Below, piece after piece: positions 1-64,000 of a stretch of DNA of 64,000 nt; the stretch's first letter is position 1; every line of letters begins with the position of its first letter. Source of the DNA: Accumulibacter sp. (GTDB lineage Bacteria; Pseudomonadota; Gammaproteobacteria; Burkholderiales; Rhodocyclaceae); NCBI GenBank assembly GCA_017302455.1, contig JAFLDO010000025.1, positions 1 through 64,000 on the forward strand, in the 5' to 3' direction. A program made the position numbers and the translations under genes. Below the pieces are notes generated by a model that searched no databases, was not told the DNA's origin, and saw nothing but the letters and a program-made list of their open reading frames with translations.

Positions 1-125
1 AAGAATATTTTAACTCTCCAATATTCAAATTTACAACTAATTACTTCAGATGAATTCTGCAGAATTTATTATACTAATTTAAAAGGCTGAACCGTAAATA
101 TATCTGAAAATCAAATAATTTAAAA
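1..125. other. AT-rich contig-end segment
   Basis: This segment is very AT-rich (long runs of A/T, little GC), while everything from about position 126 on is strongly GC-rich. The switch is abrupt and falls inside the reading frame of the next feature, which has an in-frame stop at 105-107. No gene, tRNA or repeat is recognisable in it. It is either an assembly or library chimera at a contig end or the edge of a foreign insertion; the artefact is more likely. Confidence 0.6.
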
Positions 126-338
126 GGGCCAGCCGCGGCCAAACCCGTGACGCCGGCGACCCCGGCGGCGGCGAGCGCACCGGCTGCCCCGGCCGCGACC
201 AAGCCCGCCGTCAAGCCGGAGCCCGCGAAGGTCGAAGCCCCGAAAGGCAAGGCCGACGACAAGAACGCGACGGCGAAAGCGAAGAAGGATGCCGAGGCAA
301 CGTCCCAGAAGGCCGATGCCGGCGCGGCGAAGAAGTAA
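126..338 (+). CDS. C-terminal fragment of an Ala/Pro/Lys-rich protein
   Basis: The reading frame is low-complexity, alternating Ala/Pro with Lys and ending in Lys-Lys before a TAA stop. It resembles the basic, disordered tails of histone-H1-like or other DNA- or envelope-associated proteins, but no conserved domain is visible. The frame continues upstream only into the AT-rich segment, where it meets a stop, so the true N-terminus is missing; the GTG at 147 is probably an internal valine. It is followed by an intrinsic-type hairpin. The protein cannot be identified from this tail. Confidence 0.45.
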   Translation, partial: GPAAAKPVTPATPAAASAPAAPAATKPAVKPEPAKVEAPKGKADDKNATAKAKKDAEATSQKADAGAAKK

Positions 339-369
339 GCCCGGCTCTCCCGCACTCACCTGGACCACC

Positions 370-397
370 GACAAACCCCGCCCCGGCGGGGTTTGTC
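370..397. terminator. GC-rich hairpin terminator after the fragment
   Basis: GACAAACCCCGCC is followed by a 2-nt loop and its exact reverse complement, giving a 13-bp perfect stem. It lies about 30 bp after the stop of the upstream fragment and 100 bp before the next start. There is only a weak T-tract on either side, so it may act as a bidirectional or Rho-assisted terminator. Confidence 0.65.
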
Positions 398-496
398 GCT
401 GAAACCGGCCCATGATCGCCTGTTCGACGAGCAGCGGGCGCCCCCCACGACCACGATGCTTGCTACACTTCCGCCCTGCGTCAAGAAGCCGACCCC

Positions 497-1360
497 ATGC
501 TCCACCCCTCCCGACTGCTGCCCCTCCTGTTCGTCTTCCTGTGGAGCACAGGTTTCATCGGCGCCAAGCTCGGCCTGCCGTATGCGGAACCGCTGACATT
601 CCTGCTCGCCCGCTACCTCCTGGTTCTCGCACTGATGACGATTCTGGTGCTGGCCACGCGCGCTCCCTGGCCGGCCGACCCGCGCCAGATCATGCACATC
701 GGCGTCTCGGGCCTGCTGGTGCACGCGCTCTATCTGGGCGGGGTGTTCATGGCCATCAAGCATGGCCTGCCGGCGGGCGTGACCGCCCTGGTGGTCGGCA
801 CGCAGCCGCTGTTGACGGCCTGCGGTGCGGGCTTCCTGCTCGGCGAACGCGTGTCGCCACGGCAATGGCTGGGACTGGTCCTCGGCTTTGTCGGCGTGGC
901 ACTGGTCGTCGCCAACAAGCTCGGCCACGTGCCGCTGGCCGCGATGCTGCTGCCGGCGCTCGTTGCGCTGCTTGGAATCACCCTGGGCACGCTCTACCAG
1001 AAGCGTTTCTGCGCGCACTTCGACCTGCGTACCGGCTCATTGATCCAGTTCCTGCCGACCGCCCTGTTGACGGCGTTGGCAGCGTGGGCAAGCGAGAGCA
1101 TGCACATCGAGTGGACGCCGCAGTTCGCGTTTGCCTTGCTATGGCTGGTCTTGGTGCTTTCGTTCGGGGCGATCAGCCTGCTCAATGTCCTGATTCGCAG
1201 CGGCAGCGCCGTGAACGTCGCCAGCCTCTTCTACCTGACGCCACCCAGCACGGCCATCATCGCCTGGCTGGTCTTCGACGAAACCCTGTCCGGACTGGCG
1301 CTCGCCGGTATGGTGATGGCGGTGAGCGGGGTCTATCTGGCGCGCACGGCGGTCCGATGA
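497..1360 (+). CDS. EamA/DMT-superfamily transporter
   Basis: A 287-residue protein made almost entirely of hydrophobic helices (about ten), with the two-fold EamA repeat layout of the drug/metabolite transporter superfamily. The N-terminal [20 protein letters not shown] segment and the late [17 protein letters not shown] segment are typical of EamA halves. It is an inner-membrane exporter or permease; the substrate cannot be predicted from sequence. The ATG start gives a normal first membrane helix. Its TGA overlaps the ATG of ruvC (ATGA), so it may be co-transcribed with the ruv genes. Confidence 0.85.
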
Positions 1361-1911
1361 ACGGCGAAGGAAAGCCCGTGCTACGCATCCTCGGCGTGGA
1401 CCCGGGCTTGCGCATTACCGGTTTTGGCCTGATCGCCAAGATGGGCAACCGGCTAGGCTATCTCGCCAGCGGCTGCATCAGAACCGACGCGAAGGCTTCG
1501 CTGCCTGCCCGCCTGGGAACGATCCACGCGGCTTTGCGCGAGTTGGTGGCCGAGCACCAACCCGACCAGGCGGCCGTCGAAATCGTCTTCGTCAACGTCA
1601 ACCCGCAATCGACCCTGCTGCTCGGCCAGGCGCGCGGCGCGGCAATCACCGGATTGGTCAGCAGCGGCCTCGAGGTCGCCGAGTACACAGCCTTGCAGAT
1701 CAAGCAGGCAGTGGTCGGCAATGGCCACGCCGACAAGCTGCAGGTTCAACACATGGTGCGCCGCCTGCTCTCGCTGTCGGCCGACCCAAGCCCGGACGCG
1801 GCCGATGCTCTCGCCTGTGCGATCGCCCACGCGCATGGCGGGCAGGGGCTTGGACGACTGCCGGGCACGGGTCTGCACGTCCGCAACGGCCGACTGATTG
1901 TCGGAAAATGA
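1357..1911 (+). CDS. ruvC: Holliday junction resolvase RuvC
   Basis: 184 residues, the normal family length. RuvC is the endonuclease that cuts Holliday junctions loaded with RuvAB. The catalytic acidic set is visible: [14 protein letters not shown] near the N-terminus, [14 protein letters not shown] in the middle and [14 protein letters not shown] near the C-terminus. The ATG at 1357 overlaps the stop of the transporter gene. The much longer frame opening at 412 is only an accidental extension through the antecedent gene. A GGAG-containing ribosome binding site for ruvA follows directly. Confidence 0.97.
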
Positions 1912-1924
1912 AGGAGAACACACC

Positions 1925-2500
1925 ATGATCGGCCGACTCAGCGGCATCCTCCTGGAAAAGAACCCACCGCAGGTAGTTCTGGACGTGCACGGCATCGGCT
2001 ACGAGCTCGACGTGCCGATGAGCACTTTCTACAACCTGCCGGCCAACGGTGAGCAGGTCAGCTTGCTGACCCACTTCGTCGTACGCGAAGATGGACAGTT
2101 TCTCTATGGATTCGCCAGCGAGCCCGAACGCTTCGCCTTTCGCCAGTTGCTGAAGATCTCCGGAGTCGGCGCGCGCCTGGCGCTGTCGGTGCTCTCCGGT
2201 CTCTCGGTGAGCGACCTGGCACAGGTGGTCGCCCGGCAGGAGGTCGGACGCCTGACCAAAGTACCCGGCATCGGCACCAAGACCGCCGAACGTCTCCTGC
2301 TCGAGCTCAAGGGGAAGCTCGCCGACGCGCTGCCAGCGAGCATCGCGCCTGCCGACGGAGCCCGCAGTGACATTCTCAATGCCCTGCTGGCACTGGGTTA
2401 CAATGATCGGGAAGCGGCCGCGGCGATGAAACTTCTGCCCGATGAGACGACCACCTCCGACGGCATTCGCCAGGCGCTGAAGCTGCTGTCAAGAGTCTGA
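1925..2500 (+). CDS. ruvA: Holliday junction branch-migration subunit RuvA
   Basis: 191 residues, beginning [20 protein letters not shown], the conserved OB-fold start of RuvA. It includes the two helix-hairpin-helix segments ([20 protein letters not shown] and [20 protein letters not shown]) that bind four-way junction DNA, and the C-terminal domain III that contacts RuvB. The start is the ATG at 1925 with AAGGAG just upstream; the longer frame from 1898 is rejected. It tetramerises on junctions and targets the RuvB motors. Confidence 0.97.
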
Positions 2501-2507
2501 ATCGACA

Positions 2508-3589
2508 ATGAATCCGGGCCATAAACAACTCATCCAGATTGCCCTCGTCGCGCTGCTGCTGATCGGCTGCATCGCCGTGCTGCTGCCGTTCACCGGCACC
2601 CTGCTTTTCGCAATTGTCATTTGCGTGACGACGCTGCCGATCCGCAACCGTCTGCTCAGGCTTTGCCGCGGACGCAGCAACCTCGCCGCGCTGCTGGTGT
2701 CGATCTTGCTGCTGCTGCTGCTCGTCGCACCGATGGCCTTGCTGTCGGGGTCGCTCGCCGACGGTGTCGAGATTGCCATTCGTTACCTCAAGCCCCTGAT
2801 GGAGCATGGTCTGCCCGCCACCCCGCCAGCGTGGCTGATCAGCATGCCGATCGTCGGCACCGATATCGCGAGTTACTGGCACGAACTGATCGAAAGCCGC
2901 GAGGAGATGAACAACCTCCTGCGCCAGTTCCTCGATCCGACGCGCAAGCTGGCGCTGGCTGCCGTGGCACTCTTCGCCCAGGGCTTGCTGCAACTCGTGC
3001 TGGTCATCTTCTTCGTTTTCTTCATCTTCCGTGACGCGCACATCTATGTGGAAGCATTGCATACGGGCAGTCGCATGCTCGCCGGCGATCTCGGCGAGCG
3101 CATGCTGGCGCTGGTCGAGGGAACGGTCACCGGCGTCATGGCAGGAATCGTCGGCACCGCGGCGGCGCAAGCCGTAGTGGGAATGGTCGGCTTCATCATC
3201 GCCGGCGTGCCGGGCATCGTCATCCTGACCGTGGCGACTTTCTTCTTCTCGATGGTCCCGGTTGTCGGTGCCACGCTGATCTGGCTGGGTGCAGCCGTCT
3301 GGCTCTACAACGAAGGCCAAGCCGGCTGGGCCGTTTTCATGGTGCTCTGGGGAATGTTCGGCATCAGCAGCGTAGACAACTTCCTCAAGCCGGTGCTGAT
3401 TTCACGCACTGCCAGCCTGCCGCTGCTGCTGATCGTCGTCGGTGTCTTTGGCGGCGTTCTCGTTTTCGGATTCATCGGCCTGTTCCTCGGTCCGACCCTG
3501 CTTGCCCTCGGTCAGGTGCTGATCCGTGAATGGCTGGCGCATGCTGGTCCCGACGTCGAGCGGCCGGCGAGTCGGGAGGGCATTGCCCA

Positions 3590-3593
<4 letters not shown>
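2508..3593 (+). CDS. AI-2E family (PerM-like) membrane protein
   Basis: 361 residues with eight or so predicted membrane helices and the pattern of the AI-2E transporter/PerM family, including the [24 protein letters not shown] segment (split here by a flexible stretch) and a C-terminal [17 protein letters not shown] helix. Some family members export autoinducer-2 or act as Na+/H+ antiporters; the role here is unknown. It lies between ruvA (8 bp gap) and ruvB (ATGA overlap), an insertion into the ruv cluster that recurs in betaproteobacteria, so it is probably transcribed with them. Confidence 0.85.
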
Positions 3594-4654
<1,061 letters not shown>

Positions 4655-4730
4655 GCGGGAGCGACGAAAGCTTGTCGTCACAAACACTCACATTCGCCAG
4701 CAGCATGCGGCACTAGAATCCTATTCGGCC

Positions 4731-5174
4731 ATGAAACACGAGCAGAAGCCCAACGCCTTCACCATTCCGGTTCGCATCTACTACGAGGACACCGACGCCG
4801 GCGGGGTCGTCTACTATGCCAACTATCTGAAATTCTTCGAGCGTTGCCGTACCGAATGGCTACGCGAGATCGGCCATCAGCAGGCGGATTTGCTGCGCGA
4901 CCCGGGGATCGCGTTCGTCGTCCGCCGGGTCAGCGTCGAGTACCTGAAACCGGCACGCCTGGACGATCAACTGGTCGTCGGCCTCGAAGTGGAGAGAATC
5001 AGCCGCGCGCAGATTTTCTTTCGCCAGCACATCCGGCGCGCCGATGAGGCCAACGCAGGCGGCTGGGAAGAACTGGTCAGCGCCGCCATCCACATCGTTT
5101 GTGTAAACTCGGCGCTGATGAAAGCGACTTCGATCCCCACTCTCCTGCGGTCCAAACTGGAAGCCCTGCAATGA
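4731..5174 (+). CDS. ybgC: Tol-Pal system acyl-CoA thioesterase YbgC
   Basis: 147 residues of the 4-hydroxybenzoyl-CoA-thioesterase hotdog fold. The YYEDTDAGGVVYYANYLKFFERCRTEW block contains the catalytic Asp and the substrate-binding motif (given here as family knowledge; the block is one continuous stretch near residue 18). It hydrolyses short acyl-CoA/acyl-ACP and is the standard first gene of tol-pal operons. The ATG at 4731 follows a possible TAGAAT -10 element at 4714. Its stop overlaps the tolQ start (ATGA). Confidence 0.93.
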   Translation: MKHEQKPNAFTIPVRIYYEDTDAGGVVYYANYLKFFERCRTEWLREIGHQQADLLRDPGIAFVVRRVSVEYLKPARLDDQLVVGLEVERISRAQIFFRQHIRRADEANAGGWEELVSAAIHIVCVNSALMKATSIPTLLRSKLEALQ

Positions 5175-5848
5175 ATGTTTCGCAAGACCTCTCGATTCTG
5201 CACCTCATCCTCAATGCCAGTGCCGTCGTGCAGGCCGTCATGCTGCTGCTCGCCGGCGTCTCCTTCATGTCCTGGTACTACATCTTCCGCAAGTGGTTCA
5301 CCGTGAAAGCAGCGCGCGCGCAGACCGAGCAGTTCGAACGCGACTTCTGGAGTGGTGGGGATCTGAATAGCCTCTACCAGAGCGCGATCAACGATCGCCA
5401 CAGTACCGGCAACATGGAGCGCATCTTCGAAGCCGGCTTTCGCGAATTCACGAAACTGCGCAGCCAGAAGAACCTCGACCCGAAGGACGTGATCGACGGC
5501 TCGCGGCGCGCCATGCGTGCGACCTACCAGCGCGAGATGGACAGCATCGACTCACACCTCGCCTTTCTCGCTTCGGTCGGCTCGGTGAGCCCATACGTCG
5601 GCCTGTTCGGGACCGTCTGGGGAATCATGCACTCCTTCCGCGGCCTCTCCAACGTCGGCCAAGCGACGCTCGCCGCCGTCGCTCCCGGCATTGCCGAAGC
5701 CCTGGTGGCGACGGCCATCGGCCTGTTTGCGGCGATTCCGGCGGTGGTCGCCTACAACCGTTTCGCGCACGAGATCGATCGGCTCTCGTCGCGCTTCGAG
5801 TCCTTCATGGAGGAGTTCTCGAACATCCTGCAACGGCAGATGAGGTAA
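5171..5848 (+). CDS. tolQ: TolQ, proton-channel subunit of the Tol-Pal motor
   Basis: 225 residues, MotA/TolQ/ExbB family. Three membrane helices: one near the N-terminus (VVQAVMLLLAGVSFMSWYYI) and two in the C-terminal half around FLASVGSVSPYVGLFGTVWGIMHSF and AEALVATAIGLFAAIPAVVAYN. With TolR it forms the proton-driven inner-membrane stator that energises TolA during outer-membrane constriction. The start was chosen as the ATG overlapping the ybgC stop; the frame extension from 5099 runs inside ybgC. Confidence 0.96.
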   Translation: MNVSQDLSILHLILNASAVVQAVMLLLAGVSFMSWYYIFRKWFTVKAARAQTEQFERDFWSGGDLNSLYQSAINDRHSTGNMERIFEAGFREFTKLRSQKNLDPKDVIDGSRRAMRATYQREMDSIDSHLAFLASVGSVSPYVGLFGTVWGIMHSFRGLSNVGQATLAAVAPGIAEALVATAIGLFAAIPAVVAYNRFAHEIDRLSSRFESFMEEFSNILQRQMR

Positions 5849-5852
5849 GGCC

Positions 5853-7327
<1,475 letters not shown>

Positions 7328-7363
7328 CGAAACGCGCCGGCGCTCTGCAAACGGACCATCGAC

Positions 7364-8275
7364 TTGAGCCCACAGCAACTCGACATCTTCCTCGATTCAC
7401 GAGAGACCACACTCGCCAATGACGTGATCACCACCTTGTGTGCGCACGACTGCGACAGCACCGCGCAGAGCATCTCCCGCCTGCGTGCCGAAGCGCCGGC
7501 GCAAAGGGATCTGGCGGCATTCGAAAGTCTTCACGCTTTCCTCACGCTCTTCCTGCAGAGCTTGCGGGAAGCAGGTTCTTCGGGGCTGCCGCCGGAGGTC
7601 ATCGCCACCCTGCGAGAACTCCTCGAAACCCGGGTCACACTTCTTGCCACGGTACTGGGCCACGCGGCAGGAGGCTTTCTCAGGCGCTTCTGGCTACTGC
7701 TGGCACGCGCGGCAGATCATCCGTTCGACCCCGACCGACCCGAACTGCACGCCGCCGCCCTGTTCCTGCGCGCGCAGGCATACGATGAGCTGGACGCCGC
7801 CGCGAACAGCATCGTCGGTCACTCGACGCAGCGCGCCGTCCTGCGCTGGCGCGCCATCGGCCGCTATCGCCTGGTCGGCCTGAAGGGCGCGCGACTGCCG
7901 ATTTTCCTGCTCGCCTGGCACGCTGCCGACGCCTTCCCGGACTTGCTCAAGACCCTCGGTGACTCGCTGCTCGACCAGGATTGGCAAGCATTTGAGGCGG
8001 ACGTCGAGGAACTCGACGCAAGCTGGTTTCCAGCCTGGTATCTCGTCGCTCACCCAGAGTCGGCCAGCGATGTCGCCGCGCAACTCGCCCAAGACAATGC
8101 CGCCGCTCGTGTTGAAATCCCGGCGCGGCAGGCCTGCCTGCTGCTGCCACGCATTCTCGACCTCGAGAAGCACGGTCACAGCCGCGTTCTGGTCGACCTG
8201 CGCGCCCGCCTGCGCAACACCGATGCCCGGTTTTTTGCCGCCTACATGCGCTCGCGCAGCGTCCGCCATCGCTGA
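7364..8275 (+). CDS. unknown protein encoded between tolA and tolB
   Basis: 303 residues, mostly helical by composition, Leu/Ala/Arg-rich, with no signal peptide, no membrane helix and no motif I can assign. The only start near the tolA stop is a TTG at 7364, 36 bp after tolA, so the exact N-terminus is uncertain. It is in the same direction as the tol genes and sits between tolA and the tolB promoter, an extra gene compared with the standard order. Product function unknown; cytoplasmic location is likely. Confidence 0.7.
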   Translation: MSPQQLDIFLDSRETTLANDVITTLCAHDCDSTAQSISRLRAEAPAQRDLAAFESLHAFLTLFLQSLREAGSSGLPPEVIATLRELLETRVTLLATVLGHAAGGFLRRFWLLLARAADHPFDPDRPELHAAALFLRAQAYDELDAAANSIVGHSTQRAVLRWRAIGRYRLVGLKGARLPIFLLAWHAADAFPDLLKTLGDSLLDQDWQAFEADVEELDASWFPAWYLVAHPESASDVAAQLAQDNAAARVEIPARQACLLLPRILDLEKHGHSRVLVDLRARLRNTDARFFAAYMRSRSVRHR

Positions 8276-8369
8276 CGCAACCGCCGGCAACGGGTGAAAT
8301 GCCTGCCGTCTGCCACAAGCGACGCAACAAGATCACGCTTCGTTACAAATTGCGGACATTCAGAGGCGA

Positions 8370-8375
8370 TATAAT
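8370..8375 (+). promoter_or_regulatory. sigma-70 -10 box upstream of tolB
   Basis: A perfect TATAAT lies 25 bp before the tolB ATG, in the only sizeable gap of the tol cluster. No good TTGACA-like -35 element is found at 16-18 bp spacing. It suggests that tolB-pal-cpoB can be transcribed separately from ybgC-tolQRA. Confidence 0.5.
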
Positions 8376-8400
8376 CGCGCATTCTGTCCTGGACTCCCCC

Positions 8401-9693
8401 ATGTTTCCCATCGTTCCCACAATTCGTCGGATCGTCCTGCTGGCGGTCGCTGCGCTGGCTCTGTTGCAGGGATCCGCGCAGGCCCAACTGACGATCGAGA
8501 TAACCGGCGCCGGTGCCAACCGCATTCCGGTTGCCATTGCCGAGTTTGGCGGTGAGGCCAGCGCTGCGCGTATCGTCACCTCGGTCGTGCGTGCCGACCT
8601 CGAACGCAGCGGCCTTTTCAAGATGATCGACACGAGCGGTGCCGCGATGACCGAGGCATCGACGCCAGCTTATGACGAGTGGAAGAGCCGGGGCGCCGAT
8701 GCCCTGGCTGCCGGCAGCATCGGCGAGGGTGCCGACGGTCGCAAGGAGGCGCGCTTCCGACTCTACGACGTCAACAAGGCGGGCGTTCTCGGCGGTTCGG
8801 CGTTCGTGACCTCGAAGCCGATGTTGCGCGCCACCGGCCATCGTATCGCCGACATCATCTACGAGAAGCTGACCGGCGAGCCCGGCATCTTCTCGACACG
8901 TGTGGCCTATGTGGTCAGGGCAAGCGCCTCGCGCTACGAACTGCACATCGCCGACGCCGATGGACAGAACGCGCAGGTTGCACTGATCTCGAAGGAACCG
9001 ATCATCTCGCCCTCGTGGTCGCCCGACGGCGGCCGTCTGGCCTACGTCTCCTTCGAGAACAAGAAGCCAATTGTCTACGTTCACTCGCTTGCCTCGGGCA
9101 AGCGCATTGTCGCCGCCAACTTCAAGGGTTCGAACTCGGCGCCGGCCTGGTCGCCGGACGGCCGCAAACTGGCTGTGGTGCTGAGCAAGGACGGCGGCTC
9201 GCAGATCTTCACCGTCAATGCCGACGGCTCGGGTGTGCAGCGACTGACGACAGCCAGCGCGATCAACACCGAGCCGAACTTCTCGCCGGATGGACAGTAC
9301 GTCTATTTCACATCCGATCGTGGCGGCAGCCCGCAGATCTATCGCGTCGGCGTCGGCGGTGGCGACGCACAGCGGGTGAGCTTCGAAGGCAGTTACAATG
9401 TGACTCCGCGGCTGTCGCCGGACGGCAAGTCGATGGCCTTCATCAGCCGGCGTGACGGCAGCTTTCGCCTGAGCGTGATGGATCTTGCCAGCAAGCAGGT
9501 GCAGGTGCTGACCGACTCGCACAAGGATGAGTCACCCAGCTTTTCGCCGAATGGTCGCATGATCCTGATTGCCACCGAGCAAGGCGGCCGCGGCGTACTC
9601 TCTGCGGTATCGATCGACGGCCGTATCAAACAACGCCTGTCCATTTCGGCAGGTGACGTTCGCGAACCGGCGTGGAGCCCCTTCAACAAGTAA
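8401..9693 (+). CDS. tolB: TolB, periplasmic beta-propeller of Tol-Pal
   Basis: 430 residues. Signal peptide (VLLAVAALALLQGSAQA, cleaved before QLTIEITG), an N-terminal alpha/beta domain, then six WD40-like blades recognisable by repeated SPDG or SPNG motifs (for example SPSWSPDGGRLAYVS, APAWSPDGRKLAVVL, EPNFSPDGQYVYFTSD). TolB shuttles between Pal and TolA. The ATG at 8401 gives a proper signal peptide; the frame extension to 8299 would put a long charged stretch before it. Confidence 0.96.
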   Translation: MFPIVPTIRRIVLLAVAALALLQGSAQAQLTIEITGAGANRIPVAIAEFGGEASAARIVTSVVRADLERSGLFKMIDTSGAAMTEASTPAYDEWKSRGADALAAGSIGEGADGRKEARFRLYDVNKAGVLGGSAFVTSKPMLRATGHRIADIIYEKLTGEPGIFSTRVAYVVRASASRYELHIADADGQNAQVALISKEPIISPSWSPDGGRLAYVSFENKKPIVYVHSLASGKRIVAANFKGSNSAPAWSPDGRKLAVVLSKDGGSQIFTVNADGSGVQRLTTASAINTEPNFSPDGQYVYFTSDRGGSPQIYRVGVGGGDAQRVSFEGSYNVTPRLSPDGKSMAFISRRDGSFRLSVMDLASKQVQVLTDSHKDESPSFSPNGRMILIATEQGGRGVLSAVSIDGRIKQRLSISAGDVREPAWSPFNK

Positions 9694-9736
9694 CAGCGAT
9701 TCACTTTGATTCGGAATATTCCGCAGGAGAAACACC

Positions 9737-10267
9737 ATGAAACGACTCCTCATCCCAGCGGCTCTCGCGCTTCTGCTTGCTGCCTGCAGTTCTACACCCG
9801 ACAGCAGCGACAAGGCAGGCGGCGCTCCCGTCGAGACGCGCGGCGGGTCGGGAGGCGTGACCACGGTCACCACCGGCGGTGTCGAAAGCCGCGGGCTGCC
9901 GGCAGTGCTGACCGACCCGACGAGCATTCTCTCGAAGCGCAGCGTCTACTTCGACTTCGACAGCTACGAAGTCAAGAGCGAATACAAGGATCTGGTAACC
10001 GCCCATGCCAAGTTCCTCACTGACAATCGTCAGTTCAAGATGCTGATTCAGGGCAATACCGACGAACGCGGCAGTCGCGAATACAATCTAGCGCTGGGCC
10101 AGAAGCGCGCCGACGCGGTGCGCAAGATGCTGACCCTGCTCGGTGCCCGCGAGGATCAGCTGGAGTCGGTCAGCCTTGGCGAAGAGAAGCCAAAGAATGA
10201 AGGGCACGACGAGAGTGCCTGGGCACAGAACCGGCGCGGCGACATGCTCTACAGCGGCGAGTTCTAG
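9737..10267 (+). CDS. pal: Pal, peptidoglycan-associated outer-membrane lipoprotein
   Basis: 176 residues. Lipoprotein signal peptide with lipobox LLAAC (Cys about residue 17), a Ser/Gly/Thr-rich tether and an OmpA-like domain with SVYFDFDSYEVKSEYKDLV, the NTDERGSREYNLALGQKRA diaminopimelate-binding stretch and a C-terminal NRRGDM motif. Anchors the outer membrane to peptidoglycan and is pulled by TolB/TolA. An AGGAGA ribosome binding site precedes the ATG. Confidence 0.97.
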   Translation: MKRLLIPAALALLLAACSSTPDSSDKAGGAPVETRGGSGGVTTVTTGGVESRGLPAVLTDPTSILSKRSVYFDFDSYEVKSEYKDLVTAHAKFLTDNRQFKMLIQGNTDERGSREYNLALGQKRADAVRKMLTLLGAREDQLESVSLGEEKPKNEGHDESAWAQNRRGDMLYSGEF

Positions 10268-10268
10268 G

Positions 10269-11063
10269 ATGCCAGCGACGGCCATTGCTGGCTGGTTGGG
10301 CAGGGAGCGCGTCCAGACGATTGTCCTGCTGCTCCTCGCACTCGGCTCGGCGCCGGTGCAGGCCGGCCTCTTTGACGACGACGAAGCGCGGCGCCAGCTC
10401 AAGGACTTGTCGATCAAGACCAATGATCGTCTGGATACGGTATCGAAAGGGCAGATCGAGCTCGCCAACCAGATTCAGACACTACGCGACGAGAATGCTC
10501 GCCTGCGTGGACAGGTCGAGACGCTGACCTACGAGCTGGAATCAGCCAGGAAGAGGCAGCAGGACTTCTATGTCGATCTCGACGGGCGTCTGCGCAAGCT
10601 CGAGCCCCAGATGGCGACGAGCGCCGAGGCAAAACCCGCGGAGGAAAGCAAGCCACCCGTCGAAGCGCCCAGGAAGGCAGCCGCCAGCGATCCGGCCGCC
10701 GAAGCGCGCGAGTACGAAGCAGCGCTAAATCTCTTCAGAGCCAACAAGCTGAAGGAAGCGGCCGCGGCTTTCGACGCCTTTGCCCGCGCCCACCCGGACA
10801 GCGCGCTGACGCCAAGCGCGTACTACTGGCTGGGTAACGCGCATTACGCGCTGCGTGACTGCAAGAAGGCGATCGATGCACACCGTGTGGTGGTCGCCAA
10901 GTGGCCGGCCAACCCCAAGGCACCGGATGCGCTGCTCAACGTGGCCACCTGCCAGCAGGAACTCGCCGATGCCAAGGGGGCGAAAGGCACGCTGGAGGCC
11001 CTGGTGGCCAAGTATCCGGACAGCACGGCGGCGACTACCGCCCGACAACGCCTCAAGAAGTAG
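10269..11063 (+). CDS. cpoB: CpoB/YbgF, Tol-associated TPR protein
   Basis: 264 residues. Signal peptide (VLLLLALGSAPVQA), an N-terminal trimerising coiled coil (about residues 40-95, LDTVSKGQIELANQIQTLRD) and a C-terminal TPR domain from about residue 140 (AREYEAALNLFRANKLKEAAAAFDAF). CpoB coordinates Tol-Pal constriction with peptidoglycan synthesis. It starts 1 bp after the pal stop; the frame reaching back into pal to 10143 is not coding. Confidence 0.94.
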   Translation: MPATAIAGWLGRERVQTIVLLLLALGSAPVQAGLFDDDEARRQLKDLSIKTNDRLDTVSKGQIELANQIQTLRDENARLRGQVETLTYELESARKRQQDFYVDLDGRLRKLEPQMATSAEAKPAEESKPPVEAPRKAAASDPAAEAREYEAALNLFRANKLKEAAAAFDAFARAHPDSALTPSAYYWLGNAHYALRDCKKAIDAHRVVVAKWPANPKAPDALLNVATCQQELADAKGAKGTLEALVAKYPDSTAATTARQRLKK

Positions 11064-11067
11064 GCGG

Positions 11068-11727
11068 TTGAAGGCCTCAGGCAAGCCGCTGTCGCTGAAG
11101 ATCAGCGAGATCTTCCTGTCCCTGCAAGGTGAGACTTCTCGCGTCGGGCTGCCGACGGTTTTCGTTCGCCTGACCGGCTGCCCCTTGCGTTGCGTCTGGT
11201 GCGACACGGCGTATGCCTTTGCCGGCGGCCGGACGATGACGCTGCCCGACATCCTCGCCGAGGTAGCGCGACACGACGTACGCCACGTTTGCGTCACCGG
11301 CGGTGAGCCTCTCGCCCAGCCGGCGTGCCTGGCCTTGCTGAGCGAATTGTGCGACACCGGCTATGCCGTGTCTTTGGAAACCTCGGGCGCGCTCGACATC
11401 GGCGGCGTCGATCAACGGGTTGCGCGAATCGTCGACCTGAAAGCCCCCGGCTCCGGCGAGTCAGACCGCAACCTTTGGGCGAACCTGTCGCTGCTGAACA
11501 GTGGCGACGAGATCAAGTTCGTCCTCGCGCATCGAGCCGACTACGAATGGGCGCGGCAAGTGATCGTCGAGCGCCGTTTGGCCGACGTCTGTCCGCTGCT
11601 CTTCTCCCCGGTCGCGGGGGAACTTGCGGCGTCGACACTGGCGGAATGGATTCTTGCCGATCGCCTGCCCGTGCGCTTTCAGTTGCAGCTGCACAAGGTG
11701 CTTTGGGGTAACATGCGAGGCAAGTGA
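11068..11727 (+). CDS. queE: 7-carboxy-7-deazaguanine synthase QueE
   Basis: 219 residues, radical SAM enzyme of queuosine biosynthesis. The cluster-binding motif is CPLRCVWCD (CX3CX2C, about residues 34-41), preceded by the diagnostic IFLSLQGETSRVGLPTVFVR. It converts carboxytetrahydropterin (QueD product) to carboxydeazaguanine. The TTG at 11068, 4 bp after cpoB, is the best start; the frame from 10855 overlaps cpoB. queC, often next to queE, is not present here. Confidence 0.93.
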   Translation: MKASGKPLSLKISEIFLSLQGETSRVGLPTVFVRLTGCPLRCVWCDTAYAFAGGRTMTLPDILAEVARHDVRHVCVTGGEPLAQPACLALLSELCDTGYAVSLETSGALDIGGVDQRVARIVDLKAPGSGESDRNLWANLSLLNSGDEIKFVLAHRADYEWARQVIVERRLADVCPLLFSPVAGELAASTLAEWILADRLPVRFQLQLHKVLWGNMRGK

Positions 11728-11746
11728 GCCCTGCGAGCCAAACGCC

Positions 11747-12109
11747 ATGACCGACGACCGCCGTCACTATTCCCGTATCGCCTTCGCGTCGCCAGCGCAA
11801 CTGCTGGTCGATCAACAGCACTTGGCGGTACGTCTGCTCGACATTTCCCTGAAGGGAGCGCTCATCAGCCTGCCGGAGGGTGCTGATCTGCGAACCGGTG
11901 CCGCGTGCCTGCTGCATGTTCAACTCGACGAGACCGGCGATGCGATTTCCATGCAGGCCACCGTCGCGCATGGCGATACGCGGCAGGCTGGCCTCGTCTG
12001 CAACACCATCGACATCGACAGCGTCACCCATCTGCGCCGCCTGGTCGAACTCAATCTCGGCGACGCGGACCTCTTGCAACGCGAACTCTCGGCACTGGTT
12101 TCCGAGTAG
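11747..12109 (+). CDS. PilZ-domain cyclic-di-GMP-binding protein
   Basis: 120 residues consisting of a single PilZ domain. Both c-di-GMP contacts are visible: the RRHYSR motif (RxxxR) at residues 5-10 and DISLKG (DxSxxG) near residue 32. It probably acts as a stand-alone c-di-GMP effector, which is of interest because a c-di-GMP-controlled Lap adhesion module lies 9 kb downstream. It starts 19 bp after queE. Confidence 0.9.
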   Translation: MTDDRRHYSRIAFASPAQLLVDQQHLAVRLLDISLKGALISLPEGADLRTGAACLLHVQLDETGDAISMQATVAHGDTRQAGLVCNTIDIDSVTHLRRLVELNLGDADLLQRELSALVSE

Positions 12110-12326
12110 TCGTCTCCCTGCACGACAAACAAGCCCTCGGGGTACAGCCGCTGACCGCTCCGCGGCAGCCACCGGCACGCGCGCGACCTGAGCGAACCGG
12201 CGGACGCTGCCAGCCGGCAGCGAGATAAATCGCCATCGCCGGGCGACAGACCGCCACCTCTCTTCACCCGGCTGCGTACCTGCCCTGCCTGCTCTCGGCT
12301 TCTCGGCTGCAGCGCTTGCTGGCTAC

Positions 12327-13538
12327 CTACGCCGAGGCGGGGATGAGCAGATAGACGCCCAGTCCAAGCATCACCAGTCCTGCCAGCAGCTTGAGCAATC
12401 GTCCCTCGTTTTCCTGCAGCCGGCGTTGGCTCAACGTCGCGACGCCGACGCCGAGAATGACCATATCGTCGAGCATGTACATCAAATTGTAGAGCAGCAG
12501 ATAGCCATAGTAGCTGGCATTGTCGAGCTGGCGCAGCGTGAGTATGCGCGTGTAAAGAGCCGGAAAGCCCGAGGTACACAGCAATTCGACGATCTGCACC
12601 AGCACCGCCAACACCGCGGTGCCAAGCAGAGCCGGCCAGAGGCGATCGGCACGAAGGATGGCGCGCAAGCGGGCATAGATTCCCGGCTTGGCCGCTGCCG
12701 GAATCGACAGCGTGATGGCGCGTCCGAAGGCCACGAAATCCTTCAGGTTGATCGCACCAGCAATGATGGCCAGCAACGCGATCACGATCTCCGAGATGCG
12801 TGACAGGCCGATCAGCAGGAACACGTTCAGCCAGGCAGCCATGAAGGCGAAATAGGCGACTCCCTCGATGGCGACGAAGGTGCCGGCGATGGCCAGCATC
12901 CGGCGTCGATCGCCGAGCGACGCGAGCATCGAGATCATCAGGATCAGTACCCACATCGAGCAGGGATTGAAGCCGTCGAGCAGACCGATGATGATCGTGA
13001 ACAACGGCAAGCCGAGATCGTTGACGCCGATCTGCCGGCCAACAAAGGGAATGTCGACCGAATCGCCGGCTGCCGGCTTGCATTCGCCTGCCTCAGCGAG
13101 GCCGCAAGTTTCGCCGGCGGCGACGGGGAATCGCGCCTGATCGAGCGCCGCGCGTATCTGCGCTCCGGTCGTCGCCGGCGTATCGAAACCGACGATGAGG
13201 GCGGCACCAATACGGATCGTCGGTACGCCGGGTTGCGTGATGCCGGCGTTGCGCGAGAGCTCATCGAGGCGCGCGAGCGCGTCAGGGTCGCGCCGGATAT
13301 CGACCAGGGTAACGCGCAGGCCTGGCCGCTCACGCTCTAGGTCGGCGAGAAAGCGCTTGGCCGCCTCGCAATGCGGACAGCCTTCCCTGACGAAGACCTC
13401 GATCTCCGGCAGCACGCTTCCTTCCGCTTCCGCCGCCGCAATCGCCTGACCCGCGCATAGCGCCGTCAGCCAGAGGATCGCACCGAGCAGGTGGATGACG
13501 GGGAAGCAGGACCGCGCAAGGGATGAACTCTGCCGCAT
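12327..13538 (-). CDS. glutaredoxin domain fused to CcdA/DsbD-type membrane redox transporter
   Basis: About 403 residues from the ATG at 13538. A signal peptide is followed by a periplasmic glutaredoxin/thioredoxin domain with a CPHC active site (IEVFVREGCPHCEAAKRFL), then six to eight membrane helices with the two redox cysteines expected for the CcdA/DsbD fold: NPCSMW in the first helix and ELLCTSGFPALYT in the fourth. It probably carries reducing equivalents from cytoplasmic thioredoxin to periplasmic disulfides. The start is uncertain because a mobile element lies 8 bp upstream and an alternative in-frame ATG (13616) is inside it. Confidence 0.85.
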   Translation of the reverse strand: MRQSSSLARSCFPVIHLLGAILWLTALCAGQAIAAAEAEGSVLPEIEVFVREGCPHCEAAKRFLADLERERPGLRVTLVDIRRDPDALARLDELSRNAGITQPGVPTIRIGAALIVGFDTPATTGAQIRAALDQARFPVAAGETCGLAEAGECKPAAGDSVDIPFVGRQIGVNDLGLPLFTIIIGLLDGFNPCSMWVLILMISMLASLGDRRRMLAIAGTFVAIEGVAYFAFMAAWLNVFLLIGLSRISEIVIALLAIIAGAINLKDFVAFGRAITLSIPAAAKPGIYARLRAILRADRLWPALLGTAVLAVLVQIVELLCTSGFPALYTRILTLRQLDNASYYGYLLLYNLMYMLDDMVILGVGVATLSQRRLQENEGRLLKLLAGLVMLGLGVYLLIPASA

Positions 13539-13546
13539 GCGAACAG

Positions 13547-13718
13547 TATAGGTGCGTATTTCGCGGAACGTGACCGGTGGTTTCGCCTCATCGTGACCGG
13601 TGGAGAGATGCCGCATGGATAGTGTTGAATGTTACCTCAATCGGTCACGCTTTTGATGAAATGGCGGTCACGCTCTCGTGAAATCACCGGTCACGATGGC
13701 GTGAAATACGCATATAGG
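13547..13718. mobile_element. 160-bp IS21-like non-autonomous element with 6-bp target duplication
   Basis: Between two direct copies of TATAGG (13547-13552 and 13713-13718) lies a 160-bp segment beginning TGCGTATTTC and ending GAAATACGCA. Each end carries subterminal copies of a GTGACCGGTG-type motif: two on the left (13570, 13593) and three on the right in inverted orientation (13642, 13665, 13685). TG...CA termini, several subterminal repeats and 4-8 bp duplications are the hallmark of IS21-family ends. No transposase gene is present, so this is a MITE-like or internally deleted copy. It sits directly in front of the redox transporter gene. Confidence 0.8.
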
Positions 13719-13848
13719 CCGGAACTGGCGCGCGGCAGCTTTGCGGGCCCTGGGCAACGGCAAAGAAGTCAATCGCCCGAGTGAGCAAGCGACTTGCTAT
13801 TCCGGTATCACCGGCACCTGGACGAGCCTTACTGCACACCAGCCGCGC

Positions 13849-14874
13849 TTACCAGTCAGAGCGCCGCATTCCGAGTTTCTGATGGCACCTGGGGAAGGTC
13901 CCGCAGCCCCAGAAATCGTGTCGGCCGGCCTTGCCCGACACTCGCTTCATCTTGACGCCGCAACTCGGACAGGACGGAACGTTGTAATCACCTGCGGTCG
14001 CAAAGTCCAGCAGAGCATCTTGCGACTCGACAGGTAGTCGCTTGATCATCACCAACAGCATCTGCCCATCAATGAGAGTGATCCGGTTGCTCCTGGCAAA
14101 CGCCTTCGCGTCCTCGGAAAACTGGCTACTCGTCATGAGAAAAGCCTTATCGATCTTCTCGTGGGTCATCACCCCCAGGAGTTCTCGGACAGGCTTGACG
14201 CCGACGAAACGCGCGCCCCACGCCTTGCACTGGACAACGGCTGTCACATCCTCGCCGTCGCCTTGGTACAGCCGAACATCGACACCACCATCTGCGCCCA
14301 AGCTCGTCGCTCGGCTTCGTATTCCCTTGGCTGCGTAGAATCGCTGGCACAGATCTTCGAACCGCTTCCATTCGATGTCGCGCAGCAAGTCCAAAGACCA
14401 CTCCATTGGTCTGGATGTTGCGATCGATTCTGCAGGTGCGGAAAGACTGTAGAGAGGCTCACCCAAGAGTCCTCGTCCGACTGGCGCACTCGGTCGCGCG
14501 TTGGGCCATTCCATATCGACGGGTTCGCGTCGTTCCTGCGGTCGGTCGCTGGCGGCCTCGGCTGTGCTCTGCGACCCCGGACGGGGTGCGTCGCCCAGGA
14601 AAGGCTCGCGAACCGTTGACGCCTCCCTGGCTACCGCCCTTTTCTGAATGGCCAAAGCCACGATGCCGATCAGCAGGAATACGCTGGAGAAAAGCCACGC
14701 GATCCCCGACAAGCTCATTGCTATCGGCTTGAGGTACATACTTGATGACCACATGACAGGCAGAATCCACCTTAAACCGACAAAACAGAGAAGCGCGAGG
14801 ACGATACTCACCTGCCAAGGCAGATCTATGAGAGCGTCAGCCAGGGACTCACTTTTCCTGCCTCTTCGGGCCAT
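13849..14874 (-). CDS. membrane-anchored Mrr-type restriction endonuclease with zinc ribbon
   Basis: 341 residues. Two N-terminal membrane helices (about residues 22-42 and 52-78), a variable linker, then an Mrr-like PD-(D/E)XK domain (about 155-270) with GADGGVDVRLYQ and VVQCKAWG, the Asp...QxK catalytic pattern. The C-terminus is a topoisomerase-type zinc ribbon (CPSCGVKM ... WGCGTFPRC). Last gene of the minus-strand nuclease operon, 96 bp after the large fusion gene. Membrane-tethered Mrr proteins may attack incoming DNA at the envelope; here that is inference. Confidence 0.82.
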   Translation of the reverse strand: MARRGRKSESLADALIDLPWQVSIVLALLCFVGLRWILPVMWSSSMYLKPIAMSLSGIAWLFSSVFLLIGIVALAIQKRAVAREASTVREPFLGDAPRPGSQSTAEAASDRPQERREPVDMEWPNARPSAPVGRGLLGEPLYSLSAPAESIATSRPMEWSLDLLRDIEWKRFEDLCQRFYAAKGIRSRATSLGADGGVDVRLYQGDGEDVTAVVQCKAWGARFVGVKPVRELLGVMTHEKIDKAFLMTSSQFSEDAKAFARSNRITLIDGQMLLVMIKRLPVESQDALLDFATAGDYNVPSCPSCGVKMKRVSGKAGRHDFWGCGTFPRCHQKLGMRRSDW

Positions 14875-14970
14875 CGCAGAAACCGATCTGGTATTGATTC
14901 CGAATTGTACAACTGGCTACTAGGCTGAAGAAGGATGCCGGTGCGGTTGAGCGACTGCCGATGCCTGCGG

Positions 14971-17900
14971 CTACATCACCTCGAAAATCACACTCATTGG
15001 TTCGCTACCACTGTGGCTTCGGTAGCTCACCGATCCGTGATAGACGAATCTCGCCGCCGTACGGCCCGCCAACCGCGCGTCACGCACAAACAGGTGGATG
15101 CTCATGCCGAGCCGCTGGTGGTCGATGATCTCCCGGCCCCGCTTGCTCGTCGGCGAACTTGAGTTCTGGCTTTGCCAATGGAAGCTGTGCTCATCTAGCC
15201 AATGGTCGAGGTAGCGATGGTCCTCGGATTTGCCCTGCTTGTTGAGGGTCACCAATAGGATGTGAGCCTTCCGCGCCGTCAGAACGACATGCCCGCTGTT
15301 CCAGTTGCCGGGATTGAACGTCTCGCCAAACAGCGGCGGAATCTCCTCGCGCAGCCAGGCTTGGCCAATGGCCATCTCCAGTGGGTCGATAACTGCCTTG
15401 AACCTAGCCAACGTCCGCATTTCATCGCTGGCAGGCAGATCGCGGTAGTCCGGGTTGTTGGCTTTGAGGAGATAGCGGCCATCCGCCGTCTTGTGCACGA
15501 CACGCAAGAGATACTGGTCGTCGCCGGCCGCATCTTGGCGCTCGATCGCCAGGACGCAGCCGGTGATCGACCCGGCGCTGCCGGCACCGAGGTGTTCCAG
15601 CAACAAATAGTCGCCGTTGCGAATCGGCTCCTTGCCGCCATCCATCGAGTTGCCCGAGGCGCGCGCGATGAAGTGGCGTGCCGGGTCAAGGCGACCATGG
15701 CCCGAGCCCACAGATCGGAACTCCGGCGCGTCAGCGCTGCCTGTCCGGAAATGCCCGCACGCGATCCTGAGGTTGGGGAAGAAGGGCAACTCGATGCGGG
15801 ACAGCGCGGCACCACCCGCAGGCCGCCGAAGGTGAATTACGTTGTCGGGGGCTTGTTCCTGCGGGCGTCGCGTCTCGTACGCCGCGAGACGGTAATCTAC
15901 CAGTTCCTGAACGAGTGCAGAGAAAGGCTCCAACTGATCTGCAGGGAGGCTGAAGTTCGGGGCCAAACGTTGATCTTCAACTCTGAAGAAAGCACTGGTC
16001 GCCTCCGCCAGATTCCCGCCGATCCATGCGTTGACCGGATTGCCCAGCCAATAGCGTTGCCAGGCGGCGTCTGTGCCGTCGGCTAGCACCGCCATTTCCG
16101 CCGGCAGATCGGCAAGCAGCGGACGCCTACGCTGTAAGACCCGCCACGAGCGTTCGGCCAGCGCGGAAAGTGTTGGCGGTTTCAGCCAGCCCCCGAGTTC
16201 CTGCAAGGCTTCCAGCATGACCATCTTGAAGCTGCGGGTCATACGGGTTGCCTCGACTTCTCGCAGGAAGGGCAACTGGAACGTGGCGGCTGCCGATTCT
16301 GCCTGGGTTAGGTCACCCATTGCCTGCAACAATTCAAACCAACTGCCGAACTGCCTGCGCATCGTCTGGACGTTGGCACCCGATCGGTAGAACTCGCTGA
16401 GGCAGGGGCGCCGGCCAAGGCCTTCCTTGAGCGCTGCATAGTCCTTCTCGGTACCTTTACCATCGAGCGACTTCAGGAACTCGATCAATTGGAGGTCATA
16501 GTTGACGAAGCAGCCTGCGGGCAGAACCAAACGTTGCTGCTCGACCTGGCGAGCAAATTCCGCCAATTGCCGATAGCTGGCGCCCACGTTGAGTAACGCT
16601 GCGGGCTTATGCAGGAAACTGTGGTGGTTGCCGATGAAGTCAAGAACGACCAGCCGCTCCTTCTCAGTGGTCTTGCGCAGCCCTCGCCCGAGTTGTTGGA
16701 GGAAGAGTACTTTAGATTCGGTGGGGCGCAACATCATTACCGTGTCGATTGCCGGCAGGTCAACCCCTTCGTTGAAGAGATCGACGGAGAAGATCACCCA
16801 AAGGCGGCGATCGCGCAATTGTGCCAAGGCATCGCCGCGACTCATTGACGAGCCGGAATAGACCGCAGCGGCCGCCACGCCAGCCTGAAGGAAGTGCGCC
16901 GCCATGAACTCGGCATGGCGGATCGACATGCAGAAGGCGAGCGTACGTTGCTGACCGCGTTGCCGCCATTCACGTAGGGCATGGCGCGCACGCGCCAAAG
17001 TGGCGAGCTTGTTGGCAAGTTGCTCTGGATCGAAGCGGCCATTGCGCCAAGGGATTTCCCGATAGTCGACTGAATCGTCGTAAATGCCGTAGTAGTGAAA
17101 GGGAGCAAGCAAGCCGCAGTCAATACCCGCGAAGAGGTCGTGCGTGAAGACAAGGTTGTCATCGCACAGCGACAAGATGTCGGATTGATCGGTGCGGTCG
17201 GGCGTCGCCGTCAACCCGAGCAGGAAGCGGGGGGTGAAATAGCTGAGCAGACGCCGATAGGTGGCGGCAGCAGCGTGGTGGAATTCGTCGATGACGAGGT
17301 AGTCGAAATGCCCTGGCAGAAAACGCTCAAGGTGCGAGGAACGGCTGAGGGTCTGAACCGAAGCACACAGTACGTCGACCTCGACATCGCGTCGTTGCCC
17401 CACGTAGAAGCCGACGCGCGATTTGGGTCGGATACGCAGAAAGGTTTCTGCTGCCTGCTCAAGAATTTCTTCGCGGTGCGCGACAAACAAGACGCGGCGG
17501 GCACCTAGCTGTTCCGCATCGAAGACGGCCAGCCAAGTCTTGCCGAGGCCAGTAGCGAGTACGACCAGACCGCGCCGAAACCCCTGCCCGCGAGTCGCCT
17601 GCAACGCGGCCAGGGCGGCCAGTTGTACGCACGTTGCTCGCGGTGGCGCCTCCTGTTCCTGGCTGCCCGGCCCGACTGCCTGTGGGGGCGTAACTCTGCG
17701 GGCTTCATAGCGTTCGATCCACTCATCGGTCAGCAGAACTGTTCTCGGGTGCGTGAAAAGCCCCTCAAACTGCCGCTGAGCTTCGAGAAAGCCATCGTCG
17801 CCGGGATAGTCGATCCGGTAATTCCATTCCAAACCATCTTGCAGAGCTTGGCGGCTGATGTTGCTCGAACCGATAAACGCCGTGCCATGCAGTTGCCCGC

Positions 17901-18831
17901 TCTCGGCATAGCGAGCAAACAAGTACGCCTTCAGGTGAAAGCTACTGTTGGCCGCTTCGTACACGCGGACTTGCGCGCCTTTCTCCTGCAAGAGCAGGAG
18001 TAGACGCAGCGCATCCGGGTCGGTGATATCCAGATAGTCGCTGGTTACCACGCGGAGTCGCGCTGGACGATTCGAGGTTTGGAATGGAGAAGAGAGGGTG
18101 TCATGCAGGTCCGGCAAGAGCAGGCGCAGACCCGTAGCTTTGATGAAGGCAACAGCGAAATCAACTTCCGTCGCTCGGCTGATCGATTGGCAGAGGTGCG
18201 GCAAGAACGGGTTGTCGCCACCGGTAACCAACCTGCTCGCGCCAGCAGCGCGGCTAACCGCAATGGCGTTGATCCACTGCTCTTGCCGGCCGGGCCGTCG
18301 ATCTGCGTTTATCCAGCAATCAAGTGCGTGCAAGCTCGGCAAAGCGGTCAGCCACGCCCGCAGGGTGGTTTCGTTGACATCCGTGTAGTGGCGACCAGCG
18401 TGCTGCCGCTCTCCCTCGCCGACCTTGAAGCTGAGGTAGAACGCTCCGCCCGGCTTGAGCGCCGACCACAAACTCTGCAGCGTCACTGGGATGTCGGCCG
18501 CGGGAAGATGAAGAAGGCTGGCGCAAGCCCAGATACCGTCGTAGAGAGCCTCTTCGGAAACGTCCGCGAAAGTCTTGACGGCGACGGGTTGCTCCAGATG
18601 GCGTGCAGCCAATTCCGCCAGACGTGGCGAAGCATCAAAGGCAACAACCCGGTAGTTGCGCGACAAGAACGCCTTGGCATCACGCCCTGAACCACAGCCT
18701 GCGTCGAGGATAAGTCCACCAGGAACGACATGCGCAAGGAAGCGCGCGTGCAGCGCGGACATATCGACATTCGCGGTCTCGGCAAAGAAGCTCGCAGCGT
18801 TCTCGTCGTAGTACGCCAGGGTGTTTGTCAT
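14971..18831 (-). CDS. methyltransferase-PLD nuclease-helicase-S24-like-DUF3427 fusion protein
   Basis: 1286 residues from the ATG at 18831. In order: class I SAM methyltransferase (about 20-150, ILDAGCGSGRDAKAF, not the DPPY/NPPY DNA-methylase type); PLD-type nuclease (about 200-345, HLK at 299-301 and GSSN at 321-324, one HKD-like half); superfamily 2 helicase with ATGLGKTW (426-433), DEFH (515-518), TATPDRTD and QQLGRGLRK (712-720); a linker; an S24/LexA-like domain (about 1050-1140) with the GNSM serine at 1062 but Arg at 1110 where the catalytic Lys is expected; and a C-terminal DUF3427 domain (about 1165-1286). The PLD-helicase-DUF3427 core is known from restriction/defence contexts. 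The start 41 codons further upstream is less likely because it overlaps the HNH gene. Confidence 0.85.
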   Translation of the reverse strand: MTNTLAYYDENAASFFAETANVDMSALHARFLAHVVPGGLILDAGCGSGRDAKAFLSRNYRVVAFDASPRLAELAARHLEQPVAVKTFADVSEEALYDGIWACASLLHLPAADIPVTLQSLWSALKPGGAFYLSFKVGEGERQHAGRHYTDVNETTLRAWLTALPSLHALDCWINADRRPGRQEQWINAIAVSRAAGASRLVTGGDNPFLPHLCQSISRATEVDFAVAFIKATGLRLLLPDLHDTLSSPFQTSNRPARLRVVTSDYLDITDPDALRLLLLLQEKGAQVRVYEAANSSFHLKAYLFARYAESGQLHGTAFIGSSNISRQALQDGLEWNYRIDYPGDDGFLEAQRQFEGLFTHPRTVLLTDEWIERYEARRVTPPQAVGPGSQEQEAPPRATCVQLAALAALQATRGQGFRRGLVVLATGLGKTWLAVFDAEQLGARRVLFVAHREEILEQAAETFLRIRPKSRVGFYVGQRRDVEVDVLCASVQTLSRSSHLERFLPGHFDYLVIDEFHHAAAATYRRLLSYFTPRFLLGLTATPDRTDQSDILSLCDDNLVFTHDLFAGIDCGLLAPFHYYGIYDDSVDYREIPWRNGRFDPEQLANKLATLARARHALREWRQRGQQRTLAFCMSIRHAEFMAAHFLQAGVAAAAVYSGSSMSRGDALAQLRDRRLWVIFSVDLFNEGVDLPAIDTVMMLRPTESKVLFLQQLGRGLRKTTEKERLVVLDFIGNHHSFLHKPAALLNVGASYRQLAEFARQVEQQRLVLPAGCFVNYDLQLIEFLKSLDGKGTEKDYAALKEGLGRRPCLSEFYRSGANVQTMRRQFGSWFELLQAMGDLTQAESAAATFQLPFLREVEATRMTRSFKMVMLEALQELGGWLKPPTLSALAERSWRVLQRRRPLLADLPAEMAVLADGTDAAWQRYWLGNPVNAWIGGNLAEATSAFFRVEDQRLAPNFSLPADQLEPFSALVQELVDYRLAAYETRRPQEQAPDNVIHLRRPAGGAALSRIELPFFPNLRIACGHFRTGSADAPEFRSVGSGHGRLDPARHFIARASGNSMDGGKEPIRNGDYLLLEHLGAGSAGSITGCVLAIERQDAAGDDQYLLRVVHKTADGRYLLKANNPDYRDLPASDEMRTLARFKAVIDPLEMAIGQAWLREEIPPLFGETFNPGNWNSGHVVLTARKAHILLVTLNKQGKSEDHRYLDHWLDEHSFHWQSQNSSSPTSKRGREIIDHQRLGMSIHLFVRDARLAGRTAARFVYHGSVSYRSHSGSEPMSVIFEVM

Positions 18832-18853
18832 CGGCTGAGTGTCGGTGGGGGCG

Positions 18854-19633
18854 TCAGCAGCCCGCGAAGATGGCTTCGCGATGCTCAGCGAGAAAGCGCC
18901 GGTCGGGGCAAAACTTCTCGGGGAGGTCCAGCGCCTTTGCTTCGTAAGGAGCAAAGTTGTCGCGGATCGCCTGGCTCGTCAGGTGATCCCTGAGCCGCTT
19001 GCTCAACAGTAGACGGTAATCGTCGTCAAATGCAATCAGTCCTTGGTCGAAGGCGCCGTCGTGAAGCCGCGAAAGACAGAGTCCGTTGCGCGGATTCACT
19101 CGATGCGCAGGGTAGCTCGCCCAAGGAAGAATATGGCTGGCGACCAGCAGTTCCGCCACCGGATTGCCGGAAACGCAGCATTCGCAGTGATAGGCTGTCA
19201 GCACCATGCTCCTGAAGAAGCGCTGGGCCAGCCGGACCTTGACCGCTCGTTCCCCTTCCATGTGCACTTGGCCGGGTGGCTCCTGATCCTCACCGGCCAT
19301 TGCCGTCTGCCGACTCGGGTGGACTTGCTCCCTGAGTTGCTCGCTTTCGATCGCCAGCGCTTCCCAGTCTGCATGAAACTCATCCCAAACGGACCGATCG
19401 AGCCGGCTTGCGCCCCTCAGTCCTTTGACGCCACGCGCGGCTTCTTGCGGGTCGAGCGAAGTGAGATTGTTGAGCTTCATCGCGACACTGCCAGGGGTAC
19501 GCCCGAGTGCGCTTGCCAGCTCGATCACCTCAGGCGACCCGCTGTCCTGACGCCCGAACGGGATGCGGCAATACAAGTTCATGACGACGATGAGTTCGTC
19601 GCGGGTCCAGGGTTTTCCTCTCGCGGTGGTCAT
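18854..19633 (-). CDS. HNH endonuclease, first gene of the nuclease operon
   Basis: 259 residues from the ATG at 19633. The N-terminal half begins with a helix-turn-helix-like segment (WTRDELIVVMNLYCRIPFG ... LGRTPGSVAMKLNNL), and the C-terminal half holds an HNH nuclease core: CECC, then VASHILPWASYP, RVNPRNGLCLSRLHDGAFD. It is 22 bp upstream of the fusion gene and certainly co-transcribed. HNH nucleases of this HNH_2-like class often accompany restriction systems. The ORF extending back to 19870 lacks family-like sequence. Confidence 0.88.
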   Translation of the reverse strand: MTTARGKPWTRDELIVVMNLYCRIPFGRQDSGSPEVIELASALGRTPGSVAMKLNNLTSLDPQEAARGVKGLRGASRLDRSVWDEFHADWEALAIESEQLREQVHPSRQTAMAGEDQEPPGQVHMEGERAVKVRLAQRFFRSMVLTAYHCECCVSGNPVAELLVASHILPWASYPAHRVNPRNGLCLSRLHDGAFDQGLIAFDDDYRLLLSKRLRDHLTSQAIRDNFAPYEAKALDLPEKFCPDRRFLAEHREAIFAGC

Positions 19634-20070
19634 CGTTGGATTTCTCGGAGCCTCAAATCCTACGCGGAGCTTGTCTGAACACTTCCGGCGCGTGCCAGGC
19701 CCAAAAGCGTCTTGGCAGCCGGTAGCGCAAGCCACGACGGACTCGATATTCAGCGCTGCCACCTGTCTGGCTAACCGACTTGGCGTCCATAAGCGGGACA
19801 TCCCTCTCTGAATTGTTGTTGGTGGCGGCCAGTTTACTCCTTCGTTCCGGGGATCGCGCTGCAAGCCCACTGGATCTACCGAATCGACGGTCGCGGCGGG
19901 GGGTTGGCACGTCTGCGAGAGTGCCCAGCATGCAAATGCTGGGCATCACAGATGATTCGCACGGCAAGTACGAGGTCGCTTGGGCACGCCGCTAGCGGCA
20001 ACGGCCGACTGGAATATTCGTGCCGCCGGGGCTATAGTCAGCGGGTCGGCGTCTGACTTTCGAGGTTCTC
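19634..20070. other. intergenic region with GNRA-loop hairpin
   Basis: No convincing gene. The region must hold the promoter of the minus-strand nuclease operon. At 19922-19945 there is a perfect 10-bp stem (TGCCCAGCAT and its complement) closed by a GCAA tetraloop, without a T-tract on either side. It could be a processed RNA structure, a protein site or a terminator remnant. Confidence 0.5.
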
Positions 20071-20496
20071 GTGATCAGCAGTGTCTCCCGTTTGCAGGCA
20101 GCCCTTTCCGCGGGAGTCGCAACGCGCGACCGCGGGGGCGATCAGCCGGCCGACGCTGAGCAGAGCAGCCCGGTCCAGAATGGCCTATCCGTCGAGGAAC
20201 AACGGCAGGTGGATGTGCTGCGGGCGACCGACCGGAACGTGCGTGCGCACGAACTGGCGCACATCGCGGCTGGCGCTGGCCTGACCGGCGCGGCGTCCTT
20301 CACCTATCAGCTTGGCCCGGACAACCAGCGGTACGCTGTGGCTGGCGAGGTGAGTATCGACATCTCTTCCGGTGGCGATCCGGGAGTTTTGGGGACAGGG
20401 AGTTTTGGGGACAGCTGGGAGTTTTGGGGAGTTTTGGGGACAGTATATCGAACTCTATCTGCTGCTTGTCGCACCTTCTCGACGCACCCGCATTGA
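20071..20496 (+). pseudogene. truncated SprA-related metalloprotease
   Basis: The first about 104 residues match the SprA-related / CJM1_0395 putative metalloprotease family: VRAHELAHIAAGAGLTGAASFTYQLGP with the HELAH zinc motif, then YAVAGEVSIDISSGGDP. Exactly after GGDP the sequence runs into the GGGAGTTTTGGGGACA repeat cluster, and the remaining 36 codons are repeat-derived. The family's C-terminal helix-rich part is missing, so the gene looks interrupted. The GTG at 20071 is the likely start. Confidence 0.75.
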
Positions 20497-20568
20497 CGCC
20501 TTTCCCCCTTGGCCTGTTGAGGGATGAGTTTAGTATGCTGTCCCTGAAATTCCTGTCCCTGAAATTCC
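20382..20568. repeat. short inverted-repeat element interrupting the metalloprotease gene
   Basis: Four copies of GGGAGTTTTGGGGACA (20382, 20398, 20417 partial, 20427) are followed about 100 bp later by two head-to-tail copies of TGTCCCTGAAATTCC (20539, 20554). The right-end units are imperfect reverse complements of the left-end units (GGARTTTYRGGGACA), so the segment has inverted-repeat ends. It resembles REP/BIME-type or MITE sequences; no transposase is encoded. Confidence 0.65.
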
Positions 20569-20895
20569 CCTTCAGCCGTCTGGCCCGTCAGCAGCCAGGT
20601 CTCGCCGACCCACAGCGCCAGCGCAAAGCTGACCTCGCCGGTCGTTTCCTCAGGCGAGGGCTTGCATACCGGAAAGCCGCAACGGACAGCGCGAATGCTC
20701 GACGCATTCCCGGTCTCGTCCCGAAGCTCGTCCACCTGCGGCCAGGAGCCACTCGTGAGTCGCTGCCGAGGCTTTCAGTTGATCTGCCGCAAAGTGGCGA
20801 CAGGTAGGACGCTTTGAGGCTTCATGCCCGTGCAGAACACCCAAATGCTGTCATGGCGCTGTAGGATTCAAACCTCTGGCAACGCAGGCTCCCGG
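20569..20895. other. intergenic region upstream of the T1SS genes
   Basis: No gene is supported. A minus-strand frame (20735-20307) stays open for 142 codons but runs through the repeat cluster and shows no recognisable domain. The region should carry the promoter for the secretion genes; no clear -35/-10 pair was found. Confidence 0.4.
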
Positions 20896-23097
20896 ATGAC
20901 TTCCACCGACACCTCCCCGAATCCCCCGACAGGCACGCCGCAGCCCGGCCTCGGCGAGGGCTTGCGCGAGGATCTTCTCCATCACGATCCGCTGCTCGCC
21001 TGCCTCGTCGAGCTGACGCGGCTGCATGGTCGGCCGAGCACGCGCGCGGCATTGTCGGCGGGTCTGCCGCTGGCGGGCGGCGGCCTGACGCCTTCCTTAT
21101 TTGCGCGCGCGGCGGCACGCGCCGGTCTGTCGAGCCGGATCGTGCGCCGGCAACTCGCCGACATCGACAGCGTCCTCCTGCCGGTGATCCTGCTGCTGAA
21201 AGGCGACGGCGCCTGCGTGCTGCTCGGTTGGGACGAGAGCGGCGAGACCGCGCGCCTGCTCTTTCCGGAGACCGGTCAGGGCGAGGTCCTGCTCGGCCGC
21301 GCGGCGCTGAGCGAACGCTACCTGGGAATCGCCGTCTTTGCCCGGCCGCGCTTCAGCTTCGACGCGCGCACGCCGGAGGTCGGCCAGGTCGCCGAACGGC
21401 ACTGGTTCTGGGGCGCCTTGCTCGAGCAGGCGGGGCTGTATCGCGACGTTCTCGGCGCCGCACTGCTGGTCAACATCTTCGCGCTGGTGATGCCGCTTTT
21501 CGTGATGAACGTCTACGATCGCGTCGTCCCCAACAACGCCACCGATACCCTGTGGATGCTGGCGCTGGGCGTGCTGCTGGTGATCGGCATGGACTACATG
21601 CTGCGTCTGCTGCGCGGCCGCTTCATCGATCTCGCCAGTGCGCGCATCGACGTCAAACTGTCGGCCTTGATCATGGAGCGCGTGCTCGGCATGCGCCTGG
21701 AAGCGCGGCCGGCGTCGGTCGGTTCCTTCGCCGCCAATCTGCGCTCGTTCGAGTCGGTGCGCGATTTCATCGCCTCGGCAACCGTTTCGGCCTTGATCGA
21801 TCTGCCGTTCGCGCTGATCTTTCTGCTGGTCATCGTCTGGATTGCCTGGCCGCTGGTCCTGATTCCCCTGCTCGGCCTGGTCGTCGGCGTGATCTATGCC
21901 TACCTCGTCCAGCACCGCATGCACGAACTGGCCGAAACCACCTATCGCGCCACGGCGCAGCGCAATGCGGCGCTGATCGAAAGCCTGACGGCGCTCGAAA
22001 CGATCAAGACGCAGAACGCCGAAGGTGTCGTCCAGAACAAGTGGGAGCGCACGACGGCCTTCCTCGCGCGCAGCGGCGTCCAGTTGCGCCTGCTGTCGTC
22101 GTCGGCCAGCAACGGCGCGGCCGCCGTCACGCAGGTGGTCAATGTCGCGTTGGTGATCGCCGGCGTCTACCTGATCCAGGAGCGCCTGCTGACCATGGGC
22201 GGCCTGATCGCGGTCACCATGCTCGGTGGCCGCGCCATCGCGCCGCTGGCGCAGGTGGTCGGGCTGTTGATGCAATACCAGAACGCCCGCCTGGCGCTGT
22301 CCACGCTCGACAAGATGATGGTGCAGCCGGTCGAGCGTCCGGACGCGACGGCATTCATTCATCGGCCCGAACTGAGCGGCGAGATCGAGTTCCGCCATGT
22401 CTCGTTCAGCTACCCGGAGCAGGGCGAAGCGGCGCTGACCAATGTCTCGCTGCGCATCGCGCCGGGCGAGCGCGTCATCATCATCGGTCGTACCGGCTCT
22501 GGCAAGACGACGCTGCAGAAGCTGATGCTCGGGCTGTACCAGCCGAGCCAGGGCGTGGTGCGTATCGACGGAATCGACCTGCGCCAGCTCGACCCGGCAG
22601 ACCTGCGGCGCAACATCGGTTGCGTCGGCCAGGACGCGACCCTGTTCTACGGTACCCTGCGCGAGAACATCGCCATCGGTGCGCCCTACGCCGACGACGC
22701 GGCGATCGTCACCGCCGCCGAAGTCGCCGGCCTGACGCAGTTCGTCAATCGCCATCCGAAGGGATTCGACATGCTGATTGGCGAACGTGGTGAATCGCTC
22801 TCGGGCGGTCAGCGACAGGAGGTGGCGATTGCCCGCGCGGTGTTGCTGGACCCGCCGATCCTCTTGCTCGATGAACCGACCAGTGCGATGGACTTTTCGA
22901 CCGAGCAGGGTTTCAAGGAACGCCTGATGCGCTTTGCCGCCCACAAGACCGTGATCGTCGTCACCCATCGGACGAGCCTGATCGACCTGGCGACACGGCT
23001 CATCGTCGTCGACGACGGGCGCATCGTCGCCGACGGGCCGCGCGATCAGGTCGTCGAAGCGCTGCAGTCGGGGCGCGTCGGGCGGGCAGCGCCATGA
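20896..23097 (+). CDS. lapB: type I secretion ABC transporter, LapB-like
   Basis: 733 residues from the ATG at 20896. N-terminal C39-like domain in which the catalytic Cys position is Pro (DPLLACLVELTRLHG), so it is non-proteolytic; six membrane helices (about 165-430); ABC ATPase with Walker A IIGRTGSGKTTLQKL, signature LSGGQRQ and Walker B ILLLDEPTSAMD. It exports the RTX adhesin encoded three genes later, with the membrane fusion protein and LapE. The upstream ATG at 20824 would add 24 residues without support. It overlaps the next gene by 4 bp (ATGA). Confidence 0.93.
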   Translation: MTSTDTSPNPPTGTPQPGLGEGLREDLLHHDPLLACLVELTRLHGRPSTRAALSAGLPLAGGGLTPSLFARAAARAGLSSRIVRRQLADIDSVLLPVILLLKGDGACVLLGWDESGETARLLFPETGQGEVLLGRAALSERYLGIAVFARPRFSFDARTPEVGQVAERHWFWGALLEQAGLYRDVLGAALLVNIFALVMPLFVMNVYDRVVPNNATDTLWMLALGVLLVIGMDYMLRLLRGRFIDLASARIDVKLSALIMERVLGMRLEARPASVGSFAANLRSFESVRDFIASATVSALIDLPFALIFLLVIVWIAWPLVLIPLLGLVVGVIYAYLVQHRMHELAETTYRATAQRNAALIESLTALETIKTQNAEGVVQNKWERTTAFLARSGVQLRLLSSSASNGAAAVTQVVNVALVIAGVYLIQERLLTMGGLIAVTMLGGRAIAPLAQVVGLLMQYQNARLALSTLDKMMVQPVERPDATAFIHRPELSGEIEFRHVSFSYPEQGEAALTNVSLRIAPGERVIIIGRTGSGKTTLQKLMLGLYQPSQGVVRIDGIDLRQLDPADLRRNIGCVGQDATLFYGTLRENIAIGAPYADDAAIVTAAEVAGLTQFVNRHPKGFDMLIGERGESLSGGQRQEVAIARAVLLDPPILLLDEPTSAMDFSTEQGFKERLMRFAAHKTVIVVTHRTSLIDLATRLIVVDDGRIVADGPRDQVVEALQSGRVGRAAP

Positions 23098-24512
23098 GTG
23101 GACGCCTGATGGCCAGCGCGCGCCGTGCCCAGGGCGCCCTCGAGTGGCTGCGTGTGCGTCTGCAGCCCGGGTTCGACTCGTGGATGAACCGGGCGATCGA
23201 CGTCGAGAAGGAGCGCGAACAGCAGGGTTTTGCCGCCGACAGCGACTACGCCATCCTGCAACAGGACCCCTTGCGCGCGCGCGTCCTGCTCAAGTCGATC
23301 GGCGTGGCCTTCGCGCTGTTCGTCATGTGGGCGGCGGTCAGCCAGGTCGACGAAGTCACGCGCGGCGAGGGCAAGGTCATTCCGTCGCGGCAGTTGCAGG
23401 TTCTGCAGAGCCTCGACGGCGGCGTCGTGGACGAGATTCTGGTGCACGAGGGTGATGTCGTCGAACCCGAGCAGATCCTGCTGCGCATCGACCAGACGCG
23501 TTTCGTGTCGTCGGTGCGCGAGAGCCGCGTGCAATACACGGCGCTGGTCGCCAAGGCCGCGCGTCTGCGGGCGCTGACCGAGGGCGTCCCTTTCAAGATC
23601 CCGGACGAGGTGCTCAAGGAGGACCCGCGCACTGCCGAAGAGGAGCGGCGCCTGTATGAGTCGCGGCGCAGCGAGCTCGAAACGACGACCTCGATTGCCC
23701 GCCAGCAGTTGACGCAGCGTCAGCAGGAACTCGTCGAGGTGCGCGCCAAGCACGAACAGGCGAGCAAGGCGCACGAACTGGCGGCACGCGAACTGTCGGT
23801 GACCAAGCCGCTGATCGGTTCGGGCGCGGTCTCCGAGGTGGAACTGCTGCGCCTCGAGCGCGACGTCTCGCGTTTTCGCGGTGAACGCGAAATGGCAGCG
23901 GCGCAGATCGGCCGCCTGCAGTCGGCGATCAACGAAGCGAATCGCAAGATCGAGGAGGTCGGGCTGGCTTTTCGCAATGAATCCGGCAAGGAACTCGGCG
24001 AGACGATGGCCAAGCTGAACAGTCTCGCCGAGGGTGGCGTCGGCCTGTCCGACAAGGTCAGTCGTTCGGTGTTGCGCTCGCCGGTCAAGGGAACCGTCAA
24101 GCGCCTGCTGGTCAATACCGTCGGTGGCGTGGTGCAACCGGGCAAGGATATCGTCGAAATCGTCCCGCTCGAAGACAACCTGTTGCTCGAAGCGCGCGTG
24201 CATCCGCGCGACATCGCCTTCCTGCATCCAGGCCAGAAGGCGGTGGTCAAGTTCACCGCTTACGATTTCGCAATCTACGGGGGGCTCGACGGCAAGCTCG
24301 AACATATCGGCGCCGACACCGTGGTCGACGACAAAGGCAACGCGTTCTACATCGTTCGCGTGCGCACCAATCAGTCGACGCTGGGGAACAATCTGCCGGT
24401 CATCCCCGGCATGGTCGCCGAGGTCGATATCGTGACCGGGGAAAAGAGCGTCCTTTCCTACCTGCTGAAGCCGGTCCTGCGTGCCAAGGCGCGCGCCTTT
24501 TCCGAGCGTTGA
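23094..24512 (+). CDS. lapC: HlyD-family membrane fusion protein, LapC-like
   Basis: 472 residues. One membrane helix (VLLKSIGVAFALFVMWAAV, about residues 63-82), a periplasmic lipoyl/barrel-sandwich half (VIPSRQLQVLQSLDGGVVDEI), a long alpha-hairpin coiled coil (about 175-300) and the beta-barrel half (RSPVKGTVKRLLVNTVGGVVQPG). It bridges the inner-membrane ABC protein to the outer-membrane TolC-like channel. Confidence 0.94.
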   Translation: MSGRLMASARRAQGALEWLRVRLQPGFDSWMNRAIDVEKEREQQGFAADSDYAILQQDPLRARVLLKSIGVAFALFVMWAAVSQVDEVTRGEGKVIPSRQLQVLQSLDGGVVDEILVHEGDVVEPEQILLRIDQTRFVSSVRESRVQYTALVAKAARLRALTEGVPFKIPDEVLKEDPRTAEEERRLYESRRSELETTTSIARQQLTQRQQELVEVRAKHEQASKAHELAARELSVTKPLIGSGAVSEVELLRLERDVSRFRGEREMAAAQIGRLQSAINEANRKIEEVGLAFRNESGKELGETMAKLNSLAEGGVGLSDKVSRSVLRSPVKGTVKRLLVNTVGGVVQPGKDIVEIVPLEDNLLLEARVHPRDIAFLHPGQKAVVKFTAYDFAIYGGLDGKLEHIGADTVVDDKGNAFYIVRVRTNQSTLGNNLPVIPGMVAEVDIVTGEKSVLSYLLKPVLRAKARAFSER

Positions 24513-25125
24513 GTTGCTGCAGCAGATTTTTCTCTCCGTCGATGCGCGGCAGCGCAACTCCTGGCGAGCCGCGTTCCCGAACCTGATCGTCGGTCGTCTG
24601 GAGGGCATGCCGGCAGCGCCGGCGCTGGTCTGGGCACTGCTGCCGAACGGGCAGCGGCCCGAGGAACTGGTCGCGCGCCTGCGCCGGGGGCTGGCCGGGC
24701 GCTCGCTGATCGTGCTGGCCGACGAGCCCGATGAAGATGGCGCCCTGGCGGCCCTGGCGGCGGGTGCCGCCGCTTACTGCAACGGGCATGCGGCACCGAC
24801 GGTGCTGCAACAGGTGGCAGCGGTGGTCCAGAACGGCGGCGTGTGGATCGGCGAGGGTCTGATGAAGCGTCTGCTGGTCGCCAGCGCGGCCTTGCTGAGC
24901 AAGCGTCCGAGCGATGGCGATGCCTGGCGCAGCGCGCTTACCGCGCGCGAACAGGAGGTCGCCGTGGCGGTGGCCGCCGGGGCGAGCAACAAGGAAATCG
25001 CCCGGCAACTCGCCATCACCGAACGAACCGTCAAGTTCCACGTCAGCGCCGTGCTCGAAAAGCTCGGCGCCCGCGATCGCCTGCAGCTCTCGCTGATCAT
25101 CAACGGCGTCGGCAGCAGGGCCTGA
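24481..25125 (+). CDS. LuxR-family DNA-binding regulator
   Basis: 214 residues from a GTG at 24481; a TTG at 24514 just after the lapC stop is an alternative. The N-terminal part looks like a degenerate receiver (IVLADEPDEDGALAALAAGAAAYCNGHA, without the phospho-Asp pocket), the C-terminal part is a classical LuxR/GerE helix-turn-helix (LTAREQEVAVAVAAGASNKEIARQLAITERTVKFH). It sits between the secretion genes and the adhesin and probably controls the adhesin gene; its input is unknown. Confidence 0.85.
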   Translation: MPRRAPFPSVELLQQIFLSVDARQRNSWRAAFPNLIVGRLEGMPAAPALVWALLPNGQRPEELVARLRRGLAGRSLIVLADEPDEDGALAALAAGAAAYCNGHAAPTVLQQVAAVVQNGGVWIGEGLMKRLLVASAALLSKRPSDGDAWRSALTAREQEVAVAVAAGASNKEIARQLAITERTVKFHVSAVLEKLGARDRLQLSLIINGVGSRA

Positions 25126-25231
25126 TTCAACGCCCGCCGACACGCTTTCTTCCCGTACGTCAGTACAGTAGTCGGCCCCGGCGGCGTGGGCTATCGTTGC
25201 GGTCTTCCAAACTCCGCTTCGAGGCTTCACC

Positions 25232-28200
25232 ATGGCTGACAGGACACCTCTCGCACGCGTTTCGGCGATCCAGGGCAAGGCTTTCGCAAAGGACCAGGAC
25301 GGCAATCTGCGTCAATTGCGCATCGGCGATGTGATCTACGAGGGCGACGTCGTCGTCACTGGCGCCGGCAGCCGCGTCGACCTGGCCACCCCCGACAGCC
25401 AGTCGCTTGTGTTGCGCGCCAACGAGACGCTGACGGTCGATGCCGAAGTGTTCGCCTCGGTGAAGCCGGACGCCACGGACGCCGCCCTGCTCGGCGGGGC
25501 AAGGGACGTTGACCGGGTCATCAAGGCGATCAACGAAGGCGGCAGCCTCGACGCGCTACTCGACGAGACGGCGGCTGGCGCGGGCACGCCCGGAGGTGCT
25601 GACGGAGGACCCACGTTTGTTCGCTTGCTGCGCATCGTCGAGAATGTGGATCCGCTGGCTTTTGAGTTTGGCACTGCCAGAACCGCTCCCGTTGACGAGG
25701 TGCTTGGTGGGGCGGGCAGCGCCGCCGACGGCCTGATCGACCTGATCGATGCTGGCTTGGCGGCGCAGAGTGCAGCCACTGCGGCGGCCGCCGTTGGCTC
25801 GATCGCCGCCGCCGGCAACCCAGGCGGTGTCGCCGATACCCCAGTCGCCATCGACACCGTCGCCCCGAGCGTCGTCGTCGACATCGTCGATACCCGCCTG
25901 AACAGCGGCGACAGGGTATCGACCGTCACCTTCACCTTCAGTGACGCTCCGAGCGGCTTCGACCTGGCCGACATTGCTGTGGTCGGCGGCACCCTGAGCG
26001 ACCTGACGCCAACCGCCGACCCGAAAGTCTTCACCGCCACCTTCACAGCGGCTGACGGCTTCACCGGTACCGGCAGCGTTGGCGTTACCGCGGGCAGCTA
26101 TACCGATGCCGCCGGTGATCCTGGCCGTGGCGCCAGCGATACCGTGTCCATCGACACCGTCGCCCCGAGTGTCGTTGTCGACATCGTCGATACCAGCTTG
26201 ACCAGAAGTGACGCGGTGTCGGTCGTCACCTTCACCTTCAGTGACGCTCCGGTGGGCTTTACCCTGGCCGACACCACGGCCGTCGGCGGCACGTTGAGCG
26301 GCCTGACGCCCACCGCCGACCCGAAGGTGTTTACCGCCACCTTCACGGCGGCTGTCGGCTTTACGGGTACCGGTAGCGTTGGCGTTACCACGGGCAGTTA
26401 CACCGATGCCGCCGGTGATCCTGGCCGTGGCGCTAGCGACACCGTTGCGATCGACACTGTCGCCCCGAGCGTCGTCGTTGACATTACCGATCCCAGCCTC
26501 AACAGCGGTGACAAGGTATCGACCGTCACCTTCACCTTCAGCGACGCCCCGGTGGGCTTCACCCTGGCCGCCACCACGGCCGTCGGCGGCACGCTGAGTG
26601 GCCTGACGCCGACGGCCGACCCGAAAGTCTTCACCGCCACCTTCATGGCGACTGATGCTTTCACCGGCACCGGCAGCGTTGCCGTAACCGCGGGCAGCTA
26701 CACCAATGCCGCCGGTAGTCCCGGCGGTGGCGGGAGCGACACCGTCCCCATCGACACCGTGGCCCCAAGCGTCGTCGTCGACATCGTCGACGCCAGCCTG
26801 AACAGCATCGACAAGGTGTCGACCGTCACCTTCACCTTCAGCGACGCCCCGGTGGGCTTTACCCTGGCCGACACCACGGCCGTCGGCGGCACGTTGAGCG
26901 GCCTGACGCCGACCGCTGACCCGAAAGTCTTCACCGCTACGTTCACGGCAACCGACGGCTTCACCGGTCCGGGCAGCGTTGCCGTTACTGCGGGCAGCTA
27001 CACCGATGCCGCCGGGAACCCCGGTACGAGCGGCAGCGACACGGTGCCCATCGATACCGTCGCCCCGAGCGTCATCGTCGACATCGTCGATCCCAGCCTG
27101 AACAGCACCGACAAGGTGTCGACCGTCACCTTCACGTTCAGCGACGCCCCGGTGGGCTTTACCTTGGCCGACACCACGGCCGTCGGCGGCACGCTGAGCG
27201 GCCTCACCGCCACGGCCGACCCGAAAGTCTTCACCGCCACCTTCACGGCAACCGACGGCTTCACCGGCACCGGCAGCGTCAGCGTCGCCGACGCCAGCTA
27301 CACCGATACGGCCGGCAACACCGGAAGCGGCAACAGCGACACGGTGCCCATCGACACCGTTGCCCCGAGCGTCGTGGTCGACATCGTGGACGCCAGCCTG
27401 AACAGCACCGACAAGGTGTCGACCGTCACCTTCACCTTCAGTGACGCCCCGGTGGGCTTCACCCTGGCCGACACCACGGCCGTCGGCGGCACGCTGAGCG
27501 GCCTGACACCGACCGCTGACCCGAAAGTCTTCACCGCCACCTTCACGGCAACCGACGGCTTCACCGGTCCGGGCAGCGTTGCCGTTACTGCGGGCAGCTA
27601 CACCGATGCCGCCGGCAACCCCGGCGGTGGCGGCAGCGACACCGTCCCGATCGACACCGTCGCCCCGAGCGTCGTCGTCGACATCGTCGACACCACCCTG
27701 AACAGCACCGACAAGGTGTCGACCGTCACCTTCACCTTCAGCGATGCCCCGGTGGGCTTTACCCTGGCCGACACCACTGCCGTCGGCGGTACGGTCAGCG
27801 GCCTGACACCGACGGCCGACCCGAAAGTTTTCACCGCCACCTTCACGGCAACCGATGGCTTCACCGGCACCGGCAGCGTCAGCGTCGCCGATGCCAGCTA
27901 CACCGATACGGCCGGGAACCCCGGTACGAGCGGCAGCGACACGGTGCCCATCGATACCGTCGCTCCGAGCGTCATCGTCGACATCGTCGATCCCAGCCTG
28001 AACAGCACCGACAAGGTGTCGACCGTCACCTTTACCTTCAGCGACGCGCCGGTAGGCTTTACCCTGGCCGACACCACGGCCGTCGGTGGCACGCTGAGCG
28101 GCCTGACGCCTACCGCGGATCCGAAAGTCTTCACCGCCATCTTCACGGCAACCGATGGTTTCACCGGTCCGGGCAGCGTTGCCGTTACTACGGGCAGCTA

Positions 28201-30133
28201 CACCGATGCCGCTGGCAACCCCGGTACGAGCGGCAGCGACGCGGTGACCATCGACACCGCGCCGCCAGTCCCGACCATCACCCTCGACGCGAGCATCACG
28301 GCTGACGACCTGATCAGCGCCGCAGAGGCCCGCAGCCCGGTCACCGTTACCGGGACGGCGGGTGGCGACGCCAGGGCTGGCGACACCGTCACCCTGACGA
28401 TCAACGGCAAGCCCTTCACCGGCACCGTCGTCGACACCGCCGGCGTGCTGACCTTTGCCATCGTCGTTCCCGGCGCCGACCTCGCCGCCGACCCCGACCG
28501 GACGATCGACGCCAGCATCACCACCACCGACGCCGCCGGCAATACCGCGACCGCTACCGACAACGAAAGCTACAAGCTCGGACCGGTGGCCGTCGCCGAC
28601 GTCAACTCGGTTTCCGAACTCACCGCCAACACGCTCTATTACAACGATGCCGCAAGCAATATCGGCATCCTTGACCCGGCGACCGGTGCGCGCACGCTGG
28701 TCGGCAATGCCGGCGTCGTCTTCGGAGACATTGCCGTGGGCCCCACCGGCACGCTTTTCGGCATCGCCCTGACGGGCTCGCCCAATACGCTGTACAGCAT
28801 CAATCCGACGACCGCCGCGGCCACCCGGATCGGGCCGGTGACAGGTGCGCCCTTCGTCAATTCGCTGGTTGCCAGTGGTGACGGTCGCCTGTTTGCCGCC
28901 GCCACCAGCAGCGGCGGCGATGTGTACCAGTTGTCAACGACCACCGGCGCCGCGACGCGTGTGGGCAGTTTCGGCCAAGGGTCCTCCGGCGATCTGCTGT
29001 TCTTCGACAACGCGCTGTATCTGTCGACGACCGCCGGCACGATCCGCAAGCTGGATCTGGCGACCGGCAGCGTCTCCACGGTAGTCAGCGGCTTGCCCAC
29101 CGACCTCTACAACCTGGCGCAGACGGATGTCGGGACGTTCGTCGGGAGTACGGCAGGTGGGGCGATGTACAGCATCGACCTTGCCGCAGGGACTGCCGCA
29201 GCGACCGGGGTGGTGACGGCTGGACAGCAGATTTATGGCTTCGCGGCGGCGCCCGTCGGCAGCCCACTGGTGACGGTTGTCGGCGATGTGACGCCGGGAA
29301 CGCCTGGTCAGGACTACGATCCCGACAGCAGTGCCAACCTCACGGTTACCGGCGTCGCTGCGGGCATTCCTGCAGTGCCCCCGGCGGCCGGTGTCGGGGC
29401 GGCTATCGACGGGATCTACGGCAAGGTCGTCATCGCTGCCGATGGCAGCTACAGCTACACGCTGGACAATTCCCGCGCGGCGGTACAGCGGCTTGGCGCC
29501 GGCGAGGTCGGCAGTGACGTCTTCACCTACAGGGTCACCGATGCCGATGGCGGCGTGGATACCGCGACACTGACCATTCAGGTCAACGGCGCCGGCGAAG
29601 TGGCGCCGCCGATCAGGACCGTCGGGACCAGCGGCAACGACGTGCTCAGTGGCAGCATCGCCGCCGACAGCATGCGCGGCGATGCCGGTAACGACACGAT
29701 GAGTGGCGGTCTGGGCGCCGACACCATGATCGGCGGTGCCGGCAACGATCTGATGAGCGGCGGCCTCGGTGCCGACGTCTTCCAGTGGCGTCTTGCCGAT
29801 CGCGGCGCCGCCGGGGCGCCGGCGGTCGATACGGTGACCGACTTCAGCAATTCCTCGCGTGCGTCGGGTGGCGACGTCCTCGATCTTCGCGACCTGCTGC
29901 AAGGGGAGAACTCCTCCTTGAGCAGCCTCGACAACTACCTGCACTTCGACGTTTCGGCAGGCAGCACCACGGTGCAGATCAGCAGCAGTGGTGGCTTCGC
30001 CAGCGGCTACAGCGCTGCTGCCGTTGATCAGCAGGTGGTATTGGCCGGCGTCGACCTGTCTGCCGGCGGCTTGACGACCGACCAGTTGATCATTCAGGAC
30101 CTGCTCACGAAAGGCAAGCTGATTACCGACTAG
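25232..30133 (+). CDS. lapA: giant RTX adhesin with LapG-cleavable retention module
   Basis: 1633 residues. N-terminal retention module (about 1-115) ending in ALLDETAAGAG, containing the TAAG cleavage motif (residues 113-116) used by LapG proteases. Then a spacer, eight near-identical 100-residue Ig/Bap-like repeats (about 206-1005), one Big-type domain, a YVTN/propeller-like region (about 1130-1340, ILDPATGARTLVGNAGVVFG), a VCBS-like repeat (GKVVIAADGSYSYTLDNS), RTX nonapeptides (GNDTMSGGLGADTMIGGAGND) and a T1SS C-terminal secretion signal. It is exported by lapB/lapC/lapE and held at the cell surface until cleaved. Confidence 0.94.
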   Translation: MADRTPLARVSAIQGKAFAKDQDGNLRQLRIGDVIYEGDVVVTGAGSRVDLATPDSQSLVLRANETLTVDAEVFASVKPDATDAALLGGARDVDRVIKAINEGGSLDALLDETAAGAGTPGGADGGPTFVRLLRIVENVDPLAFEFGTARTAPVDEVLGGAGSAADGLIDLIDAGLAAQSAATAAAAVGSIAAAGNPGGVADTPVAIDTVAPSVVVDIVDTRLNSGDRVSTVTFTFSDAPSGFDLADIAVVGGTLSDLTPTADPKVFTATFTAADGFTGTGSVGVTAGSYTDAAGDPGRGASDTVSIDTVAPSVVVDIVDTSLTRSDAVSVVTFTFSDAPVGFTLADTTAVGGTLSGLTPTADPKVFTATFTAAVGFTGTGSVGVTTGSYTDAAGDPGRGASDTVAIDTVAPSVVVDITDPSLNSGDKVSTVTFTFSDAPVGFTLAATTAVGGTLSGLTPTADPKVFTATFMATDAFTGTGSVAVTAGSYTNAAGSPGGGGSDTVPIDTVAPSVVVDIVDASLNSIDKVSTVTFTFSDAPVGFTLADTTAVGGTLSGLTPTADPKVFTATFTATDGFTGPGSVAVTAGSYTDAAGNPGTSGSDTVPIDTVAPSVIVDIVDPSLNSTDKVSTVTFTFSDAPVGFTLADTTAVGGTLSGLTATADPKVFTATFTATDGFTGTGSVSVADASYTDTAGNTGSGNSDTVPIDTVAPSVVVDIVDASLNSTDKVSTVTFTFSDAPVGFTLADTTAVGGTLSGLTPTADPKVFTATFTATDGFTGPGSVAVTAGSYTDAAGNPGGGGSDTVPIDTVAPSVVVDIVDTTLNSTDKVSTVTFTFSDAPVGFTLADTTAVGGTVSGLTPTADPKVFTATFTATDGFTGTGSVSVADASYTDTAGNPGTSGSDTVPIDTVAPSVIVDIVDPSLNSTDKVSTVTFTFSDAPVGFTLADTTAVGGTLSGLTPTADPKVFTAIFTATDGFTGPGSVAVTTGSYTDAAGNPGTSGSDAVTIDTAPPVPTITLDASITADDLISAAEARSPVTVTGTAGGDARAGDTVTLTINGKPFTGTVVDTAGVLTFAIVVPGADLAADPDRTIDASITTTDAAGNTATATDNESYKLGPVAVADVNSVSELTANTLYYNDAASNIGILDPATGARTLVGNAGVVFGDIAVGPTGTLFGIALTGSPNTLYSINPTTAAATRIGPVTGAPFVNSLVASGDGRLFAAATSSGGDVYQLSTTTGAATRVGSFGQGSSGDLLFFDNALYLSTTAGTIRKLDLATGSVSTVVSGLPTDLYNLAQTDVGTFVGSTAGGAMYSIDLAAGTAAATGVVTAGQQIYGFAAAPVGSPLVTVVGDVTPGTPGQDYDPDSSANLTVTGVAAGIPAVPPAAGVGAAIDGIYGKVVIAADGSYSYTLDNSRAAVQRLGAGEVGSDVFTYRVTDADGGVDTATLTIQVNGAGEVAPPIRTVGTSGNDVLSGSIAADSMRGDAGNDTMSGGLGADTMIGGAGNDLMSGGLGADVFQWRLADRGAAGAPAVDTVTDFSNSSRASGGDVLDLRDLLQGENSSLSSLDNYLHFDVSAGSTTVQISSSGGFASGYSAAAVDQQVVLAGVDLSAGGLTTDQLIIQDLLTKGKLITD
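25848..28247. repeat. eight tandem 300-bp repeats inside the adhesin gene
   Basis: The IDTVAPSVVVDI unit recurs every 300 bp exactly (for example near 25848, 26148, 26448, 26748, 27048, 27348, 27648, 27948). Neighbouring units are nearly identical in DNA; units beginning near 27048 and 27948 share the same PGTSGSDTVPIDTVAPSVIV coding. Such homogenised repeats recombine readily, and copy number may vary or be collapsed in assembly. Confidence 0.95.
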
Positions 30134-30139
30134 GCGGCC

Positions 30140-32077
30140 TCATTCCGGTGTCCCGTTCGTTCGGGATAGCGAAACCGCCGGGCCGGTTACTCCGTCGAAG
30201 CCGAGTTCCACGAGCGCCAGCCACTCTGCTCGCGTCTCCACGCCCTCGGCGAGCACCTGCAGGCCGATGCCGTGGGCAATGCCGCTCAGCCCCTCGAGGA
30301 AAGCGGCGTTGCCCCGGTTGCTGTCGAGTCCGCGGATGAAGCTCGCGTCGACCTTCAGATAATCCAGCCCAAGATCATGCAGCAGCCCGATCTGGCTGAA
30401 CTGATGGCCAAAGTGTTCCAGACCGATGCGGCAACCGGCTGCCTTGAGGCCGCGGCTGAGTTCGCGGAACGCCGCCAGATGCCGGAGTGCGCCATTCTCG
30501 GCGACTTCCAGCCACAGCCGACGCGCCTCGCTCGCATGCGCGCCAAGCATGCCGAGCAGACGTTGCCGGAAGCTCGCGTTGGCGACGGAACTGGCCGAAA
30601 GATTGACGGCCAGTCCCGGCAGGTCGGGCCGCGCCGTCAACTCCTGCAAGCCCAGCGCCACGGCAGCGAGATCGAGGGCCGGGGTCAACCGGAGTCTTTC
30701 GGCCAGAGGCAGGAAGCGGCCAGCGGCCAGCCACTCGCCGTTTTCCTCCGCGAGCAGCCGCAGCGGACACTCGCGGTGCGAAAGGCCGCCGGCGGCATCG
30801 ACCACGGGAAAGGAGACCAGACGCAGCCATTCCCGGTCGACGGCGCGCGTGATCGCCTGTGCCCACTGCTCGGCCGTACGAGGGCCGTGGTCGCCGGCAG
30901 CGATGACGGCCTCCCGGATGGCGTTCACGCCTTCCGCTTCGGCCGCGGCCAGTGCGGCATCGACGCGGGCCAGCAGGGTCTCGAGGTCCGTCGGCCGGCA
31001 ATAGCCGCCGAGGCCGATCGAGACGATCGTCTCGCCTTCGACATAGGGTTTGCCGGCCTCGATGAGCGCCGCGAGGAGAACGTGCGCGGCGGCGTGGGCG
31101 TCGCGTCCGGCGGCGAGCACGATCGCAAAGTCGGCGCCGTTGAGGCGCGCGGCTATGCCCTGGCTGTCCGGATTGGCGAATGTGCCGATGACCTCGGCCG
31201 CCTGCCGCAGGAAAGCGTCGGTGGCGGCGCGACCGAGGCGGCGGTTGATGCCGGCCAGGTCGGCCAGCCGAATCAGCAGCAGCGTGCCTTCGCCGGCGTC
31301 CTCGGCGTCGAGTGTCTGGCGCAGGCGGGCCATGAAGTGGCCACGATTGGCGAGGCCGGTCAGCGGATCGCAGTTCGCTTCCCGGCGCAGAATCTCGAGC
31401 CGGGCAGCCTCCTCCTCGAAGATTGTTCGGAGGCGACCGACCGTGCTGTTCATCGCCAGCGCGAGTCGCCTGAGTTCGGGCACCGTGGGCTCGGCTATCG
31501 TCACGAAACGGCGTTCGCTGATCGCCGTCGCCTGGTCGATCACCGCCTGCAGCGGCGCTTTCAGGCGGCCGAGGATGATCGATCCGAGGAAGCCGCCGAC
31601 CAGACTGGCGAGCGCCAGGGCGCCAGTCGTTTGCCAGACGTTGTCCCACAGCGCACCATAGGCCAGGCGGCTGTCGCTGATCAGGGTCAGCGTACCGACC
31701 TGCTGCCAGCCCTTGCTGATCTGCGCCTGGCCCGGCACGGCGCGAATCGGCAGCCAGCGCGCAAACCACTCCGGCGCATCGAGATCCAGTGGCCCACTGG
31801 CGCGTTCGGCAATCGTCCGTCCTTCGGGATCGACGACGCGGACCAATTCATAATGGCCGCTGTCGAAGAGCGCCGCGACGGTCAACTCGATCATCACCGC
31901 GTCGGGGTTGCTCTGGCTCATCGACAGCGCGAGTGCCGCGGCGTTGTCCGAATTCTTGATCGACAGTTGCGATTCGAGATAGGCCCGCGCACTCAGCATC
32001 GAGGCGATCAGGCTGCCGCCGAAAGCAAGCAGCATGCAGGTGATGATGGCAAGCCAGAACTGGCGATACATGGACAT
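30140..32077 (-). CDS. lapD: LapD, c-di-GMP receptor controlling adhesin cleavage
   Basis: 645 residues. N-terminal membrane helix, periplasmic LapD/MoxY-type domain (about 25-150), second helix, HAMP (about 175-225), then a degenerate GGDEF (RLNGADFAIVL in place of GGDEF) and a degenerate EAL (ECPLRLL in place of EAL). That is the LapD pattern: c-di-GMP is bound by the dead EAL, and the periplasmic domain then sequesters LapG so the adhesin stays attached. Converges with the adhesin gene 6 bp away. Confidence 0.94.
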   Translation of the reverse strand: MSMYRQFWLAIITCMLLAFGGSLIASMLSARAYLESQLSIKNSDNAAALALSMSQSNPDAVMIELTVAALFDSGHYELVRVVDPEGRTIAERASGPLDLDAPEWFARWLPIRAVPGQAQISKGWQQVGTLTLISDSRLAYGALWDNVWQTTGALALASLVGGFLGSIILGRLKAPLQAVIDQATAISERRFVTIAEPTVPELRRLALAMNSTVGRLRTIFEEEAARLEILRREANCDPLTGLANRGHFMARLRQTLDAEDAGEGTLLLIRLADLAGINRRLGRAATDAFLRQAAEVIGTFANPDSQGIAARLNGADFAIVLAAGRDAHAAAHVLLAALIEAGKPYVEGETIVSIGLGGYCRPTDLETLLARVDAALAAAEAEGVNAIREAVIAAGDHGPRTAEQWAQAITRAVDREWLRLVSFPVVDAAGGLSHRECPLRLLAEENGEWLAAGRFLPLAERLRLTPALDLAAVALGLQELTARPDLPGLAVNLSASSVANASFRQRLLGMLGAHASEARRLWLEVAENGALRHLAAFRELSRGLKAAGCRIGLEHFGHQFSQIGLLHDLGLDYLKVDASFIRGLDSNRGNAAFLEGLSGIAHGIGLQVLAEGVETRAEWLALVELGFDGVTGPAVSLSRTNGTPE

Positions 32078-32112
32078 GGTGGTGATCCTCGGTCAATCGT
32101 TCCTGGTCGACG

Positions 32113-32838
32113 CTATTCGAAACCTTCGGCGCGCGCCCGTTGCAGCAGGTCCTGCCAGCGCGAGAGCCGGCCGATGCCGCCGGAACTGGCCTTCAAGGCG
32201 CCGGAGACGCCGGCGAAAATGCCGTCGCTATTGAAACTGAACACCGGCTGCAGGTCGGGGCGCCTCGATGCCGGCTGAATCGCGGTCTGCAGGTTGTCGA
32301 GCACCAGCGGTTCGGCGCTGGGCTGCGCGTAGTAGGCAAGGACCATGTGTGCCTGCTGGACCTCGCCGGCGCCGGTACTCAGCCGCGCCTTCACGTAGAC
32401 CAGGCGCATCCTGGCGACCGGCACGCCGGCCAGGCGCAGGGAGTAGTACTTGGCAATCGCGAAGTCCTCGCAATCACCCCGGCCGCGTCCGATGGTCTCC
32501 AGCGGTGTGGCCCAGTAATCGCTTTGTCGCCAGATGTTCAAGTCATCGTCGAAGACGATATGGCGGTTGAAGAAGTCGTTGATCGCCTGCAGTTTCCTGC
32601 CTTCGTCGAGTGGCTTCGCCGCTGCGACGAGTTGCAGCCAGTCGTCGAGCAGGCCGATTCGCCCCGGCCCGAAGCGTGCCACCAGTTGTTGTTGGAGCGC
32701 CGTCCGGTCGGGCCCGGCAGCGGGGCAGCACAGCGCCAGGAGGAAGAGCATCAAGAGCAGCGGCCGGCAGCATCCGGGAAACGCCTGCGGCAACCTGGCC
32801 GAGCCAGTAAGTAACGAGAGTTGAGCGAGAATCGGCAA
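32113..32838 (-). CDS. lapG: LapG, periplasmic transglutaminase-like cysteine protease
   Basis: About 241 residues. Signal sequence (LLLMLFLLALCCPAAG), then the bacterial transglutaminase-like (DUF920) fold with the catalytic triad visible: Cys in GRGDCEDFAIAKYY, His in AHMVLAYY, Asp in LVLDNLQ. It cleaves the TAAG site of the adhesin when LapD releases it. The TTG at 32838 is the listed start, but TTG at 32793 or the ATG at 32751 could also be used. 35 bp upstream of lapD on the same strand. Confidence 0.92.
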   Translation of the reverse strand: MPILAQLSLLTGSARLPQAFPGCCRPLLLMLFLLALCCPAAGPDRTALQQQLVARFGPGRIGLLDDWLQLVAAAKPLDEGRKLQAINDFFNRHIVFDDDLNIWRQSDYWATPLETIGRGRGDCEDFAIAKYYSLRLAGVPVARMRLVYVKARLSTGAGEVQQAHMVLAYYAQPSAEPLVLDNLQTAIQPASRRPDLQPVFSFNSDGIFAGVSGALKASSGGIGRLSRWQDLLQRARAEGFE

Positions 32839-32898
32839 GGCTGGACGATCTGCGGGCTGGAGTGTGGAGTGGGGGGTGGCGCAAGGCGATGTCCTGAG

Positions 32899-32904
32899 TA
32901 TAAT
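32899..32904 (+). promoter_or_regulatory. -10 box upstream of lapE
   Basis: A perfect TATAAT about 40 bp before the lapE start region, in the divergent gap between lapG and lapE. No good -35 element is seen at normal spacing, so activation may be needed. Confidence 0.45.
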
Positions 32905-32940
32905 GCCGCGACCTATCTACTTGGGATGAGCCTTGTCTTG

Positions 32941-34509
32941 ATGCCCACCAAAAACAGAAACCGCGGAATGGCCCGCCATACGGCTTTGCTGCTGCTGGCC
33001 CTCGGGACGACACCGGTCACCGCCGAAGTCGCTGAACACCTGTCATTGAAGGAGGCGGCGCAGGCGGCCGTCTTGAGAAACCCGGAAGTGCAGGCGCGCT
33101 GGCATGCCTTCCGCGAGACGACGGAGGAGGTCGGCGTCGCCCGGGGCGGCTTCCTGCCGCGGGTGGATGTCTCGGCCGGGATCGGCCGGGAAAGGCTCAC
33201 CCCGCGGAGTGCCGGGGCCGACACGACTTACACGCGCCATGACACGCTGATCAACCTGCGGCAGATGATTTTTGATGGATTTGCCACGTCCAGTGAAGTC
33301 AAGCGGCTCGGCAAGGCCAAGCTGGTCCGCTACTTCGAGTTGCTCGACGCGTCGGAGAACACCGCCCTCGAAGCGGGGCGGGCGTATCTCGACGTGGTGC
33401 GCTATCGTCGCCTCGCCTACCTCGCCGAAGAGAACTATATTCAGCATCAGGCCGCCTACGAGCAACTCAGGCGGCGAGCCGAGTCCGGCGTCGGCAAGCG
33501 GGTCGATGTCGACCAGGCAGCCAGCCGCCTGGCTTTGGCCGACGTCAATCTGACCACCGCGCTGGCCAACCTGCACGACGTCACCGCACGCTACCTGCGC
33601 ATTGTCGGCGAGCAGCCGGCCAAGGTGATGTTTGCGCCTGCCGATCTCGCGACCGCCTTTCCCGAAAAAGCCGATGCGGCCCTGCTGCTGGCCTTGCGCA
33701 ACAACCCGGCCCTGCGCTCGACGATCGAGAACATCGAGGCCTCGCAATATGACCTCGAGGCCCGGCGCGCCGCCTTCAGCCCGCGTGTCGAGCTGATCGC
33801 GCGCAAGGAGAACATCAACAACTACCTCGGTCTGGACGGCTCGCGCGACAACTCGGTGGTCGAAATGCGCCTCTTCTACAACCTCTTCAACGGCGGCTCC
33901 GATATCGCGCGCGACCGCCAGTACCGCGAGCGCAAGAACATTGCGCTCGACCAGCGTGAGAAAGCGTGCCGCGACATTCGCCAGACCTTGTCGATCGCCT
34001 ACCACGACACGGTGCGCCTGGCCGACCAGTTATCCTTCCTCGCCCTCCAGGTCGACCTCGTCGAAAGAACGCGCAACGCCTATCGGGATCAGTTCAACAT
34101 CGGTCAGCGCACGCTGCTCGACCTCCTCAACACCCAGAACGAGTTCTTCGACGCCAGGCGTTCACAGGTCAATGCCGATGTCGACCTGTCGCTCGCCTAC
34201 CTGCGCAGTTATGCGGGAATGGGACGGCTGCTCGAAAAGCTGGGGCTGAAGCGAGCGGAGGCGGAGAGCGCACCCGACGAGAAGGAGATGGCCCCGCTCG
34301 ATCTTGCCCAGCTATGCCCGCCGACGGCGCCGGCCGAGATCTATCCGGATCGCGAGACGCTGGGACGCAAGGCCAGGGAACTCATGGAAGGCTCGTCGAA
34401 CAGCTTCATAGGCGCGCGCAACCTGCCGACGACGGTGGCGCCGCCCGATGCTGCCGCCCGGTCGCTCGTCAACCCCGCGACAGCGATGGAAAGGGAGGGT
34501 GCACGGTGA
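32941..34509 (+). CDS. lapE: TolC-family outer-membrane channel, LapE-like
   Basis: About 522 residues from the ATG at 32941 (ATGs at 32926 and 32968 are also possible; all precede the signal peptide LLLLALGTTPVTAEV). TolC-type organisation with two repeated coiled-coil/beta-barrel halves, including LDASENTALEAGRAYLDVVR and RDQFNIGQRTLLDLLNTQNE. It is the outer-membrane exit duct for the adhesin, located on the far side of the lapD-lapG genes. Its stop overlaps the next gene (GTGA). Confidence 0.9.
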   Translation: MPTKNRNRGMARHTALLLLALGTTPVTAEVAEHLSLKEAAQAAVLRNPEVQARWHAFRETTEEVGVARGGFLPRVDVSAGIGRERLTPRSAGADTTYTRHDTLINLRQMIFDGFATSSEVKRLGKAKLVRYFELLDASENTALEAGRAYLDVVRYRRLAYLAEENYIQHQAAYEQLRRRAESGVGKRVDVDQAASRLALADVNLTTALANLHDVTARYLRIVGEQPAKVMFAPADLATAFPEKADAALLLALRNNPALRSTIENIEASQYDLEARRAAFSPRVELIARKENINNYLGLDGSRDNSVVEMRLFYNLFNGGSDIARDRQYRERKNIALDQREKACRDIRQTLSIAYHDTVRLADQLSFLALQVDLVERTRNAYRDQFNIGQRTLLDLLNTQNEFFDARRSQVNADVDLSLAYLRSYAGMGRLLEKLGLKRAEAESAPDEKEMAPLDLAQLCPPTAPAEIYPDRETLGRKARELMEGSSNSFIGARNLPTTVAPPDAAARSLVNPATAMEREGAR

Positions 34510-35420
34510 TCACAAGCTTGCCACTACGGGCACTGCTGGCCGGCGCCTGTCTGCTGCTGACGACGGGCGGCCTGCATGCGCAGGGCCGGGCCGGTTCGCC
34601 GACGCTCGACAAGATTCGTGCCGCCGAGACCGTGTACCTCGGTTACCGCGAAGGGTCGGCGCCTTTCGCCTATCTGGATCCCGAGCAGAAGGCCATTGGC
34701 TTCTCGCTCGATCTCTGCCGGCATGTCACCGATGCCATCCAGGCGCGCCTGGGCCTGCCCGCGCTGAGCGTGGTGCAGGTGCCGACGACACCGGGTTCGC
34801 GTCAGATCATGCTCGAAGCCGAGACGATCGATCTCGACTGCGGGCCGGTGACCAACACCGAACAGCGGCAGCGCTCGGTAGCCTACAGCGTCACGATCTT
34901 CGTCGCCGGCGTCAAGGCCCTGGTCAGGCAGGATTCGTCCGTTCGCGCGCTCAAGGATCTCAAGGACAAGGTCGTCGTGACCACGGCCGGCACCACGGCG
35001 GAGGCCTACATCAAATCGGCAGCCGTCCGCCAGGGGCTGCTCATCAACTATCGTTTCGGCCGCGATCATGCCGAATCCTTGCGCCTGCTGTTGCGCGGGA
35101 ATGCCGACGTGCTGGTCCTCGACGATGCGCTGCTGGCTGGCCTGCTGTCGAACCTTCCACCAGCCGAACGCGGTCGTCTGATCGTCCTGGCCGACAGCTA
35201 CGGATTCGAACCCTACGGTCTGGCGTTTCGCCGCCAGGATCCCGAGTTCAAGAGGCTCGTTGACGACACCTTGGTCGGCGTGATGCAAAGCGGCGAGTTC
35301 GCGCGCCTCTACGGCAAGTGGTTCACGTCGCCGATCCCGCCTGGCGGCGCCAGTCTTGACATGCCGATGAGCGCGGCCCTCAAACAGCTGATCCTGACGC
35401 CCAACGACAAGGGCCTCTGA
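34506..35420 (+). CDS. periplasmic amino-acid-type substrate-binding protein
   Basis: 304 residues. Signal peptide (LLAGACLLLTTGGLHAQ) and a type II periplasmic binding fold of the SBP_bac_3 family (TVYLGYREGSAPFAYLDPEQ, IGFSLDLCRHVTDAI, LDCGPVTNTEQRQRSVAYS). No ABC permease or ATPase is next to it. The GTG start overlaps the lapE stop, so it is translationally coupled to the adhesin export channel; a sensory rather than transport role is possible. Confidence 0.88.
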   Translation: MITSLPLRALLAGACLLLTTGGLHAQGRAGSPTLDKIRAAETVYLGYREGSAPFAYLDPEQKAIGFSLDLCRHVTDAIQARLGLPALSVVQVPTTPGSRQIMLEAETIDLDCGPVTNTEQRQRSVAYSVTIFVAGVKALVRQDSSVRALKDLKDKVVVTTAGTTAEAYIKSAAVRQGLLINYRFGRDHAESLRLLLRGNADVLVLDDALLAGLLSNLPPAERGRLIVLADSYGFEPYGLAFRRQDPEFKRLVDDTLVGVMQSGEFARLYGKWFTSPIPPGGASLDMPMSAALKQLILTPNDKGL

Positions 35421-35621
35421 GCGCTGCCGGCGCGTCACCGGCGCGCCGGCGATTTCCATTTCCCGCGCAGGGTCGGCATTGCTATCATGCGGGCTGGTCC
35501 ACGGGCATCACGGCCGCCGGTCGGCGGTTTGCCGGGAGACCGACAGGGTCTGCCCGGCACGCCGAGTTGGCGGACCAGGAGGCAGCAGACCGTCGACACA
35601 GCAAGCGGGAGGGCGCAGCCC

Positions 35622-36086
35622 ATGGCAAGTCATCGCGAGAGCCGCGCCATAGCGCGCTCACCGGAACTGCTCTTCGACATCGTCGCCGATGTCGAGCGCT
35701 ACCCCGAGTTCCTGCCACTGATTCGTGACGCAAGGATCATCCGGCGCCATGAAACGGCCTACGAAACCGAACAGAGCCTGGCACTGGGCCTGCTCATGCA
35801 TCGTTTCCGTACGCGTACCGAACTGGAGCGCCCGCACCGTATCGTCGTCGCCTCCGACGATCGATCGTTCTGCCGTTTCGACATCCGCTGGCAGTTTTCG
35901 CCACTCGACAACGACCACTGCCACGTCGATTTCACTCTCGACTGCGAGACGCGCTCGTTCTTTCTGATGCCGATCGTGCAACTGCTGGTCCTGCCGATGG
36001 CCACCAGCATGGTCGCCGCTTTCGAGGCGCGCGCGCACGCGCTGGCTGGCGATGCGGCGTTCCCGGTGACGGGCCGGGAGGAGTAA
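35622..36086 (+). CDS. ratA: RatA/Coq10-type START-domain protein
   Basis: 154 residues of the polyketide-cyclase/START-like Coq10 family (ARSPELLFDIVADVERYPEFLPLIRDARI ... DCETRSFFLMPIVQLLVLPMATSMV). Annotated as RatA toxin in E. coli by name, but the Coq10-like fold suggests ubiquinone binding. Often next to smpB in betaproteobacteria; smpB is not in the 200 bp upstream, which hold no gene. Confidence 0.85.
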   Translation: MASHRESRAIARSPELLFDIVADVERYPEFLPLIRDARIIRRHETAYETEQSLALGLLMHRFRTRTELERPHRIVVASDDRSFCRFDIRWQFSPLDNDHCHVDFTLDCETRSFFLMPIVQLLVLPMATSMVAAFEARAHALAGDAAFPVTGREE

Positions 36087-36231
36087 CCCCCGCGGCGGGC
36101 ACCGCATCTGCTGTTGCGGCGTGCCCACGGCTGACCGCGTTTGCGCGATGGCCGCGGCAAGCGCGGAATTCCAACGGTTTTGTCGCGCCAGCCGGTTAAA
36201 ATGCGAGCCTTCGCGAATCAAGGACAGCGCC

Positions 36232-38079
36232 GTGAGCCAAGAGTCATCAAGCAATGCTGCGAGTTCCTCTGCACTTGCCAGCACCAACTTCATCCGCAAC
36301 ATCATCGAGAGCGAGCTCGCCGCCGGCAAGCACGCGGCGCGCCGCTGGTCCGGCCGTCCCGGTCCGGCCGCCCAGCAGCTGGCCGGGGCCCTCGACCCGG
36401 CGAAGATCCGCACGCGCTTTCCGCCCGAACCCAACGGCTACCTGCACTTTGGCCACGCCAAGTCGATCTGCCTGAACTTCGGGCTGGCGCAGGATTACGG
36501 CGGCCGCTGCCATCTGCGTTTCGACGACACCAATCCCGAGAAGGAGGAGCAGGAATACGTCGATTCGATCGTCGATTCGGTCCGCTGGCTCGGTTTTTCC
36601 TGGGAGGAACCGGCGTCGGAGGCGCTGCCGGAGGGCGAGTGCAACCTCTATTTCGCGTCCAACTACTTCGACTGGATGGTCGAGTTTGCCGAATACCTGA
36701 TCGCCAGCGGCCACGCCTACGTGGAGAGCCAGAGCGCCGAGCAGATGCGTGCCAGTCGCGGCACACTCACCGAAGGCGGCAGCGAGTCGCCGTTTCGCGA
36801 GCGCAGCGTCGAGGAAAACCTGGACCTCTTCAAGCGCATGCAGCGCGGCGAGTTTCCCGACGGTGCGCACGTCCTGCGCGCCAAGATCGACATGGGGTCG
36901 GCGAACATCAACCTGCGCGACCCGGCGATCTACCGCATCCGCCACGCCAGTCACCACAACACTGGCGACCGCTGGTGCGTCTATCCGATGTACACCTACG
37001 CGCATCCGATCGAGGATGCGCTCGAGAACATCACGCACTCGATCTGCACGCTCGAGTTCGCCGACCAGCGCCCCTTCTACGACTGGCTGCTCGAGCGCCT
37101 GGCCGAAGGCGGACTGCTGCAGCGCCCGTTGCCGCAACAGATCGAGTTCTCGCGCCTGAACCTCAGCTACATCGTCCTCTCGAAGCGCAAGCTGATCCAG
37201 CTCGTCGACGAGAAGCACGTTGCCGGCTGGGACGACCCGCGTTTGCCGACGCTGGTCGGCGCGCGCCGCCGCGGCTACCCGGCGGCCGGTTTCCGCCTGT
37301 TTGCCGAACGTATCGGCGTTTCGCGTTCCGATTCGCTGATCGAGTATTCGCTGCTCGAAGACACGATGCGCGAAGTGCTCAACGAATCGGCCGAACGGCG
37401 CATCGCCGTGCTCGATCCGCTGCGGCTGATCATCGACAATTATCCGGCCGGCGAGAGTGAGGACTGCTTCGCGCCCAACCATCCGCTGAAGCCCGAGCTG
37501 GGCAAGCGGGCGATGCCCTTCGGCGGCGAGCTGTGGATCGAACGGGAGGACTTCATGGCCCAGCCAAGCAAGGGCTACCATCGCCTCTACCCCGGCAACA
37601 TGGCGCGCCTGCGCCATGGCTTTGTCGTCAAGTGCACCGGCTTCGACGTCGACGACAGCGGCGTCGTCAGCGCTGTCCACTGCGACTACCTGCCGGATTC
37701 GAAGAGCGGTACGCCGGGCGCCGACACCTACAAGGTCAAGGGGAACCTGCACTGGGTCTCGGCGGCGCATGCCTGCCGCGCCGAAGTGCGCCTCTACGAC
37801 CGCCTGTTCGCCGTTCCCTCGCCGGGCGCCCGGCGCGAAGGCGACCCGGAAGACCTCGAACGCGATTTTCGCGACGACCTCAATCCGCACAGCATGCAAG
37901 TGATCGCGGCCTGGCTCGAACCGGCGCTGAAGAACGCCCGGGCTGAAGAATGCTTCCAGTTCGAACGCCACGGTTACTTCGTCGCCGATCGCATCGATTC
38001 GCGCGCCGGCGCGCCGGTGTTCAATCGGACGGTGACGCTCCGCGACGTCTGGTCGAGCAAGCCCGGGGCGAAGAAGTAA
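36232..38079 (+). CDS. glnS: glutaminyl-tRNA synthetase
   Basis: 615 residues from a GTG at 36232. Class I synthetase: PPEPNGYLHFGHAKS (HIGH-type), the KMSKS-type loop VLSKRKLIQ, and the C-terminal anticodon-binding beta-barrels. The upstream frame to 36121 is not part of the family; a TAAAAT at 36197 may be the -10. It charges tRNA-Gln directly. Confidence 0.97.
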   Translation: MSQESSSNAASSSALASTNFIRNIIESELAAGKHAARRWSGRPGPAAQQLAGALDPAKIRTRFPPEPNGYLHFGHAKSICLNFGLAQDYGGRCHLRFDDTNPEKEEQEYVDSIVDSVRWLGFSWEEPASEALPEGECNLYFASNYFDWMVEFAEYLIASGHAYVESQSAEQMRASRGTLTEGGSESPFRERSVEENLDLFKRMQRGEFPDGAHVLRAKIDMGSANINLRDPAIYRIRHASHHNTGDRWCVYPMYTYAHPIEDALENITHSICTLEFADQRPFYDWLLERLAEGGLLQRPLPQQIEFSRLNLSYIVLSKRKLIQLVDEKHVAGWDDPRLPTLVGARRRGYPAAGFRLFAERIGVSRSDSLIEYSLLEDTMREVLNESAERRIAVLDPLRLIIDNYPAGESEDCFAPNHPLKPELGKRAMPFGGELWIEREDFMAQPSKGYHRLYPGNMARLRHGFVVKCTGFDVDDSGVVSAVHCDYLPDSKSGTPGADTYKVKGNLHWVSAAHACRAEVRLYDRLFAVPSPGARREGDPEDLERDFRDDLNPHSMQVIAAWLEPALKNARAEECFQFERHGYFVADRIDSRAGAPVFNRTVTLRDVWSSKPGAKK

Positions 38080-38095
38080 GCGGCGCGCGCCGCCG

Positions 38096-38449
38096 CTACA
38101 GCAGTTCCAGCACCTTCTCCGGCGGGCGACCGAGCACCGCCCGGTCGCCGCGCACGACGATTGGGCGTTCGATCAGGATCGGGTGCGCGACGAGCGCGTC
38201 CAGCCATTCCTCGTCGCTCAGCGAACGTCCGGCGTAGTGTTCCTTGAATGCCGCCTCGCCGCGGCGCACGAGGTCGGCGGCCGGCATGCCGAGTTTTCCC
38301 AGCAGCTCGCGCAGTTCGTCGCGGCTTGGCGGGGTCTTCAGGTAATCGACGATCTCGGCAGCGACGCCTTTCTCGGCAATCAGTTGGCAGGCAGCGCGGC
38401 TCTTCGAACAGCGGTTGTTGTGATAGATGCGCAGCAGGGTCGGGCTCAT
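38096..38449 (-). CDS. ArsC/Spx-family reductase (YfgD-like)
   Basis: 117 residues. Thioredoxin-fold arsenate-reductase-like family with the single N-terminal Cys in IYHNNRCSKSRAA and the PILIERPIVV segment. The conserved RPxV and GRPPEKV pieces match the glutaredoxin-dependent ArsC group. No arsenic genes are nearby, so the substrate is unclear. It converges with glnS. Confidence 0.88.
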   Translation of the reverse strand: MSPTLLRIYHNNRCSKSRAACQLIAEKGVAAEIVDYLKTPPSRDELRELLGKLGMPAADLVRRGEAAFKEHYAGRSLSDEEWLDALVAHPILIERPIVVRGDRAVLGRPPEKVLELL

Positions 38450-38497
38450 CGGTAATCCTCGGGCAGGGAGTGATCGCAGGAAGGGTCGGCGCGCGGC

Positions 38498-39109
38498 CTA
38501 GCGCCACAGGCTCAACGGCGGATCGGTGATGATCGCACGCAGGATGTCGCTGCGCGAGACGAAACCGACCAGCGCCTGCGTGTCGTTGACGATCGGCACG
38601 CCGTCGACCTGGTGTTCGAGCATCACCCAGGCGATCCGCCGGATGTCGGTGATCGGGTCGGCGCTGACCACCGGCGTCGTCATGACGTCGCTCACCTGCC
38701 TGGCCAACGCATCGCGGACGCGCCCTTCTTCGACATTGAGCACGGTGAGCAGATCGCGCTCGCTGACGATGCCGACCAATCGGTAGGTCGGGTCGAGCAC
38801 CGGTGCCTGGTGAATGCGCCGTTCGAGCAGGATCCGCCACGCCCGCTCGACGGCATCGGTGCTGGTCACCGAGACGATCTGTCGTTGCATGATCTGGTAG
38901 GCGTGATAGAGCGGGCCCCGCTCGGGGTCGCTGCGCAGCATCTCCCGGTAGGCGCTGACGGCTTGCGCCACCGGAACGCTGAAGACCGGTGGCGGTTCAT
39001 CCTGGTCGATGGGCCGCACAGGGGTGCCGCGGTAAACGCCGGCGACTTCCTTGAGGCCTTCGAAGGTGCCTTGGTAGATCGGACCACTCAAGCCATATAC
39101 CGAAAACAC
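38498..39109 (-). CDS. CBS-domain pair protein
   Basis: 203 residues from a GTG at 39109, chosen because GAGGAG lies 6 nt upstream; the TTG at 39130 has no ribosome binding site. Residues 1-75 are unassigned; two CBS domains follow (ISSVTSTDAVERAWRIL-type and VMTTPVVSADPITDIRRIAWV), ending in a GFVSRSDILRAI motif. CBS pairs bind adenine nucleotides. It is probably a cytoplasmic regulator; partner unknown. Confidence 0.85.
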   Translation of the reverse strand: MFSVYGLSGPIYQGTFEGLKEVAGVYRGTPVRPIDQDEPPPVFSVPVAQAVSAYREMLRSDPERGPLYHAYQIMQRQIVSVTSTDAVERAWRILLERRIHQAPVLDPTYRLVGIVSERDLLTVLNVEEGRVRDALARQVSDVMTTPVVSADPITDIRRIAWVMLEHQVDGVPIVNDTQALVGFVSRSDILRAIITDPPLSLWR

Positions 39110-39165
39110 GCTGTTCTCCTCGTTCTGCAAAGTGGCGCCGTGATGGCGATTCCGGTCAATTCATT

Positions 39166-40371
39166 TCACTCGGTGCGCAGGGCGTCCACCGCGTCCAGCC
39201 GCGCCGCGCGCCTGGCCGGCAGCACGCCGGCGAGCAGGCCGATGAGCACGGCAATACTCTCGGCCAGCGCGACGAAGCTGAGCGGCGTGTGCACCGGCAG
39301 CGCCGGTACGAGCAGGTGAATCAACTGCGCCAGACCCATTCCCAGCAACAGTCCGAGCAGCCCGCCGAGCGCCGACAGGGCGATGGCCTCGCCGAGGAAC
39401 AGGCCGAGGATCGTTCGCCGCGGTGCGCCGAGGGCGACCAGCAGGCCGATTTCGCCAGTGCGCTCGGTGACCGCGATGGTCATGATGGTGACGATGCCGA
39501 CGCCGCCGACGAGCAGGGAAATGCTGCCGAGTGCGCCCACCGCCATGGTCAGCACGTCGAGGATATTGGACAGCGTGCGCAGCATGTCCTCCTGCGTCGT
39601 GATCGTGAAATCCTCGCGCCCGTGGCGGGCCTTGAGCGTCGCCACGACGCGCGCGCTGACCGCGGCGGCGGGCACGCCTTCCTCGTACGACAGATCGATC
39701 TTCATGATTCCGTCGCGGTTGTAGAGCTCGAGCGCGCGCGCCGTCGGGATGTAGGCAGCGTCGTCGAGGTCGATGCCGAGAAACTGTCCCTTCGCTTCGA
39801 GAACGCCGATGACGCGAAACTGCAGGCTGCCGACGCGCACGCGTGCGCCCAGCGGATTGTCGGCACCGAACAGTTCCTCCTTGAGCTTGGCGCCGAGGAC
39901 GATGAAGGCACGCGCATTGTCGGCGTCCTCGGCGGGCAGGAACTGGCCGCTGCGCACCCTGATGCTGAACACCTTGAGCATCTCGGCGCTGACCCCGTTC
40001 ACGGTGGTCCGGCGCAGGCGGCCATTGGCATTGATCTCGGTGTTGCCCCAGACGGTGGCGGTCATGCCGGTGATATGCGGCAGATGCTCGAGCGCGCGCG
40101 CGTCGTCGAGCGTCAGCGGCCGTACCGAGGTCGGGATGCCGGTCGGCGAGTGACCTGAGGTCTTGGTCTTGCCCGGCGCGACGCTGATCACGTTGGTGCC
40201 GAACTGCGTGAATTCGGCGAGCACGAAGCGATGGATGCCTTCGCCGATCGAGGTCAGCAGGATCACCGCCGCGATGCCGACGGCGATGCCGAGCAGTGTC
40301 AGAAAGCTGCGCAGCCGGTGCGCGGTGATCGCGCGCAACGCCAGTTGCAGGGAATCGCGCGGGCGGATCAT
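39166..40371 (-). CDS. orphan MacB/FtsX-type ABC permease
   Basis: 401 residues. One N-terminal helix, a large periplasmic domain (about 45-275) and three C-terminal helices ending in ARRAARLDAVDALRTE, the typical MacB/FtsX permease. The MacB_PCD core (LLGIAVGIAAVILLTSIGEG) is clear. No ATPase gene or macA adaptor is adjacent; upstream is a gene-free 580 bp. Confidence 0.9.
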   Translation of the reverse strand: MIRPRDSLQLALRAITAHRLRSFLTLLGIAVGIAAVILLTSIGEGIHRFVLAEFTQFGTNVISVAPGKTKTSGHSPTGIPTSVRPLTLDDARALEHLPHITGMTATVWGNTEINANGRLRRTTVNGVSAEMLKVFSIRVRSGQFLPAEDADNARAFIVLGAKLKEELFGADNPLGARVRVGSLQFRVIGVLEAKGQFLGIDLDDAAYIPTARALELYNRDGIMKIDLSYEEGVPAAAVSARVVATLKARHGREDFTITTQEDMLRTLSNILDVLTMAVGALGSISLLVGGVGIVTIMTIAVTERTGEIGLLVALGAPRRTILGLFLGEAIALSALGGLLGLLLGMGLAQLIHLLVPALPVHTPLSFVALAESIAVLIGLLAGVLPARRAARLDAVDALRTE

Positions 40372-40955
40372 TCAGCGTCCATCGCGCCGTCGAGCCGTCG
40401 ATATCGCACTCCCACGACGATTTCCGGAGTGTCGTCAGATCGATTGACATGCATGGTCATGACGCGCCCGACTGGCCAAAGAGATAGGCATGGTAGCCAT
40501 GTTATGGATACCGTTCAAGCCGTTCCGACAACCCGACGCAAGGCAATCCTCCCCTCGCACGGACCCTTGCCTCGCGGGTGCGAGCCACCTAGTAATCGCG
40601 ACCGCGTTGCCCCTGGGCATGTATTCAACGGTAGCGCAGGTATGGATTGGTGGTGGCTGCTGCCGCCAGCGGTTCTCGGCTGACGCCAATGTCGTGAAGA
40701 CTTGGCGCCCGTGCGGGTCGACGTTGATGGCGACCGGCGGCCGACCGAAGGGTGGCGGCGCAGCGCGGATTATTGCCTGATCTGGAATGGTGATTTGCGC
40801 CGCACGGTGATTCCCCTCAGAGGATTTTGCGCCGACCATGTCTACCCGTGACTGGCGCTCGTATTGGTCTCCCGGCAACTGCCCCGCCTCGTCGCCTCGT
40901 CGCCTCGTCGCCTCGTCGCCTCGTCGCCTCGTCCCTCACTCTCTGGAGAATCATC
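40372..40955. other. intergenic region, no gene recognised
   Basis: Six-frame reading gives only unsupported frames without family-like sequence. No ATPase remnant of the permease operon is seen. The last part (40886-40933) is an octamer repeat just in front of the GST gene. Confidence 0.5.
40886..40933 (+). repeat. six-copy octamer repeat GCCTCGTC upstream of the GST gene
   Basis: GCCTCGTC is repeated six times without a mismatch (40886-40933), ending 22 bp before the ATG of the glutathione transferase gene and just upstream of its CTGGAGAA ribosome binding site. Octamer tracts of this kind are prone to slipped-strand change. Confidence 0.9.
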
Positions 40956-41591
40956 ATGTCGGCCACACCCGCTACCCCCATCAAGCTCTATCGCCACCCC
41001 TTGTCCGGTCACGCCCATCGCGCGCAACTGATGCTGTCACTGCTCGATTTGCCGACGCAACTCGTCGACGTCGACCTGATGAAGGGCGCGCACAAGCAGC
41101 CCGAGTTCCTGGCCCTGAACCCGTTCGGCCAGGTTCCCGTGATCGACGACAACGGAACGATCGTTGCCGACTCGAACGCGATTCTCGTCTATCTGGCACG
41201 CCGGTACGGCGGCGAGCGCTGGCTGCCGAGCGACGCCGTCGGTGCAGCCGCGGTGCAACGGTGGCTGTCCGTGGCCGCCGGCCAGATCGCTTTCGGGCCG
41301 GCGGTAGCGCGTCTGGTGGTGGTATTCGGGGCGAAGAAGAATGCCGACGAAGCGATTGCCCTTGCGCACGCCGTCTTGAAGGTCATTGAAGATGAGTTAT
41401 CGCGGCACACCTTCCTCGTTGGTGACGGGATGACCATCGCCGATGTGGCTGCCTATACCTACCTCGCGCATGCCCCCGAGGGCAACGTGTCTCTGGACGC
41501 TTACCCGAAGGTGCGCGACTGGCTGGCCAGAATCGAAGGCCTGCCCGGCTTCGTTGGCATGCAGAAGACCGCCGTTGGACTGGCCACGTGA
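40956..41591 (+). CDS. glutathione S-transferase family protein
   Basis: 211 residues with the GST N-terminal thioredoxin fold ([48 protein letters not shown]) and the all-alpha C-terminal domain. Conserved SNAI motif of the glutathione site is present. The start is the ATG at 40956 with CTGGAGAA upstream. The next gene starts 25 bp downstream. Confidence 0.92.
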
Positions 41592-41616
41592 TCAGCGGAA
41601 CCGGGAGTCGGCAAGA

Positions 41617-43686
41617 ATGAGCGCGGCAACAGCGTCCCCCTGGCACCGCGGCGAACGCGAGCTGCAACAGAGCGTCGGCGTCGCCGAGCGCATGGAGGTC
41701 TTCGGCCGCCAGGTCATCCGCGACTTCATGCCGGAGCAGCATCGCACGTTCTACCGGCAGCTCCCGTTCCTGGTGATCGCCGCCGTCGACGCGAGCGGCG
41801 ATCCCTGGGCGACACTCGTCGAGGCGCGTGCCGGTCTGGCGCAGTCAGCCGATGCGCGGCACCTGCAGATCAACGCCTTGCCAGGGCAAGGGGATCCCGC
41901 TGGCGATGCCCTGATGCCGGGCGACGGCATCGGCGTGCTCGGCATCGAGCTGCAAACGCGCCGCCGCAACCGCGTCAATGGCAGAGTCGTTGCGCGCGAC
42001 GACCGCCAGCTGACGCTGCAGGTCGAGCATGCCTTCGGCAACTGTCCGCAATACATTCAGGCGCGAGAGTTCAGGTTTTCCGGTGATCCCGCCGAGCCTT
42101 TCGTCGGCCGCACCGAAGTCCTGGTCAAGCTCGACGCCGAGGCCAATGCCATGATCCGGGCTGCCGATACCTTCTTCGTCGCCAGCTATGTGGATCCGGA
42201 GGGGGATGCCGGCAGACGCCAGGTCGACGCCTCCCATCGCGGCGGCAAGGCCGGCTTCGTGCGTATCGACGGCGATGTGCTGACCATCCCCGACTTTGCC
42301 GGTAACCTGCATTTCAACACGCTGGGCAATCTGCAGGTCAATCCGCGGGCCGGCCTGCTGTTCATCGACTTTGCCAATGGCGACCTGCTGCAGCTCACCG
42401 GCCGCACCGAACTGGTCCTGGCGGGCGACGAAGTCAGCAGTTTTCAGGGGGCCGAGCGGCTCTGGCGTCTGCACGTCGACAAGGCGGTGCGCCGCCGCGG
42501 CGTGCTGAAACTGCGCTGGCGTCTTGACGAAGTCTCGCCAAATTCGCTGATGACCGGGTCGTGGGAAGAAGCCCTGGCCCGCCAGCAGGCACAAGCACTG
42601 CGCAACCAGTGGCGGCGTTTTCGCATCGCACGCATCACCAACGAAAGCTCGACCATCAAGTCGTTCCATCTCGAAGCCGCCGACGGCGCCGGCTTGCCGC
42701 TCTTCAAGGCCGGGCAGCACCTGCCCATCCGGCTGGCCATCGCCGCGGAAGCCGCGCCGGTCATTCGCACCTACACCCTGTCGGCGGCGCCGTCGGATGG
42801 CTGCTACCGCATCAGCGTCAAACGCGAAGGACGGGTTTCGCAGTTCCTTCATGACCACACAGCCGTCGGCGATGAAATCGAGGCCCGTGCGCCACTGGGC
42901 AATTTCGTCGTGGACCCGCATGAACGCCGACCGCTCGTTCTCCTGTCGGCCGGGGTGGGAATCACCCCAATGCTCGCCATGCTGCGCGAGGTGGTGTACG
43001 AAGGCGTGCGTACCCGCCGCGTACGCCAGACCTTCTTCGTGCATGCGTCGCGCACCCTGGCCGAGCGGGCCTTCGCCAGCGAAATGCAGGAACTGGTCGA
43101 GCGTGCCGATGGTGCGGTCGAGGCGGTGCGCGTTCTCAGTCAGCCCGAACCCACGGCCGTTCTTGGCAGTGACTATGACGTTCAGGGCCGCATCGACCTG
43201 CGCTTGCTGAAGGCCATCCTGCCCTTCGACGATTTTGACTTCTACCTCTGCGGCCCGGCGGCGTTTGCCCAGGACCTGTACGACGGCTTGCGGGCGATGC
43301 AGATTGCCGACGAGCGAATTCACGTCGAGCAGTTTGGCCCCTCATCGCTACGCCGGCGGGTGACGGAAGCGGTCACGGAACCCGCCCCGCCCACCCTGCC
43401 GGCTGCCGAAACTTCCGTCGCGGTCGTGTTTGCGCGGACCGCCAAGGAGGCCCGCTGGCAACCGGGTGGCGGCAGCCTGCTCGAGCTGGCGGAAGCGCGC
43501 GGGCTGACGCCGGAATTCAGTTGCCGGGGCGGCTCGTGCGGCACCTGCAAGACCCGGATACTGGCAGGCCAGGTCAGCTACACGTCGCCGCCGGCGGTCG
43601 CCATGGGGACCGACGAGATTCTGATTTGCTGTTCGGTGCCGGCGGCGGAAGCCGGCGGCGCGGCTGGCCTGGTGCTCGACTTGTAA
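41617..43686 (+). CDS. PNPOx-like/NAD(P)H reductase/2Fe-2S ferredoxin fusion
   Basis: 689 residues, three modules. Residues about 1-330 belong to the pyridoxamine 5'-phosphate-oxidase-like flavin fold (FLVIAAVDASGDPWATLVEAR, FNTLGNLQVNPRAGLLFIDF). Residues about 335-585 are a FNR-type reductase (RTYTLSAAPSDGCYRISVKR, LLSAGVGITPMLAML, FYLCGPAAF). The C-terminus is a plant-type ferredoxin (CRGGSCGTC ... ILICCS). It looks like an electron-transfer flavoenzyme of the family including nitric-oxide/flavohaemoglobin-like reductases; the substrate is unknown. Not a P450 or globin. Confidence 0.85.
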   Translation: MSAATASPWHRGERELQQSVGVAERMEVFGRQVIRDFMPEQHRTFYRQLPFLVIAAVDASGDPWATLVEARAGLAQSADARHLQINALPGQGDPAGDALMPGDGIGVLGIELQTRRRNRVNGRVVARDDRQLTLQVEHAFGNCPQYIQAREFRFSGDPAEPFVGRTEVLVKLDAEANAMIRAADTFFVASYVDPEGDAGRRQVDASHRGGKAGFVRIDGDVLTIPDFAGNLHFNTLGNLQVNPRAGLLFIDFANGDLLQLTGRTELVLAGDEVSSFQGAERLWRLHVDKAVRRRGVLKLRWRLDEVSPNSLMTGSWEEALARQQAQALRNQWRRFRIARITNESSTIKSFHLEAADGAGLPLFKAGQHLPIRLAIAAEAAPVIRTYTLSAAPSDGCYRISVKREGRVSQFLHDHTAVGDEIEARAPLGNFVVDPHERRPLVLLSAGVGITPMLAMLREVVYEGVRTRRVRQTFFVHASRTLAERAFASEMQELVERADGAVEAVRVLSQPEPTAVLGSDYDVQGRIDLRLLKAILPFDDFDFYLCGPAAFAQDLYDGLRAMQIADERIHVEQFGPSSLRRRVTEAVTEPAPPTLPAAETSVAVVFARTAKEARWQPGGGSLLELAEARGLTPEFSCRGGSCGTCKTRILAGQVSYTSPPAVAMGTDEILICCSVPAAEAGGAAGLVLDL

Positions 43687-43755
43687 CGTACCGACGCCAG
43701 CTTCTCGCCGGCAGCGGGCATCGGCAAAAAATGACTCGAGGAAAGGGGTTTGTCC

Positions 43756-45195
43756 ATGAACGCGCTGGAAGTTGATGTCGCCATTATCGGCGCCGGCACT
43801 GCCGGAATGTCCGCCTACCGCGCCGCGCTGGCGCATACTCGTAGCGTGCTGGTGATCGAGGGAGGGGCATACGGGACCACCTGCGCACGCGTCGGTTGCA
43901 TGCCCAGCAAGCTATTGATTGCCGCCGCCGAGGCTGCGCATGCGGCAAGGCACGCCGAGGCCTTCGGTGTCGTCGTCGATTCGCTGCGCGTCGATGGCGC
44001 CGCCGTCATGCAGCGGGTTCGCGATGAACGCGACCGCTTCGTCGGCTTCGTCACCGAGGCGGTGGACCATTGGCCGGCCGAGCACCGCCTGCGCGGTCAC
44101 GCCCGTTTCCTCGACGGTCACACGCTGCAGGTTGGCGAGCACACGCGTGTCGAGGCGCGGCGCATCGTCATCGCCACCGGCTCGCACCCCAACGTGCCGG
44201 CCGAATGGCGCGAGGCCGCCGGCGATCGGCTGATCGTCAACGACGACGTCTTTGCCTGGCAATCGCTACCGCAGTCCGTCGCCGTGCTCGGTACCGGGGT
44301 GATTGCCCTGGAGCTGGCGCAGGCCCTGCATCGACTGGGCGTGCGCGTCGGTGTCTACGGCCGCAGCGAGCGCGTCGGCCCACTCACCGACCCCGCCCTG
44401 CAGGCCGAAGCGCGCAAGATCTTCGCCGATGAACTGCCGATGCGCCTGGGCGTGTCCGACCTGCATCTTCGGCGTGTCGGCAACGAGGTCGCCGTCCGCG
44501 TCGGTGACGAAGAACCTGCCGCTGAACGACGCTACGCGTGGATACTGGCGGCGAGCGGCCGCCGTCCGAATCTGCAGGCCCTCGGCTTGCCGCAGAGCGG
44601 GCTGCCGCTGGATACGCGTGGCGTGCCCATGTTCGATCCGTGCACGGGCCAGATCGCCGACAGCCACGTCTTCATCGCCGGCGACGCCACCCATGAGCGG
44701 GAGATCCTCCACGAGGCGGCGGACGAGGGCCGCATCGCCGGTGACAATGCCGGCCGCTTCCCCGATGTGCGCGTGCGTCCGCGTCGCGCGCCGCTGTCGG
44801 TGGTGTTCTCCGATCCGCAGATCATGCTCGCCGGACAGAGCCACGCGCAGTTGCTGCGCTCAGGGGCGGACTTTGCCGTGGGGGAGGTCTCGTTCGAAGA
44901 TCAGGGGCGCAGCCGCGTGATGCTGAAGAATCGCGGTGCCCTGCATCTCTATGCCGAGCGGCGCAGCGGTCGCCTGCTGGGTGCCGAGATGCTCGGTCCG
45001 GCGGCGGAGCATCTGGGGCATCTGCTCGCCTGGTCGGTGCAGCGAGGCGACAGCGTGCAGGAGATGCTCGACAGTCCCTTCTACCACCCAGTCATCGAAG
45101 AGGGCCTGCGAACGGCGCTGCGCGGGCTGCAGCGTGCCCTGCGCATGGGGCCGCCGCCCATCGAGCATTGCCTGGACTGTGGTCCGGGCGCGTGA
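43756..45195 (+). CDS. dihydrolipoamide dehydrogenase-like flavoprotein
   Basis: 479 residues. FAD-binding start VAIIGAGTAGMSAYRAA, redox-active pair in TTCARVGCMPSKLL, NAD-binding AVLGTGVIALELAQAL and the C-terminal FYHPVIEEGLR catalytic His-Glu. The ATG at 43756 with GAGGAAAGG upstream is preferred to the TTG at 43750. No 2-oxoacid dehydrogenase genes are near, so this is probably a lone class I disulfide reductase; substrate unknown. Confidence 0.88.
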   Translation: MNALEVDVAIIGAGTAGMSAYRAALAHTRSVLVIEGGAYGTTCARVGCMPSKLLIAAAEAAHAARHAEAFGVVVDSLRVDGAAVMQRVRDERDRFVGFVTEAVDHWPAEHRLRGHARFLDGHTLQVGEHTRVEARRIVIATGSHPNVPAEWREAAGDRLIVNDDVFAWQSLPQSVAVLGTGVIALELAQALHRLGVRVGVYGRSERVGPLTDPALQAEARKIFADELPMRLGVSDLHLRRVGNEVAVRVGDEEPAAERRYAWILAASGRRPNLQALGLPQSGLPLDTRGVPMFDPCTGQIADSHVFIAGDATHEREILHEAADEGRIAGDNAGRFPDVRVRPRRAPLSVVFSDPQIMLAGQSHAQLLRSGADFAVGEVSFEDQGRSRVMLKNRGALHLYAERRSGRLLGAEMLGPAAEHLGHLLAWSVQRGDSVQEMLDSPFYHPVIEEGLRTALRGLQRALRMGPPPIEHCLDCGPGA

Positions 45196-45441
45196 ACTTC
45201 GCGCCTGCAGCCGGCGCATGATCGGCGTCCACACGGGCGAGGCGCCGACTGGCGTCAAGCGCGGCCAGCAGCGCAGTGTCCGCTGCGCCAAGCGAACGCC
45301 GATTCAGTTCGGCGCCCGCTACCGAGTGCGGGCACCATCGTCATTGCACTCGAGCGTGCCGGGACCGTGGTGGCTGTTCCGCTTGCAGCACCTGGCAAGT
45401 AGTTGAAGCCGCCACCCCACCCGTCCGCCCACGTCTGGCCG

Positions 45442-46932
45442 CTACGCCGGACCGGTAGTGCCCGCTTGCTGGTGAATGTACTTCCTGGCAGTGCGTCTAT
45501 CCAACCCGGTGCGCCGTGCAACTTCTTCATAGGTGCCCAGGCGCTTGTAGAGCAGTTGACAATAGCGGGCAAGCAAGGCGCTTGCTTCGAGCCGACCGTC
45601 GTCGATCGCTTGCAGCAAGGCTTCGCTGCTCGCTCCGGCTGACGCCTCGATGGCGGCATCGTAACGTCCGGTGAGCAGGACGCGACGCACCGCCTGTTCG
45701 AGTTCGCGCACATTGCCCGGCCACGGATAATCGGGTGGCAGGCAGCCGGCGAGCGCGTCAAGGACGCGTCCGCCGACCGTTGCGTCGGCAACGCCGAGCA
45801 TGCGCGTCACCAGTAGCCCGACCAGTCTCGCCAGCTCGTCCGGCGCCTCGGCGAGTCGCTGGCGCAGCGTCGGCAGCGTGATGGCGTCCGAGCACAGGCG
45901 GTAATAGAAGTCGTGACGAAATTCGCCGCGCGCGATCAGTTGATGTACGGGTCGATTGGTAGCGGCGATGACTCGTCCGGCAAAGCGCTGTGGCTGGTGA
46001 CTGCCGATCGGCGTGAAACTTCGCTCCTGCAATACCTGCAGGAGCTTGATCTGAATCGGGATGCTGACCTCGCCGATTTCGTCGAGAAGCAGCGTGCCGT
46101 GCGCGCTCGAGCGCGCGAGAACGCCGTCGTGGTGCTCGATGGCGCCGGTGAAGGCACCCTTGCGATGGCCAAACAGCTCGGATTCGATCAGGGTCTCCGG
46201 GAACTGTGACAGGTTGATGGCGATGAAACTCTCGGCGAAGTTGGCGGCGAAACGCCGCTGGTGCCACAGGTAGGGGATGTGCCCCGAACGGCCGATCGCC
46301 GCCGCCGCCTGACCCTTGCCGGTTCCTGTTTCCCCCAATAGCAGGGTCGAGAAATCTTCCATCCGTTTCCACAGATGGGTGTCGAACAACTGCATGTCAT
46401 GGGTGAAAACGTTGTTCCAGAGAGCCCGCCGCAAGCTTTTCATCGATGGACTCTCGCCCACCAGTCCGGCTTCGATGAAGTAGTACGCCCGCCGCAATTG
46501 GTGAAAGAGGGCGAAATAACGAGCCGCTTCTTCTTCGGAAAAGCCTCGGCGGACCAGTTCGCCGAGGAGTCGGTCGGCCAGCGTCGCGTCGACCCGCGTT
46601 TCCCGTCGACTGGCCTGGCGCTCGATCAGGGCGTCCATACCTGCCAGATGGCGGTGATAAACGTCGAAAAGGAATACCGGCTTCGCGCAGCGGGCGTCCT
46701 CGGCGCTCAAATCACTCAACGCGAACGTCCCCTGCGCATCCAGCGCCTGCAATCGGCGACTGATGACCGTCATCAGGGCTTCGGCGTCGGCCATCCCCGG
46801 CCGCATGACGTCCCCGGCGACTTCGCGCACCTGCCGCGCCCGTGCGTCCGAGAAGGGATTGGCGAAAACGATCTTGCCGACGCGCAGAAAGAAGTCTCGA
46901 TCACGCGCCGTCAGCATCTGCGACGCAGCCAT
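45442..46932 (-). CDS. sigma-54-dependent transcriptional activator
   Basis: 496 residues. A unique N-terminal sensory region (about 1-155, no receiver, GAF or PAS motif), a AAA+ domain with Walker A GETGTGKG (200-207) and GAFTGA (259-264), and a C-terminal helix-turn-helix (EEVARRTGLDRRTARKYI). It is divergent from the operon at 47095, which is preceded by a -24/-12 promoter. It probably senses a specific signal and activates that operon. Confidence 0.92.
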   Translation of the reverse strand: MAASQMLTARDRDFFLRVGKIVFANPFSDARARQVREVAGDVMRPGMADAEALMTVISRRLQALDAQGTFALSDLSAEDARCAKPVFLFDVYHRHLAGMDALIERQASRRETRVDATLADRLLGELVRRGFSEEEAARYFALFHQLRRAYYFIEAGLVGESPSMKSLRRALWNNVFTHDMQLFDTHLWKRMEDFSTLLLGETGTGKGQAAAAIGRSGHIPYLWHQRRFAANFAESFIAINLSQFPETLIESELFGHRKGAFTGAIEHHDGVLARSSAHGTLLLDEIGEVSIPIQIKLLQVLQERSFTPIGSHQPQRFAGRVIAATNRPVHQLIARGEFRHDFYYRLCSDAITLPTLRQRLAEAPDELARLVGLLVTRMLGVADATVGGRVLDALAGCLPPDYPWPGNVRELEQAVRRVLLTGRYDAAIEASAGASSEALLQAIDDGRLEASALLARYCQLLYKRLGTYEEVARRTGLDRRTARKYIHQQAGTTGPA

Positions 46933-46948
46933 GACAGCACCTCACAAG

Positions 46949-46980
46949 CATGTACAAAAAATGCAATTGCTGCATACATG
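46949..46980. promoter_or_regulatory. inverted-repeat site upstream of the sigma-54 promoter
   Basis: CATGTA at 46949-46954 and TACATG at 46975-46980 are inverted, with an inner ATGCA...TGCAT pair at 46961-46975. They lie about 80 bp upstream of the -24 element, the usual distance for a bacterial enhancer-binding site. Probably the binding site for the divergent activator; inference only. Confidence 0.5.
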
Positions 46981-47040
46981 AAACGCGTATCAGCAGCAAG
47001 AATCCGGCGGTAGCCGCATTGTAGATCAACACCTTACGGA

Positions 47041-47056
47041 TGGCACGCAAACTGCT
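47041..47056 (+). promoter_or_regulatory. sigma-54 (-24/-12) promoter
   Basis: TGGCACG, four bases, then CTGCT: the GG and GC doublets are separated by exactly 10 bp, as in the consensus TGGCACG-N4-TTGCW with one mismatch (C for T). The predicted transcription start is near 47066, 29 bp before the ATG at 47095. Confidence 0.85.
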
Positions 47057-47094
47057 CGATGACCGATGCCTTAACAACCACGAAGGAGCACGCG

Positions 47095-47484
47095 ATGAAC
47101 CCTACCCTCAACCACATCAACCTCTGGATGGCCTGGATCGGCATCCTGCTGGGACTGCTCAGCGGTGCGCTGATCGGCCTTTTCTTCCACCGCGACGAGT
47201 GGCTGGGTGGCTACGGCAGCTGGCGTCGCCGCCTGCTGCGACTTGGTCACATCAGCTTCTTCGGGATCGCGTTTCTCAACCTCGCGTTCGCCAACACGGT
47301 CAGCCTGGCTGGAGCGACAGCACCCGCCTTCGCTGCCTGGTCGTTGGTGGCAGGCGCCGTGCTGATGCCGGCCATTTGTTTTCTTGCGGCATGGCGCCCG
47401 AGCTTCCGTCACCTTTTCTTCTTGCCAGTGGTGGCGCTGATCAGCGGCGCCGTGAGCCTGCTCGCTGGCGAGGTGCTGCCATGA
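47095..47484 (+). CDS. small four-helix membrane protein
   Basis: 129 residues from the ATG at 47095, which has GAAGGAG 8 nt upstream. Four hydrophobic helices (around 9-28, 48-65, 75-93 and 103-125) with an Arg-rich loop (WRRRLLRLGH). No family recognised. It is the first gene behind the sigma-54 promoter and overlaps the radical SAM gene by 4 bp (ATGA), so the two are probably linked in function. Confidence 0.8.
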   Translation: MNPTLNHINLWMAWIGILLGLLSGALIGLFFHRDEWLGGYGSWRRRLLRLGHISFFGIAFLNLAFANTVSLAGATAPAFAAWSLVAGAVLMPAICFLAAWRPSFRHLFFLPVVALISGAVSLLAGEVLP

Positions 47485-48881
47485 GCCAGTCGATTGAGGG
47501 GCCATTCGCATGGCCAGCCGTGGATAGTCAGCCCATGCCGGTGGCCGCCAGGACGAAGGAGTTGCGAATCGTCTTCATCGCCATGAGCGGACTGCGCGCC
47601 TGTGATCCAGAACTGACCGCGCTCGGCCTGACACTCCCCGGATTCGTCGAACGCAGTCGCAGCATAGCCTCGCTACCCAGCCTCGGTCTGCTCACCCTGG
47701 CCGGGATGACGCCGGCCCAGCACCAGCGCCGCTACCTTGAAATGCCCGACCTGAGCGGCATCGATCAGCTTCCGCGCGACGTCGATCTGGTGGCCATCTC
47801 GAGCTTCAGCGCGCAGATCGAGGAAGCCTATCAGGTGGCAGAACATTATCGGACCCTGCGTATTCCGGTGGTGATGGGCGGCCTGCATGTGACCGCGCTG
47901 CCGCAGGAAGCGATTGCCCACGGTGCGGCCGCGGTTGTCGGCGAAGGCGAAAGCGTGTGGCGCGACGTTCTGCACGACGCCGAGCGCGGCCGCTTGCGCC
48001 CCTTGTACGACGCGCGCGGTGCTGAATTCAACCTGGCAGCAGCGCCGATGCCGGCCTACGAACTGCTGGACATTGCGCGCTACAACCGCATCACCGTGCA
48101 GACCAGCCGTGGCTGCCCGTGGCGATGCAGCTTCTGCGCGAGTTCGATCCTGCTTACCCACAAATACAAGCAGAAACCCGCGGCGCAGGTACTGGCCGAA
48201 ATCGACCACATCCGTTCGCTCTGGCCGCGGCCATTCATCGAGTTCGCCGACGACAACAGCTTTTGTCACCGCGCCTACTGGAAGGCTCTCTTGCCCGAGA
48301 TCGCCAAGCGCCAGATCAAGTGGTTCGCCGAAAGCGATCTCGCGATTCATGAAGACGACGAGTTGCTGAGGCTGATGCGCGAAGCCGGTTGCGTGGAGGT
48401 GCTGATCGGTCTCGAGAGCCCAACAAGCGAGGGACTCGATGGGGTGGAGACGAAGTGCAACTGGAAGCTGTCGCGGGTGCCGCAATATCGCGACGCCATC
48501 CGCCGCATTCAGGCCCAGGGCATCCGTGTCAACGCCTGCTTCGTGCTCGGACTCGACGGTCAGACGACCCGCGTCTTCGATCAGGTACTCGACTTCGTTG
48601 CCGAAGCCCTGCCGTTCGATGTGCAGGTGACGGTGCCGACACCTTTTCCGGGTACCCCGATGTTCGCGCAGTTGCAGCGGGAAGGGCGCCTGCTGGCCGA
48701 TCGGGCCTGGGAGCGCTGCACCCTGTTCGACGTTAACTTCCGACCGACACATATGAGCCCGCAAGAGTTGGCAGCCGGCCTGCGCCAGATGATCGTTGCA
48801 CTCTACAGCGACGAGGCGACGGCGCGCCGGCACCAGCATTTCAAGGCGCTGCGCCGGCAAACGCCGTCGATGGCCGCCTGA
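47481..48881 (+). CDS. B12-binding-type radical SAM enzyme
   Basis: 466 residues. N-terminal cobalamin-binding-like Rossmann domain (about 100-165, GGLHVTALPQEAIAHG, GEGE), then a radical SAM domain with CPWRCSFC (Cys 212, 216, 219), followed by FVLGLDGQT and TPFPGTPMF. Family members do methyl transfer, ring formation and hopanoid or lipid modification; the reaction here is unknown. Co-transcribed with the upstream membrane protein under sigma-54 control. Confidence 0.88.
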   Translation: MSQSIEGPFAWPAVDSQPMPVAARTKELRIVFIAMSGLRACDPELTALGLTLPGFVERSRSIASLPSLGLLTLAGMTPAQHQRRYLEMPDLSGIDQLPRDVDLVAISSFSAQIEEAYQVAEHYRTLRIPVVMGGLHVTALPQEAIAHGAAAVVGEGESVWRDVLHDAERGRLRPLYDARGAEFNLAAAPMPAYELLDIARYNRITVQTSRGCPWRCSFCASSILLTHKYKQKPAAQVLAEIDHIRSLWPRPFIEFADDNSFCHRAYWKALLPEIAKRQIKWFAESDLAIHEDDELLRLMREAGCVEVLIGLESPTSEGLDGVETKCNWKLSRVPQYRDAIRRIQAQGIRVNACFVLGLDGQTTRVFDQVLDFVAEALPFDVQVTVPTPFPGTPMFAQLQREGRLLADRAWERCTLFDVNFRPTHMSPQELAAGLRQMIVALYSDEATARRHQHFKALRRQTPSMAA

Positions 48882-49016
48882 GGTCGAGGAAACGGCCCGC
48901 TGTTCAGCGTCCACCGATGTCGCCGATCGTCAGGGGCCAAGTGCTGTGCTCGCAGCGACGCGAGGCGATCGATCAAGCGCTGCCGCAGGGTACTGTTCGC
49001 CCGCGTTCAGATGACT

Positions 49017-49109
49017 TTACAGGGGCGCAGCATGGATGCCGCCCATGCCGATGGCGAAGCCGAACACCAGGCCGGAGATGGTGCCGATCTGGCCGGGAAT
49101 CAGGCCCCG
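49017..49109 (-). pseudogene. C-terminal relic of an MFS transporter (Fsr-like)
   Basis: On the minus strand a short frame reads GLIPGQIGTISGLVFGFAIG followed by MGGI and a stop at 49017. This matches the last conserved helix of fosmidomycin-resistance-type MFS transporters. No further transporter sequence is found on either side; the LysR stop is only 40 bp away. The rest of the gene has been lost. Confidence 0.6.
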
Positions 49110-49146
49110 GGAGCAAAGCAGCGGGGAACCGACGGCGAACGCCGAT

Positions 49147-50046
49147 TCAGTTCAGCGCCGGGTCCGCCCGCAGACGTTCGACCGCCAGATCAAGAAACGC
49201 GCGTACCCTCTGCGAGGCATGCTGTCCCTCGCGGTGCAGTACATGCACGGGCAGCGCGGGTAGCTCGAAGTCGCTGAGCACGGCCTGCAGCCGGCCGCTG
49301 CGCAAGTGCTCAGCGACCTGGTAGGAGAGCAGACGGGTCAGGCCAAAACCGCCCAATGCCGCCGCGACCGCCGAGTCGTTGCTGGTGGTGGTCATGCGCG
49401 CTTGCAGCTTGACCACGCGTGGCGCACCGTTCTCGATCAGTCGCCATTCCGGCGTCGGCGTGACGCCCGCCGCCGAGACGATCCGGTGGGCGAACAAGTC
49501 ATCGGGCGTACGCGGCTCGCCACACTGTTGAAGATAGGCCGGGGCCGCACAAATGACCCGGCGCACGCGTCCAACCGGCACGGCCTGCAGCGAGGAGTCG
49601 GCCAGTTCGCCGATACGCACCGCCACATCGACACCCTCGTCGAGCATGTTGATCACGCGATCGAGAAACAGACAGACGGCGCTGACCTCGGGATAGCGCA
49701 AGAGGTATTCAGTGACGATGGGGGTGACGAACTGGGCACCGAACAGCACCGGGGCAGTCAGCGTCAGACGCCCGCGAGGTGCCCTGTGCGTGCCGCCGAC
49801 CGACTCGTCCGCTTCGGCAACGTCGGCCAGAATGCGCCGACAGTCATCGGCATAGCGTGCACCGGCATCAGTCACCCGGACGATGCGCGTGCTGCGCGCC
49901 AGCAGACGAACACCGAGTTGCCGCTCGAGTTCGTTGATGGCTCGCGTCACCGCCGATGGCGACAGGTTGAGCTTGCGCGCCGCCCCGGCGAAGCCGTTGG
50001 CATCAACCACGGCCACGAGCACCTTCATGTGCTGAAGTCTGTCCAT
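49147..50046 (-). CDS. LysR-family transcriptional regulator
   Basis: 299 residues. N-terminal winged helix-turn-helix (FAGAARKLNLSPSAVTRAINELERQLGVRLL) and a C-terminal effector domain of the AaeR/DmlR-like class. It lies next to the relic of an MFS gene in the same orientation, so its former target may have been lost. Confidence 0.9.
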   Translation of the reverse strand: MDRLQHMKVLVAVVDANGFAGAARKLNLSPSAVTRAINELERQLGVRLLARSTRIVRVTDAGARYADDCRRILADVAEADESVGGTHRAPRGRLTLTAPVLFGAQFVTPIVTEYLLRYPEVSAVCLFLDRVINMLDEGVDVAVRIGELADSSLQAVPVGRVRRVICAAPAYLQQCGEPRTPDDLFAHRIVSAAGVTPTPEWRLIENGAPRVVKLQARMTTTSNDSAVAAALGGFGLTRLLSYQVAEHLRSGRLQAVLSDFELPALPVHVLHREGQHASQRVRAFLDLAVERLRADPALN

Positions 50047-50179
50047 GCAGTCGCCAACTCCCTTGCGTCAGGATCTTGCCTTATCCGGGTGATGGTGCGG
50101 AGGAACACCCCGCAGTATAGTGGTCCCAGGATTCTAGGCTGTGGTTTAAGCTAGGCGCTGTCATAAGGAACGACAAGCG

Positions 50180-50467
50180 ATGAGCGATGTGAAGACGCGG
50201 AAGGTGCACACCCCGGAGTTCAAGGTGAAGGTGGGTCTGGAGGCCTTGCGAGGGGTGAAGACGATCAACGAGATTGGCCAGGAACACGGGGTTCATCCAG
50301 TCCAAGTGGGGCAGTGGAAGAAGGCGATCCAGGAGCAAGCCAAGACCTTGTTCGAGGGCAAGCGCGGTCCCAAACCCGTCGCCGCGTATCGGGAGCCGGA
50401 GTTGTTGTACAGCGAGATCGGCAAGTTGAAGGTGGAACTGGACTGGCTCAAGAAAAGTCTGGGATAA
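50180..50467 (+). CDS. IS3-family transposase OrfA
   Basis: 95 residues with the N-terminal helix-turn-helix of IS3-family OrfA (FKVKVGLEALRGVKTINEIGQEHGVHPVQVGQWKK) and the C-terminal leucine-zipper-like helix (LYSEIGKLKVELDWLKKSL). It precedes the truncated orfB; the element is probably inactive. Confidence 0.88.
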   Translation: MSDVKTRKVHTPEFKVKVGLEALRGVKTINEIGQEHGVHPVQVGQWKKAIQEQAKTLFEGKRGPKPVAAYREPELLYSEIGKLKVELDWLKKSLG

Positions 50468-50477
50468 GCCTGTCGTA

Positions 50478-50849
50478 ATGCGAAGAGCCTGGATTGAGCC
50501 TGGGGAGTCGTTGGCAGTAGTCCGGCAATGCGTCCTGGCCGGGGTGTCGCGTGCGACGATCTATGCTCAGCAAGAACCTTCGATGCTCGACGAAAGCGAG
50601 TTGCTACACCGGCGCCTGATTGATGAGGAGTACACCCGGCACCCGTTCTACGGCAGCCGCAGGATGGTGGTCTTCCTCGAGAAAGCGGGTCACACGGTCA
50701 ATCGCAAGCGGGTTCAACGGTTGATGCGGCTGGTGGGACTGGCCGGTATGGCGCCGGGTCCGGACACGAGCCGGCGACACCCAGCGCACAAGGTCTATCC
50801 GTACCACACCTCACCCACAAGCGTCTTCAAATCATGTCGTTCTCGCTGA
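50478..50849 (+). pseudogene. truncated IS3-family transposase OrfB
   Basis: The first about 105 residues match OrfB: an HTH_21-type region (GSRRMVVFLEKAGHTVNRKRVQRLMRLVGL) up to KVYPY, where the family continues into the rve/DDE domain. Here the frame diverges and stops soon after, so the catalytic domain is absent. Confidence 0.8.
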
Positions 50850-50898
50850 ATGCTGACGCGTATTGTTGACAGGGACTACTCGGTTTTCGGAGGACTTG

Positions 50899-50994
50899 AT
50901 GCCAGAATCATCACAACTGCCGGAGAACGACCAGGAGCAAACGGTGGAGACTCTTTTCCCAAGTGGACGTCGACCTGGAGCGGTCAGGGCGTAA
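50899..50994 (+). CDS. 31-residue ORF with strong ribosome binding site
   Basis: The ATG at 50899 follows CGGAGG with normal spacing and opens a 31-codon frame (MPESSQLPENDQEQT...). No family was recognised. It lies at the junction after the broken IS3 element and may be the start of a gene whose remainder was deleted. Confidence 0.3.
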   Translation: MPESSQLPENDQEQTVETLFPSGRRPGAVRA

Positions 50995-51034
50995 GCGTCC
51001 ATCCGGCCGCGAATGTCGATTTTCTCTCCTGCAT

Positions 51035-52078
51035 TCAGGCGACGTCCCAGCCGCAGATGGTTCCGCTGGCGTCAGCGCCTACGAGGGTGTGGTGCTCCGG
51101 ATGCCAACACAAACCCGTCACTTCATCCTCGAGCACGGCGAAGCCTATCGGCTTCCCGTGCTTTCGCGGCTCCCAGAGCAGCACCGAGCTGTCCTGGCTG
51201 CCGCTCGCCAGTACTGCCCTGCGTGGGCTAAAGGCCAGGCGCGTGCACAGGCCTTGGTGGCCCTCGAGCTGCAGGGGCTGAGTGCCCTCGGGCCCTTTGC
51301 CACGGAACTCCCAAACCGTGACCGCGGCATCGCCCGAAGTCGCGAGGAGCTTCGACTCGCTGTCCCATGCCAGCGCCTTCGGCTTGAACGGGTAGCCACT
51401 CATCTGGGAGTCTTGGCCTGACTTCAATCGCCAGAAGTGCACCGAGCCGTCCTGGCTGCCGCAGGCGATGACGTTGGCGTCGGGGCTCCAGGCCAGCGAG
51501 ATCAGCGAACCCTTCCACGCCAGGTGGCGGATCTTCGCTCCTGCGACGAAGGGCAGAATGTGTACGCCGCCGTAGCAGGTCGCTGCGAGGCCGCTACCGT
51601 CGGAGCGCCACGCAAGAGCGGTCACCGTGCTGGCGAGCGGCTCGGTCTCGACGATCCGCTCTCCGTCGGGCATCCACACACAGAGCTTCTTTCCCGAGGC
51701 CGTCGCGATTCGACCGCCTGCCGGAGCCCATGCGACGTGCTCTACCCAGGCGCTGCCACCTCCCGGTAGCTCGCGCACCAGAGAGCCCTCCGCCGACCAG
51801 ACTCTCGCCACTTCGTCCTGCCCGCAGGTGGCGAAGCAGCGCCCGTCAGGCGAGATGCTGACATCGAGAACACTTCCTGTATGCGCTGCTGCGATCGCGA
51901 ATCTCTCTTCGCCCGTCGTCAGATCGAAGCCAACCAGCCGCCCGTCGCCGAGGCCCGCGATGCAGACACCCCCGTCTCGCGCGATTTCGAGCGCCGATAC
52001 GTAGTCGCCCATCGTGAGGCGAAACCTCGGCCGGAGTTCGGCCGTGCCGTGAGTGAAATCCCCGATTACGCCAGGCAT
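51035..52078 (-). CDS. WD40-repeat protein at the end of the zinc operon
   Basis: 347 residues, seven or so WD40-type blades recognisable from repeats such as [20 protein letters not shown] and [20 protein letters not shown]. No signal peptide, so it is probably cytoplasmic. Its start overlaps the end of the adjacent COG0523 GTPase gene by 13 bp, so the two are translationally coupled and may form a complex. The role is unknown. Confidence 0.85.
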
Positions 52079-53406
52079 CGCGCGAACCCCCGCGTGAGCT
52101 CGTCGCGATCGAGCTTCCGGCCGATGAAGACCAGATCACTAGCGCGCGGCTCGATACCCCATGGGCGATCCTCTCGCCCGTCGAAGAGCATGTGCACGCC
52201 CTGAAAGACAAAGCGGCTGGGCGAACCCTTGATGTTCAGGATGCCTTTCATGCGGAAGATGTCGGTTCCCTTATCTCGCAGCAACTGCGATACCCACTGG
52301 CTGAGGCGATCGCCGTCAATCTCTCCCTCGAGGTGGATCCCGACCGAGGTCACCTGATCATCGTGCGAGTGTCCGGCCACGAAGGTCTGCTCGCTGCTTG
52401 GCCGAACGGCGACGCCGCTGCCGAGCACCTGCAACTGGAATTCGGACGGCAAATGCTGCGTGTACAACCCGATACGCCCCCCACGCGGTGCGTGCAGCTC
52501 GAACCGCTTGGCGCCTGCGGAATCAAGTTTTAGCCGCACGGGCTCGGGCGCCCCGATCTCGATGCGTCCACCCGGCAAGGCCGAACGCGCCGCTTCAGAC
52601 CAGATGCGCGCGGCGTGTTCAGAGTTACCCCGTGAACCGGCGTGCTCGCTGCCACCAAGGAAGCTCGCAACCAGGTCCATTGTGGGGTCCGGGCCGTCTT
52701 CGAGTACGAGTTCGTACACGCCTTCCTCGACTTCGAAGGTGCCCGCCCATTCGAACGGATACTCCGGCTCGAGGAACGTTGGCTTGGCTGCCACTGCACG
52801 ATCGAGATCGAACCCGCCGATGTCGAGAATCGCGGCGATCGGCACGCTCGCGTTCTGGGCGCGGAGCACCTTCGCCATCGAATTCATGTTCGTCACGCGC
52901 CGCTCCAGCGCCTCGAGCTCGTGCCCGCTCACGAGGTCCGTCTTGTTGAGGACAAGGACGTCGGCGAACGCAATCTGCTCCTTACACTCGCTCGAGTCAT
53001 CGAGGTGCAGGTGCACGTGCTTTGCGTCGACGAGGGTCACAATGCCGTCCAGCGAGAAGAGTTCGCGAAGGTCGTCGTCGACGAAGAACGTCTGCGCCAC
53101 GGGACCTGGGTCGGCCATGCCCGTGGTTTCGACCAGAATGTGGTCAAACTTGTCCCGCCGCTTCATCAGGCTACCGAGGATGCGGATGAGGTCGCCTCGG
53201 ACGGTGCAGCAGATGCACCCGTTGTTCATCTCGAATACCTCCTCGTCGGCGTTGATAACCAGCGCCTGATCGATTCCGATCTCTCCAAACTCGTTCTCGA
53301 TGACGGCAATGCGTTTGCCATGGTTCTCGGAGAGGATTCGGTTCAGGAGCGTGGTCTTCCCTGAGCCAAGGAAACCGGTGAGGACGGTGACGGGGAGCCT
53401 TTTCAT
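52066..53406 (-). CDS. COG0523 (CobW-type) metallochaperone GTPase, third copy
   Basis: 446 residues. G3E GTPase with Walker [14 protein letters not shown], the CxCC metal motif in [16 protein letters not shown]-type base recognition (LNKTDLVS), and a long insert before the C-terminal CobW domain. COG0523 proteins deliver or guard zinc under starvation. Gap to the preceding DUF1826 gene is 77 bp, holding a weak TGCAA-N5-TTGCA inverted repeat (53449-53463). Its sequence style differs from the other two COG0523 copies, which suggests separate origin. Confidence 0.9.
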
Positions 53407-53483
53407 GAGTGTTCTCCCTAAAGGTTAGGCGACACGTAAGGCAGCCGATGCAACTTCATTGCAGCACTGGATCAATGGCTGGG

Positions 53484-54134
53484 TCACCAGTCGGCATCCA
53501 TCGCCAGCAAAACGCGCGGCGTCTCGCCCGGCGTAACGGCCGGCGAGCGATGAATGACACCCCGGCCGCCATTGCCCTGCCACAGGCTGCCCTTGAGCAG
53601 GGCCACGGCGAAAGGCGGAATCACCTCGATGCGGCTGCCTGGGCCCAGCAGGCCGGAGCTTTCGTCAGGCAGTCCCCTGGCCCCGGCCCCGAGACGGCCG
53701 CGATCGACCGCCGCGTCGTCCACCCATTCGGTCCCCGGACCGCGATAGGTGCACAGCAAGCGGATGCCGACGCGATCGACATGCAAACGCGGACACATCG
53801 CTTGGCCGACCACTTCCAGGCGGAGGCCGATGCTCCTGGCATCGAGCAGCTCGCCAAGCATTTCGGCAAGCAAGGTGAGATCGGCAGCCAGCGCGTCGCG
53901 GCCGGCACCCGCCGGCAGGCGGGCGAGATCCGGGGTCTTTCCTGGTGCCAGGATCTGGCGAAAACCTGATCCGAGATGGTCAGCATGGGTGTTCAGCCAG
54001 TCGGCGATGGCGCCATTGACCGGGCGCCACCACTGGGCGATCTGGATTCCCGGATCGAAGATGCGCGTCAGATCCAGCGCCTCTTCCGAGATGGCGGCGC
54101 AAGTCGTGGCGGTACGCGGTAGCGGGGCGTTCAT
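53484..54134 (-). CDS. DUF1826 protein of the zinc-starvation operon
   Basis: 216 residues from the ATG at 54134, chosen for AGGAG 7 nt upstream. It matches the DUF1826 family (WWRPVNGAIADWL, CPRLHVDRVGIRLLCTYRGPGTEWV, LLKGSLW), which typically neighbours COG0523 GTPases and Zur-controlled genes. The conserved His in RLHVDRVG and the ending in PRVLLAMDADW are seen. Function not established. Confidence 0.85.
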   Translation of the reverse strand: MNAPLPRTATTCAAISEEALDLTRIFDPGIQIAQWWRPVNGAIADWLNTHADHLGSGFRQILAPGKTPDLARLPAGAGRDALAADLTLLAEMLGELLDARSIGLRLEVVGQAMCPRLHVDRVGIRLLCTYRGPGTEWVDDAAVDRGRLGAGARGLPDESSGLLGPGSRIEVIPPFAVALLKGSLWQGNGGRGVIHRSPAVTPGETPRVLLAMDADW

Positions 54135-54170
54135 CAGAAAACTCCTGTCAGTTACGGTCAACCCGGAGAA

Positions 54171-55499
54171 TCAGCGCAGAAAGGAAAGCGCCCGGCCGCG
54201 GCAGTTGGGGCGCAATTTCCCGTCATGCCAGGCAATCTGGCCGGAAACGACCGTCGTCGCCACCCGGCTGCGGAAACGTCGGCCGACAAAGGGCGACCAG
54301 CCGCAGCGGGCGAGAACGGGGTCGTCCGGGAGATCCATGTCGCGGTCGCCGATCAACACCAGATCGGCCCAATGGCCTTCGCGCAGGTAGCCGCGGTCGA
54401 CGATGCCGAACAAGTCGGCAACGCGGTGGCTTGTCTTGGCGACCAGCGTCGGCAGGTCGATGAGGCCGTCGTGCACCAGCCCCATCAAGCCGGGCAACGC
54501 GTGCTGGACAAGCGGTAGGCCAGACGGGGCCTGGAAATAGTTGCCGGCTTTCTCTTCCGCCGTATGCGGCGCGTGATCGGTGCCGATAACGTCCAGCCGG
54601 TTGCTGTTGAGCGCGGCGCGCAGGGCGTTGCGGTCGGCGACGGTCTTGACGGCCGGGTTGCATTTGAGGTGACTGCCGAGTCGCGTGTAGTCGCTGTCGT
54701 CGAACAAGAGGTGATGGACGCAGACCTCGGCGGTGATGTGCTTGTCGGCCAGCGGCTTGTCTTCGAAGAGTTCGAGTTCGCGGGCGGTGGAGATGTGCAG
54801 CACATGCAGGCGAGTGCCGTGCTTCTTGCCCAGCGACACGGCGAGCGACGAAGATCTGTAGCAGGCCTCGGCATCGCGGATCAGCGGGTGCGCCGAAAAC
54901 GGCACGGCATCGGCATACGCTTTTCGCCATTTTTCCTCGTTGACCGCAATCGACGGGGTGTCCTCGCAATGCGTGAGCAGAATCGTCGGAGCACAGGAGA
55001 ACAGGCGCTCCAGCACCGCTGGATCATCGACCAGCATGTTGCCGGTCGATGCGCCCATGAAGACCTTGATACCGGCGACTTCACGGGGGTCAAGGGCGGC
55101 CACGGCATCGAGGTTGTCGTTCGCGACACCAAAGTGAAAGGCGTAATTGGCCCGCGAATCGCAGGCGGCGATCGCCTTCTTTTCCGCCAGTGCCGCCATC
55201 GACAGGGTCGGCGGCATGGTATTCGGCATCTCCATGAAGCTGGTGATTCCGCCAGCGACGGCCGCCGCCGACTCTGTGGCGATACAGCCTTTGTGTGTCA
55301 ACCCCGGCTCGCGGAAATGCACCTGATCGTCGAGCATGCCGGGCAATAGCCACTGCCCGGCGGCATCGATTTCGTCATCGGCGCAGGCGTCGATTGCCGG
55401 GGCGATCCTGGCAATCCGCCCATCGCGAACGAGGAGGTCGGCCGCGCGGATTTCACCTTCGTTGACCAGCCTGGCGTTGCGGATGAGCAGCCTGCTCAT
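54171..55499 (-). CDS. pyrQ: dihydroorotase-like enzyme (PyrC2/PyrQ type)
   Basis: 442 residues. Amidohydrolase fold of dihydroorotases: LPGMLDDQVHFREPG, THCEDT, LHVLHIST, IGTDHAPHT. In the first motif the usual HxH is QxH, which is the form seen in the Zur-linked subgroup. It likely replaces the zinc enzyme of pyrimidine synthesis under low zinc. The ATG at 55499 lies 2 bp from the carbonic anhydrase stop. Confidence 0.88.
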   Translation of the reverse strand: MSRLLIRNARLVNEGEIRAADLLVRDGRIARIAPAIDACADDEIDAAGQWLLPGMLDDQVHFREPGLTHKGCIATESAAAVAGGITSFMEMPNTMPPTLSMAALAEKKAIAACDSRANYAFHFGVANDNLDAVAALDPREVAGIKVFMGASTGNMLVDDPAVLERLFSCAPTILLTHCEDTPSIAVNEEKWRKAYADAVPFSAHPLIRDAEACYRSSSLAVSLGKKHGTRLHVLHISTARELELFEDKPLADKHITAEVCVHHLLFDDSDYTRLGSHLKCNPAVKTVADRNALRAALNSNRLDVIGTDHAPHTAEEKAGNYFQAPSGLPLVQHALPGLMGLVHDGLIDLPTLVAKTSHRVADLFGIVDRGYLREGHWADLVLIGDRDMDLPDDPVLARCGWSPFVGRRFRSRVATTVVSGQIAWHDGKLRPNCRGRALSFLR

Positions 55500-55501
55500 G
55501 C

Positions 55502-56062
55502 TCAGAACTCGTTCTGCAGGCGTTTGTAGCCCTGGACCAGTTCGTGATTGGTTCGAACCACATCCTCGGAAAACTCCGTGGCCTCGGCGCTGACGCGGGG
55601 AACGCTGGCGAGGTCGGTCTCCGGGCCGATACGCAGGGTGGATGAAACATAGAAGCCCGGCGGCAGGTCCTTGCCATCGACCACGGCGTTGTGTCGAACG
55701 ACGCAGCCATCGCCGATACGGCAATTGAAAACGACGCTATTGAAGCCGATGAAGACGTTATTGCCGATGACGGTTGGGCCATGCACGATGGAACGGTGGG
55801 CAATCGAGGTGTGTTCGCCGATATCGACCAGGGCGCCGGACTTGGAGTGGATGACGACGCCGTCCTGGATATTGGAATGGGCGCGGATGCGGATCGGTTC
55901 GAGATCGCCGTCGGCATTGACCTCGTCGGCACGGATCACCGCGTAGGGGCCGACGAAGACGTTTTCCTCGATGATGACCTTGCCGCAGATGATGGCGGTC
56001 TGGTCGACGTAGGCGGATGCATCGATTTGCGGCAGGTCGCCACGGGGATTCTTGCGGATCAT
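55502..56062 (-). CDS. gamma-class carbonic anhydrase-like protein
   Basis: 186 residues with left-handed beta-helix hexapeptide repeats. The metal-binding His set is visible in VVIHSKSG, TSIAHRSIVHG. Gamma carbonic anhydrases can use iron or cobalt, which fits a role under zinc limitation. 3 bp from queD2, 2 bp from pyrQ. Confidence 0.9.
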   Translation of the reverse strand: MIRKNPRGDLPQIDASAYVDQTAIICGKVIIEENVFVGPYAVIRADEVNADGDLEPIRIRAHSNIQDGVVIHSKSGALVDIGEHTSIAHRSIVHGPTVIGNNVFIGFNSVVFNCRIGDGCVVRHNAVVDGKDLPPGFYVSSTLRIGPETDLASVPRVSAEATEFSEDVVRTNHELVQGYKRLQNEF

Positions 56063-56065
56063 TGT

Positions 56066-56647
56066 CTACACTCCGTTGGGATGAAACGTTCGTTCGCCGC
56101 GTTTGAGCTTGTCGAACAGGTCGTGGTTGGGCCAGTCGTTGCGGATGGCTTCAGAAAATTCAACGTCTTCCAGATCGATCAGGCCCAGGCGCGGGCTGCA
56201 GGCATCTTCGCGGAAGCACTGGGCGTAGCCGGTTTCGGTCTCGTGGACGATGACCGAATGCAGGCGCACGTCGGCCTCGCCGTTACGCATTTCGGTCAGA
56301 TCCAGCAGACGGTCGATCATTACGAAAAACAGCCGCGAGAGCTGCTCGGCGCTGGGCGAAACGGGAATCAGAATCCAGCGCTCGGAAAACCGCTGGCAGG
56401 CGGCGATGTAATCAGGATCGTCGCCCGACCACAGAGCGACGGCATGGTCAAAGGCGTCGATCAGCGCGCGCGGGCCGTCCTTCAACAGGCCGAAGTCATA
56501 AACCATCTGCCCATGATCGAGCGCAAGCGCTTCGAGCAGCAGCTCGACCTTGTAGGAATGGCCGTGCATCGAGTGCGAGCAGCGCCGCGTGCTGCAACCG
56601 CGCACGATGTGGGCGTTCTCGAACTTGAACAGTTTGCGGATCAGCAT
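56066..56647 (-). CDS. queD2: QueD paralogue (6-pyruvoyl-tetrahydropterin synthase family)
   Basis: 193 residues. T-fold enzyme with zinc ligands in FENAHIV and [13 protein letters not shown], catalytic Cys region [10 protein letters not shown]. It is longer than canonical QueD (about 120) because of extra loops. The Zur-associated QueD2 group is thought to be a low-zinc replacement or folate-route enzyme. It overlaps thrS2 by 7 bp. Confidence 0.88.
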
Positions 56648-58566
56648 GCGTCATTGCCGCCGGGGGGCCGCGCTTCTTCGCGCAGGCGGGCAATGACGTC
56701 GGCCAGCGGCAGGCTGCCGAGATCCTCGCCTGCGCGTGCGCGCAGCGCGACCCGGCCTTCCGCTTTTTCCATGTCACCGACGACCAACAGGTACGGCACT
56801 TTCTGCAGCGAGTACTCGCGAATCTTGTAGCCGATTTTCTCGTTGCGCAGATCGACCGTAGCGCGGACGCCGACCCGCTTCAGCGCCTGCAAAACGCTTT
56901 TCGCGTAATCGCTCTGACCTTCGCTGATGTTGAGTACCACGGCCTGCTGCGGCGCCAGCCAGAGCGGAAAGAGGCCGCTGTAGTGCTCGATCAGGATGCC
57001 GGTAAAGCGCTCAAGCGAACCGAACAGCGCCCGGTGCAGCATCACGGGCCGTTCGCGTTCGCCCCGTTCGTTGATGTAACTGATATCGAAGCGCTCCGGC
57101 AGGTTGAGATCGACCTGCAGCGTGCCGCATTGCCAGTCGCGGCCGATCGCGTCGCGCAGTACGAATTCAAGCTTGGGCCCGTAGAAGGCGCCTTCGCCGG
57201 GGTTGATCCGGCATTCGATACCCATCCGGTCGAGCGCCCCGGAGAGCGCACCTTCAAGCTGGTCCCAGGTTTCGTCGCTGCCGATGCGGTTGGCCGGTCG
57301 GGTCGACAGCTTGACGGCGACATCGTCGAAGCCGAAATCACGATAGATGGCGAAGACCAGTGCGATGGTGCTGGCACATTCGTCCTGCATCTGGGCAGCG
57401 GTGCAGAAGATATGGGCGTCGTCCTGGGTGAAATGGCGTACGCGCAGCAGGCCGTGGAGGGAGCCCGAGGGCTCGTAGCGATGGACCTTGCCGAATTCGG
57501 CCATGCGCAAGGGGAGGTCGCGGTAGCTTTTCAGCCTTTGGGCAAACAAGGAGACGGCGCCGGGGCAGTTCATCGGTTTGAGGGCGAAGACGCGCTCGTC
57601 CTCGGTTGTCGTCGTGAACATCGCCTCGCGGTAGTTGAACCAGTGGCCGGAGGTTTCCCACAGGCCGCGATCCATCACGTCGGGCGTATTGACCTCGACG
57701 TAATCGGCGCGCTCCTGGCGTGTGCGCATGTAGCCGATCAGTTGCTGGAACAGCGCCCAGCCCTTGGGGTGCCAGAACACGGACCCGGGTGCGCAGTCGT
57801 CGAAATGGAACAGGTCGAGCTGGGCGCCGAGCTTGCGGTGGTCGCGCTTACCGGCTTCTTCGAGGCGGGTCAGGTAGGCCTTGAGGGCCTTGGCATCCGG
57901 CCAGCAGGTGCCGTAGATGCGCTGCAGCATGGCGTTCCTGGCATCGCCCCGCCAATAGGCGCCTGCCACCTTGGTCAGCTTGAAGGCTTGAAGCCTGCCC
58001 GTGCTCGGTACGTGCGGGCCGCGACAAAGGTCTGCAAAGTCGCCCTGGGCGTAGAGCGACAGGGTTTCGCCCTCGGGAATGGCGCGGATCAGTTCCGCCT
58101 TGTAGGACTCGCCCAATTGCTCGAAATACGCGACTGCCTGGTCACGCGGCAGTTCGCGCCGGCCGAGCGGCAGGTCAGCGGCGGCGAGTTCCTGCATGCG
58201 GGCTTCGATCTCTACCAGGTCGTCGGGCGTAAAGGGGCGCTCGAAGGCGAAGTCGTAGAAAAAGCCGTCTTCGATAACCGGGCCGATGGTGACCTGGGCG
58301 CTCGGGTAAAGCTGCTTGACGGCCATGGCCAGCAAATGCGCGCAAGAATGGCGCAGTATTTCCAGGCCTTCCGGATCGCGTGCAGTGATCAGGCTGAGCG
58401 AGGCATCCCGGTCGAGAATGAAAGCGGTGTCGACCAGCCGGCCAGCGACACGGCCGGCCAGCGCCGCCCTGGCCAGACCAGGACCGATATCGGTGGCCAA
58501 CTGGGCGACGCTGAGCGGATGCGGGTAATTCCGTTGGCTACCGTCGGGAAGCGTGATGATGGGCAT
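56641..58566 (-). CDS. thrS2: threonyl-tRNA synthetase, second copy
   Basis: 641 residues with TGS, editing, catalytic and anticodon domains. The catalytic zinc ligands are retained: Cys in [10 protein letters not shown] and His in the HGLLRVRHF and IEHYSG regions. It is a duplicate of a housekeeping enzyme under probable Zur control, as in other zinc-starvation islands. Confidence 0.93.
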
Positions 58567-58590
58567 GGATGGGTTTCTCTTGCAGCGTGA

Positions 58591-58842
58591 TCAGGGGTGA
58601 TGCGTGTCGCTGGCATGCGCTGGCGGCACGGGGTCGACACCGCCAGGGTGCCAGGGATGGCAGCGACCAATGCGCCGCAGGGCCAGCCAGCCGCCGCGAC
58701 GCAAGCCGTGCATTTGCAGGGCTTCCTGGGCGTAATGGGAACAGGATGGGTAAAAGCGGCAACGCGGGCCGAGCAGCGGGCTGATGAACCACTGATAGCC
58801 GCGAATCATCAGCAGGATGGCACGGGTCAGCAGGCGTTTCAT
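58591..58842 (-). CDS. yidD: YidD-family membrane-insertion factor, operon copy
   Basis: 83 residues. YidD family: [21 protein letters not shown], then YAQEAL and [17 protein letters not shown]. The three conserved cysteines are present. YidD normally sits between rnpA and yidC; here it is inside the zinc operon, overlapping cysS2 by 4 bp. It is an unexpected member. Confidence 0.9.
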
Positions 58843-60236
58843 GCCGCGGCCTGTGCGTGCAGGCGATGCCAGCTCGTACCCGTCGCGCTGTCCTCGATGC
58901 CGATGCCCAGGGTCAGCAATTCCTGGCGCAGCTCATCGGCACGGGCAAAATCACGGCGAGCACGGGCTACGCGGCGAGCGGCGATCAGTTGTTCGATGGT
59001 TTCGGTCGCTGGGCAGTTGTCCTGCGCCCTCGCCTGCTGGCGCCAAGTGGCCGGATTCTGTTGCAACAGGCCGAGCAAGTCGGCAGCATCGCGTAGCGTG
59101 GCAAGGAGGCGAGATTGTTCTGCCGGATCCGTACATTTGCGCAGTGCCGTGGCGGCTTCATGCAAGCAGCCGAGGGCCAGGGGCGTGTTCAGGTCGTCGG
59201 CCAGCGCGGCTTCGACTGCTTCGGCGCGCACGCCTTCGGGCGCTGGATCTGGCGCGGCAAAAGGCTGCAAGCTGCCGTACAAGCGGTCGAGGGCCGCCCG
59301 CGCCTGATCGAGCGCACTCAGCGAGAAGTCAAGTGGCTTGCGGTAGTGGCCGGCGAGCAGCGCGTAACGGATGACCTCACCGGGGTAGTACTGCAGCAGG
59401 TCGCGTACGGTGCGGAAATTGCCAAGGGATTTCGACATTTTTTCGCCGTCGACCGTGACATAGCCGTTGTGCAGCCAGTAACGGCAATACTGCCCGCCAT
59501 TGGCCCCTTCACCCTGGGCAATTTCGTTTTCATGGTGGGGAAAGATGAGGTCCTGGCCGCCGCCGTGGATGTCGATCGACGGGCCGAGGTGGGTGTGGAT
59601 CATCGCCGTGCATTCCATGTGCCAGCCGGGGCGTCCAAAACCCCAGGGGCTGTGCCAGCCGGGTTGTGCTGCGGTCGATGGCTTCCAGAGCACGAAATCG
59701 GCCGGGTCGCGCTTGTAGGGTGCGACTTCGACCCGCGCCCCGGCAATCATGTCGTCGCGCTGACGACCCGAGAGCTTGCCGTAGTCGGGCAGCGACGGCA
59801 CATGAAACAGGACGTGGCCCTCCGCGACATAGGCATGGCTACGCTCGATCAGGCGCTCGATCAGCGCAATCATCTGCGGAATGTGGCCGGTCGCCCAGGG
59901 TTCGATGGTCGGTGGCAAGGCATTCAACTGCGTCATGTCTTCGCGATAGGCCGTGGCGTAACGCTCGGCCAGGATGCGGATGGGCTCGCCGTTGGCGGCT
60001 GCGGCGGCATTGATCTTGTCGTCCACGTCGGTGATGTTGCGGGCGTAAATCACCTGCGGGTAATGCCGCGACAGTAGGCGGTAGAGCACGTCGAAAACGA
60101 CTACCGGGCGCGCGTTGCCAATGTGCACGTAGTTGTAGACGGTGGGGCCGCAGACGTACATCGTGACGCGCTGAGGGTCGGCCGGCATGAATACATCTTT
60201 CTGCCGAGTGAGCGTGTTGTGCAGACGGATGCTCAT
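58839..60236 (-). CDS. cysS2: cysteinyl-tRNA synthetase, second copy
   Basis: 465 residues. Class I motifs: [17 protein letters not shown] and MSKSLGNF. The four zinc ligands of the canonical enzyme appear retained: Cys in [10 protein letters not shown], Cys in WHMECTAM, His and Glu in [10 protein letters not shown]. Overlaps both neighbours by 4 bp. Confidence 0.94.
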
Positions 60237-61339
60237 TTCATCCGCCCTTCGGCAACCAGCGCTTCGCGGCGCTCGCCGTCGAGCACGCCGCAGAACATGG
60301 CGAAGGCCTTTTCGATCAACAACTGGTCGAGACCGCGTACGATGAAGACGAGGCGGCTCTTCCGGTCGTTATAGGGCGCTTCGGTCGGCCAGTCGTCGAG
60401 CCTGGCGTAGGGGTAGTTGGTGTGCTGGACGCACTGGACGACGCGCGGCTTGTCGTCGCCGATCACATTGAGCAGGCCCTTGATGCGCAGGATGCGATCG
60501 CCCATGCCCTGCAGCAGCAGGCTCACCGCGTCGACGAAACAGACCCATAGCAGGGGCTGGTCGAAAGTCAGCGCGAAGCTGTAAACCTCGGCATCGTGGC
60601 GGTCCACATCGTGATGATGGTGATGATGGCCATGCGCCTTGAGTCGTTCCTCGCGGACTTTTTCCTCGGCCAGCCAGCCGGCGACATCGGGCGTCTTGCT
60701 GCCCGGATCATAGAGGCCGCAGCCGGTAAGCGAAGCCAGCGCGACTTCGCCGCGGCGCACGAAAATCTGCGGCGCGGCCGGGTTGATCCGGCGCAAGGTC
60801 TGGCTGATCGCCTCGATGGCGGGGCCATCGGCCAGATCGCACTTGCTGAGCAGCAAGCGGTCGGCCATTGCCACCTGCTTGACTGCCTCGGGGTGCTGCG
60901 CCAGTTGCCCGGCCGCATGCGTCGCATCAACCACGGTCACCACACCATCAATACGGAAGCGCTCGGCAATGAAGAAATCCTCCATCAGCGTGGAGATCAC
61001 CGGCGCCGGGTCGGCCAGGCCGGTGGTCTCGATCACCACGCGGTTGACCGGCACGATCCTGCGCTGCAGGCTCTTCATGAATAACTCGGTCAGGCTGCGC
61101 GTCAGATCACCGCGTACCGTGCAGCAGATGCAGCCAGAGTCGAGCAGGATCAGGTCTTCATCGATCTTGGTGACCAGATGGTGGTCGACGGCAACACTGC
61201 CGAACTCGTTGATCAGCACCGCCGCTTTGGTCATTTCCGGCTGACCGAGCAGGTGATTGAGCAGCGTTGTCTTGCCGGCGCCGAGAAAACCGGTGAGCAG
61301 GGTGACTGGGATACGGCGGTCGGTGTCTGTTTCACTCAT
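60233..61339 (-). CDS. COG0523 (CobW-type) metallochaperone GTPase, second copy
   Basis: 368 residues from the ATG at 61339; a GTG at 61354 is also possible. Walker [14 protein letters not shown], CxCC in [12 protein letters not shown], and a histidine-rich loop ([13 protein letters not shown]) typical of metal-buffering COG0523 proteins. It is probably a zinc chaperone. Overlaps cysS2 by 4 bp. Confidence 0.94.
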
Positions 61340-61359
61340 GGCTTGCTCGTTCACTGTGA

Positions 61360-61512
61360 CTATTTGCCGCGTGCCCGAATCTGGCTGCGGATCGTGGAGA
61401 AATCGACACTGCCGTCCATTTCCTGGGAAAAGGCGGCGAAGTTGTAGCCCATGGGTGTTCGGCTGTAAGCCGCCAGCAGGCGCCGTCGTTCGATCTGCCG
61501 AGGATCAGCCAT
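61360..61512 (-). CDS. 50-residue protein between dksA2 and the second COG0523 gene
   Basis: A frame of 50 codons starts with ATG at 61512 and ends TAG at 61360. It overlaps the dksA2 stop by 8 bp (ATGGCTGA) and fills the gap to the next gene completely. The sequence MADPRQIERRRLLAAYSRTP followed by MGYNFAAFSQEMDG is charged and amphipathic, without membrane helix or Cys. I do not recognise a family. The tight packing supports a real gene, below typical ORF-calling length. Confidence 0.65.
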   Translation of the reverse strand: MADPRQIERRRLLAAYSRTPMGYNFAAFSQEMDGSVDFSTIRSQIRARGK

Positions 61513-61924
61513 ACTGGCGCTTTTTGGCCTCATGGCGCTCCTGCGCCTCCAGACACAGGCTGGCCGTTGGCCGGGCGAGCAGGCGGGCTATGCCGATCGG
61601 CTCGCCGCTTTCCTCGCACCAACCATAGCTGCGGTCCTCAATGCGGTGCAGTGCCTGGGCGATCTTCTTGAGCAGCCTTCTTTCGCGGTCACGCACCCGC
61701 AGTTCCAGCGTGTGTTCTTCCTCGGCGCTGGCCCGGTCGGTCGGGTCCGGGGCGGCTTCGGTTTCCTGCAGGTGCTGGGTTGTCGCATTGGCTGCGCTAC
61801 GCAAGGCACTCTCCTCGGCCAGAAGGCGCTGTCTGAAGCTCGCCAACTGAGCTTCAGACATGTACTCGGATTCCGGTGCCGCCAGCAATTCGGCATCACT
61901 GAGCAGTTCGATCGTCTTGCTCAC
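61505..61924 (-). CDS. dksA2: DksA2, zinc-independent DksA/TraR-family regulator
   Basis: 139 residues. Coiled-coil plus zinc-finger-like domain of DksA. The canonical four cysteines are reduced to two (YGWCEESGEPIGIARLL, LCLEAQERHE): positions 2 and 4 are Ser and Ala. This matches the zinc-independent DksA2 of Pseudomonas, which replaces DksA under zinc starvation. 3 bp from the first COG0523 gene. Confidence 0.93.
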   Translation of the reverse strand: MSKTIELLSDAELLAAPESEYMSEAQLASFRQRLLAEESALRSAANATTQHLQETEAAPDPTDRASAEEEHTLELRVRDRERRLLKKIAQALHRIEDRSYGWCEESGEPIGIARLLARPTASLCLEAQERHEAKKRQYG

Positions 61925-61927
61925 GAC

Positions 61928-63160
61928 TCAGTCCTCCTCCACTTCATCGACCGACCATTGCGGAAACGGGTCTTCATACCGAACCCAGGCTTCGGGGCCA
62001 GCCACCAGCTCGGTGTCGCTCAGCAAACAGGCGTCGAAAGCGTGGCGTAGCGCCGATTCATCCATCTCGATACCGATCATGACCAATTCCTGCTGGGCAT
62101 CGCCATAGGGCTCAAGCCAGCGATCCAGGATGATCCGGCGGCCTTCCTCATCCTGCGGCCAGTCCGTCTCGGGAACGGCAACCCACCACAGACCACCTAC
62201 CTCGTGCCGGGTCACCGGGCCGGCTTGCGACCAGCTGCCGACCAGACCGGGGCGCGTAGCCAGCCAGAAATAACCTTTCGAACGAATGACGCCCGGCCAT
62301 TCCTGGTTGATCCACTCATGGAAGCGCGCCGGATGGAACGGCCGGCGGGCGCGATAAACGAAACTGGAAATCCCGTACTCCGCGGTTTCCGGGATGTGCT
62401 CGCCGCGTAGTTCCTGCAGCCAGCCAGGGGCTTGTGCCGCCCGTTCGAAATCGAATCGGCCGGTGTTGAGAATGCGTTCGAGCGGCATCTGGCCGAAACA
62501 GGCTTGGACTATGTCGGCTCGCGGATTCAGTGTCCGCAGAATGGCTTCGAGGCGGGCAAGGTCCTCCGCTGGCAGGAGGTCGATCTTGTTGAGTACGATC
62601 ACGTCACAGAATTCAACCTGCTCGACCAGCAGATTGACCACCGTACGCTCATCACCTTCACCCAGGCTCTCACCCCGGTCGGCGATGTAGTCCTGCGAGC
62701 TGTAGTCGTTCAGGAAGTTGAAGCCATCCACCACGGTGACCATGGTATCCAGCCGCGAGATGTCCGAAAGACTGGTGCCGTCCTCGTCGCGAAAGGTGAA
62801 GGTTTCGGCCACCGGCAGCGGCTCGGAGATGCCGGTCGATTCGATGAGCAGGTAATCGAAACGCTCCTCCTTGGCCAGTCGGGCAATTTCGATCAGCAGA
62901 TCCTCGCGTAACGTGCAGCAAATGCAGCCGTTGCTCATCTCGACCATCTTCTCCTCGGCCCGAGACAACCTGGCGCCACCTTCGGCGACCAGTCGGGCGT
63001 CGATATTGACCTCGGACATGTCATTGACGATGACGGCGACGCGCTGACCCTGGCGGTTATTCAGCACATGGTTGAGCAGCGTTGTCTTGCCGGCACCGAG
63101 AAAGCCGGACAGGACAGTGACCGGGAGGCGGGAGTCTCTTGTTGGGCGTTGGAATGTCAT
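61928..63160 (-). CDS. COG0523 (CobW-type) metallochaperone GTPase, first copy
   Basis: 410 residues of the YciC/ZigA-like zinc COG0523 subgroup. Walker [14 protein letters not shown], CxCC in [15 protein letters not shown] base motif and a C-terminal CobW domain with [14 protein letters not shown]. It overlaps hisI2 by 4 bp. These GTPases deliver zinc to client enzymes under starvation. Confidence 0.94.
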
Positions 63161-63585
63161 TCCTGCTCTTGATTGGCGAGTAATCGAACGGGTGCGGATA
63201 TCACTTCAACGCGCCCGTTCCTGACCGCGTTGTAGAAACAGCTGCTCCGCCCGGTATGGCAGGCGCCACCGAGCTGGTCGACAAGCAGCAGAATGGCGTC
63301 GCCATCGCAATCGAAGCGCGTTTCAATCACGCGTTGCCGGCAGCCCGATGTTTCCCCTTTGCGCCACATGCACCGGCGTGAACGTGACCAGTAGCAGGCA
63401 AGGCCGGTGGCCAGGGTCTCTTCAATCGCGGCACGATTCATCCACGCCAGCATCAGCATCTCCCGAGTGTCAAATTGCTGTGCGATGGCCGCGACCAGCC
63501 CTTGCTGATCGAATGCCAATTCGTCCAGCACTTCGGAAAGAGGTAAGCTTGCGCCGATGGGTGCGCCTTCAAGTCGGGTTAACAT
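63157..63585 (-). CDS. hisI2: phosphoribosyl-AMP cyclohydrolase, second copy
   Basis: 142 residues. HisI family with the zinc ligands retained: [20 protein letters not shown] and SSCFYN. An N-terminal extension of about 20 residues precedes the core. First gene of the minus-strand zinc operon, 21 bp from the Zur-type operator. It back-ups a zinc enzyme of histidine synthesis. Confidence 0.92.
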
Positions 63586-63606
63586 AGCGTCTTCTGGATA
63601 TCAGAA

Positions 63607-63628
63607 ATGCAATGTTATAACATTGCAT
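63607..63628. promoter_or_regulatory. Zur-type operator between hisI2 and zur
   Basis: A perfect 22-bp palindrome with half-site ATGCAATGTTA. It contains GTTATAAC, the centre of the known proteobacterial Zur box, and an embedded TATAAC that may serve as a -10 for either strand. It lies 21 bp before hisI2 and 22 bp before the zur ATG at 63651, so one repressor dimer pair could control both directions. Confidence 0.88.
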
Positions 63629-63650
63629 GTTTACTACCAAGACCAACCTG

Positions 63651-64000
63651 ATGAACCCATCGCTTCCTGACGATCAATGTCCGCAATTCACTACTGGCAC
63701 TACGGAAGCCCTTGACCGGGCCGAAGCCGCATGCCGGGCACGCGGCGCCAGCCTGACTGCGATCCGCCGTGAGGTGCTGGAACTCCTTTACCGCAGCCCC
63801 ACCGGCGTCAAGGCCTATGATCTACTCGCCCGGATCAAGGAAGCTCGGCCCGGCGCTTCACCGCCGACGGTCTATCGCGCTCTGGATTTCTTGATCGAAC
63901 AGTGCCTGGTGCACAAGATCGAGCGCATGAACCTCTTCGTTGCTTGCAGACAGGCGTCGCATCAAATCCCCAGTCTGTTTCTGGTCTGCCCAAAATGCAG
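63651..64000 (+). CDS. zur: Zur, Fur-family zinc-responsive repressor (partial)
   Basis: Partial; runs off the right edge. The frame reads MNPSLPDDQCPQF then a Fur-type winged helix (LTAIRREVLELLYRS, KAYDLLARIK, SPPTVYRALDFLIEQCLVHKI) and reaches CPKC, the first half of the structural zinc site. An earlier in-frame ATG (63627) lies inside the operator, so 63651 is preferred. It is divergent from the zinc operon, as expected for its repressor. Confidence 0.92.
   Translation, partial: MNPSLPDDQCPQFTTGTTEALDRAEAACRARGASLTAIRREVLELLYRSPTGVKAYDLLARIKEARPGASPPTVYRALDFLIEQCLVHKIERMNLFVACRQASHQIPSLFLVCPKC

What the first reader, a model, noticed from the sequence alone, without database searches (positions are those of the whole stretch)
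14971..19633. Candidate defence operon: HNH nuclease + methyltransferase/PLD/helicase/S24/DUF3427 fusion + membrane Mrr nuclease
Three minus-strand genes (22-bp and 96-bp gaps) encode three different nucleases and one very large multi-domain protein. The PLD-helicase-DUF3427 core is known from restriction-like contexts, but the N-terminal class I methyltransferase fused in the same chain, and the following membrane-anchored Mrr/zinc-ribbon protein, make an arrangement I cannot match to a named system. The methyltransferase lacks DNA-methylase motifs (no DPPY/NPPY), so it may modify a protein, a small molecule or RNA rather than provide classical self-protection.
Basis: partly seen in the sequence, partly recalled or inferred. 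Interest (0 to 1): 0.85.

Follow-up and report, generated by a model that had tools for sequence, protein, structure and literature searches.

The report
DNA-cutting defence enzyme with fused methylase
A bacterial enzyme that probably shreds foreign DNA carries a built-in methylating enzyme of a type not known to act on DNA; relatives of that methylating enzyme sit beside several different DNA-cutting proteins, which suggests an unrecognised helper part of bacterial restriction.

Summary
The three genes are real and intact, but HNH-fusion-Mrr is not a conserved trio: an HNH homologue lies within 6 kb of the nuclease in 6 of 87 related loci, an Mrr homologue near only a few. What is conserved is the large protein: a SauUSI-like PLD nuclease/SF2 ATPase with S24-like and DUF3427 parts plus a small class I methyltransferase (MT-A). 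In relatives without the fused domain an MTase gene usually abuts the nuclease gene, or a HIT nucleotide-hydrolase domain takes its place: 83 of 86 loci of the clade (80 by gene calls, 3 more by six-frame search) against 2 of 17 outgroup rows. MT-A searched alone sits beside nuclease-type genes in 9 of 10 strong hits (window included) among 398 evenly drawn genomes, including an unrelated HNH family. NudG-like NUDIX genes occur in a few of these operons. I read it as a probably modification-directed restriction nuclease with a dedicated MTase accessory. MT-A lacks DNA-methylase motifs and HIT can replace it, so I favour a nucleotide-level substrate (inferred); a non-canonical R-M 'M' subunit is the main rival. 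New variant of a known kind; function untested.

The parts
18246..18831 (-). MT-A domain (residues 1-195): class I SAM methyltransferase at the N-terminus of the fusion
   Evidence: Pfam Methyltransf_25; AlphaFold pLDDT 97.5; Foldseek top hits 3e23, 5ufm; homologues fused or adjacent in related loci
17640..18243 (-). PLD nuclease domain with HxK (FHLK) and GSSN motifs, as in SauUSI (approximate limits)
   Evidence: Pfam PLDc_2; HxK pattern in 26 of 27 rows, GxSN in 27 of 27
16492..17639 (-). SF2 helicase-like ATPase (GLGKT, DEFHH, TATP, QQLGRGLR; approximate limits)
   Evidence: ResIII and Helicase_C; each motif in 27 of 27 rows
15772..16491 (-). helical region in the place of SauUSI's coupler, with a weak HNH_repeat match (approximate limits)
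   Evidence: Pfam; helices in model m637758d088b3
15382..15771 (-). S24-like domain, Lys replaced by Arg (approximate limits)
   Evidence: weak Pfam S24 match
14971..15381 (-). DUF3427 C-terminal part, presumed target-recognition region (approximate limits)
   Evidence: Pfam DUF3427 1e-15, profile positions 135-245 of 280; Foldseek alignment to SauUSI
14971..18831 (-). whole fusion gene, 1286 aa
18854..19633 (-). HNH nuclease gene, an occasional neighbour
   Evidence: Pfam HNH_2 4e-11; PADLOC PDLC04132 3e-94; 71% homologue directly upstream of the fusion in L072
13849..14874 (-). membrane-anchored Mrr-type nuclease with zinc ribbon, probably a separate defence neighbour
   Evidence: Pfam Mrr_cat 2e-29
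13642..13709 (.). GGTCACG-N6-CGTGAAAT-type repeats at the left border; look like a transposon end (by eye)
20382..20443 (.). GGGAGTTTTGGGGACAG repeats at the right border, inside the end of the SprA-related ORF

Best explanation
The large protein is a SauUSI-like restriction enzyme: the C-terminal DUF3427 region recognises modified foreign DNA, the SF2 ATPase translocates on it and a PLD nuclease dimer shreds it (inferred from SauUSI). The fused MTase is a dedicated accessory that this clade keeps as a fused domain or an abutting gene, or replaces by a HIT domain, and that also partners other nuclease families. I think it acts at the level of nucleotides rather than by sequence-specific DNA methylation, doing a job comparable to that of the HIT and NudG-like NUDIX partners: keeping nucleotides that would make host DNA a target out of play, or processing a nucleotide ligand tied to nuclease control. 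Shown here: intact motifs, SauUSI-like domain order, conserved association, exchange of the module between relatives. Inferred: modification-dependence, shredding, the nucleotide substrate and the self-protection role. Confidence about 0.8 for the SauUSI-like nuclease, about 0.9 that the MTase is a functional partner, about 0.35 for the nucleotide-level substrate.
For: SauUSI 7clg is the best PDB match by sequence (1.8e-83, residues 204-837) and in Foldseek (6e-42 over 1111 alignment columns); PADLOC mREase_IV 2e-106. In the clade with at least 43% identity to the window's nuclease part, 80 of 85 tree rows carry MT-A, MT-B or HIT fused or within 1.5 kb, against 2 of 17 outgroup rows (two of the 17 are one locus fetched twice); six-frame search adds L100, L108 and the untreed L074, giving 83 of 86. 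Fusion of MT-A needs one change on the tree, the kind of module 13. Evenly drawn genomes alone: 10 of 13 with a clade-level match have a module, the other three (L177, L188, L037) being broken or shortened copies; 2 of 20 loci of the outgroup type. MT-A as query: 9 of 10 strong hits in 398 genomes, window included, have a nuclease-type partner; IMG/VR 7 of 9 strong loci, two of them near-identical; plasmids 7 of 13 regions fetched. MT-A is acidic (median pI 5.5) and without DNA-MTase motif IV in 22 of 22; its best fold matches are an MTase of unknown substrate and a toxoflavin-type N-methylase, followed by other small-molecule and peptide MTases. HIT triad in 9 of 9, Nudix box in 3 of 3. NUDIX partners match the NudG model best in L081 and L104 and PADLOC PDC-S07 in the three scanned. 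PMC12813430 (passage): PDC-S07 and type IV RM co-localised in 23 of 23 occurrences in S. suis. PMC5158307 (passage): NudG kcat/Km 1.3e6 M-1 s-1 for 5-methyl-dCTP, 4.7e4 for CTP. L223 holds a full-length SauUSI-type gene, NUDIX, MT-A and HNH in a row.
Against: No substrate is known for MT-A or for its nearest solved relative. NUDIX is in only 6 of 102 tree rows; its NudG scores are below the curated cut-off, and other models score higher in L141 and L181. PDC-S07 is in 99% of Enterobacter genomes (PMC12851794, passage), so that model also catches a near-universal gene. MT-A with a lone HNH nuclease on plasmids and prophage-like contigs looks like an ordinary two-gene R-M layout. L122 and L144 have no module, nor do two plasmid relatives (L220, L221) or three broken or shortened genome copies. 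Six of 13 plasmid MT-A regions, 2 of 9 IMG/VR loci and 1 of 10 genome loci lack a recognised nuclease partner. Some MT-B genes are convergent and downstream (L060, L105, L175), not operon-like. The Foldseek match to SauUSI has low whole-chain TM (0.28-0.35) and the model pTM is 0.55.
Confidence: 0.45

Rival explanations
1. MT-A is a minimal, non-canonical DNA-modifying subunit: these are R-M systems in which it marks self DNA by unusual chemistry and the partner nuclease cuts unmarked DNA.
For: Two-gene MTase + nuclease layout with different nucleases (SYKFAL-HNH, PLD-helicase, another helicase) on chromosomes, plasmids and prophage-like contigs; MT-A without a nuclease on the phage-like contigs L283 and L290, as orphan MTases of phages often are (recalled).
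Against: 195 aa, no added target-recognition domain, acidic, no motif IV of DNA MTases; HIT domains, which do not methylate, take the same position in a sister branch; no DNA MTase among the 50 fold matches shown, though two RNA-modifying enzymes are.
Confidence: 0.27
2. MT-A is a SAM-binding sensor or regulator of the nuclease, for example responding to phage enzymes that destroy SAM.
For: The SAM-site motif (D43, G45, G47, G49, R50, D51) is invariant in all 22 rows of A4; fusion to the nuclease chain would suit allosteric control.
Against: Residues outside that motif are also invariant (for example K136, R147, W186, N188), which suggests a substrate; HIT and NUDIX have intact catalytic motifs.
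Confidence: 0.12
3. The PLD-helicase family is a DNA-repair machine for damaged or blocked ends; HIT, SprT-like protease, NUDIX and MTase are repair helpers.
For: A SprT-like gene overlaps the HIT-fused gene in 4 of 8 HIT-fused rows; PLD and RadD-like helicase parts.
Against: Patchy presence: full-length fusion in 3 of 28 genomes of the genus, pieces in at least G013 and G015; broken copies; copies on plasmids; neighbours of relatives such as ABC-three-component, SIR2, SoFic and GmrSD genes; closest solved relative is SauUSI, a proven restriction enzyme.
Confidence: 0.1
4. One reading: HNH + fusion + Mrr act together as one three-nuclease defence system.
For: Co-directional genes with 22- and 96-nt gaps; HNH 71% identical directly upstream of the fusion in L072; Mrr homologue next to a SauUSI-like gene in G033:C93 and near the fusion in L076 and L095.
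Against: The trio was seen in none of the 87 other loci examined for both neighbours; HNH alone in 6 of 87; 0 of 20 other HNH homologues beside such a nuclease; Mrr homologues of 3 relatives elsewhere.
Confidence: 0.06

Closest known systems
SauUSI (type IV restriction enzyme of Staphylococcus aureus; PDB 7clg; PMC7913695 and PMC3874153, passages read)
   Same: Single-chain PLD nuclease (HxK), SF2 helicase-like ATPase, helical coupler, C-terminal DUF3427/TRD; best sequence match and best Foldseek match
   Different: N-terminal methyltransferase and an S24-like insertion, divergent C-terminus; the passages describe SauUSI as a single polypeptide sufficient for activity, without them
PADLOC mREase_IV PDLC03659
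   Same: E 2e-106
   Different: The best stretch covers the helicase part (451-816 of the longer ORF); the MTase is no part of it
RPA2492 (PDB 3e23), uncharacterised class I MTase
   Same: Closest structure of MT-A: TM 0.92, 33% identity
   Different: Free-standing protein, substrate unknown
NudG-type pyrimidine (deoxy)nucleoside triphosphate diphosphatase / PADLOC PDC-S07
   Same: NUDIX partner matches the NudG model best in two of four scanned and PDC-S07 at 3e-46 to 1e-50 in three of three scanned
   Different: Not in the window; scores below the curated NudG cut-off
mad2 of MADS (PADLOC PDLC04134)
   Same: MTase domain similarity, 2e-14 to 2e-17 for MT-A
   Different: Covers only part of the 492-position model; no other mad model among the hits of the three window proteins
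Type I / Type ISP R-M enzymes (EcoAI-type R subunit, LlaBIII)
   Same: Helicase region similarity
   Different: No DNA-MTase motif IV in the window protein

Membership tests
SauUSI-like restriction enzymes | PLD nuclease domain with HxK motif | tested here: met
   Pfam PLDc_2; HxK pattern in 26 of 27 rows, GxSN in 27 of 27
SauUSI-like restriction enzymes | SF2 ATPase with intact motifs | tested here: met
   each motif in 27 of 27 rows
SauUSI-like restriction enzymes | C-terminal DUF3427 / SRA-fold target-recognition domain | tested here: inconclusive
   DUF3427 1e-15 over profile positions 135-245 of 280; Foldseek alignment to SauUSI over 1111 columns but low whole-chain TM; SRA fold of this part not tested alone
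Type IV systems | cleavage depends on DNA modification | not testable with these tools
   needs biochemistry
Type IV systems | no methylase encoded (as stated in PMC11514479, passage) | tested here: not met
   MT-A or MT-B fused or adjacent in 71 of 85 tree rows by gene calls, though without DNA-MTase motifs; so not filed as a plain type IV system
Fused R-M enzymes (IIG / ISP) | DNA-MTase motif IV ([DNS]PP[YFW] or PC[QN]) | tested here: not met
   0 of 22 MT-A and 0 of 8 MT-B
MADS | mad gene set around mad2 | tested here: not met
   only the MTase domain matches mad2, and no other mad model is among the hits of the three window proteins; genes beyond these three were not scanned
Three-gene HNH/fusion/Mrr system (reader) | conserved neighbourhood | tested here: not met

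The most novel reading that the evidence does not exclude
MT-A, HIT and NudG-like NUDIX are members of one nucleotide-level immunity layer attached to modification-sensing nucleases (PLD-helicase-DUF3427, SYKFAL-HNH, SYKFAL-HNH with an S24-DUF3427-like end). They destroy, block or chemically tag modified nucleotides, for instance those salvaged from shredded phage DNA, so that host DNA never acquires the mark that its own nuclease attacks: self-protection by pool hygiene instead of genome methylation.
Probability: 0.28. Interest if true: 0.87.

Novelty: new variant of a known kind. Interest (0 to 1): 0.62.

Why it matters
Nucleases that attack modified DNA must spare a host that meets modified nucleotides from degraded phage DNA; how they do so is, as far as I know, not explained. 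A conserved small MTase shared by several nuclease families, replaced by HIT and at times joined by NudG-like NUDIX in relatives, makes the question directly testable with small enzymes. If MT-A instead modifies DNA, it would be an unusually small new kind of restriction 'M' enzyme. Either way the pairing is a handle for finding restriction systems among genes now annotated only as 'class I SAM-dependent methyltransferase' and 'HNH endonuclease'.

Tried and rejected
Rejected: (1) the trio as a system. (2) The fusion as an assembly error: it recurs at full length in other genomes and genera. (3) Chance adjacency of a common MTase: among 398 even genomes only 27 have a match at E<=1e-35, 10 of them strong (196 bits or more), and 9 of these 10 sit beside nuclease-type genes; the neighbours of the 17 weaker matches were not examined. 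(4) S24 as an active protease: Lys is Arg in 24 of 24. (5) A simple empty site in relatives: in the three genus genomes that have both flanking genes tested (PilZ and T1SS), these lie on different contigs, which neither shows nor excludes one. Led nowhere: promoter/terminator scan, tRNA scan, viral-contig scan with the helicase (19 loci at 35% identity or less, not examined further), paper searches for MADS mad2 and for four other term sets.

Rows dropped or added: L080 (same contig as L053) was left out; loci whose helicase region was cut or broken failed the coverage filter (e.g. L096, L101, L120); L074 was missed because my simple gene caller chose antisense ORFs and was recovered by tblastn. 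L137, counted as lacking a module, shows only what looks like the tail of a HIT domain at its contig end (by eye). Outgroup rows L029 and L179 are the same locus. The 87 loci of the neighbour counts are 78 named loci and 9 genome loci; flanks are often cut by contig ends. Plasmid partner counts use 13 fetched regions, chosen by me, of 32 hit records; two of the 13 (L218, L219) had first been found with the whole fusion as query, as had the phage-collection loci L223 and L224, which are not used in the unbiased counts. In IMG/VR 4 of 13 loci were weak and not counted, and L284 and L285 are near-identical.
Full report
OBSERVATION. Searches confirm three minus-strand genes: HNH (18854-19633), a 1286-aa fusion (14971-18831) and a membrane/Mrr/zinc-ribbon gene (13849-14874), with gaps of 22 and 96 nt. 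Pfam finds MTase, PLDc_2, ResIII, Helicase_C and DUF3427 above cut-off; HNH_repeat and S24 are just below it. PADLOC names the helicase part mREase_IV (2e-106) and the HNH protein PDLC04132 (3e-94).

WHAT THE LARGE PROTEIN IS. The best solved relative is SauUSI, by sequence (1.8e-83 over residues 204-837) and in Foldseek (6e-42 over 1111 columns). The whole-chain TM is low (0.28-0.35) and the model has pLDDT 80.6 and pTM 0.55, so domain packing is not reliable. Catalytic motifs hold across 27 homologues: HxK pattern in 26; GxSN, Walker A, DEFHH, TATP and QQxGRGxR in 27 each. For SauUSI the papers (PMC7913695 and PMC3874153, passages read) describe a PLD nuclease dimer, a translocating ATPase, a helical coupler and a C-terminal SRA-fold domain that reads 5-methyl- or 5-hydroxymethylcytosine; transfer of that mechanism to this protein is inference. 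The S24-like domain has Arg at the Lys position in 24 of 24 S24-bearing rows and a Ser motif by pattern in 22 of them, so I do not read it as a protease (LexA alignment recalled). dN/dS between the window and the 82% identical copy is 0.11 overall, 0.11 for the MTase and 0.05 for the helicase; the helical region between ATPase and S24 is the least constrained at 0.21.

THE CONSERVED UNIT. On a FastTree of 102 nuclease rows, the clade with at least 43% identity to the window has 85 rows: MT-A fused 38, MT-A adjacent 25 (one with MT-B as well), MT-B (a second MTase type, 20-24% identical to the window's) adjacent 8, HIT fused 8, HIT adjacent 1, none 5. Six-frame search finds MT-B beside L100 and MT-A beside L108 and shows the untreed L074 to be a fusion, so 83 of 86. 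L122 and L144 remain without a module; L137 shows only what looks like a HIT tail at its contig end (by eye). Outside the clade 2 of 17 rows have any module. Two plasmid relatives (L220, L221; 49-51%) have none. In the evenly drawn samples alone, 10 of 13 genomes with a clade-level match carry a module, the other three (L177, L188, L037) being broken or shortened copies, against 2 of 20 loci of the outgroup type; these loci extend only 1.5 kb beyond the match. Adjacent MTase genes mostly overlap or abut the nuclease start, while MT-B is convergent and downstream in L060, L105 and L175. MT-A fusion needs one change on the tree; the kind of module needs 13.

MT-A ON ITS OWN. The MT-A profile (A4) matches 27 of 398 phylum genomes at E<=1e-35, 10 of them strongly. 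Of those 10 loci, 4 are with the PLD-helicase (window included), 3 with an HNH protein that I call SYKFAL-HNH, 1 with SYKFAL-HNH fused to an S24-DUF3427-like end, 1 with another helicase bearing part of such an end, and 1 beside a GNAT gene. In IMG/VR 7 of 9 strong loci (two near-identical) have such a partner; in plasmids 7 of 13 fetched regions of 32 hit records. Annotations on plasmids show the same 'class I SAM-dependent methyltransferase' + 'HNH endonuclease' pairs. A human-gut scaffold (L223) has a full-length SauUSI-type gene (PDLC03658 9e-190), NUDIX, MT-A and HNH in a row; L224 has GmrSD_N, MT-A and a helicase; both were found with the whole fusion as query.

WHAT MT-A MAY DO. The domain model is very good (pLDDT 97.5). 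The best folds are RPA2492 (3e23, substrate unknown) and 1,6-didemethyltoxoflavin N1-methyltransferase, then mostly small-molecule and peptide MTases, with two RNA-modifying enzymes (Bud23, CmoA) and no DNA MTase among the 50 rows shown. It is acidic and without DNA-MTase motif IV. HIT domains take the same N-terminal position in a sister branch, with HxHxH in 9 of 9, and NUDIX genes with intact boxes join some operons. The NUDIX proteins match the NudG model best in L081 and L104, second in L141 and third in L181, all below the curated cut-off, and PADLOC PDC-S07 in three of three scanned. PMC5158307 (passage) tabulates E. coli NudG as far more active on 5-methyl-dCTP than on CTP, and PMC12813430 (passage) reports PDC-S07 and type IV RM consistently co-localised, 23 of 23, in S. 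suis. This is why I favour a nucleotide-level role linked to modified bases. It is an inference: NUDIX is in 6 of 102 tree rows, PDC-S07 also catches a near-universal Enterobacter gene (PMC12851794, passage), and a nuclease + MTase pair is also the layout of R-M systems.

THE NEIGHBOURS. HNH homologues occur within 6 kb of the nuclease in 6 of 87 loci besides the window, once directly upstream at 71% identity (L072). Among 20 other HNH homologues in the even sample, none has the nuclease, an MTase, HIT or NUDIX within 1.5 kb. Mrr homologues in three relatives likewise have none, one lying beside what looks by eye like a type I DNA-methylase gene (L260); a weaker homologue sits next to a different SauUSI-like gene in G033, and others near fusions in L076 and L095. 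The likeliest reading is defence-island clustering. Short repeats border the cluster; the two patterns tested are found nowhere else in the draft genome, and the right set lies in the end of the SprA-related ORF.

NOVELTY. In the rows listed and passages read from ten searches of an open-licence PMC library I saw no description of an MTase- or HIT-bearing SauUSI-like enzyme or of the MT-A/HNH pair; several listings were cut to the best rows, and subscription papers and preprints are not covered. The PLD-helicase-DUF3427 core is known and the PDC-S07/type IV link is in print as a co-localisation; the MTase/HIT exchange and the MT-A partner range appear to be new.

Noticed in passing
window 25232-30133, repeats 25848-28263: Giant adhesin with LapA-type retention module and T1SS target domain; about 8 copies of a 300-bp repeat at 85% match, near a LssB-type T1SS transporter gene (20824-23097).
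   Followed up: no
window 13642-13709 and 20382-20443: Short direct repeats at both borders of the cluster; the two patterns tested occur nowhere else in the draft genome. The right set lies in the end of the SprA-related ORF (20071-20496), whose Pfam match is partial.
   Followed up: partly
L138, L141, L145, L146: SprT-like protease gene overlapping the start of a HIT-PLD-helicase fusion gene, a possible repair-like or alternative module.
   Followed up: partly
L252, L253, L255, L257, L282, L284-L287, L289: SYKFAL-HNH nuclease family paired with MT-A on chromosomes and prophage-like contigs, also on plasmids (L296-L298, L300, L304); carries an S24-DUF3427-like end in L255 and L287.
   Followed up: partly
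L283, L290: MT-A without a recognised nuclease partner on phage-like contigs (L290 near a ThyX-like gene by eye), possibly counter-defence.
   Followed up: no
L096, L130, L141, L148, L151: A large helicase family (1,711-1,727 aa in four loci, shorter pieces in L141 and L148) recurs within 6 kb of the nuclease in five loci; the L096 member has DpdF/PsyrT/GajB-like parts.
   Followed up: no
L218: MT-A/PLD-helicase pair next to an ABC-three-component system on a Pseudoalteromonas plasmid.
   Followed up: no
G036:C34 and G013:C90 (L055, L056): Eroded remnants of the fusion in relatives, as expected of a gene gained and lost.
   Followed up: no
loci L262-L281, family code f225: Homologues of the window's HNH protein: 15 of 20 even-sample loci belong to one family of relatives with genomes of 3 Mb or less, without nuclease or MTase neighbours within 1.5 kb.
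   Followed up: no
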